Shown piece by piece: positions 1 to 46,217 of a stretch of DNA of 46,217 bases. The notes under the pieces were generated by a model. The model was not told the DNA's origin and did not search any database. It saw only the letters and a list, made by a program, of their open reading frames with translations. The stretch covers positions 1-46,217 of the forward strand of contig JAFRKQ010000022.1 of assembly GCA_017431625.1 (NCBI GenBank), read 5' to 3'. Origin of the DNA: a bacterium (GTDB taxonomy: Bacteria; Patescibacteriota; Microgenomatia; UBA1400; PJMF01). The translations under genes and the position numbers were made by a program. Position 1 is the first letter of the stretch; each line of letters begins with the position of its first letter.

Positions 1-1
1 T

Positions 2-571
2 CCGAGAACTTCTCAAGAAATTACTAATCCAGCCAGCCATATCAGAGAATGGGTGACACGGCCAGCAGATGATCAAATTATTGAAACTGGTAGTTCACTG
101 CGTGATTGGGTGAAACCACCAGAAAATGGCATAATTATGGAATCCGCGCCCGCTCCAGAACCCACGCCAGAACGACAAGCGGCCCCTACACCCGCGCAGA
201 TCAATGAAAGTATGCGCCGAGTGTTTGACGGCACCAGCAACTCCGACGAAACACCACGCATTCGCACCAAACGAGCGCGTACCAACAGCGGCAATGGTCG
301 CACCAGTCGCCGCCAGACATCACGCCGCCAACCAGCGGCTCGTCCGGCTACACCAGCGCGAGCACCGCAAAGACGCCCCGCATCGACACCAACTCCTGAG
401 CGACGAGCGCCAACGACACGCACCAGTCGCCGAGAAACACCCAGACCGCAGCGTACACCCGCAGAAATTGATGCCCGTTTTAAAGAATTAGCTGGACGCA
501 GTCAAAAATCTCAGGCAGAAGTCGATCGCCGCTTTGCAGAATTAACTCGTGGTCAAGGTCGCCGGCGCTAA
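2..571 (+). CDS. Arg/Pro/Thr-rich low-complexity protein, 5'-truncated by window edge
   Basis: Function not recognised. The frame is open to the left edge (first whole codon at base 2), so the real start lies outside the window; the GTG at 53 is only an internal candidate. The N-terminal part repeats a short motif (IREWVTRPADD, then LRDWVKPPENG). The middle, about residues 60-150, is disordered and dominated by Arg, Pro, Thr and Ala. The C-terminus again has a duplicated motif (RFKELAGRS, then RFAELTRGQ), followed by GRRR. The strong positive charge suggests nucleic acid or cell-wall binding, but that is inference. A strong terminator follows 22 nt after the stop. Confidence 0.6.
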   Translation, partial: PRTSQEITNPASHIREWVTRPADDQIIETGSSLRDWVKPPENGIIMESAPAPEPTPERQAAPTPAQINESMRRVFDGTSNSDETPRIRTKRARTNSGNGRTSRRQTSRRQPAARPATPARAPQRRPASTPTPERRAPTTRTSRRETPRPQRTPAEIDARFKELAGRSQKSQAEVDRRFAELTRGQGRRR

Positions 572-592
572 AACTTTCAAAGCTAGATCTCC

Positions 593-620
593 AAACCGCC
601 CGCAAAACGGGCGGTTTTTT
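593..620 (+). terminator. Rho-independent terminator
   Basis: Ten-bp stem AAACCGCCCG / CGGGCGGTTT with a short CAAAA loop and a T run, just after the Arg-rich protein gene. Confidence 0.9.
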
Positions 621-640
621 GAAGGATCATGGAAGAAATA

Positions 641-665
641 AAAAAGGCCGCAAAGCGGCCTTTTT
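641..665 (-). terminator. Bidirectional terminator, serves the tRNA-Ser transcript
   Basis: Perfect 11-bp stem AAAAAGGCCGC / GCGGCCTTTTT with an AAA loop. It has a U-tail in both directions and lies 14 nt past the 3' end of the minus-strand tRNA-Ser. Confidence 0.85.
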
Positions 666-679
666 AAAAGGTGATAGGG

Positions 680-765
680 CGGAGACACTGGGATTTGAAC
701 CCAGGAACCGGAATAACCGGTACAGGTTAGCAACCTGTTGCAATTGGCCACTATGCGATGTCTCC
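680..765 (-). tRNA. tRNA-Ser (anticodon GCU)
   Basis: Cloverleaf on the minus strand. The acceptor stem is GGAGACA / TGTCTCC, the anticodon arm ACAGG-TTGCTAA-CCTGT gives GCU, there is a long class II variable arm (ACCGG ... CCGGT), and the T-arm contains GGTTCAAATCC. The discriminator is G. The 3' CCA is not encoded, so it must be added by a nucleotidyltransferase. A TAAAAT box lies upstream on the minus strand. Confidence 0.95.
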
Positions 766-843
766 ACTTTTTTAGAACTCCCCTATTTTACCACAAAAAA
801 ACCATTTCTGGCGAGCAAAATCAATGGCCTAGGCTAAATAATT

Positions 844-893
844 AACGCAAATTTTGCGACAATAGTATATAATTACTGCATTTTTTGCAATAA
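844..893. repeat. CGCA/TGCG palindromes beside repeat copy 1
   Basis: AACGCAAATTTTGCGACAAT and a weaker GCATTTTTTGCAATAAT follow each other just outside the 80-bp repeat. Similar CGCAAATTTTGCG-type palindromes stand next to repeat copies 2, 8 and 10. Confidence 0.45.
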
Positions 894-896
894 TAA

Positions 897-978
897 TTTT
901 GTCCGCCTCGTGTACTCACAAAAATATATTGGCATACGGCCATTATTTTACTTTGTACGTACAATGTACTCACAAAAG
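897..978 (-). repeat. Modular palindromic repeat, copy 1 (inverted orientation)
   Basis: Read on the minus strand, the left arm is GTGAGTAC-ATT-GTACGTAC and the right arm is GTGAGTAC-ACG-AGGCGGAC, separated by an AT-rich core with AAATAATGGCCGTATGCC. This is the only copy in this orientation and the most diverged. The stop codon of the deaminase-like gene (970-972) is the TGA inside the arm's GTGAG. Confidence 0.85.
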
Positions 979-1821
979 TACTTGAATGATGTCCACACCA
1001 GCCGCTCGCAAAATCGCCTCGCCATCAATCAAATTGTAACCTTGATGATAATATAGCTTTTTTATGCCTGCTGCCGCAATTAACTTGGCGCAATTGGGGC
1101 AAGGAAAATCTGTCACCCACAAAGTGGCTCCAGCGGTCGAGACTCCCTGACAAGCAGCCAAAGCAATCACCCCCGCCTCGGCGTGAAGACTACTACCCAA
1201 TTCCCAATGCTGCCCACGGTGAAATTGACCGCGAATATCACCAACAATGTAGGGTGTTTGGTGCTCGGGCAAGTGTTGATTGAACGCCTGAAGTTGCTCA
1301 CCCGATGCTAACTGCAAAATTGCCCCCACCTGTCGCCAAAAATCACTACTCCCCTGCCCAAGCGCTTGTGCTTGATGCATGATTTTTTGCACTCTCACAT
1401 CAGTAGTAGTCGCTTGTTGGCTGGGCAAAGGTGTAGTTTTTTGGAGCGCTTTGGCTCGCGTCCAGCGCAAAAACACTGGTGATACCGTGATTTTTTCATC
1501 ACTAATGCCATGAGCGCGCAAATAAGCGGCCACCTCATCATCAGAGGCAATCACCGCTACCGACTCGGCCTGTAGCTGGTCACAAACAAGTGGCGTCAAA
1601 ATCTCAATGCGCTCAAAACGCTGACGAGTCAGTAAAAAATCCCGTATCAGCTCTATATCGAGAGCGTGTAGGTCTTTGTGTGTTGGTGCCTGTCTCACCA
1701 AATCTCGACCATCTAGTAAATACAACCTCTTGATCGACTCAAAACGGGCCAAAAGCTGCTCGTGACCGCGATGCCAAACCGGGGCATAAATCACCAGGAC
1801 TGAGTTTTTTTCGCGACTCAT
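970..1821 (-). CDS. dCMP/cytidine deaminase-like protein with nucleotidyltransferase-like N-terminal region
   Basis: About 283 aa. The C-terminal ~100 residues carry the zinc-dependent deaminase signature: HAEAGVIAL (zinc His and catalytic Glu) and FPCPNCAKLI (two zinc Cys), as in the ComEB/dCMP deaminase family that converts dCMP to dUMP. The first ~130 residues are extra for that family and contain VWHRGHEQLL, which resembles the HxGH motif of cytidylyltransferases, so a degenerate second domain is possible (inference). The ATG at 1821 is preferred over a TTG one codon earlier; it gives a TGATG junction with the upstream gene. The last codons and stop lie inside a dispersed repeat. Third gene of the topA operon. 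Confidence 0.8.
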   Translation of the reverse strand: MSREKNSVLVIYAPVWHRGHEQLLARFESIKRLYLLDGRDLVRQAPTHKDLHALDIELIRDFLLTRQRFERIEILTPLVCDQLQAESVAVIASDDEVAAYLRAHGISDEKITVSPVFLRWTRAKALQKTTPLPSQQATTTDVRVQKIMHQAQALGQGSSDFWRQVGAILQLASGEQLQAFNQHLPEHQTPYIVGDIRGQFHRGQHWELGSSLHAEAGVIALAACQGVSTAGATLWVTDFPCPNCAKLIAAAGIKKLYYHQGYNLIDGEAILRAAGVDIIQVLL

Positions 1822-2363
1822 CAATTAAAATCTTTCACTACTTCTTCAATTTGCGTCAAAAGTCTTTCCTTAAGATCACCAAGCAATTGCTTGGCCGTGC
1901 GAATTTGCATCAAGCGGATTTTGGCGCTGGTAGAAGTCGTAGCTTTGGGCTCTAAAACTTTGATTTGGCCGCAATATTTTTTGAGCTCTGCCAGTTGCTG
2001 GCTGGTATACGTGGCCTTGGTAGCCACCAATACATCAGGCCGAACCAGTTTGATCAGCTCCCACTTGGGTGCTGACAGCGGCTTGACCACCACATGATCC
2101 ACACTACTCAAGTAGGTCAGCATTTCCACGCGCTCATTCTCGGGGACAATCGGGCGCCCCTCACCTTTGCGCTCACGGACTTTTTCGTCCGAGTCCACCC
2201 CGACAATCAAGATGTCACCCTCTTTCTTGGCCGCTTCCAGATAGCGACCATGCCCCACATGAACCAAATCGTAAGTACCTTGAGTCAAGACAATACGGTA
2301 CTCCAAATCGCGATAGGCTTGAATCGCTTTTTTTACCTCCGGATAAGTCAAAATCTTTTTCAT
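1821..2363 (-). CDS. Cytidylyltransferase-fold protein (RfaE/HldE C-terminal-like nucleotidyltransferase)
   Basis: 180 aa. GTYDLVHVGHGRYLEAAK contains the HxGH nucleotide-binding motif, GRPIVPENERVEML matches the segment after it in the ADP-heptose synthase/glycerol-3-phosphate cytidylyltransferase group, and TSTSAKIR corresponds to the ISTTxIR phosphate-binding motif. The expected reaction joins a sugar- or polyol-phosphate to a nucleotide with release of pyrophosphate; the acceptor cannot be read from sequence. The ATG overlaps the topA stop by 4 nt (ATGA), so it is translationally coupled to topA and to the following deaminase. Confidence 0.85.
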   Translation of the reverse strand: MKKILTYPEVKKAIQAYRDLEYRIVLTQGTYDLVHVGHGRYLEAAKKEGDILIVGVDSDEKVRERKGEGRPIVPENERVEMLTYLSSVDHVVVKPLSAPKWELIKLVRPDVLVATKATYTSQQLAELKKYCGQIKVLEPKATTSTSAKIRLMQIRTAKQLLGDLKERLLTQIEEVVKDFN

Positions 2364-4666
2364 AAGCTCCCCTCGGCCGTTTTTTTCGTGGTTTTTTTGG
2401 CAGTTTTGACCGTGGACTTTTTGACTGTCGTTTTTTTGGTCGTCTTGGCAGTGGGTTTTTTGGCACTCAAGCGAGTTGTTTTTTTCTTGGTAGTGGTTTT
2501 TTTACTGGTCCGAGATGTTTTTTTGGCTTTGGCAGCTTTAGTCGCTGCCGATTTTTTTGCCTCTAGTGTCGCTTGACGCTTTTTTTTGCGCTCCTCGCGC
2601 TCAGCCTGCATCTGCGCCCACTGCTCTGGGGTGATTTTCAGATCTGGTGCTGGCTTGCTCCAGCTCGCCCAAGTACAATCAGGATAACGACTACAACCAT
2701 AAAATTTCTTACCCCAACGACTCGGTTTGAAAACCACATCGCCCTCACCGCACAGTGGGCAATGCTGCCCCTCGAGCTTTTCCTGGATATTTTCGCTATA
2801 TTTGCAATCAGGGAAACGAGAACACGAGCGGAACTTACCATATTTGCCCTGGCGGATCACAATTTCTCCACCCTCACTCGCGCCGCACTCGGGACACGGC
2901 TGACCAGTTTTTTCCACCGGGATTTGCACCCTTTCGGCCGCCTCCACTTCCTTAATTCCTTGACTAAAGGGGGTGTAAAACTCATGCAAAACTTTGGTCC
3001 AAGATTTTTCGCCCCGAGCGATATCATCAAGTTGTTCCTCCATATCAGCCGTGAAATCATATTCCATAAACTGATGTAAATTTTTGAGCAAAAAGTCAGA
3101 AACGGTGATCCCAACACTGGTGGCAAAAAACTTTTTTTGTTGACGCTCCACGTAGCCGCGGTCAATAATCACCGAAATAATCGAGGCGTAAGTGGACGGC
3201 CGACCAATGCCTAACTCCTCAAGTTTCTTGACAATTGAAGCGTCATTATAACGAGCTGGCGGTTGGGTAAACTTTTGTTCGGCCATTTCTTGGACAAAAT
3301 AAAGCGGCTGTCCTACCTGTAACTCGGGAATAATCTTATCCTCACTTTGAGCAAAAAGCTTGGTCCAGCCATCAAATCTCTTGATACTACCACTAGCGCG
3401 CAGCTCAGCTGTCTTTTGGCCATGCTTGGCCTCTAGCAAGACAGTAGTCTGATCGTAGCGCGCCTCACTCATCTGACAAGCCACAAAACGTCGCCAAATT
3501 AAGTCATAAAGTTTTTGGTGGCTGGCGGTCAATTTCCCCGAAACACCAGTAATATCTCGGACTTTGACGTCAGTGACCCGGATCGCCTCATGAGCTTCTT
3601 GCGCGTTTTTGGATTTTTTGGCAAAATGCCGCGGCTTTTCTGGTAAATATTCCTCTCCGTAGGCTTTTTGAATAAATCCACGCGCTGCAGCCACTGCCTT
3701 GGTGGAGAGATTGAATGAATCAGTGCGATGATAAGTAATCAAGCCATTTTCGTATAGCTGTTGGGCCAGAGTCATAGTCTGTTTGCTCGTCATTCCCAGG
3801 CGCGTCGCTGCCGCTTGTTGGAGTGTAGAAGTGGTAAAAGGCGGATACGAGCTGACTTTACGCTGTTTTTTGTCCACTTTGGTAACGCTAAACTCACCTT
3901 GCTGGAGTAATTGGACGATCGGGTCTACCTGATCTTTGATTTTGGGCTCATACTTCTTGCCGTCTACCCGAGTGACGCTCGCTAAAAAAACATTTTCCGG
4001 TAAATCGTTCTTTTTAAGTCGCTCTTTCAAGCTGTCTAGTGACTTAGCTATCGGTTTTTGACCCGCAGTTACACTCACTAATGCCCCTAATTCCCAAAAT
4101 TCTTCAGGTACAAAGGCAATTATCTCCTTTTCACGCTCGACTATCAAACGCAAGGCCACCGATTGTACCCGCCCCGCCGAAAGACCGCGACGGACTTTTT
4201 TCCACAAAATCGGTGACACTTGATAACCAACAATCCGATCCAACACCCGCCGGGCCTGCTGAGCATTGACCAGATCCAAATTGACCGTGCTTGGGTGGGC
4301 AATTGCTTCCTGGACCGCTTCCTTGGTGATTTCGTGAAAAGTCGCGCGTTTGAAATGACGCTGCTGCCCATCATCAGACAAGACCGACTGCAAGTGCCAG
4401 GCAATCGCCTCCCCTTCTCGATCAGGATCGGAAGCCAAATACACCTCATCAGCTTGAGATGCTAGTTGGCGCAAGCGCGAGACCACCTTTTTTTTGTCGG
4501 GCATAATCTCGTACTTGGGCGCAAAATCGTGCTCAAAATCAATATTAATGCCTGATTTGGGCAGATCCACAATGTGGCCAACACTCGACTCCACTTTGTA
4601 GCCACTACCCAAAAAACCAGTTAATTTGCGCGCTTTGGTAGGCGACTCCACAATGACCAATTTCAT
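2360..4666 (-). CDS. topA: DNA topoisomerase I
   Basis: 768 aa, type IA topoisomerase that relaxes negative supercoils. The Toprim domain starts at the first residues (MKLVIVESPTKARKL) with DPDREGEAIAWH. The catalytic tyrosine lies in GLITYHRTDSF. Two C-terminal C4 zinc ribbons follow (CPECG...CSRFPDC and CPLCG...CSRYPDC). The last ~75 residues are a Lys/Thr/Ala tail with repeated KKTT words, like a histone H1 tail. A GTG nine codons upstream would extend the frame, but it overlaps the -10 box, and the conserved N-terminus begins at the ATG at 4666. First gene of an operon with the next two genes. Confidence 0.97.
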   Translation of the reverse strand: MKLVIVESPTKARKLTGFLGSGYKVESSVGHIVDLPKSGINIDFEHDFAPKYEIMPDKKKVVSRLRQLASQADEVYLASDPDREGEAIAWHLQSVLSDDGQQRHFKRATFHEITKEAVQEAIAHPSTVNLDLVNAQQARRVLDRIVGYQVSPILWKKVRRGLSAGRVQSVALRLIVEREKEIIAFVPEEFWELGALVSVTAGQKPIAKSLDSLKERLKKNDLPENVFLASVTRVDGKKYEPKIKDQVDPIVQLLQQGEFSVTKVDKKQRKVSSYPPFTTSTLQQAAATRLGMTSKQTMTLAQQLYENGLITYHRTDSFNLSTKAVAAARGFIQKAYGEEYLPEKPRHFAKKSKNAQEAHEAIRVTDVKVRDITGVSGKLTASHQKLYDLIWRRFVACQMSEARYDQTTVLLEAKHGQKTAELRASGSIKRFDGWTKLFAQSEDKIIPELQVGQPLYFVQEMAEQKFTQPPARYNDASIVKKLEELGIGRPSTYASIISVIIDRGYVERQQKKFFATSVGITVSDFLLKNLHQFMEYDFTADMEEQLDDIARGEKSWTKVLHEFYTPFSQGIKEVEAAERVQIPVEKTGQPCPECGASEGGEIVIRQGKYGKFRSCSRFPDCKYSENIQEKLEGQHCPLCGEGDVVFKPSRWGKKFYGCSRYPDCTWASWSKPAPDLKITPEQWAQMQAEREERKKKRQATLEAKKSAATKAAKAKKTSRTSKKTTTKKKTTRLSAKKPTAKTTKKTTVKKSTVKTAKKTTKKTAEGSL

Positions 4667-4676
4667 AAGATAGCCA

Positions 4677-4682
4677 ATTATA
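4677..4682 (-). promoter_or_regulatory. -10 box of topA, leaderless arrangement
   Basis: TATAAT on the minus strand ends 10 nt before the topA ATG, leaving an RNA leader of at most a few nucleotides. Confidence 0.65.
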
Positions 4683-4751
4683 CCACCCTTCACTTAGTTT
4701 TTCCTTGCAAGATTTGCCAGAATAATGATCGCTATGTCCGCGCGAACTTTT

Positions 4752-4776
4752 TCCGCAAATTTTGCGTTAATAATAT
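4752..4776. repeat. CGCAAATTTTGCG palindrome beside repeat copy 2
   Basis: TCCGCAAATTTTGCGTTAAT followed by AATATT, 12 nt before the 80-bp repeat. Same motif class as at 844, 26238 and 31487. Confidence 0.45.
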
Positions 4777-4788
4777 TATGGGATAATA

Positions 4789-4869
4789 TTTGTACGCCTT
4801 TAAGGCTCACAAAATAAGATAATAACTATACATCAATATTTTTTTGTGAGTACAAGAGGCTCACAAAAA
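4789..4869 (+). repeat. Modular palindromic repeat, copy 2
   Basis: Left arm GTACGCCT-TTA-AGGCTCAC, right arm GTGAGTAC-AAG-AGGCTCAC, core with ATAATAACTATACATCAATA. It lies 6 nt past the dprA stop. Confidence 0.9.
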
Positions 4870-4875
4870 GTCACT

Positions 4876-6045
4876 TCACGACTTGAGCTGAGCTCGCCAG
4901 TAGCCATCATTGCCCCGGATGATTTCACCGCTCAGCTCCAAAAACCCCAAGGCTGTCAGCACCGGTGCCTGCGCTCCCAAAGCAGTACACACTCCTTCAG
5001 TATCGAGTTTTTGGCTCAAAACCAACGCGTAAACCTGATTTTGCCACGGATCACCAAAGTCAGGACAAGTCTGAGAAGTGGTAGCCGTTACCACTGGGGA
5101 GGCAATCGGCAGTGACACCGCGTGAACACCCGCCAGCAGCTGAATTTTACTCTCGCTTAAAGCCGTTAAAACCTCCTGACTGCTAGCCACTGGCAACGCT
5201 CCTTTTTTGATCAACTCTAGACAGCCTCGGCTTAATTCACTCATAATTGACCCAGGAACAGCGAGCACATCTCGACCGTAATCAAGTGCCAGCCTGGCTG
5301 TAATCAAACTCCCCGAATTGACTGCCGCCTCAATCACCAGCGTGAGGGCACTACTACCCGCCACCAAACGATTGCGTAAAGGAAAATGAAAAGGACGCGA
5401 CTGGCTCCAAGGTGCAAACTCGCTGACCAGGACCCCACCACTCGCAACAATCTCGTGTTTGAGTGCTGCCAAATTAGCCGGCCAGACATTATTCAGACCA
5501 TAGCCCAAAAAAGCCGCGGTGGGTATACCCAAACTCAAGGCTCGCCGGTGAGCCCACTCGTCTGCCCCCGTCATCATGCCTGAAATCACGACCAAATCCT
5601 GCCATTGCGGTGTAATTAGCTGCTCAATTGCTAGCTGTCCGTAAGCCGTCAGGGCTCGAGCACCCACTACCGCCACTCCCAGTCTCGAGAGGACTTCAAG
5701 GTGTCCTTGATAAAACAAAACTGGTGGCCAGTCGGGAATGTAGCGCAAAAGAGCAGGATAATCATGGTCATTAATATCCGCAATCTTGATTTGTTGGCGT
5801 GCTAAATGCTCGGCAAGGCGCGGCGACGGCCACTGATCACGCACCTGTCTGAGGGCTGATTGCTGTTTTGCGGGCACGTGTAAAAGCGGACACAATCTCT
5901 CGAGATCTTGCCAAAAATCTGCAATTGACAAGTGGTTGTTTTCCAACCACTGCCTTAAGTTTCGCATTTTATTCGCCCCTAAGGGCGATTGAGCGCACAA
6001 AAGACGGGCCCACAAAAGTCGCTCGCTGGTAGTCAATTTTGTCAT
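4876..6045 (-). CDS. dprA: DNA processing protein DprA
   Basis: 389 aa. DprA binds incoming single-stranded DNA during transformation and loads RecA. The Rossmann-like core is recognisable: LGVAVVGARALTAYG (GSRxxxxYG motif), VVISGMMTGADEWAH (variant of SGxAxGID), PLRNRLVAGSS, EAAVNSGSLITARLALDYG and VLAVPGS. The C-terminal ~90 residues fit the winged-helix extension of longer DprA proteins. The start is ATG 6045 with a GATAAT box 8 nt upstream and no Shine-Dalgarno. Competence proteins are common in CPR bacteria, which depend on salvaged nucleic acids; this role is inferred. Confidence 0.95.
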   Translation of the reverse strand: MTKLTTSERLLWARLLCAQSPLGANKMRNLRQWLENNHLSIADFWQDLERLCPLLHVPAKQQSALRQVRDQWPSPRLAEHLARQQIKIADINDHDYPALLRYIPDWPPVLFYQGHLEVLSRLGVAVVGARALTAYGQLAIEQLITPQWQDLVVISGMMTGADEWAHRRALSLGIPTAAFLGYGLNNVWPANLAALKHEIVASGGVLVSEFAPWSQSRPFHFPLRNRLVAGSSALTLVIEAAVNSGSLITARLALDYGRDVLAVPGSIMSELSRGCLELIKKGALPVASSQEVLTALSESKIQLLAGVHAVSLPIASPVVTATTSQTCPDFGDPWQNQVYALVLSQKLDTEGVCTALGAQAPVLTALGFLELSGEIIRGNDGYWRAQLKS

Positions 6046-6060
6046 CGCCCCCTATTATCT

Positions 6061-6236
6061 GAGTAATGTTTTCCAATGATTTCAAATTTTTGGACAAAGT
6101 GCCGATAATAATTTTTAATAATGACTATTATTACCTATAAATCAATATAAATTGCTATTATCAGACCCATATTTTGAGTGCTAAATTGGCTAATTTTCGT
6201 ATTTTTTTCGTGTATTATATTATAGGTCTATATATC
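6061..6236. other. AT-rich intergenic stretch
   Basis: No gene seen. AATAATGACTATTATTACCT followed by ATAAATCAATATAAATTG resembles the core of the 80-bp repeat without its arms, so it may be a decayed copy; this is weak. Confidence 0.25.
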
Positions 6237-6237
6237 A

Positions 6238-6265
6238 AAAAAAGAGCGGATACATCCGCTCTTTT
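6238..6265 (-). terminator. Rho-independent terminator
   Basis: Perfect stem AAAAGAGCGGA / TCCGCTCTTTT with a TACA loop and a T7 tail on the minus strand, 19 nt past the stop of the acidic protein gene. Confidence 0.9.
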
Positions 6266-6283
6266 CTCTCATTCTCATTTCCA

Positions 6284-6766
6284 TTAAGCTGCGGTGGGCG
6301 CTTGACCAAGCGTGTCCGCCTCATAAAGGTGAACAATAGCATCATAGTAGCGTCCGCCAGCAATCGCTGTTTTCGCCTCGCTGATGTGAGCCAAAACTTC
6401 AGCCTTGCCGGCATAAAGTTGTTCCATACCGGCAATCCGCTCATTAAGCAAATCTTCCTTGAGTTTCAAGGCCTTTTCCATCATAATCTCTTCAAGATCA
6501 GGAATTTTGGTCTCCAGATACTTGACAATTTCTTGCTGTTTGGTGAGTTGATCAGTATCGGGTCGCGAGACAATTTCCTCCAAGGGAGTCAACTCGTCCT
6601 CAGTCAATAACAGCTCCACGTCATTATCCAAAAAGTCATCCCAAACCACCTTTTGCAATTCGTCCAAGAAGCGCTCGCGCTCCTCATTGGTGCCGTCAGT
6701 ATCACCCACCAAGTCAAAAATGCTCTGATCTTCCAGTGTTTGTGAAATTTGTGCTGTCTCTGCCAT
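6284..6766 (-). CDS. Small acidic helical protein, CPR-type hypothetical
   Basis: 160 aa, no enzyme motif. The N-terminal half contains LDELQKVVWDDFLDNDVELL, resembling short uncharacterised domains common in Patescibacteria (DUF5663-like, from memory, unverified). The middle is a charged coiled-coil-like helix (IPDLEEIMMEKALKLKEDLL) and the end resembles a single TPR-like helix pair (AGGRYYDAIVHLYEADTL). The start is ATG 6766 with a GAGGAG site. It stands alone between its own promoter and terminator and is probably well expressed. Confidence 0.8.
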   Translation of the reverse strand: MAETAQISQTLEDQSIFDLVGDTDGTNEERERFLDELQKVVWDDFLDNDVELLLTEDELTPLEEIVSRPDTDQLTKQQEIVKYLETKIPDLEEIMMEKALKLKEDLLNERIAGMEQLYAGKAEVLAHISEAKTAIAGGRYYDAIVHLYEADTLGQAPTAA

Positions 6767-6809
6767 ATTTTCTCCTCATTTAATACTGATCGACTTTGTC
6801 GTCCTCAGT

Positions 6810-6839
6810 ATTATAGACGAAAGCTATCAGCTTGTCAAA
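6810..6839 (-). promoter_or_regulatory. Sigma70-type promoter
   Basis: TTGACA (6839-6834), 17-nt spacer, TATAAT (6815-6810) on the minus strand. Drives the acidic protein gene with a leader of about 40 nt. Confidence 0.85.
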
Positions 6840-6961
6840 CGACAACTTTTGTTTATCAATATGACGAAATATGGCAAATAAAACCCCAGCAAGAGCAATT
6901 TTGTTGTCTATGAGTCCAAACTGGGCGCGAGATTGGCCGTTTTTGTGTTACAATAGCCGAT

Positions 6962-9121
6962 ATGAGCAATTGGAGTGAACGTTTGCGACGTTTGATTTGT
7001 TGGCTAATGATTGTGATGGTGGGTGTCGTGCCTTTTGTCTTTTGTTGGCTTTCTGATGAGCTTTTTGAGTTTAACAAGATGCAATTTGTCTATGCTGGCA
7101 CTACTATTATCGCTTGTCTGTACGTGGCACGAATGGTGATCGAAAAAAGACTGATTTGGCAGAAACATTTGCTCAATTGGCCTCTGGGGATTTTTTTGCT
7201 CTCTCAGATCATTAGTACAGTTTTCTCCATGCACCCGCGCACTTCCTGGTTAGGTTACTATACCAGGCTCAATGGTGGTCTACTCTCCACCCTTACCTAT
7301 CTAGTAATTTATTTGGCCTATCTCAACAATTTTACCGCACGTGAGCGCCGATACTTGATCAATGTACTTTTAATCAGTAGTAGTTTGGTGAGTTTATACG
7401 CGATCGGTGAGCATTTTGGTCATTCCTTCAGCTGTTATATGATCAAAGGTCAATTTGATGTCAGCTGTTGGGTGCAAGACGTCAAGACTCGCGTTTATGC
7501 CACTCTAGGTCAGCCCAACTGGCTTGCTGCTTACAATGTTACTGTTATAGGTCTAATAACAGTCTTGATGTTGCACGAATGGTCACAAAAAAAGCGATTT
7601 TTGGCGGCTTATATCATCCCACTCAGTCTCATACTCAATTTTTGCAGCTTGCTTTTCACCAAATCCCGCTCAGGAATCGTCGCTTTTGGGCTGGGGCTGG
7701 TCACAACTATCGTTTTCTTGCTAATTACTTGGATCAAACAAGAAAAATCATTCATTAGCCAGCAAGTCATTATTTTGGCATTAACTCTCGCCTGTTTTTT
7801 CATCCCGGCTTTAGTCTGGGGCACTCAGTATACACCAGCTTTAAACAAGATATTAACCCCAGCCCAAGCTCAAACCCTGGATTTGGGCCTGCCAGCGCAT
7901 CTACAGCACATCAATACCGGCATCACCGACTCGGGCGATATTCGCAAGATTGTCTGGCGAGGAGCGCTTGATATCTGGCGGCACTATCCGCTTTTTGGCA
8001 CTGGGGTGGAAACTTTTGCTTACAGCTACTATGCTTTCCGTCCCACTGATCATAATTGGACGAGTGAGTGGGATTTTCTCTACAATAAGGCTCACAATGA
8101 ATTGCTAAATTTGGCCGCTAATTCTGGAACTTTTGGCCTTTTATCTTACTTGAGTATCTTTGGAGTTTTGGCTTTTGTCGCTGGCAAGTATCTGCTCACG
8201 CAAAAATCACAAGCAGACTATATTGCAAAAAGTTATTGGTATATAGGCATTATTAGCAGTCTAGTCGCTTTGTCGGTGACTAACTTTTTTGGTTTTAGCA
8301 CAGTCAGCGTCCAAGTGCTGCTCTATCTTTTCTTGGCGATAGCCGCCAGTTTGTGTTTGGAGGAAAATCAGGTCACGACCCACCACTGTGTTGACGAGAC
8401 CTGGCAAAGCATCACCTTCATCACTATTACCATTGCTGGTCTGACTCTTTTGAGTCAAGTCTGGAAAACTTGGTATGCCGACTTTAATTATGCCCGCTGC
8501 AAAAACCAAATCACTCGCAACGCCAATGAAGCCATTGAGCGGTGCTCTCTGGCGATTAGTTTGCGGCCTCATGAAGCTTTGTATAAAATCGATCTGGGGA
8601 ATTTCTTCGCTCAATACGCTTACGCCCTCATCCGACAAAATCCCAGCTATGCCGCTCAAGCCCAAGGCTTGATTGATGCTGGCCTCAAGGTAAGTGATCT
8701 GGGTATGGCTCTCAATCCTAACAATCTTAATTTTTACAAAACCCGTTATCTGATGTTCTCGACACTGGCTGGGCTCGACCCTGAATACTGGGCCCAAGCT
8801 GAGGCTGATCTCCTCGAAGCTCGACGCCGCTCACCCACTGATCCCAAGCTGGTCTACTATTACGGGCAAGTCAAAGCCGCCCAAGGCGATCAAACAGCCG
8901 CCAGAGATAGTTACGAGCAAGCAGTCAGTTTGCGCCCACTTTATCTGGATGCTAGGCTGGCCGCCGCTGCTGCCGCTGAGCAAGCAGGCGACTACAAAAC
9001 GGCTTATCAACATTATTTATATGCCCAGAAGTTTTTGGAAGCAGCAAATCTCCAACAAGCGCTCGCGCGCACTGGGACAGCTAGCGGGCTGATAAGCGAA
9101 AAAGAATTGGAGAATCAATGA
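6962..9121 (+). CDS. O-antigen ligase/polymerase-like membrane protein with C-terminal TPRs
   Basis: 719 aa. About twelve hydrophobic segments span residues 10-480, with a large external loop before residue 390 that includes IVWRGALDIWRHYPLFGTGV, typical of the Wzy/WaaL O-antigen ligase family. These enzymes transfer lipid-linked glycans outside the membrane. Residues ~500-719 are soluble and TPR-like (YYYGQVKAAQGDQTAARDSY, QAGDYKTAYQHYLYAQKFL). The likely role is attaching a glycan to a surface polymer or protein; the substrate is unknown. The start is ATG 6962, exactly 7 nt after a TACAAT box, so the mRNA should be leaderless. It overlaps def by 4 nt. Confidence 0.85.
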   Translation: MSNWSERLRRLICWLMIVMVGVVPFVFCWLSDELFEFNKMQFVYAGTTIIACLYVARMVIEKRLIWQKHLLNWPLGIFLLSQIISTVFSMHPRTSWLGYYTRLNGGLLSTLTYLVIYLAYLNNFTARERRYLINVLLISSSLVSLYAIGEHFGHSFSCYMIKGQFDVSCWVQDVKTRVYATLGQPNWLAAYNVTVIGLITVLMLHEWSQKKRFLAAYIIPLSLILNFCSLLFTKSRSGIVAFGLGLVTTIVFLLITWIKQEKSFISQQVIILALTLACFFIPALVWGTQYTPALNKILTPAQAQTLDLGLPAHLQHINTGITDSGDIRKIVWRGALDIWRHYPLFGTGVETFAYSYYAFRPTDHNWTSEWDFLYNKAHNELLNLAANSGTFGLLSYLSIFGVLAFVAGKYLLTQKSQADYIAKSYWYIGIISSLVALSVTNFFGFSTVSVQVLLYLFLAIAASLCLEENQVTTHHCVDETWQSITFITITIAGLTLLSQVWKTWYADFNYARCKNQITRNANEAIERCSLAISLRPHEALYKIDLGNFFAQYAYALIRQNPSYAAQAQGLIDAGLKVSDLGMALNPNNLNFYKTRYLMFSTLAGLDPEYWAQAEADLLEARRRSPTDPKLVYYYGQVKAAQGDQTAARDSYEQAVSLRPLYLDARLAAAAAAEQAGDYKTAYQHYLYAQKFLEAANLQQALARTGTASGLISEKELENQ

Positions 9122-9696
9122 AAATAGTCACAGTCCCTCACCAAATCTTGCGCCAGCAAGCCCAGCCTGTCGCCAGTGTCAATCGTCAGCTACAAAGGCT
9201 ACTGACTGATTTGCAAGCCACCCTCACCCACTCTGAGATTGGTGTCGGGCTGGCCGCACCGCAAATCGGCAGCAATCTGAGGATTTTTGCTCTCAATCTT
9301 CCAAAAGAGTCCAATAAAGAAATTCCTGAATATCATTATTTTATTAATCCTTTGATCACAAAATATGATCAAAAAACCGCCTTTGGCACCGATCCCAAAG
9401 GCCAACCAGACCTCGAGGGCTGTCTTTCCATTCCTCGCATTTATGCCGCCGTGCGCCGACCAGTCAGCATTGATGTCACTTATCAAACCCTCGAAAATGG
9501 CAGCCTAACCACCAAAAAACAACATTTCCAAGACTTTAGTGCCCGAGTGTTCCAGCACGAATATGACCATCTGGACGGCCGACTTTTTACTGATCTCGCG
9601 CTCGAGCAACACACTCAACTATATCTGGATACCGACGATCAGCTCGAAAAAATAACCCCGGCAGAATTGTTTAAGATTTTTGGCGGAGAATTCTAA
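9118..9696 (+). CDS. def: Peptide deformylase
   Basis: 192 aa. Removes the formyl group from nascent proteins. All three motifs are present: GVGLAAPQIG (motif 1), EGCLSIP (motif 2, metal-binding Cys) and FQHEYDHLDG (motif 3, HExxH with catalytic Glu). Length is normal. The ATG overlaps the upstream stop (ATGA), and the stop overlaps the fmt start (TAATG), so def and fmt are coupled, as is common. Confidence 0.98.
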   Translation: MKIVTVPHQILRQQAQPVASVNRQLQRLLTDLQATLTHSEIGVGLAAPQIGSNLRIFALNLPKESNKEIPEYHYFINPLITKYDQKTAFGTDPKGQPDLEGCLSIPRIYAAVRRPVSIDVTYQTLENGSLTTKKQHFQDFSARVFQHEYDHLDGRLFTDLALEQHTQLYLDTDDQLEKITPAELFKIFGGEF

Positions 9697-10559
9697 TGTC
9701 ATATACTTTTTATCTGGCTTCTACTGCTCACTACGGCACCCAAGCGGCTGAGAGTTTACTTGAGACTGGCTTCACTTGCCTGGGAGTGATTACCCCCGCG
9801 CCCAAGCCCCAAGGCCGCAAGCGAGCCCTCATCCCCAATCCCGCCGATTCTTGGGCAAAGAATCGGGGCCTACCAGTTATTTTTATCAAAGACCGGATCA
9901 CCCCTGAGCTTCAAGATCAACTGCAAACTGCTGATTTTCTTCTAGTAGTAGATTTTGGTTATTTTGTGCCACGCTGGTTGCGTGAATTCCCCAAAATCCT
10001 GAGTGTCAACATTCACCCGTCGGCTCTACCCCGCTATCGCGGTGCCAGCCCTGGCCAAGCGGTCCTTTTGCACGGTGATGCCACTTCCGCGGTCTGTATC
10101 ATGACTCTTGCCCAAGCAATGGATGCTGGTGATTTACTGGCACAAATCCCCTTTAGTGTAGATTTATCCTGGACAAGTCAAGATTATTACGATCATGCCT
10201 TCAAGCTTGCCTGCCAGCAACTCCCACAGGTGCTCACCGCTTACGCTCGCCGTCAGCTCACCCTCCAGCCGCAGCAAGGCCAGCCAAGTCTCGCCGGTAA
10301 AATCACCAAAGCCGACACTTTTATCTCTTGGGAAAATTTGTGGCGACCAGAAAACGCCACTCAGATAGAACGAGCCATTCGTGCCTATTATCCACGTCCA
10401 CTCGCCTGGACACTCGTGCCCACCCTCAATGGTGAGCGCCGCCTCCAGTTGCTGCAAGCTCATCTGGATACTACCGGTCAACTTTGCCTTGATCGGGTGA
10501 AACTTGAGGGCGAGACCGCCAAACCTTGGGACAGCGTGCGTGGCAAAATAGCCACCTAA
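9696..10559 (+). CDS. fmt: Methionyl-tRNA formyltransferase
   Basis: 287 aa. Formylates initiator Met-tRNA using 10-formyl-THF. The conserved core SVNIHPSALPRYRGASPGQA contains the catalytic Asn and His and the SLLP-like loop, and MTLAQAMDAGDLLAQ carries the conserved MDAG. A C-terminal OB-like region follows but is shorter than in E. coli Fmt (about 315 aa). Last gene of the ligase-def-fmt operon; a dispersed repeat starts 3 nt after the stop. Confidence 0.95.
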   Translation: MSYTFYLASTAHYGTQAAESLLETGFTCLGVITPAPKPQGRKRALIPNPADSWAKNRGLPVIFIKDRITPELQDQLQTADFLLVVDFGYFVPRWLREFPKILSVNIHPSALPRYRGASPGQAVLLHGDATSAVCIMTLAQAMDAGDLLAQIPFSVDLSWTSQDYYDHAFKLACQQLPQVLTAYARRQLTLQPQQGQPSLAGKITKADTFISWENLWRPENATQIERAIRAYYPRPLAWTLVPTLNGERRLQLLQAHLDTTGQLCLDRVKLEGETAKPWDSVRGKIAT

Positions 10560-10562
10560 TCT

Positions 10563-10646
10563 ATGAGCCTCTTGTACTCACAAAGAAAAATAATGACCGT
10601 ACATCAATATATTTTTGTGAGCCTTAGAGGCGTACGCACCAAAAAT
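10563..10646 (+). repeat. Modular palindromic repeat, copy 3
   Basis: Left arm ATGAGCCT-CTT-GTACTCAC, right arm GTGAGCCT-TAG-AGGCGTAC, core with ATAATGACCGTACATCAATA. It directly follows fmt. Confidence 0.9.
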
Positions 10647-10681
10647 ACCATTTATTTTAGACTTAATTCTCGATTTCACTC

Positions 10682-10832
10682 TTGACAAAAACCCTATAAT
10701 GTGATATAATAAAAGCATCTAACATGATCAATTATCTGCCTAAAGGTGGATGGTGACGCGTGTTAGTGGCGTTCTTTGACATTTCAGACTGTTTAATCTT
10801 GATCACACAACATCAAAAGGAGGTAATATGTA
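10682..10832 (+). promoter_or_regulatory. Strong promoter and boxA leader of the HELAH orphan
   Basis: TTGACA 10682-10687, 17-nt spacer, TATAAT 10705-10710, with a second TATAAT inside the spacer. About 34 nt including this promoter are identical to the promoter at 36591. The ~116-nt leader contains boxA-like GTTCTTTGAC (10771-10780) inside an inverted repeat TGATCAA (10725-10731) / TTGATCA (10799-10805). AAGGAGGT (10817-10824) is followed by ATGTAATG: an AUG-UAA start-stop pair, then the real ATG at 10833. Confidence 0.8.
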
Positions 10833-12452
10833 ATGATCAACTTTAACGAGCCTTTACTCCCGTCCGTCCGCAGTTTTGTTGCTAGTCGCAGCGATGACAA
10901 TCTGATTCCGCTCTCACGAGCCCAAGGTAAGTTCCTTTTTGACGACTTGGCCGCTATCACAGAGCCAATCGTTGAAAAAACCTGCTACTGGAACTTCGTC
11001 GAAATGGTACAGCCCAAAGACGCTGTCACCATGGAAAAAGAGTACTTGGCAGCTTTTGCCAAGGCAGGCTTTAAGCCTGGTCTGATCCGTCATCCCAACT
11101 TTGAGTACCGCCTGGAAGTCCCTGGCATTGAGACCGATGACGCCCGCGAGCAAATCACCAAAGCCCTCGAGCAAATCGCTCACCTTGAGCGCGGTCTGGC
11201 CAGCTCCAGCAGTCTTGACGATCGGGTCAAAAGTCTCGGTTGTCAACTGGCACGCGACAAGATGCTCAACGACTTGAACATGGCCAAACTCATTGATGGT
11301 ATCACCCATCAGGACGACCAAGCCACAAAAACCGCCATTGTCAACATTTATGGCAAGCTTGAGCCCGCTTACATCGAGTTAGCCCAGAGGTTGTATCAAG
11401 CTAACCAAGCCAAAATCACTGTTGACACTCCTGAGTGTGAGTATACCAGTCAAGACATAGCCGTTTTTGAGCAAAAACTGGCGACGGCCGAGGATCTTTA
11501 CAACATCTACCGCTATGGCCTTGATCACTACGGGGCTTGCGCTGATGTTGGTGGCTTTGGCTACAATATTGTCCTTGATCCTGGTGCCATCAATATTGAC
11601 GTGCGCGACACCTCTAGACTGGGACACCCGGCAGTTTTCGTCCCCGCGCAGGTGAGCTACACACTCAAAAAATTCCTTTCGGTCAGCGAGCACGAGCTGG
11701 CTCACGCCAGACAGAGTCTCACGCTGAGTCGTGTTTTCGGCTTTGGAGGGCTCAAATACAAGTGCTCCAAAGAGGTCAATTACGAGTCCGAAGGTAAATG
11801 GGCCGACTATCTTTTTGGCCTATCTATTGGCCAGTCGGTAGGTTTACCCCACCCGTATTACGTTTTGGGACTGGAAAAAGCCCTGCAGGGGTACGGTTTT
11901 GATGATCTTTTCGCGTATATTTTCACGCTCAAGCAGGCTCTCAAGGACAACCCTAGTACTAACGCCAGTGAAGCTTACAGCATCACTCGCCGTCTCCTGC
12001 GTGGTTGCCATCAGCTCACGGACAATCCCGTTGGGTTTGGCAATCTCAAGGATATGGCCTACTTGGTAGGTTTTAGCGAAAAATGGCAGTTGGTCAACTT
12101 AGGTCTTGGCGCTTACGAGTTTTTGAGCAATGTCTCGCCCCGTGGTCTCCAGGCACTTGAGCCGCTGACCATTGACGAGGGCTACGTCGAGCCTTTCCCC
12201 AAGTTCAAGCTGGCCCGTGACTTTTGGGAGTCAGAATACAAGTACACTATCAAGCGCCGTCTCCTGAAAGCCGAGGAAGCAGCAATCCTGGCGAGCGCTC
12301 ACACTGCCCCGACATCCTCCACTCCCAGCCTGCACACACCCGCAGATGATGGCGCAATGGTATGCAAACCTACTGGCGCAGTGTCCGCCAAGTCGCCTGC
12401 TAGAGCCGCTGCTCCCAAAAAGAAAATCCCTTGGTGGCAGAGAATTCTCTAG
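10833..12452 (+). CDS. Orphan protein with HExxH (putative zinc metalloprotein)
   Basis: 539 aa, no signal peptide. SVSEHELAHARQSL (about residues 288-301) holds an HExxH zinc motif, followed about 24 residues later by EVNYESEGKWADYLFG, which could give the third zinc ligand as in gluzincins. The N-terminal third has RHPNFEYRLEVPG and a helical region; a distant link to the DUF1704 carboxypeptidase-like family is possible, but that family has HExxxH spacing, so I do not assign it. The C-terminus is Ala/Ser/Thr/Pro-rich and ends in a basic KKKIPWWQRIL. Expressed from a strong promoter with a boxA leader. Confidence 0.75.
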   Translation: MINFNEPLLPSVRSFVASRSDDNLIPLSRAQGKFLFDDLAAITEPIVEKTCYWNFVEMVQPKDAVTMEKEYLAAFAKAGFKPGLIRHPNFEYRLEVPGIETDDAREQITKALEQIAHLERGLASSSSLDDRVKSLGCQLARDKMLNDLNMAKLIDGITHQDDQATKTAIVNIYGKLEPAYIELAQRLYQANQAKITVDTPECEYTSQDIAVFEQKLATAEDLYNIYRYGLDHYGACADVGGFGYNIVLDPGAINIDVRDTSRLGHPAVFVPAQVSYTLKKFLSVSEHELAHARQSLTLSRVFGFGGLKYKCSKEVNYESEGKWADYLFGLSIGQSVGLPHPYYVLGLEKALQGYGFDDLFAYIFTLKQALKDNPSTNASEAYSITRRLLRGCHQLTDNPVGFGNLKDMAYLVGFSEKWQLVNLGLGAYEFLSNVSPRGLQALEPLTIDEGYVEPFPKFKLARDFWESEYKYTIKRRLLKAEEAAILASAHTAPTSSTPSLHTPADDGAMVCKPTGAVSAKSPARAAAPKKKIPWWQRIL

Positions 12453-12490
12453 TACTTGAGCAAAATTAGTCTGAAAGTCAAACGTCTTTG

Positions 12491-12516
12491 GCCCTCTCTT
12501 TTGTGAGAGGGCTTTA
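12491..12516 (+). terminator. Rho-independent terminator
   Basis: Stem GCCCTCTC / GAGAGGGC with a TTTTGT loop and a short T tail, 38 nt after the HELAH gene. Confidence 0.8.
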
Positions 12517-12596
12517 ATGTGATTGTCGCTTTGCCTACACACTCCAGACGACAAATCCCCGTCACGTTTGCCCCGACGGTAGCCAACTCCCCCCCA

Positions 12597-12678
12597 TTTT
12601 TTGTACGCCTCAAAGGCTCACAAAATATAGTGGATACATCAACAAAAAAACTGTGTGAGTACAATGTACTCACAAAAC
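12597..12678 (+). repeat. Modular palindromic repeat, copy 4
   Basis: Left arm GTACGCCT-CAA-AGGCTCAC; the right arm GTGAGTAC-AAT-GTACTCAC is a perfect palindrome. The core (TGGATACATCAAC) is diverged. It lies 19 nt past the rpmB stop. Confidence 0.9.
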
Positions 12679-12697
12679 TGTCACTGTCAGCCCAAGT

Positions 12698-12913
12698 TTA
12701 TTTCTTTTTGGCGTAAGTGGGCACAACACCGTGTTTTTTGAGGGTACGGATCAAGCGAGCGGGCACTTTCATGCGCACTTTTTTGCCCTTGGGATCACTA
12801 ATAGTAACCGTTTTGAGATTGTATTTATAAGTCCGATTACGCCGATTTTTGGCGTGTGAAACGGTGTGACCATGACCAGCCACGCGCGGATATCTAACAG
12901 TAAAACTTGACAT
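12698..12913 (-). CDS. rpmB: 50S ribosomal protein L28
   Basis: 71 aa. GHTVSHAKNRRNRTYKYNL matches the L28 N-terminal signature (VSHxxxxTxRxxxPNL) and KVRMKVPARLIRTLKK its C-terminal signature. No Cys zinc ribbon. ATG 12913 has a GGAGAGG site. Its TATAAT (12959-12954) lies only 12 nt from the oppositely directed -10 of the site-2 protease gene. Confidence 0.95.
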   Translation of the reverse strand: MSSFTVRYPRVAGHGHTVSHAKNRRNRTYKYNLKTVTISDPKGKKVRMKVPARLIRTLKKHGVVPTYAKKK

Positions 12914-12953
12914 TTTTGCCTCTCCAATTACTGATTTTCAAACTGAGGGCTAT

Positions 12954-12977
12954 ATTATACCACATTTGTGATATAAT
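12954..12977. promoter_or_regulatory. Divergent -10 boxes for rpmB and the site-2 protease
   Basis: TATAAT on the minus strand (12959-12954) and TATAAT on the plus strand (12972-12977). The two genes share about 75 bp of upstream DNA, so their transcription may interfere or be co-controlled. Confidence 0.7.
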
Positions 12978-12988
12978 ACAAGGCGGAA

Positions 12989-13690
12989 ATGCAAAAAAAG
13001 ACAATTTGGTATATAATTCTGTTCATTATCCTGGCAGAGTTTAGCGTGGGTGACAATCGTATCACCTCCATGTTGCGCCACCCGCTCGAGACCGTCATGA
13101 TGCTGGCAGTCCTTTTGATCGGTCTGACCGTCCACGAATTTGCCCACGCCTGGATGGCCGATCGCCTTGGTGACCCCAATCCCCGTCTGGCCGGTCGCGT
13201 CAGTCTCAATCCTTTAGTTCACCTCGATCCTTTTGGCACTCTTTTGATCGTCCTCACGGGCTTTGGCTGGGGTAAACCGGTGCAATTTGACCCTTACAAT
13301 CTCACCAACCCCGACAAGGACGGAGCCGTCATCGCTGCCGCCGGGCCAATTAGCAATATCATTTTGGCTATTGTGTCAGCGTTGAGTCTACGCTTTATAC
13401 CTCTCGGAATCTCTCTTGGTCCTGTTGGTCAATTTTTGTTTTTGATGTTTCAATACAATATCAATTTGGCAGTTTTCAATCTCATTCCTATCTACCCTCT
13501 TGACGGTCATCACATTTTGCGCGCTTTTCTCGATGCTCCCACGCGTCAGCGCTACGATATTTTCAATCGCTCCATAGGCATGTATTTGGCGTTGATATCG
13601 ATGCTACCACTGATTGGTGGTCGCTCACTGGTTAGCTTGATTATGACACCAGCGATCAATTTTGCCTACATGCTCTTTATGAGTCTATAA
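12989..13690 (+). CDS. Site-2 protease family (M50) membrane metalloprotease
   Basis: 233 aa with about six hydrophobic segments. LTVHEFAHAWMADRLGD holds the HExxH zinc motif in the second membrane segment, and NLIPIYPLDGHHILRAF is the NPxPxxDG-type motif that supplies the third ligand. LAGRVSLNPLVHLDPFGTLL is typical of the compact bacterial M50 group without a PDZ domain. It cleaves substrates within the membrane; the target is unknown. ATG 12989 lies 11 nt after TATAAT with only a weak AAGGCGG. Confidence 0.93.
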   Translation: MQKKTIWYIILFIILAEFSVGDNRITSMLRHPLETVMMLAVLLIGLTVHEFAHAWMADRLGDPNPRLAGRVSLNPLVHLDPFGTLLIVLTGFGWGKPVQFDPYNLTNPDKDGAVIAAAGPISNIILAIVSALSLRFIPLGISLGPVGQFLFLMFQYNINLAVFNLIPIYPLDGHHILRAFLDAPTRQRYDIFNRSIGMYLALISMLPLIGGRSLVSLIMTPAINFAYMLFMSL

Positions 13691-13719
13691 TATAAATTAT
13701 AGGATTTTATCACGAGGCA

Positions 13720-13744
13720 AAAAAGGCCGCCTTGTGGGCAGCCT
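13720..13744 (-). terminator. Terminator of the DHH-like orphan
   Basis: On the minus strand AGGCTGCC / GGCGGCCT pairs with one U:G wobble, followed by TTTTTT. On the plus strand the same position is a C:A mismatch, so it works mainly for the minus-strand gene. Confidence 0.8.
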
Positions 13745-13781
13745 ATTCACAAATTGACTTGTCCTGACTTGACAGTAGCAC

Positions 13782-14768
13782 TTACAAAGTGGCGGCTACC
13801 TGGATATTGGAAAAATTTACCCGCAACCAGTCGCCCAGACGCCGATACCAAGGCCGTTTGTAGACCTCAGCCATCACCGCGACCACTTCATCCAGCTCCA
13901 GCACCGAGTTTTTCCCTTGCGGGGAACCGGCTAACAAATCACTGCCGCCCCAGCCGAGCTCGAGGTAGTTGAGCTTCAAAACTGCCGCCTCAAAATTGCA
14001 GTAGCCAGGACCGTATTGTGCCACGGTGAATTTCCTGATCGGGGTGCTACCGCCATAGTGAAACTTGGGGTTGAAGCAGACCACAACAGGGCTCAGACAG
14101 AAACCGAGATTGACGGCGTGTTTGTGCTCTGCCTGTACAACAGCTACACCTTTGTGCATGTACAAGTCTGCCTCTCCACTTTCCAGGGCCAGTACCAGCG
14201 ATTCACGCGCCGCCAGGACACTCCCAGCACAGTCGTGTGGCACTTTACCCGTTGTCAGGTAGTCTTCCATCAGGTCCACTCGCTCGCCTAAGGGGAGTTT
14301 GTTGTCCGAGCACACCGCTCGCATCGTAGCGATCTGGAGACCATCAGTCATTGCCCACAGGTATTTGCGCGTAGGCAGGGGCTGGGCATACCACTTGCCA
14401 TAGAAGTGGCGATTGGCCATGACGATAGCAGCGATGCGGTCCTCAATGTTGACATCGAGTGGACGATCGGCAGTGCGCAAGCGATATTGTATGACCGCTA
14501 AAGCACCGACAGTGTCAATATCCGGTTTGATGACGACACCAGTCAAGCGTCGCTGGCGTCCAGACAAAACTCCTACATCCGCTTCCATGGCTGCTTCCAG
14601 ATGACTCTGATGACGAGTCGGCAGGACATTGAGAATTAACTTTCCCAGGCATTCCAGCAAAGTGATGCCGACACCGAATACATCGCCGCCAGCGAAAATT
14701 GCCTCGTTGCGCTGAAAATCTTTTGGTGACAATTGCGCATATGTAATAAACGAAGTGGTTGCTAACAT
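13782..14768 (-). CDS. Orphan protein, possible divergent DHH/DHHA1 phosphoesterase
   Basis: 328 aa, no signal peptide. VVIKPDIDTVGALAVIQYRL resembles DHH motif I (PDxDxxGA), and near the C-terminus GWGGSDLLAGSPQG resembles the GGHxxAAG of DHHA1 domains. The other DHH motifs are not clear, so the assignment is weak. ATG 14768 is chosen over an upstream in-frame start because AAGGAGG stands 8-9 nt before it and upstream codons fall in a GC-rich structured leader. It has its own promoter, boxA leader and terminator. Confidence 0.7.
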   Translation of the reverse strand: MLATTSFITYAQLSPKDFQRNEAIFAGGDVFGVGITLLECLGKLILNVLPTRHQSHLEAAMEADVGVLSGRQRRLTGVVIKPDIDTVGALAVIQYRLRTADRPLDVNIEDRIAAIVMANRHFYGKWYAQPLPTRKYLWAMTDGLQIATMRAVCSDNKLPLGERVDLMEDYLTTGKVPHDCAGSVLAARESLVLALESGEADLYMHKGVAVVQAEHKHAVNLGFCLSPVVVCFNPKFHYGGSTPIRKFTVAQYGPGYCNFEAAVLKLNYLELGWGGSDLLAGSPQGKNSVLELDEVVAVMAEVYKRPWYRRLGDWLRVNFSNIQVAATL

Positions 14769-15014
14769 TGTTAATTCCTCCTTGGTTATAGGCCTTGTGG
14801 CCAAATTTCCGACTTTTGGCCGGGGCTTTTGGGTGAGCCTCGCCCATCGCGAGTTTCCTCGTGATCCGCGAGCCGCACCCAAAACCGCTACAAAGAGGTC
14901 TTAACATCAAGTCAGTTTGTCAAAGATCACCTCTGACCCCACCAAGCTCCCGATTGAGTCGGACTTAGTTGCGCCAGAAAAATATATTATAACGCACTTT
15001 GACCAACTTGTCAA
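14769..15014 (-). promoter_or_regulatory. Promoter and ~210-nt boxA leader of the DHH-like orphan
   Basis: TTGACA (15014-15009), 17-nt spacer, TATAAT (14991-14986). The leader carries boxA-like GTGATCTTTGACAAAC (14930-14915) bounded by inverted repeat AGAGGT (14934-14929) / ACCTCT (14899-14894). GC-rich nested hairpins follow at about 14830-14880 (GGGTG ... CACCC), then the SD. Confidence 0.75.
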
Positions 15015-15072
15015 GACTCAAATTAAGCCACTTTGCCCCTTATTTAACGACGATGCATGGTATAATACATCT

Positions 15073-15882
15073 ATGTGGCCATCATTTTCACTTGCCGGCT
15101 TTATGACAATCTACACTCTCCCGATTGGCTTGTTTTTGGCACTTTTTTGGGGAAGCTTCGTTTTTTGGCGCCTGTTACACCAATCAGCCCGCTACAATGA
15201 ATTTGAAATTTTTGATGCTTTAATCTGGAGTACCCTTGGAGGTATAATTATTGGCCGTGCCGTCCATTTGAGCTGGCACTTTGAGCAATTTGGCGATTGG
15301 CATACGTGGTTTGACATCATTCATTATCCTGGTTTTTCCATGTTTTTTTGCGTGATTGCCGCCAGTTTTTTCTTTTGGCGCTACCTCGCCCACCTCAAAA
15401 TCACCGATCTGGAATTACTTGACTACTGGGTGCGTGGCCTGAGCTGTACTCTGATCATCTACTATTTGAGCCTTTTTATTGACGGCTCTGGCAGCGGCTA
15501 TCTGGTAGCTTCCTGGCTAGGTTTCCCCCTAGAAAAGACTGGCCTCTATCTTTTTCCCGCACCTTTGGTCGGGGCAAGTTTTTATTTTTTAGTCAGCTTT
15601 CTCCTGGAATATCTGGAAAAAAACTATCGCACCTATACTTGGTATCGAGCCAATCGTTCCCAAGCCAAAACTGGATTTGTTTTTTTCACTTTTTTATTGA
15701 TTTACGGCGTTTATTCTCTAGTGAGTCTGGTTTTCCAGCCGCCAGTTTTTCGCCGCTTTGGCCACAGTTGGGACTGGCTTTGGGCGGTCATTTTGATTGT
15801 CACTGACATTACTTTACTCTGGCTACATGCCCTGGCTGCCCGCCGCCAGCGCAAACCCAACAAAAAGGTAAATAAAAAATGA
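15073..15882 (+). CDS. lgt: Prolipoprotein diacylglyceryl transferase-like membrane protein
   Basis: 269 aa with about seven membrane segments, the Lgt topology. FDALIWSTLGGIIIGRAVHL aligns with the Lgt segment containing the conserved Arg, and YPGFSMFFCVIAASFFFWRY with the GGxSFHGG region, though it is degenerate. The identification is by layout and partial motifs. Lgt adds diacylglycerol to the lipobox Cys of lipoproteins. The start is ATG 15073, 6 nt after TATAAT (15061-15066), giving a leaderless mRNA; in-frame upstream codons lie before the promoter. Overlaps the next gene by 4 nt. Confidence 0.6.
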   Translation: MWPSFSLAGFMTIYTLPIGLFLALFWGSFVFWRLLHQSARYNEFEIFDALIWSTLGGIIIGRAVHLSWHFEQFGDWHTWFDIIHYPGFSMFFCVIAASFFFWRYLAHLKITDLELLDYWVRGLSCTLIIYYLSLFIDGSGSGYLVASWLGFPLEKTGLYLFPAPLVGASFYFLVSFLLEYLEKNYRTYTWYRANRSQAKTGFVFFTFLLIYGVYSLVSLVFQPPVFRRFGHSWDWLWAVILIVTDITLLWLHALAARRQRKPNKKVNKK

Positions 15883-16715
15883 CTGATTTGCCAATAATTT
15901 TTGAAGATAATGACTTGCTAGTCCTCAATAAGGCCGCGGGAGTGATTGTCAATCGCGCCACCAGTCACCAGCAAGTAAGCCTTCAAGACCAGGTGAGTAC
16001 CTATTTGGGCCTCACACCCCCACCACTGGGTCTACCGGCTCCAGACGAGTCGACGCCACCAGAGGTAGTTTTTGCTTTTCGTGCTGGTATGGTCCATCGC
16101 CTCGACAAAGATACGTCTGGCGTTATTTTATGGGCCAAAAATCCCCCGTCTCTGGCCAATTTATTGCGACAATTTCAGGCCCGCCAAGTCCACAAAACCT
16201 ATCTCTGCCTCGTGCATGGCCTCGAGCGCGAACGCGAAGGACGTATCAATCTCCCCCTTGATCGCGACCGCAAAAACCGGCAAATCATGAGCGTCTGCCC
16301 TACTGGCCGGTTCGCACTCACCACCTATGAGGTCATCAATTATTACCGCACATTTGACGCAAAGAGATTTTTAGCTATTTATCAGGAAAAATTTCCGGGT
16401 AAAAAGCTGACTGCCAACCGGCTGGCACAAATCTATCAAGGCTTTAGCCTCATGCGCGCGTGGCCACACACCGGCCGGACGCACCAGATTCGAGCGCACC
16501 TGACGCATCTGGGTCACCCGCTTGTGGGCGATGCGGCCTACCTGCCGCGACGCAAAGCCGCCCTTGACCACTGGTGGTGTCCGCGCCAGTTTCTGCATGC
16601 CGCCGACATCCAGCTGTGTCATCCGTTCACGGGCAGCCCCCTGCATTTTTCCGCACCGCTACCCGAGGACTTACAGTTGGCACTCACTTGGCTTAGTGAC
16701 CAGGAAAGCCTTTAA
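15879..16715 (+). CDS. RluA/RluD-family RNA pseudouridine synthase
   Basis: 278 aa. VHRLDKDTSGVILWAK is the catalytic motif II with the nucleophilic Asp. Motif I is FEDNDLLVLNKAAGVIVN, and motif III is HTGRTHQIRAHLTHLGHPLV. There is no N-terminal S4 domain, unlike full-length RluD. It converts uridine to pseudouridine in rRNA or tRNA; the site is unknown. It starts inside the lgt-like stop (ATGA) and is the end of a two-gene operon. Confidence 0.95.
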   Translation: MTDLPIIFEDNDLLVLNKAAGVIVNRATSHQQVSLQDQVSTYLGLTPPPLGLPAPDESTPPEVVFAFRAGMVHRLDKDTSGVILWAKNPPSLANLLRQFQARQVHKTYLCLVHGLEREREGRINLPLDRDRKNRQIMSVCPTGRFALTTYEVINYYRTFDAKRFLAIYQEKFPGKKLTANRLAQIYQGFSLMRAWPHTGRTHQIRAHLTHLGHPLVGDAAYLPRRKAALDHWWCPRQFLHAADIQLCHPFTGSPLHFSAPLPEDLQLALTWLSDQESL

Positions 16716-16717
16716 AT

Positions 16718-16742
16718 AATTATCGCATAATATGCGATAATT
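16718..16742. terminator. Perfect AT-rich palindrome after the pseudouridine synthase
   Basis: Eleven-bp stem AATTATCGCAT / ATGCGATAATT with a 3-nt loop, 2 nt after the stop codon. It may act as a weak terminator or 3' stabiliser. It contains the TGCGATAATT word seen in other intergenic palindromes here. Confidence 0.55.
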
Positions 16743-16760
16743 AATTGCATCGTCAAACTA

Positions 16761-16785
16761 AAAACGGCTCGTGTTGGCGAGCCGT
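16761..16785 (-). terminator. Terminator for minus-strand transcription
   Basis: Stem ACGGCTCG / CGAGCCGT with a 6-nt loop, followed by TTTTA on the minus strand. It would end the transcript carrying the genes at 17075 and 16830. Confidence 0.75.
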
Positions 16786-16829
16786 CGTGCGTGGACTGTC
16801 ATTTCCATTTTTCCAAAAAGGGGTGGGTG

Positions 16830-16928
16830 CTAGGTGTGCCCCAGAATCACCTTCATGATTTGTTTACTGATCCTTGCCTCCTTTTGGATAGCCAATTTGT
16901 CTTCTTGACTCAAGTTATTTTTTTTCAT
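16830..16928 (-). CDS. Possible 32-aa basic small protein
   Basis: MKKNNLSQEDKLAIQKEARI, then SKQIMKVILGHT, preceded by AGAAAG 6 nt before the ATG. It lies between the 68-aa gene and a minus-strand terminator, in a region otherwise without an explanation. Upstream is a perfect hairpin GTGAAGTG / CACTTCAC (17007-16981). No family recognised; could be chance. Confidence 0.35.
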   Translation of the reverse strand: MKKNNLSQEDKLAIQKEARISKQIMKVILGHT

Positions 16929-17074
16929 CTTATCTTTCTAGTTACTTTATATTTAATTATTTACTTAATAAGTTTTTTGCGTGAAGTGTTATCGGTGACC
17001 ACTTCACTCGATGATATTTTTACATTTTTTGCGTTTTATTCTTGCATGTTTATTATTTTGCCGGTGAAATAGGG

Positions 17075-17281
17075 CTAATTATACATCAAGAGTTTGTCAA
17101 GTCCGACGTGAATATTGGTGTGGCGATCTGAGCATTTGCTGATCAGCGCCAGACCACTCACGGGGAAAATGGCTTTGATCAACCAACGATCATGCACCAG
17201 TTGGTGTTTCCCCTCCGGACCGAAAAATATGTGCGGGTAACTAACTTGTTCCCCGACTTTGAATGGTACCTGACTGGACAT
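17075..17281 (-). CDS. Small orphan protein, 68 aa
   Basis: MSSQVPFKVGEQVSYPHIFF is followed by a mixed polar and hydrophobic region ending in VGLDKLLMYN. The beta-rich pattern (VGEQVSYP, WLIKAIFPVSGLALISK) would fit a small SH3-like barrel, which is only a guess. ATG 17281 has AAAGGAG 5 nt upstream. It lies at the 3' end of a long structured region with a strong promoter at 17744, so it may be expressed from a ~430-nt leader or from a nearer weak -10. Confidence 0.65.
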   Translation of the reverse strand: MSSQVPFKVGEQVSYPHIFFGPEGKHQLVHDRWLIKAIFPVSGLALISKCSDRHTNIHVGLDKLLMYN

Positions 17282-17289
17282 TCAGGCTC

Positions 17290-17709
17290 CTTTCTAAGTA
17301 TCCTCTAATTTGGATACGTTCGGCTTATCGGTAAAGCCGCTAACTTATACTATAATTAATAATCTGTTAAATAGCCTCAAACGGGTAAAAATACAAGGGG
17401 CTGTCCGAGCGATTCCTGGCGGCGATCAATAGTCATTGATGCTCGCTCAAGCTCGCTCCCCCTTGACCCTAATTCCTCAAGGTCAGACAAAGACATCTAT
17501 TTAATGGTGATTGCGACTAGCTGATCGATACCGTCTGGCATTTCACTCAAACGTAATGTACGAGTCAGCGGGTGTTCATCCCCGGTGAGCCAATCTCAAG
17601 TGTGACTGCTTGGCCGATAGTAGAGAGTGGTCCCTCTAAAAGCTACGAACCCGGCAGTGCACTTGTGACTGCATTTAGCTCTTTTTGTCTTTGTGTGATT
17701 TAAAGAACT
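17290..17709 (-). ncRNA. Candidate structured RNA or very long 5' leader, class unknown
   Basis: No credible ORF in about 420 nt, but a strong promoter and dense pairing on the minus strand. Examples are CAAGGGG...GAGCG paired with CGCTC...CCCCTTG (enclosing ATCAAT-GACT-ATTGAT), TGACC...GGTCA, GCAGT...ACTGC and AGAG...CTCT. Boundaries are approximate. A boxA-like GTTCTTTAAATCA starts at about +2. The plus strand also has a TATAAT (17350) and a hairpin ending in CTTTTTG near 17690, so a plus-strand RNA cannot be excluded. It does not match tmRNA, RNase P RNA or SRP RNA signatures I know. Confidence 0.45.
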
Positions 17710-17715
17710 GTTGTT

Positions 17716-17744
17716 ATTATAACACCTATCGGTCATTTTGTCAA
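17716..17744 (-). promoter_or_regulatory. Strong promoter of the structured RNA/leader
   Basis: TTGACA (17744-17739), 17-nt spacer, TATAAT (17721-17716). Expected start near 17709. Confidence 0.8.
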
Positions 17745-18083
17745 GGGTTTTTTGGCACTTTATAGGGTATTAGTTTAGAACCTTTAATATTTTACTCTAA
17801 CATCAATATTTTTTGCCATACTTGTATAATTTATGTTTTATAGGTCTAGCCTGGAGACATAATTATTGCCGCAAAATTACTCATAAATATTTACGTTAAT
17901 TACTACTATTTTCACGACTTTTGACCATCAGCAATCGCCGATATTTTCCTGGCTACTATTATAATAGTAGCTTTTATAGCCTTAAGGCACGTAAACATCA
18001 TTTTCACTGTTTCAATCGACCATTCACGCAAAATTTGCCCAAGATATAGCAATTTTGCCAGCTAGAATCGGGATAAACTGGTG
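17745..18083. other. AT-rich intergenic region, no gene seen
   Basis: Contains AACATCAATATTTTTTGCC (from about 17800), similar to the core and right-arm edge of the 80-bp repeat and possibly a remnant, a TATAAT near 17825, and CGCAAAATTTGC near 18028. Nothing stronger. Confidence 0.3.
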
Positions 18084-18096
18084 TATAATATCCCCT

Positions 18097-18552
18097 ATGG
18101 TTTCAATCGCTCATGCCACCACTGGTGCTTTTATTGCCGCTGTTTTGCCTTATCCCTGGGTCTATATTCCCTTGAGTCTGGCTTCGCATTTTGCTCTAGA
18201 CTTTGTCCGGCACTACGACATTGGTGTCGCTGCCAAAATTTATCACTACTCCAAAACCGAAATGATAGCTTGGGAGGCAGTGGATTTGCTCGTCAGCGTC
18301 CTAATGATTGCCCTTATTTGGCAGCAAACGTTCACCAACTACAATCCTCACCTTTGGATCGGCGCTTTTTTTGGCATTTTACCCGATATTTTGGAAACTA
18401 GTGACTACTTTTTTCACCAACCACTAAAAATTTTGCAACCAATCTACCACCTTCACGATGTTTTTCACCATTCTACCAGGCAATTTTGGTGGGGAGTCAT
18501 CCCTCAAATCATCTTAGTATCCACCATCGCGTTGGCCGCCAACTGGAGTTGA
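18097..18552 (+). CDS. YdjM/DUF457-like membrane protein
   Basis: 151 aa, about four membrane segments. MVSIAHATTGAFIAAVLP, SLASHFALDFVRH and GILPDILE with LHDVFHHSTRQFWWG provide the conserved His and Asp residues of the membrane-bound metal-dependent hydrolase group (YdjM/DUF457). Substrate unknown. ATG 18097 is exactly 7 nt after TATAAT (18084-18089), so leaderless; codons upstream of it in the frame are before the promoter. Its 3' end overlaps the convergent response-regulator gene by 49 nt. Confidence 0.75.
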   Translation: MVSIAHATTGAFIAAVLPYPWVYIPLSLASHFALDFVRHYDIGVAAKIYHYSKTEMIAWEAVDLLVSVLMIALIWQQTFTNYNPHLWIGAFFGILPDILETSDYFFHQPLKILQPIYHLHDVFHHSTRQFWWGVIPQIILVSTIALAANWS

Positions 18553-19205
18553 TAGCCAGAGCGATAATGAGCTCTCAGACGACTACGATGACGTCCAAGC
18601 TTGGCTCGTAGCCTAGAAATACGGATGGCAATGGCATTTTTGGTCATTTTCTCTCCACAACACCCGAGGTTATCGCGCAATTGCTCGGCCGACTTGATGC
18701 CACCCTGAGCCAAAAAAGCCAAAAGCTCGCTATCACTCGGAGGTAAACGGCGGCAGTGGCCATCGATAATCAACTCTGAGCGTGCTGGCAGAAAATATGC
18801 CGTCTCATCAATCTTAATAATTTCTTCGCGCCAACTATTATTGGCCAGCATTAGGCGTTTGGCTTTTTCTAGCAGCTCCACCGGCGAAAAAGGCTTGACC
18901 AAATAGTCAAAAACGCCGTCACGAAGGCCTGACTCCCGATCGGAGAGACTTCCCCAGCCACTCAGAATCAAATACTGACTCACCGGGGTAATTCCTATTC
19001 CTCGGCGTACCAGCTCCAGGCCATCACCGTCCGGGAGCTGTCGATCCAAAATCACCATATCATACTCGTTTTCGCGCAAAAGGTTTTTGGCCAGTACGAT
19101 CATGGGTGCGGTATCGCAGTGACAATCCAGATTTTTGGCCAGCATGGTCTCTAGACGCTGACAAAGAGCGGGATCATCTTCTATTAATAGTACCTGTCGT
19201 GCCAT
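18504..19205 (-). CDS. Two-component response regulator, OmpR-type
   Basis: 233 aa. Receiver domain: MARQVLLIEDDPALC (acidic pocket), MVILDRQLPDGDGLELV (phospho-acceptor Asp), LILSGWGSLSD (Ser/Thr switch) and DYLVKPFSPVELLEKA (Lys). The C-terminal winged helix has AIAIRISRLRAKLGRHRSRL and a GYQL end. No histidine kinase is present in the window. ATG 19205 with AGGA is preferred over a TTG 14 codons upstream. The stop lies within the 3' end of the convergent YdjM-like gene. Confidence 0.93.
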   Translation of the reverse strand: MARQVLLIEDDPALCQRLETMLAKNLDCHCDTAPMIVLAKNLLRENEYDMVILDRQLPDGDGLELVRRGIGITPVSQYLILSGWGSLSDRESGLRDGVFDYLVKPFSPVELLEKAKRLMLANNSWREEIIKIDETAYFLPARSELIIDGHCRRLPPSDSELLAFLAQGGIKSAEQLRDNLGCCGEKMTKNAIAIRISRLRAKLGRHRSRLRAHYRSGYQLQLAANAMVDTKMI

Positions 19206-19329
19206 TGTTATTATTCCTGCAGTTTTTGCGGTAAAATTGCCTGACAAAAACCTTATTTTTGTGATACAATACAGCTAATTATACCACAAATCTTTAAAAA
19301 ATACGAAAGAAAACCAAAAATAATTTGAT

Positions 19330-19400
19330 TCCCCGGTGGTGTAACGGCAGCACTACAGGTTCTGGCCCTGTTGATCCTGGTTCGAATCCAGGCTGGGGAT
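19330..19400 (+). tRNA. tRNA-Gln (anticodon CUG)
   Basis: Acceptor TCCCCGG / CTGGGGA, anticodon arm ACAGG-TTCTGGC-CCTGT giving CUG, T-arm CCTGGTTCGAATCCAGG. No encoded CCA. A dispersed repeat starts 16 nt later. Confidence 0.93.
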
Positions 19401-19416
19401 CACTAGTTGAGCGTGC

Positions 19417-19498
19417 TTTTGTACTCACATTGTACGCACAAAATAGAATAATAACTATACACCAATGTATTTTTGTGAGTACAAGAGGCTCACAAAAA
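19417..19498 (+). repeat. Modular palindromic repeat, copy 5
   Basis: Left arm GTACTCAC-ATT-GTACGCAC, right arm GTGAGTAC-AAG-AGGCTCAC, core with ATAATAACTATACACCAATG. It differs from copy 6 by one base over ~78 nt; the two are direct repeats on either side of a toxin-antitoxin pair. Confidence 0.95.
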
Positions 19499-19538
19499 AC
19501 TATCCCCAGAGCACCTGGTTTGTGGTATAATAAGAGCA

Positions 19539-19889
19539 ATGTTAAACACAATTAATCAATCTATCAATTCTTTTGACCCGTTGTTGCTTCGTTGTGTCCT
19601 CAGTCAAGAAAGTGAGCAACTGGAGCGAGCGCGTATGCTGCTTGAATACGATGACCATGATCTCGCCACCATGTTGCGACAAGCAATTAGCACTGTCTAT
19701 CCTCAGCTGGAAAATAGAGAGCGAGATCACGACTATAATCCGCACTCTCCCTGCCCACAAAACGTCGAGCAACTCAAAGCAGCGATCAACCTTGGCCTGG
19801 CAGACTACGAGGCCGGCAGAGTTTGTGATGCCAGCGACGTCCGGGCTGAATTAAGGGCCAAATTTCCAGATTTATGGCCTACAAAGTGA
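19539..19889 (+). CDS. Antitoxin of a ParE/RelE-type module
   Basis: 116 aa. The family is not recognised at the N-terminus. The C-terminal part, GLADYEAGRVCDASDVRAEL, has the Gly-x-(D/E)...ELRAK pattern of antitoxin tails that wrap a RelE/ParE toxin. Assigned mainly by position: the toxin ORF starts inside its last codons (16-nt overlap). ATG 19539 is exactly 7 nt after TATAAT (19526-19531), hence leaderless. Bracketed by near-identical repeats. Confidence 0.7.
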   Translation: MLNTINQSINSFDPLLLRCVLSQESEQLERARMLLEYDDHDLATMLRQAISTVYPQLENRERDHDYNPHSPCPQNVEQLKAAINLGLADYEAGRVCDASDVRAELRAKFPDLWPTK

Positions 19890-20203
19890 TATACACCCAA
19901 CAAGCAAGAAATGAGATCACTGGTTATGTCGACTATATTTTGGATGTCTTTCACAATCGCACGGCTGCCTATAAAAAAGCTCTTATACTTGATTCCATTA
20001 CTGACACACTGGCACAGCATCCACACTTAAGTCATCCATATGATGGTTTACTTTGGCATGACCAGCAACTGTATGCTTACTTAATTGATGTTTACCAGGT
20101 CTTACACATACCAGACGACGCCAAAAAGACCGTGACCGTCATTAGGGTTTTACATGCCGGTCAAGACCTGGCCACTCAACTAGCACAAACAAAAGCCTTA
20201 TAG
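19874..20203 (+). CDS. RelE/ParE-family toxin
   Basis: 109 aa. YKVIYTQQARNEITGYVDYI is the N-terminal strand-helix signature of the family, and TVTVIRVLHAGQDL matches the C-terminal IxRVxHxxRD pattern. Such toxins act on gyrase (ParE) or on ribosome-bound mRNA (RelE); which one cannot be told here. Translationally coupled to the antitoxin. Confidence 0.85.
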   Translation: MAYKVIYTQQARNEITGYVDYILDVFHNRTAAYKKALILDSITDTLAQHPHLSHPYDGLLWHDQQLYAYLIDVYQVLHIPDDAKKTVTVIRVLHAGQDLATQLAQTKAL

Positions 20204-20215
20204 TATTTACTATTA

Positions 20216-20294
20216 TTTTTGTACTCACATTGTACGCACAAAATAAAATAATAACTATACACCAATGTATTTTTGTGAGTACAAGAGGCTCACA
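20216..20294 (+). repeat. Modular palindromic repeat, copy 6
   Basis: Same arms as copy 5 (GTACTCAC-ATT-GTACGCAC and GTGAGTAC-AAG-AGGCTCAC). The outer end supplies the last Val codon and TGA stop of the minus-strand Nudix gene. Confidence 0.95.
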
Positions 20295-20772
20295 CTCGCT
20301 GGCGACGTTCCAGCTCTACCAAGGTTGTCAACACCGCTTGATACTCATCTGGTGCCGAGACTTTCATCGCCCCCAACGTCGATTCCAGTGTCTCCAGACT
20401 CACCCAGCGTGATTGCGCATATTTGGCCTTGGTCAGCATGATTTCTTGTGGCCGGCTTTGGTGCAAACGCGCCAAATAAAGTATCTGTGCCAATTGCTCG
20501 CCCCGATCTGAATTGAAATAACAAAGAACTGTCTGCACGCGCTCTGGCGTCACATCCACATGGAGTTTTTCTTTGATCACACGGCGCAAAGCCGTCTCCA
20601 AGTCCTCACCCAAACGAACGCGACCACTAGGCAACTCAAAGCTGCCCGGCAAAAAACGTCTCGTCTCGGCACGTTTGGCCACAAAAACACGGACGCGCTC
20701 ACCCGTATCGTCATAAATAAGTGCCCCAACACTAAGCGCCTGAGTTTTGATTGTCGATCGCCAAACAGTCAT
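20290..20772 (-). CDS. Nudix-fold protein with a degenerate Nudix box
   Basis: 160 aa. GRVRLGEDLETALRRVIKEK fits the start of the Nudix box (G-x5-E-x7-R), but the catalytic E after R is V, the second E of the EE pair is K and the following Gly is His. FLPGSFELPSG is the usual strand before the box. Hydrolase activity is therefore doubtful; it could be a binding protein, or use other residues. ATG 20772. The stop codon lies in the adjoining repeat. Confidence 0.8.
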   Translation of the reverse strand: MTVWRSTIKTQALSVGALIYDDTGERVRVFVAKRAETRRFLPGSFELPSGRVRLGEDLETALRRVIKEKLHVDVTPERVQTVLCYFNSDRGEQLAQILYLARLHQSRPQEIMLTKAKYAQSRWVSLETLESTLGAMKVSAPDEYQAVLTTLVELERRQRV

Positions 20773-20799
20773 AAGTCATTATAGCAATGTTTTACCCTC

Positions 20800-20828
20800 T
20801 TGACAAGACGTGACAAATATGATATAAT
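20800..20828 (+). promoter_or_regulatory. Strong promoter of the 106-aa orphan
   Basis: TTGACA (20800-20805), 17-nt spacer, TATAAT (20823-20828), with the same TATGATATAAT context as the promoters at 29668 and 35225. Short leader with a TTAG/CTAA hairpin. Confidence 0.85.
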
Positions 20829-20863
20829 ATAAATTAGTTTGATCTAATAAATGGAGACAACCT

Positions 20864-21184
20864 ATGCGCTACTATATCATCGAATTGCGTGGTAAAAATA
20901 AAACGACTCTTCCCGATTTTTCTTTGTTGCTCTACCGACTTGGTCAAAAAATCCGCCTTGAGTTGCGCTCACAGCAGCTTCCGAGTCCCTTTGTCTGTAC
21001 CGATCCCGATACAGGCGCCACGATGGGCCGGTTTTATTTGCAAACACCCAAGTCATGTCAACATCAATTAAATGACGTTTGTCAGCGTTTTGAGAATCAG
21101 TTTTCGCGCGATATTACCTGTCGTCTCCAGCAAACTAGTAATTGGCCACCTCAAACCCATAGTCCTTTGCCAGGGATGGTTTAA
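20864..21184 (+). CDS. Orphan protein, 106 aa
   Basis: Family not recognised. MRYYIIELRGKNKTTLPDFS opens a mixed alpha/beta domain; FSLLLYRLGQKIRLELRS looks like an amphipathic helix; the end is Pro-rich. Three Cys are spread along the chain. ATG 20864 has TGGAG 9 nt upstream. Strong promoter, so probably well expressed. Confidence 0.65.
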   Translation: MRYYIIELRGKNKTTLPDFSLLLYRLGQKIRLELRSQQLPSPFVCTDPDTGATMGRFYLQTPKSCQHQLNDVCQRFENQFSRDITCRLQQTSNWPPQTHSPLPGMV

Positions 21185-21814
21185 TCTCCATGATTCTTGC
21201 AAAATTCGCCATAATTTTATTATTGTGAGCTAGTTATATTTATATAATAAATATATTATAATTGCCAATAGTGAGCAACTGTACATAAATTGTGTACAAA
21301 AAACACGATGCCACTTCTTAGATTATTATTGACTGCGGTAATTATGCGTTAATAACTTAGCAGTCTTGACAATTTACTGCCAAGAAACAGCTGAAAATTA
21401 TTTATTTCTTATAAAGAAATCTTATGTTCCTTTACAACCAAAAGACCAATTGCCAAGGTGATCAAAGTCATTGTTAATAATAATTACACTACCACCCAAA
21501 AGACAACCAACGCTTGTTTTTGTCAATAAGTTATTGTTATCTGTTGCGCAGGCTCCAATTTGACTTATTTACGGGTCACTTTTCAAACCGATAAGTAATT
21601 ATATAATCACTCATCTTCTATTCAAGATGATCAAAAATTTTTAACTTTTTACCAAAATATAATTGATTTATCAGATAAAATATCTAGACATAGTGACTAG
21701 CAGTCTCAGACTACTACTGCTAAATACAAAATTAATTACAGCCGATAGTAAATTATTAGTAAAAACTAGCACTTTACGGCAAAAAGCCAAACATACCCGC
21801 TACTTTTCGGGCAC
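21185..21814. other. AT-rich intergenic region, no gene seen
   Basis: 630 nt with short inverted repeats (TGTACA-N7-TGTACA near 21280, TTTCTT/AAGAAA near 21415) and a lone TTGACA near 21364 without a good -10. I see no DnaA-box cluster, no tRNA and no conserved ORF. TGTGTACAAAAAAC may be a remnant of the 80-bp repeat. Confidence 0.35.
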
Positions 21815-21842
21815 AAAAAAGCCCCTAGTAATTACTAGAGGC
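21815..21842 (-). terminator. leuS terminator
   Basis: On the minus strand GCCTCTAGT / ACTAGGGGC with wobble pairs, then TTTTTT, just after the leuS stop. Confidence 0.8.
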
Positions 21843-21857
21843 AATTAATCTGAGTGC

Positions 21858-24419
21858 TTATTTCACCACAATATTGACAATCCGACCAGGAACATAAATC
21901 TTTTTGACAATTCGCCCATAATCCAAGTATTTTTCTACTTTGGGCAATGCTAGTGCCGCTTCTAAGACTTTGTCTTGATCCTGAGCCACGTTGGCAGGGA
22001 TTGTTAGCTCGCCGCGTAATTTACCATTGACTTGTACCCCCAAAGTTACTTCCTCCTCCACTGCGAGCGTCGGATCGTAACTTGGCCAGGCCGATAAGAA
22101 AATACTTTTGTCATGACCCAAACTCGCCCACAACTCTTCACACAGATGTGGTGCCAGTGGCGCTAACAATTGGAGCAACACCGCAAAATCCTGAGCGCGG
22201 ATACTGTCAGCCTCTTGCAGCTGATTGGTCAAAATCATCAGGCTCGAAACCACCGTATTGAGCTTAAACTCACTAATGTCGTGCGTAACTTTGGCAATCG
22301 TGCGCTGTAGCAGTGACATATAGCTTGGAGTCGTCTCGCCAGCACTTTGGCTGACTCGCTCACGCAGGTCCCAGACTTTGACCAAAAACTTGTGTACTCC
22401 TACAAGCCCCTGGGTATTCCAGGCCGTCGGGCTGCCAAAAGGCCCCATAAACATCTCATAAACGCGCATACTATCGGCGCCATATTTGGCCACTACCTCA
22501 TCAGGATTGATGACATTGCCCCAACGCTTGCTCATTTTGCGGCCGTCTTCGGCCAAAATCAAGCCCACATGTTGCAATTTACTAAATGGTTCCAAAGTGT
22601 GGACAACGCCAAGATCATAAAGAAACTTGTGATAAAAACGGGCATAAATGAGATGACGAGTAGCGTGCTCCGCCCCGCCCACATAAAAATCCACCGGCAA
22701 GAAATAACGCTCTTTTTGCGGATCTATCAACTTTTGATCATTGACAGGATCTACATAGCGCAGATAATACCAGCTGCTACCAGCCCACTGAGGCATCGTA
22801 TTGGTCTCGCGCCGGGCTGGCTGACCACAGCGCGGACACTTAACTTGCACCCAGTCAGCAATCGTCGCTAATGGCGACTCGCCAGTGCCCGAAGGCTCAT
22901 AGTGCTCAACATCTGGTAATTTGAGCGGCAAATCAGTATCTTTTAGTGGGACCACACCACAAGCAGGACAATGGATTATCGGGATTGGTTCTCCCCAGTA
23001 GCGCTGACGCGAAAACACCCACTCGCGCAATTTATAGTTTACTTGTGCCTGGGCAAGTGGCTTTTCCTTATTCTTGCATAATTCCCGCAAAATCTCTTCC
23101 TTTGCATTTTCACTGGTGTATCCATCAAATTTACCAGAATTGATCAATTTTCCATAGTCTGTGCCCCCAAAACCTTGCTCGTCCTGATAACCATTATCAA
23201 TGACCCTCTTGACGGGCAAACCATACTTGGTGGCAAAAGCAAAATCGCGCTCGTCGTGAGCCGGCACCACCATGACTGCCCCAGTACCATAGTCACCCAA
23301 AACATAATCCGCCACCCAGACCGGTACTTTTTCGCCGTTAATCGGATTAATTGCCTGTAAATGTTCAAGTTTTATACCCGTTTTTTCCCGGGTTTGATCA
23401 GTACGCTCGATTTCTGACTTATTCTTGCAATTTTTGCAGTAATTATCAGCTACCGGTTCGATAGTGGCCAAGTCAGGACAGTGTCGCTCCAGCCACTCCG
23501 GCGCCACCACCACACTCACCACCCCAAAAAGCGTATCTAGACGGGTGGTAAAAACTTCCAGACTAGTCACATCATAGCCAGTGGTGTCACTCTCGAGCGC
23601 AAAAGTCACTTGTGCCCCAGTCGAGCGACCAATCCAATTCTCCTGCATCAGCTTGATAAATGGTTCCCAATCCAATCCTTGCAAATCTTGCAATAATCGG
23701 TCAGCATATTTGGTAATACGCAAATTCCATTGTCTCATCGGCTTTTTTTCGATAATACTCCCACAGCGTTCACACTTACCGTCTTCCAAGTCTTCATTGG
23801 CCAAACCAGTCTTACAAGATGGACACCAGTTGATCGGCGCAAACTCCTCAAAAGCCAGCCGTTGAGCATCGATCTCTTTTTTCTGCTCATCATCAAGCGA
23901 ATAGTAATCTTTTGTACCAAATTTTTCCTCAATTAAAAACTCTATTGGCCGCGCTTTAGCTTGCTTGTCGTCATAATAGTGACGATACATTTGCAAGAAT
24001 ATCCACTGCGTCCAGCGATAAAATTGCGGATCGGTCGTGTTAATTTCCCGTGACCAGTCATAGGTGAAGCCCAAAACCTCCAGCTGACGCTTGAAAGTCG
24101 CCACATTGTCCGCTGTGGAGCGTGCCGGATGAACGTGGTTTTTGAGCGCGTAGTTTTCGGCCGGGAGACCAAAGCCGTCCCAGCCCATTGGGTGCAAGAC
24201 ATTGTAGCCTTGCATCATTTTTTGCCGAGCCACAATATCAGTGGCAATATAGCCTTTGGGATGGCCGACATGCAGACCCGCGCCACTAGGATACGGAAAC
24301 ATATCGAGAACATAATATTTTGGCTTATCCTGGCGATCAGAAGTGTGATATAAATCCCATTCGCGCCAGCGTGCCTGCCATTTTTTTTCTATTTGTTGGT
24401 GATCATAAGTTTTTGTCAT
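21858..24419 (-). CDS. leuS: Leucyl-tRNA synthetase
   Basis: 853 aa, the normal bacterial length. Class Ia motifs: FPYPSGAGLHVGHPKGY (HIGH-type) and DGRKMSKRWGN (KMSKS-type). The CP1 editing domain is present (TTRLDTLFGV; VPAHDERDFAFA with the conserved editing Asp). Zinc-binding CPSCKTGL...CERCG and CPACG...CPRCG segments are present. The C-terminal VQVNGKLRGEL domain is complete. ATG 24419 lies exactly 7 nt after TATAAT (24432-24427) with no SD, so it should be leaderless. Confidence 0.98.
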   Translation of the reverse strand: MTKTYDHQQIEKKWQARWREWDLYHTSDRQDKPKYYVLDMFPYPSGAGLHVGHPKGYIATDIVARQKMMQGYNVLHPMGWDGFGLPAENYALKNHVHPARSTADNVATFKRQLEVLGFTYDWSREINTTDPQFYRWTQWIFLQMYRHYYDDKQAKARPIEFLIEEKFGTKDYYSLDDEQKKEIDAQRLAFEEFAPINWCPSCKTGLANEDLEDGKCERCGSIIEKKPMRQWNLRITKYADRLLQDLQGLDWEPFIKLMQENWIGRSTGAQVTFALESDTTGYDVTSLEVFTTRLDTLFGVVSVVVAPEWLERHCPDLATIEPVADNYCKNCKNKSEIERTDQTREKTGIKLEHLQAINPINGEKVPVWVADYVLGDYGTGAVMVVPAHDERDFAFATKYGLPVKRVIDNGYQDEQGFGGTDYGKLINSGKFDGYTSENAKEEILRELCKNKEKPLAQAQVNYKLREWVFSRQRYWGEPIPIIHCPACGVVPLKDTDLPLKLPDVEHYEPSGTGESPLATIADWVQVKCPRCGQPARRETNTMPQWAGSSWYYLRYVDPVNDQKLIDPQKERYFLPVDFYVGGAEHATRHLIYARFYHKFLYDLGVVHTLEPFSKLQHVGLILAEDGRKMSKRWGNVINPDEVVAKYGADSMRVYEMFMGPFGSPTAWNTQGLVGVHKFLVKVWDLRERVSQSAGETTPSYMSLLQRTIAKVTHDISEFKLNTVVSSLMILTNQLQEADSIRAQDFAVLLQLLAPLAPHLCEELWASLGHDKSIFLSAWPSYDPTLAVEEEVTLGVQVNGKLRGELTIPANVAQDQDKVLEAALALPKVEKYLDYGRIVKKIYVPGRIVNIVVK

Positions 24420-24497
24420 ATATGGTATTATACCGCAACTAATGCGATAATTCTCGAGGAATTAGCCATATAATTCTTGCAATTTTTGACAACAAAA

Positions 24498-24521
24498 ACC
24501 CGGCACTAGAGCCGGGTAAAC
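24498..24521 (-). terminator. Rho-independent terminator
   Basis: ACCCGGC / GCCGGGT with a 6-nt loop and a T5 tail on the minus strand, following the 74-aa gene. Confidence 0.85.
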
Positions 24522-24524
24522 TAC

Positions 24525-24749
24525 TTAACTGCTTTTGATAATGATGTTGACCTTCCCATCAGAGCGGCTGGTAAAAATAATGCCGCCCTGATCGTCCTGA
24601 ATCATTACCAGAGTGCTTGGCGCCGGGATGATCTTCGCTTCCTGGGCGTGGATTTGTCCCTGGCACACCATCCTGTGTTCACTGTCAACGTCGGCTTGTT
24701 CCCGACGGACATAAAACTCAGACTCATACAGGCAATTGTCGAACTTCAC
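24525..24749 (-). CDS. Small orphan protein, 74 aa
   Basis: Not recognised. The start is GTG 24749, chosen because GGAGGAG stands 6 nt before it; an ORF start further up (24818) lies in the -35 box. Sequence runs from VKFDNCLYESEFYVRREQAD to GGIIFTSRSDGKVNIIIKSS, mostly beta. It has its own promoter (TTGACT 24818-24813, 17 nt, TATAAT 24795-24790) and terminator. The short leader has GCTATTTGACATC, one mismatch from the boxA-like motif of other leaders here. Confidence 0.65.
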   Translation of the reverse strand: MKFDNCLYESEFYVRREQADVDSEHRMVCQGQIHAQEAKIIPAPSTLVMIQDDQGGIIFTSRSDGKVNIIIKSS

Positions 24750-24848
24750 GTCAATCTCCTCCTTTTGGATGTCAAATAGCTTCGCGGTAATTATATCACA
24801 CTCACGCAAAAAAGTCAATAGTAGATATTATAAGTGGTAAAAGCAACA

Positions 24849-24929
24849 TTTTTGTACGCCTCTTGTACTCACAATATAAAATAATAACTATACATCAATA
24901 TATTTTTGTGAGCCTTACAGGCTCACAAG
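24849..24929 (+). repeat. Modular palindromic repeat, copy 7
   Basis: Left arm GTACGCCT-CTT-GTACTCAC; the right arm GTGAGCCT-TAC-AGGCTCAC is a perfect 8-bp hairpin. Core with ATAATAACTATACATCAATA. It ends 1 nt before the stop of the next minus-strand gene. Confidence 0.95.
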
Positions 24930-24930
24930 A

Positions 24931-26187
24931 TTAAAACAGGTCACTCATCGACATTTCCCCGCTCATCGCCTCCCCCACGGGGGCGGCATAATCACTCACC
25001 TGCGTATCCACGGGTGTCTCAGGTGTCGGCGCACTGGCTGGCGCGGCGGCAGGAGTCGGTCTTGGAGCGGATACATCTGACTCGCGCTTGAGAGCCACTG
25101 CCGGCTGAGCCGGATTATCATCAGTACTCGCTGGTTGCTGGCGTTCGGCCGAGACCATAGGCGCCACCGGCCGAGCCTGCAAAAGCGGCATTTGTAGCAT
25201 TGACTTTGCTGCCCGCTTATCTGCGGCTTTTGGAGCTGACGATTCCTGATTATTGCCCTCTTGTCGCCGCTTCATTGAGTCCAAAAGATCCGCCTCTATC
25301 TGCTCGCGTGATCGATGCTTGGGCTCTGGCGGCAGTTGAGCCGTGGGCACCTCCAGCTTCGCTATCACCTCTCGATGTTGTCGATCAGCCTGCAAATCGC
25401 CAAAAAAAACAATTAGCACGGTCCAGGAATAAGCCACCAAAGGAGCAATACCAATTAATATCCCCACACTATACATCCAGGGCTGCAGCTGCAAATCAAA
25501 ATAAAAGTCCAAGCTCCGCTTGGCGTACATGACCAAACCAATCCCCACGCTCACACCAGCCAAAAGCCACAACCAAAAACTAGCCAGCACTCGACACATA
25601 TCCTTGATGTGGCCACGCATGAGCACAAAACTAGCCTGAAAAGCGCCCGTGAGACTCAAGTGTGGATCATCAATCAAAAGCGTCCAGACCGGTGAGGCAT
25701 AAAGTGGTAACACACCCGAGAGGATCACCAAAAAAGGCCAGACCATCGGTGTCGACAAAACTTTGGTATGCCAACGCAAATCAAATTGTGGTAGCTGGGC
25801 CCCAACATAGCGCAGCAACTGTGGTCCCCAAGAGGTCAAAATATCAATAAGCCACGCTCCCAGCCACAAGCACAAAGCCCCAGCCAGTATGCCCACCAGC
25901 GAACGGGCATAAATAGCCAAAACTCGAGCCGCTAGATTGTCACTATTGACTATCGTATAGCTCACATGACGAAAAAAATAGCGATACAACAAGTATGTCA
26001 ACGGTCCCGCAGCCAATAAAATCAAGATGATATAACCCACAAAAGCCCCACCGGCCGACTCCAGGGTAGCTAGCACTGCGGGGACAGCAAAAACCGCCTC
26101 CCAGACCCAGACCAAGGCTGTTACTGTAATCCACTTGTCCTCATAAGCACTTTTGACGTAAGTTTTCAATTTATCATTTGATCGCAT
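24931..26187 (-). CDS. Multi-pass membrane protein with long disordered tail
   Basis: 418 aa. Residues 1-270 contain about six hydrophobic segments with amphipathic linkers (LTGAFQASFVLMRGHIKDMC), a layout like DUF975-type or glycerophosphoryl-membrane-domain proteins; family not certain. Residues 270-418 are cytoplasmic and disordered: a charged EQIEADLLDSMKRRQ helix, then Pro/Ala/Ser-rich sequence ending EAMSGEMSMSDLF. The neighbouring 279-aa membrane gene runs in the same direction, but a repeat and a terminator separate them. Flanked by repeat copies 7 and 8. Confidence 0.75.
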   Translation of the reverse strand: MRSNDKLKTYVKSAYEDKWITVTALVWVWEAVFAVPAVLATLESAGGAFVGYIILILLAAGPLTYLLYRYFFRHVSYTIVNSDNLAARVLAIYARSLVGILAGALCLWLGAWLIDILTSWGPQLLRYVGAQLPQFDLRWHTKVLSTPMVWPFLVILSGVLPLYASPVWTLLIDDPHLSLTGAFQASFVLMRGHIKDMCRVLASFWLWLLAGVSVGIGLVMYAKRSLDFYFDLQLQPWMYSVGILIGIAPLVAYSWTVLIVFFGDLQADRQHREVIAKLEVPTAQLPPEPKHRSREQIEADLLDSMKRRQEGNNQESSAPKAADKRAAKSMLQMPLLQARPVAPMVSAERQQPASTDDNPAQPAVALKRESDVSAPRPTPAAAPASAPTPETPVDTQVSDYAAPVGEAMSGEMSMSDLF

Positions 26188-26237
26188 ATATTGATTCCAG
26201 CTATTTGCCTACCATTGTAACATTTTTCCCGGTCAAA

Positions 26238-26262
26238 TATTACCGCAGATTTTGCGGTAATA
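26238..26262. repeat. ACCGCA/TGCGGT palindrome beside repeat copy 8
   Basis: TATTACCGCA-GATT-TTGCGGTAATA-type hairpin, 10-bp stem, about 26 nt before the 80-bp repeat. Same class as the palindromes at 844, 4752 and 31487. Confidence 0.5.
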
Positions 26263-26287
26263 GTCGTCAATCGCACCATCGCTGCGA

Positions 26288-26369
26288 TTTTTGTGAGCCT
26301 TCTGTACTCACATATCAAAATAATAACGATACACCGTATATTTTTTGTACGCCTTTGAGGCGTACAAAA
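26288..26369 (+). repeat. Modular palindromic repeat, copy 8
   Basis: Left arm GTGAGCCT-TCT-GTACTCAC; the right arm GTACGCCT-TTG-AGGCGTAC is a perfect palindrome. Core with AATAACGATACACCGTATAT. This is the only copy whose right arm starts with GTAC instead of GTGA. Confidence 0.95.
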
Positions 26370-26405
26370 TGATAAATCCTAGCTCCTCGCCTCATCGATC
26401 AGCAA

Positions 26406-26436
26406 TAAAAACGGCCTTCTGTAATAAAAGACCGTC
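26406..26436 (-). terminator. Terminator of the DUF975-like gene
   Basis: On the minus strand ACGGTCTTTT / AGAAGGCCGT with one wobble, followed by TTTTT. Confidence 0.75.
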
Positions 26437-26462
26437 TCTATTTCACTTAATTCTTGCGCTCA

Positions 26463-27302
26463 TTATGCCCGACGCGCACGACGGACATTTCTCGCACTGC
26501 GAGCAACACTTTTCTTGACTTTAGCGCCAATTTCCTTAATATTGCTCACAATATTAGGACGGATACTTTGGTAAAAAAGCGCCTTGGTGACCATAAAGTA
26601 CGGCATCACAACCACCAGACCCAAGCCTAGCGGTAATAATGCGACAATAAACCAACCCACAAAACTCAAGCACAACAGCATGAAGTACCCCTCATGATTG
26701 CACATCATCAAAGCCGAGCGCTTCACCGCAATCCAAGCATCAACAGCCGGGTTATCGGCAATATGAAACCAGACTTGCGAAAAGTACAGGCCCACAATCA
26801 AGGAAATGGCAATCCACATCCCCTCCGCCACGTAGCAAGTCATCATTGCATCCTCCACGCTCGCCGAGGACAGATTGCCCACGCAAATCACAATCATCGT
26901 GGCCACAAAAGTCAAGATAATCGTGAAAATAATTTGGTAAACCGTCACCGCCAAATTGCGCGCAAAGCGATGTCCAATGGAACGAAATACCGATAAATCG
27001 GCTTTTTTACCATTAATCAGTCGCGTATAATACAAAGCGGAAACATAATGCATAGGACCCATAATTGCAATTGTAATGGCAAAAAAGACCATCATTGACA
27101 CTAGTGAGAAAAACGAAATCAAACTACCGCCACGAAAACCACCTAGACTAAATATTGCCCCGGTAAAGAAAGATTGCTTGATCAAGTGCGCCAGCAGACC
27201 CATAATTGCTAGCCACAAAATCTCAAAGGCCACCGCATCGACCCACTTTCCCCGAAGTTTTGTCCGAGCTTCTGCCCGCAGTACAGACAGTTTTTTCATC
27301 AT
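26463..27302 (-). CDS. DUF975-like membrane protein
   Basis: 279 aa, about six membrane segments. The start KKLSVLRAEARTKLRGKWVD and the later SALMMCNHEGYFMLLCLSFV, GWFIVALLPLGLGLVVVMPY and TKALFY follow the DUF975 pattern (N-terminal LRGxW, then LSFxGW, then a PY motif). Function of the family is unknown. The C-terminus is basic (KVKKSVARSARNVRRARRA). The SD AGAAAGGGA touches the first ATG (27302), so the second ATG (27299) may be the real start. Confidence 0.8.
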   Translation of the reverse strand: MMKKLSVLRAEARTKLRGKWVDAVAFEILWLAIMGLLAHLIKQSFFTGAIFSLGGFRGGSLISFFSLVSMMVFFAITIAIMGPMHYVSALYYTRLINGKKADLSVFRSIGHRFARNLAVTVYQIIFTIILTFVATMIVICVGNLSSASVEDAMMTCYVAEGMWIAISLIVGLYFSQVWFHIADNPAVDAWIAVKRSALMMCNHEGYFMLLCLSFVGWFIVALLPLGLGLVVVMPYFMVTKALFYQSIRPNIVSNIKEIGAKVKKSVARSARNVRRARRA

Positions 27303-27331
27303 TCCCTTTCTGACTGTTTGTCACAACTAAC

Positions 27332-27360
27332 ATTATAAACAAGAAATTTTACTTTGTCCA
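27332..27360 (-). promoter_or_regulatory. Promoter of the DUF975-like gene
   Basis: TGGACA (27360-27355), 17-nt spacer, TATAAT (27337-27332) on the minus strand. Confidence 0.75.
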
Positions 27361-27427
27361 GTAGCGATTTACCCAAAAAAACAGATTGCCAGTCCAAATA
27401 GCCTTCAGCTATGGTATAATCGAGCAT

Positions 27428-29590
27428 ATGCGAGATCTTGATGTACTTTTCAATCCTCGAGCTATTGCTGTAGTGGGCGCTTCCCGCGACCCGGGCAAAG
27501 TGGGGACAATTGTCGTCCAAAATCTCAAGGACAGCGGCTTTACTGGTCCGATATATCCGATCAATCCTCGCGCCAAAACCATTTGTGGTCTCCCCTGCTA
27601 CACCAGCCTGACGGCTATCCCAAACCCTATTGATCAAGTGACTATTTGCGTGCCCGCCGCCAGAGTCTTAGAGGTCGTGGAAGAATGTGTAACCAAAAAA
27701 GTCAAATCAATTATTATTATCTCGGCCGGTTTTGGTGAAACGAGTAAAAATAATAAAAAGTTAGAGGATAAAATTTCTCAGCTTTGTAAGGAAAATAATA
27801 TTATTCTTATAGGCCCTAATGTCATTGGGGTCATGCACCCGGAGTCTCATCTGAATAATTCCTGGATGCAACGCCCAGCGCCAGCTGGTAACATCGCTTT
27901 TTTGTCACAATCAGGAGCCCTTTGTTGTAGCGTCCTGGACGTTGCCGATCAATACCAGTTGGGATTTTCTCATTTTTGTAGCATTGGCAATAAGGCCGAC
28001 ATTGATGAACTAGATCTAGTGGAATACTTTATGCGGGCTGATGATGTCAAAGTCATTGCCTGCTATCTGGAGGACATCCGACGTGGCTACCAATTTATCA
28101 AGTTTTTGCGCGAACACATCGAAAAGCCAATTATCATCTTTCATTCAGGCAAAACATCTCGAGCGGCCACTGCTGCTGCCTCACATACGGGTTCAATGAC
28201 CAGCGATCGCGATCTGGTGCGTACGGCCTTTTTCCAAGCCAATGTCCTCGAAGCCGAGACAATTCATGAGTTTTGCTTGCTACTTCAGGCTTTTTCCCAT
28301 TTAGGCCCCGTCAAGTTTCCTGAATTTGGACATTATGGTATCGTTACCAACGCTGGTGGCGCTGGTATCATTGCTACTGACGAGATTGTCAGTCTTGACT
28401 GGGACTTGGCCACCATCTCTCCTCCTACCAAGAAAGCCCTCAAAGCGGTGTTGCCTGCTGCCAGTTCGCTAGCCAATCCGATCGACATTTTAGGTGACGC
28501 TGGCGCCGACCGATATGCCCAAGTATTAGATATTATAGGTCAAGATCCATCAGTGGAGATAATATTAAATATATTGACACCGCAACATGTCACTCAGCCA
28601 CTAGAAACCGCTCAAGCAATTATCAATTTTAGTCGCCAACACCCAGAAAAAATTATTCTCAATACCTTTTTGGGTGGCGATAGTGTCGAGCCCGCCCGTC
28701 GTTTGCTGGCTACCAATGGTTTGATGGTTTTTGCTGACCTGCGTGACAGTGTCCGAATTGGCAATTTCTTGACTCAGCGCGGGCGCAATCTTTATGACTG
28801 GCACGAGCGGATCATCAAGCGTAATTACCGTCTGACAGAATGCGAACCTGGCAAATATCACGCATTGCTTGATGCTCTCTTGACAGGTAGACCAGGTCAA
28901 ATCCAAATTCTTTCCGACCATCTCACTAGTGCCTTGTTGCGCGAGTTTAACGTAGAATTACCAGCCCAAAAAGTCACCACCAAACTTAAAGAGGCCTTGG
29001 AGTTTGGCGAGCAATACTTCCCTGTCATTCTCAAAGCTCCCAATCAGATTTTTACCCACAAGACCGATCATAATGCTGTGATCGCCAATATTGCCGATAG
29101 CCAGCAATTGGCCGAAGCCTTCACTGCCTTGCAAGCCCAAATTTGGTCACAAACCGGCGATACGAGCCATCCACCCGTGCTTTTGCTTCAGGAAATGGTC
29201 ACTGGTGTCAAACTCGAGTATTTTATCGGTGCTAAACGCGATGGCCACAGCGATGTTTATCAGGGCGGACATCCCGGCTTTGGTCACCTGATCAGTTTTG
29301 GTCAAGGCGGCATTTATACTCAGCTTCAGCGCGATGACTTGGGCCGCGTCCTCATCCCTGAGCGGCGCCGAGATATCAAAGAAGTGATGTGGGAGACCAA
29401 ATTATGGCCACTGATAGAAGGTTTCCGGGGCCAGCCAGCCCTACCCGATAGCAAAATCATGGATGTCATTGTCGCTTTACAAAAAATGCTATTTGCTTAT
29501 CCAGAGATTACCGCTCTTGATATCAACCCGCTGCTGGTCACCAGCAAAAAAGTTTACGCCGTAGACGTCAAGGTCTTTATTGAACGCTAA
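27428..29590 (+). CDS. Acyl-CoA synthetase, ADP-forming (fused alpha-beta)
   Basis: 720 aa. Residues 1-460 form the alpha part: CoA-binding NPRAIAVVGASRDPGKVG, ligase-CoA domain with LSQSGALCCSVLD, and AAASHTGSMTSD with the phosphohistidine-type His. Residues ~490-720 are the ATP-grasp beta part (FPVILKAPNQIFTHKTD, LLLQEMVTGVKLEYFIGAKR). It makes ATP from acetyl-CoA or acyl-CoA with release of acid: substrate-level phosphorylation, useful in a fermenter. ATG 27428 is exactly 7 nt after TATAAT (27415-27420), leaderless; upstream in-frame codons precede the promoter. Confidence 0.95.
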   Translation: MRDLDVLFNPRAIAVVGASRDPGKVGTIVVQNLKDSGFTGPIYPINPRAKTICGLPCYTSLTAIPNPIDQVTICVPAARVLEVVEECVTKKVKSIIIISAGFGETSKNNKKLEDKISQLCKENNIILIGPNVIGVMHPESHLNNSWMQRPAPAGNIAFLSQSGALCCSVLDVADQYQLGFSHFCSIGNKADIDELDLVEYFMRADDVKVIACYLEDIRRGYQFIKFLREHIEKPIIIFHSGKTSRAATAAASHTGSMTSDRDLVRTAFFQANVLEAETIHEFCLLLQAFSHLGPVKFPEFGHYGIVTNAGGAGIIATDEIVSLDWDLATISPPTKKALKAVLPAASSLANPIDILGDAGADRYAQVLDIIGQDPSVEIILNILTPQHVTQPLETAQAIINFSRQHPEKIILNTFLGGDSVEPARRLLATNGLMVFADLRDSVRIGNFLTQRGRNLYDWHERIIKRNYRLTECEPGKYHALLDALLTGRPGQIQILSDHLTSALLREFNVELPAQKVTTKLKEALEFGEQYFPVILKAPNQIFTHKTDHNAVIANIADSQQLAEAFTALQAQIWSQTGDTSHPPVLLLQEMVTGVKLEYFIGAKRDGHSDVYQGGHPGFGHLISFGQGGIYTQLQRDDLGRVLIPERRRDIKEVMWETKLWPLIEGFRGQPALPDSKIMDVIVALQKMLFAYPEITALDINPLLVTSKKVYAVDVKVFIER

Positions 29591-29667
29591 AGGTAGTTCG
29601 TGCGGATCATACTATCATTTGTGACGTTTAAGTCGGTATTTTTGTGCGTGCCAGATGTAATTGCTTC

Positions 29668-29813
29668 TTGACAAAACTAGCATAGTATGATATAATATAG
29701 GTTAGTTAGTTGCAGTTTAAGTAACGCAATTAACGGCTCTTTGACAAATTTACTTAACCAAAAAGTCATAGAGCTAGATCAATAATCTCAAATCTACAGG
29801 AGGATACAATCTC
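29668..29813 (+). promoter_or_regulatory. Strong promoter and boxA leader
   Basis: TTGACA (29668-29673), 17-nt spacer, TATAAT (29691-29696). The leader has GCTCTTTGACAA (29736-29747), very close to E. coli rrn boxA (GCTCTTTAACAA). It sits between inverted repeats TTAAGTAA (29717-29724) and TTACTTAA (29750-29757). SD AGGAGG just before ATG 29814. Confidence 0.8.
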
Positions 29814-30680
29814 ATGATCAGAATCATCAACAATTGCGCTTCAGAATCAGCCGCCACCGTACTCAGCCGTTTCCACAGCTTCCAAATGGAAGGCCGACCG
29901 GCACTCACTGTTCACCCAAGATTTCTCCCCGAGCTTGCTGCCAGTTTCACCAATGGCATTAGTCCCTGCCGCTGTCACCTATCATGGACTGATTGTTTTG
30001 CTCGTGAAAGCGGATACGGCCAGCTCAGGAGTGAAGGTCTTTGGATCATTGAACCCAATTACCTGCACGAGTGCGCAGCAGACGGCGACATTTTCTTGGT
30101 AACTTTGGCTTTGGAAAAAGGCGAATGGATGACGCAATCAACCAAGTCTCTGTACCAAAAATACAATGGTGGCAATCAAGTCATCATGGGTATATGGCGC
30201 TGGAGAGCACACGGACAGCGATTTCTGTCATTGTTGTGCAAAATGTGGCCTTATGACTGGCGATTTACCTACATTGCCGTCCCCACAACCAAGGGCATTC
30301 ATGTCATTGACTATCATCAAGGTTACAGGAAAATGAGCAGAAAGGCATTTCACCAGTACCGCCACTTTCATGTTGCCCCCTGCCCGTGGTCAGAAACAAC
30401 TGCGCTCGATGTCACTTATGCCAAAGGCAAAATGACACTGGCAAAAGAAAGGCAAGAAGCGGAACAACAGTTCTACCAGAATCTGCGCCCTCTTTTTGCC
30501 AAAATTCTCGAGCAACCGCGCTGGGATGCAATCAGGCCACAGATCAGACTTGACACTCTTGACTATAAGTCAATACAAGACCAGATGGAAACCCCGAGCA
30601 ACGGTTACTACAGCTATCGCGATTGGTTTGTGGATTGGCTCACCACCGAGTTAGCAGTCAAGCAGTGTCCCTGGCGTTAA
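29814..30680 (+). CDS. Orphan protein, 288 aa
   Basis: Function not recognised; no signal peptide or membrane segment. It is rich in Trp, Tyr, His and Cys (LSWTDCFARESGYGQLRSEG, GIWRWRAHGQRFLSLLCKMW, FHQYRHFHVAPCPWS). The middle, RFTYIAVPTTKGIHVIDYHQ, looks like a beta-rich enzyme core. The C-terminal third is helical. ATG with a strong SD, strong promoter, boxA leader and its own terminator, so it is a single-gene unit. Confidence 0.7.
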   Translation: MIRIINNCASESAATVLSRFHSFQMEGRPALTVHPRFLPELAASFTNGISPCRCHLSWTDCFARESGYGQLRSEGLWIIEPNYLHECAADGDIFLVTLALEKGEWMTQSTKSLYQKYNGGNQVIMGIWRWRAHGQRFLSLLCKMWPYDWRFTYIAVPTTKGIHVIDYHQGYRKMSRKAFHQYRHFHVAPCPWSETTALDVTYAKGKMTLAKERQEAEQQFYQNLRPLFAKILEQPRWDAIRPQIRLDTLDYKSIQDQMETPSNGYYSYRDWFVDWLTTELAVKQCPWR

Positions 30681-30696
30681 GTAAGTTTTGTCACTC

Positions 30697-30721
30697 GCCG
30701 TCGGTTCTTCCGACGGCTCTT
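30697..30721 (+). terminator. Rho-independent terminator
   Basis: Perfect stem GCCGTCGG / CCGACGGC with a TTCTT loop and a TCTTT tail. Confidence 0.85.
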
Positions 30722-30740
30722 TGCTGTGCAAAGACAGTCA

Positions 30741-30818
30741 TTTTGTACTCACATTGTACTCACAAAATCAAATAATGACTATTAACCAAGATATTTTTGT
30801 GAGTACAAGAGGCTCACA
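30741..30818 (+). repeat. Modular palindromic repeat, copy 9
   Basis: Left arm GTACTCAC-ATT-GTACTCAC, right arm GTGAGTAC-AAG-AGGCTCAC, core with ATAATGACTATTAACCAAGA. It ends 7 nt before the vapC stop. Confidence 0.95.
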
Positions 30819-30825
30819 GCTGCCA

Positions 30826-31203
30826 CTACCAAATCGTCTCAACCCCGTAACGAGGAATAATTGTATCTCTTGTGATGATCGTCAATTCCTTTTCCATTGC
30901 CATAGCTATCAGCAAGCGGTCAAAAGGATCGCGATGAATAAAATCCAAAGATTTGGTAATTTCAATGCCTTCTGCAGTCAATGGCAAATGCATAAAGCCG
31001 CAGCGACCACAAAAGTCATCCAACTCAACGATTGACAATTGATCATCTATTTTGCCAAGTTTTTGCTTAATGGCAATCTCCCACAACGATGCCACACCAT
31101 AATAACATTCCTCATTTTCCATCAACTCCAAAGCCACATTTGACAATTCATTGTTGCCTTGCGCATACCAAATCAAAGCGTGCGTGTCTATTAGGTATTT
31201 CAT
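30826..31203 (-). CDS. vapC: PIN-domain toxin, VapC-type
   Basis: 125 aa. MKYLIDTHALIWYAQG gives the first acidic residue, YGVASLWEIAIKQKLGKI the conserved Glu, and HRDPFDRLLIAMA the later Asp residues, with TRDTIIPRYG at the end: the PIN nuclease set. VapC toxins cut tRNA or rRNA. It overlaps its antitoxin gene by 4 nt (ATGA). Confidence 0.93.
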   Translation of the reverse strand: MKYLIDTHALIWYAQGNNELSNVALELMENEECYYGVASLWEIAIKQKLGKIDDQLSIVELDDFCGRCGFMHLPLTAEGIEITKSLDFIHRDPFDRLLIAMAMEKELTIITRDTIIPRYGVETIW

Positions 31204-31406
31204 TCCATGTATTCCTGAAAATCATTGACTGGAGCATCAAAATCAGCAGCAACAAAGTTAATTCTATCCCTCAAACCACCAAAATTTGTCCGAGAGCCAC
31301 TTTGAGAGTTCTTAGATTTCATCGCCAAAAAATAAGCAAAATCCAAAAGCTCTTGCTGTTGGACGCAAGATAAGGTTTCGTAAACTTGAGCAAGCTTTTC
31401 CGGCAT
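31200..31406 (-). CDS. DUF2281-like antitoxin partner of VapC
   Basis: 68 aa. CVQQQELLDFAYFLAMKSK and the C-terminal DFDAPVNDFQEYME match the DUF2281 antitoxin pattern (helix LPxxxxxEVLDFIEFL, then DFDAPLxDFxEY). The tail would block the PIN active site. ATG 31406 with AAAGGAG. Confidence 0.85.
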   Translation of the reverse strand: MPEKLAQVYETLSCVQQQELLDFAYFLAMKSKNSQSGSRTNFGGLRDRINFVAADFDAPVNDFQEYME

Positions 31407-31486
31407 AAAAACTCCTTTCTCTTATTATATCACGCCAGTCAAGAAAACACTCACCCCCCGCGCTTTTAGTTTGAGAACAGTATGAC

Positions 31487-31510
31487 TTTCTTTGCAAATT
31501 TTGCAATAAT
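31487..31510. repeat. TTTGCAAATTTTGCAATAAT palindrome beside repeat copy 10
   Basis: Near-palindrome of the same class as those at 844, 4752 and 26238, here without the flanking C and G. It is 16 nt before repeat copy 10. Confidence 0.4.
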
Positions 31511-31525
31511 TATCCAAAACACACA

Positions 31526-31616
31526 TTTTTGTGCGCCTCGTGTACTCCATAGGGAGTACAAAGATAAATTATTGCTATACACCAATATATTTTTGTGAGT
31601 ACAAGCGGCTCACAGC
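31526..31616 (+). repeat. Modular palindromic repeat, copy 10
   Basis: Left arm begins GTGCGCCT-CGT, then GTACTCC-ATA-GGGAGTAC, an inserted hairpin replacing the usual second octamer; right arm GTGAGTAC-AAG-CGGCTCAC. Core with ATTATTGCTATACACCAATA. Together with copy 9 it brackets the VapBC module. Confidence 0.9.
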
Positions 31617-31729
31617 AGACTCACTCCCACTCTCCAGTCATCAAGTTGATACAGACATATTTTTTCACCATGCTTGACAAGCTAGCGATGGCATTATAAA
31701 ATGAAGCAAAGTAAGCAAGCGAAAGCAAT

Positions 31730-33091
31730 ATGGCAGAAAGACTCGATCCTTTAAGTAGCGATGCCGCTTGGAAACAATGGGCAGAAAGTTACCTGAGCGG
31801 CGGTAGGACAGAAACTACTCCCCAACCAGATCCAATAGACAGCGGTAATGTACCACCGACACGCGAACAGACTACCACTCCGCTAGAGAGACAACGCGAA
31901 ACTGACACTCTCCCCACCAGCCCCGAAAGAACCACCACTACCCAGGAATGGCCACATCCTTACTCAGTGCGGATCGTGGGGGAAAGTCCAGATGGTCATT
32001 TGCAACTGTCTGACGGCCAAGTCGCTGTTTGGGTCACTCGTCATCAGGCTTTAAGCCACTATCGCTACGTCGAGAGTTTTCAAGACAAATATAATGCTTG
32101 GCGCCAGCGTCGGCAGTACACGCCCGATGCTAGCCCGCTTTCAGACCCAGCCAGACTAACAACCGAAGGTCAACGCGATGACCAGCGCCGTATCAGCCTC
32201 GAGCCCACCACCACACCCAAGCCAGAAGGGCCCTATGTGACCATGGCTGGTGTCAATCCCGATCTGATCGCCACCAATCCGGTACGAGTCAATCCCGAGA
32301 CTCCCACTCTTCCACTCAATCCCGAAACCCGCACTCCAGACACTGACATTTTGCAACTGATTGCCCAAAATGGCGATAACGATATTTTGCGCGAATTCTA
32401 CGCTAGCCGACCCGAATACGCCCAAGCTTTTGCCGACTATGATCGCCAAGCTGCCGAGCGACGTGCAGCCGAGCAAGCTCAACGTGAAGCCGAGGCTCAG
32501 CGTCAAGCACAACTGGCCACCGATCCAGAAAATCGTGGCTCCGGACTGCCGCCCCGGGGCGGTCAAAGACACCCAGAAGTAGCCAGACGTGGTGATCTTA
32601 ATGCCTTCAAGACTGCTCTAGCTGGCCGTGAAAGCGGTGGCAAATACTATATTGAAAATCGCTATGGTTTCCTGGGCAAATATCAATTTGGCACTGACGC
32701 ACTCAAAGACCTGGGTTATATTGGCGCAGATGGCAAATGGACTGGCAAAGATGGTATCCGCAGTGCCGAAGACTTCAAGCGGAGTCCTCAGGCTCAAGAA
32801 CGAGCTATGGATCTATGGGTCAAACAAAAACTGCGTGGCGTCAAACGATTTGAGCGTTATGTTGGCCAAACTGTCAGAGGTGTCCCCATTACTCGCTCCG
32901 GACTCGTGGCTGGTGCCCATCTGGTCGGCACTGGCGGCATTGAAGCCTTTTTTAACCCCAGCAAATGTCGCCGTCCCAATGGCCGCGGCGGGAGAGGTGC
33001 ACCTCGCTGTAATAGTGCCGGTATTCCCGTAGATGGCAACAACACCCCGATTACCGAATATATGCGCAAATTTGCCGGTTATAGTATGTAA
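31730..33091 (+). CDS. Muralytic transglycosylase/lysozyme-like protein
   Basis: 453 aa. The C-terminal ~165 residues fit a lysozyme-like domain: FKTALAGRESGGKYY (catalytic Glu in the GxESGGxY context), NRYGFLGKYQFGTDALKDLG, RSAEDFKRSPQAQERAMDLW, and ITRSGLVAGAHLVGTGGI. Residues 1-290 are disordered, rich in Thr, Pro, Glu and Arg, with an Ala/Glu/Gln helix (AAEQAQREAEAQRQAQL). No signal peptide is visible, so export would need another route. The target would be the organism's own wall or that of a host or neighbour (inference). Promoter TTGACA 31674, TAAAAT 31697. Confidence 0.8.
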   Translation: MAERLDPLSSDAAWKQWAESYLSGGRTETTPQPDPIDSGNVPPTREQTTTPLERQRETDTLPTSPERTTTTQEWPHPYSVRIVGESPDGHLQLSDGQVAVWVTRHQALSHYRYVESFQDKYNAWRQRRQYTPDASPLSDPARLTTEGQRDDQRRISLEPTTTPKPEGPYVTMAGVNPDLIATNPVRVNPETPTLPLNPETRTPDTDILQLIAQNGDNDILREFYASRPEYAQAFADYDRQAAERRAAEQAQREAEAQRQAQLATDPENRGSGLPPRGGQRHPEVARRGDLNAFKTALAGRESGGKYYIENRYGFLGKYQFGTDALKDLGYIGADGKWTGKDGIRSAEDFKRSPQAQERAMDLWVKQKLRGVKRFERYVGQTVRGVPITRSGLVAGAHLVGTGGIEAFFNPSKCRRPNGRGGRGAPRCNSAGIPVDGNNTPITEYMRKFAGYSM

Positions 33092-33121
33092 TGACTCCTC
33101 ATGCAAAATTGAGGGCTTTTA

Positions 33122-34909
33122 CTATTGGCTATTATTAAGCATCAACTGGATCTTTTCCAGCAAAGTCATGGTATGAATTTGCTCTTGTAACTGCCGAGCC
33201 AGGTCAGGTTCGTCGGTCAAGACATAGTCCACTGCGCTTACTAGCCAGCGTCTTAGTGACTGTTCGCTATTGGGTGTCCACACCATTGCCTTTTTACCCA
33301 ACTGATGAATTTTATCAATGACACTAGTAGTCATCGCTGATTCTTCTAAAGCGATGATCTGACCTGGCAGTCCAGACAAATCGCCATAAGTCGCCAGTCC
33401 ATTATAAACAGAATTGATATCCGGATAGGTGGTGTTGGCATAGACAATTGGTGAGCGCTCAATCGACAATAAATAATGGGTATCGTCAAACCCGCGCGCC
33501 CGCAAGGCCGTCACCACGTCATCAACCATCTGTTCGTCTGCTGTCTCCCCTTTAAGTTCAATAAAAAGTATCAGCTTCTTATCCGCTGTATCCAAAAACT
33601 CATCCAAAGTGGGCACTGGTTCGCACTCGCCGTCAATCGCCCGTGCATCACGCAAACACAACTGCCGAATTTCAGCCAGCGTCATGTCTGTCACTTTTTT
33701 GTCCACGCCGGCCATTCTTTTAAAGGTCACATCATGATTGACCACATAGATACCATCAGCCGTGCGTTGAATATCAAACTCAGCCGCAGGAAAACCTAGC
33801 TCGATGGAACGGCGCAAACCAGACAACGAATTTTCCACGCTCGCATGACCTCCAGCGCGGTGAGCCACAATCACGGCGTCCGTCAAATTGGCAAAATACT
33901 GCTCACCCAGATCTACCAGCGGCGAGCACACTGGTATCAGCAAGAAACTACCAGCAAGAGTCAATAAAAGTAGCCACCAACTCGCTTTTTTAGGCAAAAG
34001 ATCCCACTCATATGCATACCCATCACGATAGGTGCAATATAAATGCACCGTCAAAAGAATATTCCAATTAATCGCCAAATACGTCCCAAAAGAGGCAAAC
34101 AGCCAAGCTAAAAGCGTTGAGTAGACTTCCAAAGCTATGGGCGTCTCTCGCATCAGCCAGCTAGCAACTAGAATTACCCCAATCAAACCAACAAAAACCA
34201 AACAACCATAACCTATCAGCAATAAGAAAAACAAAAACTTTTGCCAAAGATAATTGCGAAAGTATTTTTTCATCAAGGCACGCGAGCGAACTGCCGCCTG
34301 ACGGACGCTCAAGCCATCCAAAACTACCCCAGGTAGTAAAAAAATGTGCACTACCCCCACCACAGCCAAAACCGCCATCAAGGAATAATAGGCCAAGGCA
34401 TAACTAGGAGTCGTATCAATCACTGCCGCAATAAAATTGGGCAATTGTAAACGACGCGTGAGGGAAATAGACAAATTAGTACCCACCAAAGGAGTAACCA
34501 AACCGATAAAAATAATCACGATCAAACCACGCCAATTGAGTAGCCGCGGTAAGGCTTGAGCCGCTTGCCAGAGAACTTCCCACCAATGACGCCGTCTAGC
34601 TGCAAGCAAATCTTGGCAATAAACCAGGGTCACATGCAAATCAAAAACCAGATAAATCGCCAGAATGGTCACAAAAAGCACCATTACCAACCAACCTCCA
34701 GGAGACAAAAGCAAAAAGTGAATGTCACTCCAAGTAATGACGCTGCGGCCATTGAGCTTTAAAACCAGGTCAATCAAAAACCGTCCCCCGCCTACCAGCA
34801 AGACTAAAAATGGCTTGGTCAGTAAGGTGTACCACATAATGGTCGGCATTGAGCGCCACAAAGATTTAATTGTTAGGCGTTTGGCTTTCGTTTTGACTTC
34901 TGTTGACAT
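33122..34909 (-). CDS. Membrane-anchored glycerophosphodiester phosphodiesterase
   Basis: 595 aa. Residues ~15-340 hold six to eight membrane segments (GPDPase-type membrane domain). Residues ~345-590 are the GDPD barrel: VIVAHRAGGHASVENSLSGL (His, Arg and Glu), AAEFDIQRTADGIYVVNHDV (Glu/Asp ligands and catalytic His), LILFIELKGE and AMVWTPNSEQSLRRWL. It releases alcohols from glycerophosphodiesters, for lipid or teichoic-type turnover. ATG 34909 lies 6 nt after TATAAT (34921-34916), leaderless; an ATG two codons earlier directly abuts the -10. Confidence 0.93.
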   Translation of the reverse strand: MSTEVKTKAKRLTIKSLWRSMPTIMWYTLLTKPFLVLLVGGGRFLIDLVLKLNGRSVITWSDIHFLLLSPGGWLVMVLFVTILAIYLVFDLHVTLVYCQDLLAARRRHWWEVLWQAAQALPRLLNWRGLIVIIFIGLVTPLVGTNLSISLTRRLQLPNFIAAVIDTTPSYALAYYSLMAVLAVVGVVHIFLLPGVVLDGLSVRQAAVRSRALMKKYFRNYLWQKFLFFLLLIGYGCLVFVGLIGVILVASWLMRETPIALEVYSTLLAWLFASFGTYLAINWNILLTVHLYCTYRDGYAYEWDLLPKKASWWLLLLTLAGSFLLIPVCSPLVDLGEQYFANLTDAVIVAHRAGGHASVENSLSGLRRSIELGFPAAEFDIQRTADGIYVVNHDVTFKRMAGVDKKVTDMTLAEIRQLCLRDARAIDGECEPVPTLDEFLDTADKKLILFIELKGETADEQMVDDVVTALRARGFDDTHYLLSIERSPIVYANTTYPDINSVYNGLATYGDLSGLPGQIIALEESAMTTSVIDKIHQLGKKAMVWTPNSEQSLRRWLVSAVDYVLTDEPDLARQLQEQIHTMTLLEKIQLMLNNSQ

Positions 34910-35029
34910 GAGCATATTATATCACACTAATAACCAGCAATTGATTGCTGAAGTCATCGCCAGTCTAATGCCAATCAAAAAAAATCCCGATTTTTTGCCA
35001 CAAATTTTTAACCAACTTTTTTCCACTTT

Positions 35030-35096
35030 GTTTAACAAATGTTAAACGTTTGTTAAACGTATATATCTGGTTTTTGGTGACAAAAATTTACAGCCG
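35030..35096 (+). repeat. Second repeat family (B), copy 1
   Basis: Three GTTTAAC/GTTAAAC words, then CTGGTTTTTGGTGACAAAAA and TACAGCC. A matching element is at 39305. Confidence 0.65.
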
Positions 35097-35224
35097 TAAA
35101 ACACACTACATTGGACAGTGTCTAATTTTTCCTCTACCCGCACACCCTAAGTGACAAGAATTGAAAACTTTGCGAGTATAATAAGGGTGGTGGGTGGGGG
35201 TGTCATAAGTATAAAAATTACCCC

Positions 35225-35252
35225 TTGACAACTATATCAAATATGATATAAT
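35225..35252 (+). promoter_or_regulatory. Strong promoter of the CYTH gene
   Basis: TTGACA (35225-35230), 16-nt spacer, TATAAT (35247-35252). The leader contains GTTCTGTCACATC, a weak boxA look-alike. Confidence 0.8.
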
Positions 35253-35305
35253 ATGACTCTTGTTCTGTCACATCTAAATATTTTGAGAAAGGAGGTCTCT
35301 TGAAA

Positions 35306-35845
35306 ATGGAGACCGAAAGAAAGTTTATCGTTGACGCATCAAAGCTCCCGGCGCTTAAAAATGGCGTCAGGATCGTCCAGGGGTATCTCGCCGCCGAGCA
35401 TGGCAAAAATGGCCGTGAAGTCCGTCTGCGCGCCAAGGGCAACAGGTACTATATGGCGACAAAAGAGGGCAACGGCTTACAGCGGCCGGAGCGCGAGCGG
35501 GAGATTGACTACGGCCTTTTCCACTACTTCTGGCCGTGCACCAATCGTAGGAGAATTGAAAAAACGCGCTATGTCATCACTCTTGAACCCCAGTACATCC
35601 CCAGCGAGGACCGCGACTTCGTCGAAAAGATCGAGTTTAAGGCGGAGATCGACGTCTACGAGGGAAAGCTGGAAGGGTTAATCGTCGTTGAAGTCGAATT
35701 TGACTCCAAGCGCGAAGCGCATTACTTTTCGATGCCGGAGTGGTTTGGGCGTGAGGTCACTTACGACCCTCACTACCGCAACAAAAACCTCGCCCTTCAC
35801 GGACTCCCGCCTGACTTTGTCAAGGAGGTGAGTACCAAAAACTAG
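35306..35845 (+). CDS. CYTH-domain protein (triphosphate tunnel fold)
   Basis: 179 aa. METERKFIVD carries the ExExK motif that defines CYTH proteins. Alternating charged strands follow: REVRLRAKGNRYYMATKEG, EREREIDYGLF, RIEKTRYVI and LEGLIVVEVEFDSKREA, whose Arg, Lys and Glu residues would line the tunnel and bind triphosphate and metal. Relatives are inorganic triphosphatases, class IV adenylate cyclases and thiamine triphosphatases; the substrate here cannot be told. ATG 35306 is chosen because AAAGGAGGT ends 9 nt before it; a TTG at 35300 is too close. Confidence 0.88.
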   Translation: METERKFIVDASKLPALKNGVRIVQGYLAAEHGKNGREVRLRAKGNRYYMATKEGNGLQRPEREREIDYGLFHYFWPCTNRRRIEKTRYVITLEPQYIPSEDRDFVEKIEFKAEIDVYEGKLEGLIVVEVEFDSKREAHYFSMPEWFGREVTYDPHYRNKNLALHGLPPDFVKEVSTKN

Positions 35846-35915
35846 GCGCTAACCTTTCTGCTTGTCGCCAACCCCCTTGGTCGATAAGGCCGCGCAATAT
35901 TTCTTGTGACATCCA

Positions 35916-35947
35916 CCCCGTCAGTTCACCCTGGCGGGGCCTTTTTT
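35916..35947 (+). terminator. CYTH terminator overlapping the 3' end of coaD
   Basis: CCCCGTCAG / CTGGCGGGG stem with T7. The last eight or so codons of convergent coaD (stop at 35921) are encoded in the hairpin and its T-run. Confidence 0.8.
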
Positions 35948-36403
35948 TATAAGTGTCCAGACTGCCGCCGGCACCAGCCCCGAGACATCCGCCCCAAAGC
36001 GCACCAACTCCATCACCATACTCGAGCTGATATGAGCGGTCTGACCTCCGCGAAAATAAATCGTCTCCAGGCCAGAGAGCTTTTGGTTGAGGGCGGCCAA
36101 ATTTTCCTCAAAACCATAATCAATCCCGTTGCGCACCCCCCGGATCAAAAAATCCGCCCCCACCTGAGCCGCGGCCACACTAGTTAGCGAATTATAGACT
36201 TCCACCTGGACATTGGCGAGTTTTTCTTCCTGGAGTGTCTGAGCAATCGCCGCTTGCATCTGGGCAGGCGGAAAATGGACTGGCTTGGTGGGATTGATGC
36301 CAATCCCCACAACTACCTGATCAAAAAGTGCTGCTGCCTGGCGGACAACATAAAGATGTCCATTGGTAAAGGGATCAAAACTCCCCGGATAAAATGCTTT
36401 CAT
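35921..36403 (-). CDS. coaD: Phosphopantetheine adenylyltransferase
   Basis: 160 aa. Joins 4'-phosphopantetheine and ATP to give dephospho-CoA. MKAFYPGSFDPFTNGHLYVV has the (T/H)xGH motif, DFLIRGVRNGIDYGFEENLA is the substrate-binding segment with RGVR, and ISSSMVMELVRFGADVSGLVP replaces the usual ISSTxVRE. ATG 36403 is exactly 7 nt after TATAAT (36416-36411), so leaderless; the longer frame upstream precedes the promoter. Confidence 0.97.
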   Translation of the reverse strand: MKAFYPGSFDPFTNGHLYVVRQAAALFDQVVVGIGINPTKPVHFPPAQMQAAIAQTLQEEKLANVQVEVYNSLTSVAAAQVGADFLIRGVRNGIDYGFEENLAALNQKLSGLETIYFRGGQTAHISSSMVMELVRFGADVSGLVPAAVWTLIKKGPARVN

Positions 36404-36592
36404 GACTGGTATTATAACACAAGAATTTTCCCGATCATGGCGAGTGTCAGACTCGAGAAAAATCAGTGACAAATCAATAAAAACTCTTCATTATCGCTAG
36501 GCAATTATATCTTATAATAAATTTATTATCAAAGATAACTATCGGCCCAATGCTGACACCATCGGCTTTTGCTCACGCCTGGAAATTGCCTC

Positions 36593-36793
36593 TTGACAAA
36601 AACCCTATAATGTGATATAATAAGAATATCTTAACAGTACATTACTATTGTTTAACTGGTATTTTTATCGGTCTAAACGGTAGTTGTACTAGTGAGTCGT
36701 TCTTTAACAAAGTATCAAAGGACTATTCACTAGTTGTCGTGCTGTGCGTGCGGTCAAAACCCGCACAAATTTACAAAAAGGGGTCAACTGAAA
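36593..36793 (+). promoter_or_regulatory. Strong promoter and boxA leader of the surface HExxH protein
   Basis: TTGACA (36593-36598), 17-nt spacer with an internal TATAAT, TATAAT (36616-36621). The leader has GTTCTTTAACAA (36699-36710) inside an inverted repeat ACTAGTGA (36688-36695) / TCACTAGT (36727-36734), then a GTGCGG/CCGCAC hairpin and AAGGGGT before ATG 36794. Confidence 0.8.
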
Positions 36794-38545
36794 ATGACTC
36801 AGAATATATCAGCAACAACAGTATCACGCGCGTTCCTTTTCTCCCTCGCCAATCTCATCGCTGTGCTCGTCGCTATCGTTTGTTTTGCGTTCGCGTCCGC
36901 TTGCTGGCAGATATGCCCAGCATATGGCGGAACACTGGCACACGAGCTCGGTCACTGGCATTGCGGTTGCACTCAAAGACAGCCCGAAACACTACCCGCT
37001 CCCAGTGTCCACCAGACCAGAGAGCGTGAGCAATTAAGTGCTGCCAAAAGGGTCGACGACAGCCACACCTGGAAACTTCTGTTTGCCATTCCCAAAAGTG
37101 TCACAGTTGTCGATGAAAGCGGCGATGTCATTCACACCCACACTGTCGATGAAGATGGTATTCTGCGCTCTAGGCGTGTTGCCACTTATGCCGATGCCAG
37201 GCTGGATCAGATTTTAAAGCCACTTGGCATCAGGTGCGAGGCAGACGTCATCGCGATCGACAAGGTCACAATGGAAAAAGGGCAAATCGGCCAGGAGTCA
37301 ATCCAAACGGCCGCCAACCTCAACGCTGGTGGCAGCTATGACACAGTCATCTTCCTTCCCTACTATACGTGCAGCGACCTGTATGCCTACAGCGGGATAT
37401 ATGGGGTCTGTCATTATACTAGGCAAAGCAATGATGGCACCTATACACCGATATTGGCAGTCTTGTGCGGCGATTATGGCGATAGCAGCTGGGGGATCGA
37501 TTGGCTCAAGTTTAATGCCGGTGTGTTTGCCCATGAATTCGGACACGCCATAAAATACTGGGCTCGTTCGATCGGATTCTTTAGCTGTCCGGCTGTACAC
37601 CAGAGTTACTGTGTCGATTTTCATGACGAACCTGACTGGTGCTGGGATTTGTTGGCTGGTCAATGCCTCCCGCCTGTGCTCGATCACGAGCCACTGTCAG
37701 CCGGCAATCAGTTTCATTATGATGACAAGCGTGCTGGCATCGAGAGCGAAGTTTGGCGCTACCCTTATCGGATTTACAATGACGAAGAAGCCAAAAAAAT
37801 GCGTGACACCAGGATTTTCCGTGCGATTGACGAGTTGTGCGCCAAAGGATATAGCCGCGAAAAAGCGATTGAGCATATCAACCTGGCAAACAACAAATAC
37901 GCCAGCGAAAATTATCCGCGCGGTTTCTTCCAAGAACAAGGCTACACTGCCGGCTTTTCACGCACTGTTGTCCCCACACTGGAAATTAAGACCTCGCAGG
38001 ATATCTGGCTACTTGGCGAGACGTATAGCGATCACAATCCGGCCAATTTCTGGCGGGATGTGGTCTCGCTTTACCAAGTGGCGGCTATTCCTGAGGAAAT
38101 AATGGTCATTGACAACGAGACCGAGGAACAGGTGAATCAACTGACCAAAGACGGCAGCTATAGGATCGGGCTCAAGGCCGAGGCTTACACCGTCAGGGTG
38201 GCAAGTATCAAGGACTTGACCTATCTTTCAGCTCAAGTCTACAAACTGATCAGCGAGGATAATGGCAGCAGACTAGACTTCGAGACTATTTGTCCGTGGC
38301 TGGTGAACGTCTCCGGCGATTTGCGTCTCAATGACGAGGCCGGCAGCGAGCTTAGCAATGGTCAAAAAATCGACGAAGGGGCGTCATTGTCAGCCTGGAA
38401 AGCCACAACAAAAGTTGGTGTTGACACCACCAAAACTGACGGCTCCAATGGTAGTGGCAGTGGTTCCAAAGGTTGTCACACTGGCGCCAGCTCGCTCGTT
38501 TTGCTGCTTGTCATGTGCTCCTTTGTGATCAGACGGACGCACTAG
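36794..38545 (+). CDS. Exported HExxH protein with C-terminal sorting-like tail
   Basis: 583 aa. The N-terminus has a signal-type hydrophobic stretch (FLFSLANLIAVLVAIVCFAF). HELGH lies just after it (about residue 53) and a second zinc motif, VFAHEFGHAIKYWARS, at about 250; the second fits a metallopeptidase core better. Many Cys suggest disulfides outside the cell. A Gly/Ser linker is followed by KGCHTGASSLVLLLVMCSFV and IRRTH: small residues with a Cys, one membrane helix and an Arg tail, the layout of PEP-CTERM/MYXO-CTERM-like sorting signals. Family not identified. ATG 36794 is chosen by the signal peptide; a TTG 20 codons earlier lies in the leader hairpin. Confidence 0.75.
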   Translation: MTQNISATTVSRAFLFSLANLIAVLVAIVCFAFASACWQICPAYGGTLAHELGHWHCGCTQRQPETLPAPSVHQTREREQLSAAKRVDDSHTWKLLFAIPKSVTVVDESGDVIHTHTVDEDGILRSRRVATYADARLDQILKPLGIRCEADVIAIDKVTMEKGQIGQESIQTAANLNAGGSYDTVIFLPYYTCSDLYAYSGIYGVCHYTRQSNDGTYTPILAVLCGDYGDSSWGIDWLKFNAGVFAHEFGHAIKYWARSIGFFSCPAVHQSYCVDFHDEPDWCWDLLAGQCLPPVLDHEPLSAGNQFHYDDKRAGIESEVWRYPYRIYNDEEAKKMRDTRIFRAIDELCAKGYSREKAIEHINLANNKYASENYPRGFFQEQGYTAGFSRTVVPTLEIKTSQDIWLLGETYSDHNPANFWRDVVSLYQVAAIPEEIMVIDNETEEQVNQLTKDGSYRIGLKAEAYTVRVASIKDLTYLSAQVYKLISEDNGSRLDFETICPWLVNVSGDLRLNDEAGSELSNGQKIDEGASLSAWKATTKVGVDTTKTDGSNGSGSGSKGCHTGASSLVLLLVMCSFVIRRTH

Positions 38546-38691
38546 TTTCCCTCTCGATACTTTGTTTTCAGAACTTTGGCTCTCGCGCAAGCGGGGGCCG
38601 ATTGCGTTTGCACCCTACCGCCTACTCTCCCACCACAGGCAGACAAAAGTGGTCTCGATGGAGTGGTAGCATCTATTGGCTTGTACTCGTC

Positions 38692-38720
38692 TTGACAAAA
38701 AGTCGCTTATCTGTTATACT
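38692..38720 (+). promoter_or_regulatory. Promoter of the RelE-type module
   Basis: TTGACA (38692-38697), 17-nt spacer, TATACT (38715-38720); ATG follows 10 nt later. Confidence 0.75.
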
Positions 38721-38730
38721 CACTACTATT

Positions 38731-38973
38731 ATGACACAGGCACATGGTCTCACGCCAGAAATGTTCAAGTCCAATCCCGTTTTGGCGGCGGCTCACATCA
38801 CCAAATACGAGGATTTCGCCAAAATCTCCTCGGGTCAATGGCAAGAATACATCAAGCAGGCTTATGATGCTTGGATGATGGCTCCTTATTATGAGTATTT
38901 GGCCGGCGGCAAAACTTATGCTTGGGATGAAATTGATGCAGAGCTTGAAGAAATAGTAAATGAGGGCTTGTGA
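38731..38973 (+). CDS. Antitoxin of a RelE-type module
   Basis: 80 aa, family not recognised. ITKYEDFAKISSGQWQEYIK and the acidic end WDEIDAELEEIVNEGL suit an antitoxin that wraps a basic toxin. Assigned by position: 4-nt overlap (GTGA) with the toxin gene. The ATG at 38731 is 10 nt after the -10; the longer frame upstream starts before the promoter. Confidence 0.7.
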   Translation: MTQAHGLTPEMFKSNPVLAAAHITKYEDFAKISSGQWQEYIKQAYDAWMMAPYYEYLAGGKTYAWDEIDAELEEIVNEGL

Positions 38974-39269
38974 AGTACGCCATTAGATTTTCAACTGAGT
39001 CCAAAAATGAACTAAAACAAATAATGCGTTTTTGGACATATAAAGATAAAAGGCAAAGAGTACGAACCCAAATAAAAGATGTTGTACAGACTCTTCAAGA
39101 TGGCATTGTCAGCTATCCCCTTGTTGAATTTGAACCTTGGCGCTCACGCGGTATTCGTCGCGCAGTTGCCGGTGAATACAACATTTTTTACCAAATGTTC
39201 CCTGAAGACAAAAAGGTCATTGTTCTTCATGTAATCCATAGTGCTCGTGATCTATCCAAGTTTTTATAA
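38970..39269 (+). CDS. RelE/ParE-family toxin
   Basis: 99 aa. AIRFSTESKNELKQIMRFWT, SRGIRRAVAGEYNIFYQMFP and KVIVLHVIHSARDLSKFL give the family's strand-helix-strand pattern with the final Ile-His-x-x-Arg-Asp. Starts with GTG overlapping the antitoxin stop. Confidence 0.85.
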   Translation: MKYAIRFSTESKNELKQIMRFWTYKDKRQRVRTQIKDVVQTLQDGIVSYPLVEFEPWRSRGIRRAVAGEYNIFYQMFPEDKKVIVLHVIHSARDLSKFL

Positions 39270-39304
39270 ACTCTCAATAACTACTGTTCATAAAATTTAC
39301 TCAG

Positions 39305-39366
39305 CGTTTAACACTTGTTTAACAAACGTTTAACAAAAAAGCCTGGTTTTTGGTGACAAAAAAATA
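39305..39366 (+). repeat. Second repeat family (B), copy 2
   Basis: GTTTAAC words followed by CTGGTTTTTGGTGACAAAAA and TACAGCC, as at 35030, in the same orientation. Confidence 0.65.
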
Positions 39367-39497
39367 CAGCCAGATGACAAAAATACCAATTAATATATCA
39401 AAAGTAATGCCAAACAATCGCTTGCCATCAATTACTTGCAATTTTGACCACAAGTGTGTATAATGATCCTGACAATAATGATTTTAGAAAGGATCAG

Positions 39498-40352
39498 ATG
39501 CTCGTCAATGCCAAACAAGTCCTGGCAGCCGCCTCGCGTGAAGGGTACGCTGTGGGACACTTCAATATCAACAATCTTGAGACCATTCAGGCTATCATGA
39601 GCGGTGCCACCGCCAAAAAATCACCAGTGATTCTGGCCGTTTCCAAAAGTGCGATCAAATATGCGGGTTTGGACAACTTAGTGGCGCTCGTGCGCCTGGC
39701 TGCCCAAAAGGCCGATATCCCCGTGATTCTCAATCTTGATCACGGCCCCAGCGTCGAGCTAGCACGCGAATGTATTGACGCTGGCTTTACCAATGTCATG
39801 ATCGACACTTCAGGCCTCCCCTACGCTGACAATGTCGCTGCCACTCGTGAGGTGGTCGCTTATGCCCACGAGCGTGGTGTGAGTGTGGAGGCCGAAATCG
39901 GCGCCCTCGCCGGCACAGAGGACAATATCTCCGTGGCCGAGCAAGATGCCCGCTACACCAAGGTAGAAGAAGCGGTCAGTTTTGTCGCCGACACTGGCAT
40001 CGACTCGCTGGCTATTGCCATTGGCACCGCTCACGGCGTCTACAAAGGCGAACCGCGACTGGATTTTGACCGTTTACTAGCGATCCATCAAGCAATTCCC
40101 GAGACCCCACTGGTCTTGCACGGCTCCTCAGGCGTGCCTGCCGAGTCCCTGCGCGAGGCGATCAAGCGCGGGATCGCCAAAATCAACATTGACACCGACT
40201 TACGTCAGGCGTTTTTGCGCACTATCAATGCCAAAATGAACGCCGAGCCAGAAAGTGTCGACTTGCGGGCAATTTTGGGCGCTGGCCGCGAGGCGATCCA
40301 ACATACGATTGAGGCCAAAATCGACATTTTTGGCAGTGCTGGCCGTGCCTAA
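39498..40352 (+). CDS. fba: Fructose-bisphosphate aldolase, class II
   Basis: 284 aa. Zinc-dependent aldolase of glycolysis. AVGHFNINNLETIQAI, VILNLDHGPSVE (zinc His), GVSVEAEIGALAGTED, AIAIGTAHGVYKG (zinc His), LVLHGSSGVP (zinc His) and KINIDTDLRQAF are all in order. ATG 39498 with GAAAGGATCAG is preferred to an ATG 18 codons earlier, which overlaps the promoter (TTGCAA 39436, TATAAT 39459-39464). Confidence 0.96.
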   Translation: MLVNAKQVLAAASREGYAVGHFNINNLETIQAIMSGATAKKSPVILAVSKSAIKYAGLDNLVALVRLAAQKADIPVILNLDHGPSVELARECIDAGFTNVMIDTSGLPYADNVAATREVVAYAHERGVSVEAEIGALAGTEDNISVAEQDARYTKVEEAVSFVADTGIDSLAIAIGTAHGVYKGEPRLDFDRLLAIHQAIPETPLVLHGSSGVPAESLREAIKRGIAKINIDTDLRQAFLRTINAKMNAEPESVDLRAILGAGREAIQHTIEAKIDIFGSAGRA

Positions 40353-40373
40353 ACTTATTTTGTTGCCAAGGTA

Positions 40374-40397
40374 AAAACGGCCGCTTACGGCCGTGTT
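40374..40397 (+). terminator. fba terminator
   Basis: ACGGCCG / CGGCCGT with a CTTA loop and flanking A and T runs. Confidence 0.8.
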
Positions 40398-40398
40398 T

Positions 40399-40416
40399 GT
40401 GTAGTATAATACACCA
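40399..40416. repeat. Imperfect copy of the GTGTATTATAATACAC palindrome
   Basis: GTGTAGTATAATACAC, one base off the palindrome found at the higBA promoter. It is about 70 nt past the higA stop. Confidence 0.4.
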
Positions 40417-40487
40417 AATACTAACCAAAACACCCGATCAACCCGCTTGCCAATCACGATTCTGCCAGGAAGATGATACTCTACCAC

Positions 40488-40805
40488 TCAACAGTACTGA
40501 GCTGGCATGTTTTCTGAATTGATGCGTTGTGGCACCAGGGTATACCCCAAAGCATGGATCACTTTAAAAAGGGTATCCATTGTGGGATTACCACCTTTAT
40601 CAAAGGCACGATATAGCCCTGAACGATTCTTGCCAGTTTCTTGAGCAATCAAACCCCAACGCTTTTGTGCCTTGGCCACATCACCAAGAGCGCGAGCGAT
40701 CTCTTGAGCATCACCATCCTCAAAAACCACTTGCAGATAAGCGTCGCATTCTTCTTGAGTTTTTAATTCATTTATTAAATCCCACTTATGTAATGTCACG
40801 GTCAT
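40488..40805 (-). CDS. higA: HigA-type antitoxin
   Basis: 105 aa. A helix-turn-helix region runs through AKAQKRWGLIAQETGKNRSG and GNPTMDTLFKVIHALGYTLV, as in the HigA-2/XRE-like antitoxins paired with Gp49-type killers; the DNA-binding role implies self-repression. It overlaps the toxin gene by 20 nt and follows it, the higBA order. Confidence 0.88.
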   Translation of the reverse strand: MTVTLHKWDLINELKTQEECDAYLQVVFEDGDAQEIARALGDVAKAQKRWGLIAQETGKNRSGLYRAFDKGGNPTMDTLFKVIHALGYTLVPQRINSENMPAQYC

Positions 40806-41097
40806 AAATATCCTTTCTGATTTGTTGTGCCATCTTGATATCCCGTTGTTGCGTTCTCTTCGTGCCGCCTACAAGCATTACAATCACCTGTCTGATTTTG
40901 ATAAAATAATACAATCTGTAGCCTCCAGCATAATTAATCTTTTTTTCGTATATATCACCACAAACCTGTCTTGTCTTCCCTAGATTACCGTCTTTGATTC
41001 GCTGCAAGTGTTTTCTAATAGTAGCCACAGCCAAAAGGTCATCAATGTTATTAATCCAAGTTTCAAACTCGTCAGTAGTCATTATTTCATAAGTCAT
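40786..41097 (-). CDS. higB: HigB/RelE-type addiction toxin
   Basis: 103 aa. TTDEFETWINNIDDLLAVAT, IRKHLQRIKDGNLG and YAGGYRLYYFIKIRQVIVML plus LVGGTKRTQQRDIKMA match the Gp49-like killer proteins, which cut mRNA on the ribosome. ATG 41097 lies exactly 7 nt after TATAAT (41110-41105), leaderless; the TTG further up lies in the promoter. -35 TTGACA (41132-41127), 16-nt spacer. Confidence 0.9.
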   Translation of the reverse strand: MTYEIMTTDEFETWINNIDDLLAVATIRKHLQRIKDGNLGKTRQVCGDIYEKKINYAGGYRLYYFIKIRQVIVMLVGGTKRTQQRDIKMAQQIRKDIYDRDIT

Positions 41098-41119
41098 ATT
41101 GTGTATTATAATACACAAT
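41098..41119 (-). promoter_or_regulatory. Perfect 22-bp palindrome over the higBA -10
   Basis: ATTGTGTATTA plus its exact reverse complement, covering the -10 box and the start site. Likely HigA operator (inference). The same sequence recurs between groES and groEL. Confidence 0.75.
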
Positions 41120-41192
41120 TCTGGTTTGTCAAGACCATATCCAGAGCCTTATCACCAAAGCACTGAATTATGAAGCGCATTCCCGTCAAAGC

Positions 41193-42860
41193 TTAAGGTT
41201 GATAGCGATAAGTCTTCGCCACATGCTTACTATACCTGGATACTCCCTGAGCGGTCAGCCAGTGGGACCAGTTACCCGTGGCGCAACCATTGACCGGAGC
41301 AATTTTAAAGGAGTATTGTTGTACCGGATTGAGATTGCTAATATCAAGAGCCAACACACCAGAGACATCATCGGCTTTCATCGAGACACCACCAAAACGT
41401 TCGTCACCTTCTTGATGACCAAAAACAACGTGATAACTATAAGCACCGGCGGCTGGAGCAAAGTATAAAGTGGCTTTATCCCCCACCCGGTCAATCTGGA
41501 AAAGATCAGCTTGACCAGAGGGCGTGGTGTCAGCACAAGTTTGAGGCTTGGCCTCGTTGGGGACATTGTCACCGCTGGCGTGGCGATCATTAGGGTCAGA
41601 AGTAGGAGCAGGAGAGTTGACCTCGCCCTTCTTCTTATCATCATCCAGCCGAATGGTTTTCGTTTCCCCTTTTTCTATCCTGTAAGACCACAAGTCACCA
41701 GCCTCATCAAGATTTACTTCCTCAAGGATATACTCAAAATCAAGCTCCTTTTTGCCCAACATCGTCATGTAAGTGCGCGCGATCTCCTGTATTGACTCAT
41801 CCAATTCTACCGCGCCCAGGCTTACAATCTGGCCATCAGTAACATTGAGGATATAGTAATCCTCAAGATTGTCATCACTGCTACCGTTAGTCGGCACGAT
41901 CATCATATAATCAGCCGCTCCACCAACATCCATGACTTGTTCCATATACTCTTTTACCTCAGCTGGAGTCCGCTCATCATCAAATTGCACCGTTAGCTTG
42001 CCTTTGTAGCTCTGGAGCGAATAAAAATAGTAAGTCTCATCAGTATCTGGCATCTGGAAAATCCACTCATCAACATCAAAATACAATTTCTGTTGCCACT
42101 CATCATCCAGTTGTGAATACACCCTCACCACCAACTCGGGTGCCGCTATAATTCTCCCTGGTGTCGCCTCCCCTTTTTGCGCCCACATCATCAAAACATC
42201 TGAGTCTGGTTTGTAATAAAATTCCAGGAGATACGCGAGTTGACCATTTTCGTCCAATTGGGAAAAAACAACTTCCGTCACAAAAAAATCATCCACTTGA
42301 GTGATGAAATATTGGAACATCGGCTCTATATCCATAATATCTTGAGTAATATAGTGTTTATCACTGCCAAAATCTGTTTCCAGCAAGAGCCGGCCGTCCA
42401 AATCTCTGACTTCCCCTTTCCCTTCATTTAAGGCGATATAATCACTACAGCCGGAGGTATCAGGAGCACTAGTATAACAAATATCATGCCACGCCAGTTC
42501 TTCCCAAGCCGCATCAAAAGTCGCTACCGCTTCGTCTGCCTGGGTGTAAACATTACGGCTATCATCCAGGCGAAATCGGATCATGCTTAGCTCCCTGGTC
42601 GCGTCAAAACTAACCACCATCGCCGCCGTCTCCATATCTGCGCCGATATAATTGATCTGGTCAAACACTGTAATATCATTGTCTATCGCACTCATCAAGG
42701 CTGTTAGATCAGCATAAACAGCTGTCTGCTGAGTCGGCTCTTCTGCCTGAGCCAAAGGCACTAGACTCGCAAAACGCTCAGATGTCACTACACTAGCACT
42801 CACTGCCATCAGACTCAAAACCAACGCTAAAACACCAAAAAATCCTTTATGTCTTGGCAT
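41193..42860 (-). CDS. Large exported acidic protein with a C-terminal FN3-like domain
   Basis: 555 aa, function not recognised. Signal peptide LALVLSLMAVSASVV with a likely cut after PLAQA. The mature part is acidic and beta-rich (VVRVYSQLDDEWQQKLYFDV). A Pro/Ser/Asp linker near residues 415-445 leads to a ~95-residue domain with fibronectin III features (KATLYFAPAAGAYSYHVVFG, NLNPVQQYSFKIAPVNGC). Probably secreted or surface-bound. ATG 42860 with GGAAGGAT, preferred to a TTG one codon earlier. TATAAT at 42924-42919. Confidence 0.75.
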   Translation of the reverse strand: MPRHKGFFGVLALVLSLMAVSASVVTSERFASLVPLAQAEEPTQQTAVYADLTALMSAIDNDITVFDQINYIGADMETAAMVVSFDATRELSMIRFRLDDSRNVYTQADEAVATFDAAWEELAWHDICYTSAPDTSGCSDYIALNEGKGEVRDLDGRLLLETDFGSDKHYITQDIMDIEPMFQYFITQVDDFFVTEVVFSQLDENGQLAYLLEFYYKPDSDVLMMWAQKGEATPGRIIAAPELVVRVYSQLDDEWQQKLYFDVDEWIFQMPDTDETYYFYSLQSYKGKLTVQFDDERTPAEVKEYMEQVMDVGGAADYMMIVPTNGSSDDNLEDYYILNVTDGQIVSLGAVELDESIQEIARTYMTMLGKKELDFEYILEEVNLDEAGDLWSYRIEKGETKTIRLDDDKKKGEVNSPAPTSDPNDRHASGDNVPNEAKPQTCADTTPSGQADLFQIDRVGDKATLYFAPAAGAYSYHVVFGHQEGDERFGGVSMKADDVSGVLALDISNLNPVQQYSFKIAPVNGCATGNWSHWLTAQGVSRYSKHVAKTYRYQP

Positions 42861-43098
42861 CAATATCCTTCCGTCTACCCATCACCCATCTGATCAACAG
42901 GTCTTTGTTCACTTAATCATTATAGCACAACTAACAAACAAATGTTGCTACAATTTAGTTTGATATTACAAGCATATTTTTCTACCAGATATGATTTTCA
43001 GCCATATCTATGGCCAGTTGGCTCGCTGCCGTTGTCTACTATAATACACAGTCATTAAGCAATGCGAATAGTTCTGTCCCAAGCATGGTCACACTCAT

Positions 43099-43116
43099 TG
43101 TGTATTATAATACACA
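43099..43116. repeat. Perfect 18-bp palindrome TGTGTATTATAATACACA
   Basis: Same palindrome as at higBA and groES-groEL, here 20 nt beyond the groEL terminator. A half copy (ACTATAATACACAG) lies at about 43033. The rest of 42925-43134 shows no gene. Confidence 0.6.
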
Positions 43117-43134
43117 TTTAATTGATGTCCACCA

Positions 43135-43160
43135 AAAACCGCCCCTTTCGAGGCGGTTTT
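43135..43160 (-). terminator. groEL terminator
   Basis: AAAACCGCC / GGCGGTTTT with an 8-nt loop; T-run on the minus strand, 20 nt after the groEL stop. Confidence 0.85.
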
Positions 43161-43180
43161 CTAGCATTTCGATGACAATT

Positions 43181-44809
<1,629 letters not shown>

Positions 44810-44820
44810 TTACCTTTCTA

Positions 44821-44844
44821 AATTGTGTATTATAATACACAATT
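44821..44844 (-). promoter_or_regulatory. Perfect 24-bp palindrome between groES and groEL
   Basis: AATTGTGTATTA plus its reverse complement; it contains a TATAAT and overlaps the groES stop by 2 nt. Identical over 22 nt to the higBA promoter palindrome. It could be a repressor site on an internal groEL promoter, or an RNA hairpin in the operon. Confidence 0.65.
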
Positions 44845-45136
44845 ACGCTACTTTAGCCAAAATATCCTCAATCTTCAAAATTTGGTAGGCAACATCGTCG
44901 ATTTTGAGTTCGTTACCACCCCATTTTTTATAGACGACATTATCGCCTTTTTTGAAGTTGGGCTTAGGATCATCTTTACCCACCTCGCCCACGGCCAAAA
45001 CTTTGCCGTAGCAAGGCTTTTCACCTGAAGCATCCACTGGCAGCACGATGCCGGAGGACGTCACGGTCTCTTTTTCGGCCGGCTCCACGATGGCGTAGCC
45101 CACCATTGGTTGCAATTTTGTGACATCAATTTTCAT
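44843..45136 (-). CDS. groES: Co-chaperonin GroES
   Basis: 97 aa. MKIDVTKLQPMVGYAIVEPA starts the conserved barrel; TSSGIVLP begins the mobile loop region, GEVGKDDPKPNFKKGDNVVY and IDDVAYQILKIEDILA are typical. The mobile loop is diverged. ATG 45136 has AAAGGAG; an upstream in-frame extension of 8 codons is just the SD region. Confidence 0.95.
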   Translation of the reverse strand: MKIDVTKLQPMVGYAIVEPAEKETVTSSGIVLPVDASGEKPCYGKVLAVGEVGKDDPKPNFKKGDNVVYKKWGGNELKIDDVAYQILKIEDILAKVA

Positions 45137-45240
45137 CGGTCTCCTTTCTTTTTTACCCATTCATCGGGCAAAAACTAACAAATTGATCAATTTTGTACTA
45201 GTGCTATTCTCTGCCGTTATCAATTAGCAGTTTAGCAGTC

Positions 45241-45277
45241 TTAGCACTTATTATACAACACTGCTAAAAAAAGTCAA
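45241..45277 (-). promoter_or_regulatory. groESL promoter with CIRCE-like operator
   Basis: -35 TTGACT (45277-45272), 16-nt spacer, TATAAT (45255-45250). TTAGCAGTG-N9-AAGTGCTAA (45267-45241) covers it, with the exact 9-9-9 geometry of CIRCE (TTAGCACTC-N9-GAGTGCTAA), 7/9 and 8/9 matches. This implies HrcA repression; hrcA is not in the window. Leader about 107 nt. Confidence 0.75.
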
Positions 45278-45340
45278 GAGGCAATTTTGGGTCAATTTCC
45301 CTCCCCCATTTACTCACTTTTGCGGTATAATACGAGGGAT

Positions 45341-45414
45341 CGGAGTGTGGCGCAGTTGGCTAGCGCGCGCGCCTGGGGGGCGTGAGGTCGCAGGTTCAAG
45401 TCCTGTCACTCCGA
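45341..45414 (+). tRNA. tRNA-Pro (anticodon GGG)
   Basis: Acceptor CGGAGTG / CACTCCG, anticodon arm CGCGC-CTGGGGG-GCGTG giving GGG, T-arm CAGGTTCAAGTCCTG, discriminator A, no encoded CCA, followed by CTTTTT. A TATAAT at 45326-45331 is 9 nt before the tRNA. Confidence 0.94.
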
Positions 45415-45508
45415 CTTTTTCTTGTCTACACTGGTGATTACTAAAAGAGGGACCGTAGTCAGACGGCCCCGAGGTTATGATCTTATACCGATAATTATAT
45501 TACAGTGC

Positions 45509-45991
45509 CTAGCCGAGCACTTTCTTCAAGATGCGAATCTGAGCGATGTCCTTGTCCTGTTCCACGACTGGCAACAGGGCGAAGGGCTTATCGAGGTCGC
45601 CACCCCGAGCCCATTCATTGTGAGCGAGCCAATTCTCATGGACGATATCGCCGAACTGCGCGCGTACATCCGCATCTGTCAAATCCGCCTGACGGATAGC
45701 ATCCTCGCCAAGCTGTTCTACGACCGCAAACAGATCCCGCGCGGCTACGCGGTTGGTTTCCTGCCAATGTTCCGGCAGATCTTCGTATGCAGTATTGGCC
45801 AGGTCAACGACCATGGCCTGAGCCTGAGAGGGGGTATAACCCTCGCCAATAAGCTGCTCGCGGCTGACTCCGCGAAGCTGCTTTTCGCCTTTAGACCCGC
45901 GCCATACTGGGCCGGTACAATTGGCAGCGTAGTCCGCCGCCAAAAGTGCCGCCAGCCGCTCGACGCGGTCTGCTGTTTCCACATGTTTCAT
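45509..45991 (-). CDS. Orphan protein, possibly RyR-repeat-like
   Basis: 160 aa, no signal peptide. DLPEHWQETNRVAARDLFAV and VHENWLAHNEWARGGDLDKP, then FALLPVVEQDKDIAQIRIL, resemble the ENW...L.PxxxLxxxEKDxD pattern of RyR-type domains found in some phage and bacterial proteins; from memory and weak. ATG 45991 has AAGGAAG 12-13 nt upstream. Long leader with a boxA-like motif and hairpins, so it belongs to the same expression class as the other orphans. Confidence 0.65.
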   Translation of the reverse strand: MKHVETADRVERLAALLAADYAANCTGPVWRGSKGEKQLRGVSREQLIGEGYTPSQAQAMVVDLANTAYEDLPEHWQETNRVAARDLFAVVEQLGEDAIRQADLTDADVRAQFGDIVHENWLAHNEWARGGDLDKPFALLPVVEQDKDIAQIRILKKVLG

Positions 45992-46211
45992 GGGAAAAGC
46001 ACTTCCTTTCTGCCTTTTTAAGGCTTAAAATTGGGTGAAACTCGCCACTGACCAATACCTTGATCAATGCTGAGTTTCATCCAATCTCGACTGAAAGTGA
46101 TGAGTTTCATATAATTATCTATCAAAGATCACCAAACATCAAAAGACCCGCAAAAATACAAGTAATCTGTGTCTCGCAAATCATGTTTTTGATGTTAATA
46201 AGTCTATTATA
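45992..46211 (-). promoter_or_regulatory. ~210-nt structured leader with boxA-like motif
   Basis: TATAAT at 46211-46206; the -35 falls outside the window. Ten-bp inverted repeat AACATCAAAA (46196-46187) / TTTTGATGTT (46144-46135), then GTGATCTTTGATAG (46132-46119), almost the same as the motif in the 14.9-kb leader. Downstream are two direct TGAAACTCA words and an inverted GAGTTTCA. Confidence 0.65.
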
Positions 46212-46217
46212 CCACAA

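Follow-up and report, generated by a model that had tools for sequence, protein, structure and literature searches.

The locus studied here raises the question whether a toxin-antitoxin (TA) pair enclosed by two almost identical direct repeats has travelled as one repeat-TA-repeat unit, or whether the pair and its repeats came to stand side by side in some other way. The window, i.e. the whole stretch of DNA analysed (46,217 nucleotides), is the entire contig C25 of a draft genome of 1.137 Mb in 32 contigs, which is 96% complete. The named relatives nearest to the LeuRS of this organism are Patescibacteria, at about 55% identity, with Parcubacteria and Falkowbacteria among the best in a contig scan; these matches place the organism in Patescibacteria but are too remote to compare gene order.

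The TA operon and its flanking repeats

The locus opens with a tRNA-Gln (CTG) gene at 19330-19401 on the plus strand, detected by ARAGORN and Rfam. The left repeat (copy 5; 19417-19494, plus strand) begins 15 nt past the tRNA 3' end and is composed of a GTACTCAC-att-GTACGCAC arm, a 35-nt centre and a GTGAGTAC-aag-AGGCTCAC arm. It is followed on the same strand by the putative antitoxin, a 116-aa ORF (19539-19889) without a Pfam match, whose likeness to RelB/ParD is a weak one (NF050811, E 1.1e-6, with a score of 29 bits where the cut-off is 60), and by a 109-aa ParE toxin (19874-20203; PF05016, E 1.2e-7, over the gathering cut-off) which has paralogs in the same genome. The two ORFs overlap by 16 bp in a two-gene operon. 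About 14 nt past the toxin stop lies the right repeat (copy 6; 20217-20294, plus strand), and the convergent gene of a NUDIX hydrolase (20290-20772, minus strand; PF00293, E 1.4e-11) has its stop codon, at 20290-20292, within this repeat. A second copy of the tRNA-Gln 3' end was not found in the window, and the tRNA gene was for this reason rejected as an integrase attachment site.

By its sequence the TA pair appears ordinary. It shares with the type II systems of the ParDE/RelBE superfamily the overlapping two-gene operon with a RelB/ParD-like gene preceding a ParE gene (PF05016), and its sole oddity is the divergent antitoxin, which remains below the family cut-off. Like other ParE-family pairs it would consist of a toxin neutralised by its antitoxin, encoded by an autoregulated operon. 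A ParE paralog on contig C10 likewise has an upstream partner ORF of similar size, and a search of plasmids and PDB with the toxin sequence gave no match.

The preliminary description of this locus had stated that the two repeats differ at a single base over about 78 nt, that they flank exactly one ParE/RelE-type module and that all other pairs of copies are much more diverged. All of this holds: the repeats match at 77 of 78 positions, the difference being in the centre (AATAGAATAA versus AATAAAATAA), one TA operon (19539-20203) lies between them, and the mean identity of all pairs of copies is 64%, the next best pairs reaching 90-91%. The nearest third copy, at 30741-30818 on the plus strand, is 90-91% identical to either of the two. 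As the likeness of copies 5 and 6 ends sharply on both sides at the boundaries of the family itself, each repeat is an element in its own right rather than the edge of a larger duplication.

Two other pairs of similar sequences were noted in the window. One is a 66-bp repeat pair, rich in GTTTAAC palindromes and 76% identical, at 35030-35095 and 39306-39371; the other is a promoter-like pair (TTGACA...TATAAT), 93% identical, at 10679-10720 and 36590-36631, both members of which are upstream of large ORFs without strong Pfam matches.

Anatomy and occurrence of the repeat family

When the repeat-bearing contigs were searched with profiles, about 28 full-length or near full-length copies and several single arms were recovered. 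The element consists of two 19-bp arms, each made of an 8-mer, 3 nt and a second 8-mer, around a conserved AT-rich centre (e.g. AATAATAACTATACACCAATATATTTTT), and in 21 of the 25 tabulated doublets one arm starts 54 nt after the other. The 8-mers are words drawn from a small set, GTGAGTAC, GTGAGCCT, GTACGCCT, GTGCGTAC and GTCAGTAC, together with their reverse complements. Terminal inverted repeats are present, the left arm and the reverse complement of the right arm sharing about TTTTGTRMGCCTCTTGTACTCACAAAA. A degenerate arm pattern matched 36 sites in the genome, compared to none for the reversed control pattern, which is far beyond chance.

Covariation between the 8-mer half-arms did not exceed that of shuffled partners, and base pairing inside the element was on this ground rejected as a selected feature. 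Nor are the repeats intrinsic terminators, since the T-run stands 5' of each arm and not 3'. No target-site duplication was detected, flanks sharing k-mers to the same degree as a mismatched-flank control, and no linked transposase or parent transposon was found in the genome. The sole Y1_Tnp match of the genome is an IS200-like transposase on contig C24; no repeat lies within about 1.5 kb of it, and a link to the repeats was rejected.

The degenerate arm pattern had no site in 41 further genomes of the same taxonomic family, among them the one genome of the same genus, G001, which is only 76% complete. A sample of 374 genomes of the class gave no convincing arm match; five other genomes had one site each, which is near the control background, and the sequences were unlike the arms. 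Searches of public genomes, in which the present genome may itself be absent, and of viral contigs, phages and plasmids, with the element or its arm, returned no match. The repeat family is previously unlisted and, of the genomes covered by these searches, the present one alone appears to carry it.

Placement of the elements at gene ends and along the chromosome

The elements mostly adjoin gene 3' ends, often at a distance of 0-16 nt, and the common distances to neighbouring 3' ends are -4, 0, 1, 4, 5, 6, 7 and 8 nt. In three cases a gene runs into an element by the identical 4 nt and has its stop codon inside it. The majority of copies stand between ordinary genes, examples being topA/dprA, tmk, recR and dut, and conserved gaps are also occupied, such as the one between topA and dprA, two genes which are neighbours in the complete relative G004 too. 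This topA-dprA copy is at 4788-4865 (plus strand), 10 nt off the dprA stop. Further plus-strand members in the window are found at 10559-10636, at the end of a formyltransferase gene, at 24850-24927, 3 nt off the end of a 418-aa ORF, and at 26289-26366, while two have the opposite orientation (minus strand), at 898-976 and, with a diverged centre, at 12600-12676. The TA bracket follows from this general placement rule, with copy 5 just past tRNA-Gln and copy 6 at the 3' ends of the toxin and NUDIX genes.

About 25 of the 28 elements are located on contigs C20, C2, C25, C8 and C14, which make up 15% of the assembly. On C20 the GC skew flips at about 8-12 kb, beside dnaA at 14.4 kb. Synteny with G004 puts C20, C2, C25 and C8 on one arm, mostly 0 to about -160 kb from dnaA, with some of their genes mapping elsewhere in G004; about 25 copies are on contigs placed by synteny on one replichore, within about 165 kb of oriC. 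A synteny break inside the window is marked by a Cpn60/TCP-1 chaperonin gene (43181-44806), whose best G004 match is on the other arm (+101 kb). On C20, at 39790-42051, genes for a RelB-family protein, an S24 peptidase (UmuD-like) and a polymerase recognised by eye as UmuC-like were noted, with a repeat between the last two.

With respect to orientation, the G-poor strand carries 22 of 27 elements (P 0.0015 in a two-sided test, and 0.0025 once the duplicate is left out). Because most copies are on one arm, it is hard to separate a replication-strand bias from simple co-orientation. Transcription is no explanation on C25, since the coding capacity of this contig is balanced between the strands. 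The bias would be compatible with single-strand mechanisms like those known for IS200/IS605 elements (PMC6006769).

The repeat family is more interesting than the TA pair, being a REP-like family in a small genome, with interchangeable 8-mer words and arms whose spacing is almost always 54 nt. A far-reaching reading, which we put forward tentatively and think unlikely, is that these are undescribed, word-swapping and replication-oriented elements which, in this patescibacterium, spread only on one origin-proximal arm and have a tendency to gather TA pairs, be it through single-stranded DNA copying at the fork or through a function of the origin arm, e.g. in chromosome organisation. If the confinement to this arm survives long-read assembly, it would offer a way to test the spread or role of short repeats with respect to replication in uncultured small-genome bacteria.

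Toxin copies elsewhere and the locus in a relative

A second copy of the toxin is found at the end of contig C24, which stops inside the gene. It is about 98% identical to window 19935-20181 and diverges from about 20182 on, 36 bp before the place of the repeat, which is absent there; the shared TA unit therefore ends within the toxin gene, away from the repeat. Past the point of divergence C24 reaches a terminator-like hairpin shared with the convergent gene of a glycine-rich protein. This copy is readable on its 3' side alone, its 5' or antitoxin side, which may have an upstream repeat, being unassembled. It belongs to the region C24:146000-151132, and about 3 kb from it are found a tyrosine recombinase gene and a sequence like the 3' half of a tRNA, on account of which the C24 copy may belong to an integrative element. 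The loci of the ParE paralogs on C10 and C11 and in G001 had no convincing repeat match.

In G001 the gene order is response regulator, tRNA-Gln, a 217-aa membrane-protein-like ORF and LeuRS, and the TA pair, the NUDIX gene and the repeat are all absent. The empty site with a single repeat, which the preliminary description had predicted for a sister genome, is thus not what G001 carries; at this locus the relative has neither the TA pair without the repeats nor the two repeats without the pair, so that it does not refute the prediction either. As the interval between tRNA-Gln and LeuRS is variable and houses another gene in G001, no clean empty site can be read from it.

Origin of the bracket

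On balance, we think it probable that an ordinary TA pair stands here between two 3'-end repeats, one of which is a recent product of copying or conversion of the other. The locus, which is variable between tRNA-Gln and LeuRS, houses an ordinary ParE-type TA operon, flanked by two members of a REPIN-like short intergenic family which settles at gene 3' ends; one of them comes just past tRNA-Gln and the other where the toxin and NUDIX genes converge with their 3' ends. Their 99% identity would reflect recent local copying or gene conversion between neighbouring elements and not transposition of repeat-TA-repeat. Two neighbouring repeats fit better than a jumping cassette because the repeats belong to a family which hugs gene ends, and local copying or conversion explains the data with fewer assumptions.

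The cassette proposed in the preliminary description, in which repeat, TA pair and repeat moved or were inserted as a unit with the repeats as the ends of a composite mobile element, is a reading which we do not favour and consider rather improbable. Its premises stand, in that the repeats share very recent ancestry and bracket exactly one TA operon. A second TA pair is also bracketed: a VapC-like PIN toxin (30826-31203; PF01850, E 3.9e-10) and a DUF2281 antitoxin-like protein (31200-31406; PF10047, E 1.5e-11), encoded on the minus strand at 30826-31406, have the third closest copy (30741-30818) on their left and a diverged copy with a 10-nt insertion (31528-31614, plus strand) on their right, and the spacing of the bracketing repeats is 796 bp, nearly that of the ParE pair, 800 bp. 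Four TA modules were recognised on the repeat-rich contigs, the ParDE and VapBC pairs of C25 and, by eye from the sequence, a PIN pair on C2 (4896-5530) and an MNT/HEPN-like pair on C8 (13522-14215). Two of these four are tightly bracketed (P 0.028, permutation, post hoc), and the three most similar repeat copies of the genome all flank TA pairs. These observations, together with the unassembled 5' side of the C24 copy, count against local copying or conversion as the explanation and are a hint, not proof, of a tie between repeats and TA pairs.

The movement itself, on the other hand, finds little in its favour. Of the repeat ends expected of a composite transposon in independent copies of its cargo, the downstream one is absent from the near-identical C24 toxin copy, whose upstream side is unassembled, and the other ParE loci have no convincing repeat match. 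The copies which flank VapBC are diverged from each other, most members of the family separate ordinary genes, and bracketing of gene units in general is at chance level (6 observed, compared to 4.6 expected from random placement in gaps on four contigs). The lack of target-site duplications and of a linked transposase argues in the same direction. Deletion of the pair through recombination between both repeats, as the preliminary description had suggested, is possible.

A single crossover could also have inserted a circle, bearing one repeat beside the TA pair, into a repeat already present at tRNA-Gln, with two direct copies as the outcome. This predicts near-identical direct copies without target-site duplication, as observed, and agrees with the patchy occurrence of this TA type, which among 88 genomes of the order is present only in this genus. 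We nevertheless hold it to be improbable, as 78 bp is short for homologous recombination, the other assembled TA copies have no adjoining repeat, and the donor would have to carry a nearly identical repeat, yet the family has no counterpart in the genomes searched.

It is very unlikely that the bracket is an effect of assembly, in which the toxin loci of C25 and of the C24 end, with at least 79 identical bases, were joined or collapsed in the draft, so that repeat-TA-repeat may not exist as drawn. C24 does break off within the toxin gene, its first mismatch with C25 being 79 bp away from this end, and the antitoxin half of its copy is nowhere else in the assembly; against this, C25 continues for 26 kb, and the flanking response regulator, tRNA-Gln and LeuRS genes are syntenic in G001.

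A cassette of a site-specific recombination system, either an integron attC or an Xer/pdif module, which might be suggested by a small unit with a TA pair, set between short and imperfectly palindromic sites, TA genes being common in integron and Xer/pdif-type systems, is hardly credible, since a dif search allowing at most three mismatches to the E. coli-type dif, whose consensus may not be that of the host, gave no match in the window, no attC end-box pair GTTRRRY/RYYYAAC was seen by eye in the elements read, and core genes too lie between repeats which do not have a cassette-array layout. The genome has four tyrosine recombinases, none of them on the repeat-rich contigs C2, C8, C20 and C25, according to a general search not specific for IntI.

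Comparison with known systems

The dif modules of Acinetobacter (PMC6449649, PMC13141974) resemble the locus in being small accessory gene units with short sites on both sides, but the sites described here are not dif-like and mostly separate core genes. With elements of the MITE type, such as the enterobacterial RU elements (PMC2759123), the repeats have in common a length of about 78 bp, a non-coding and intergenic nature and terminal inverted repeats of roughly 27 bp; they differ from these in that neither a target-site duplication nor a parent transposon was detected in this genome. The repeats also resemble REPINs, or REP doublets, which are short, extragenic, inverted doublets of two palindromic units with a spacer, dispersed in one genome (Bertels and Rainey 2011, PMC3116915), and REPs in general are mostly downstream of genes (PMC3733652). 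The repeats are likewise extragenic two-palindrome doublets, present in many copies, a number modest for a REPIN family, and adjoining 3' ends. In distinction to REPINs they have no associated RAYT (TnpA-REP) flanked by a repeat, the only Y1 transposase being the IS200-like one with no element nearby, their arms are built of mixed, interchangeable 8-mers without pair covariation, and they are mostly confined to one origin-proximal segment.
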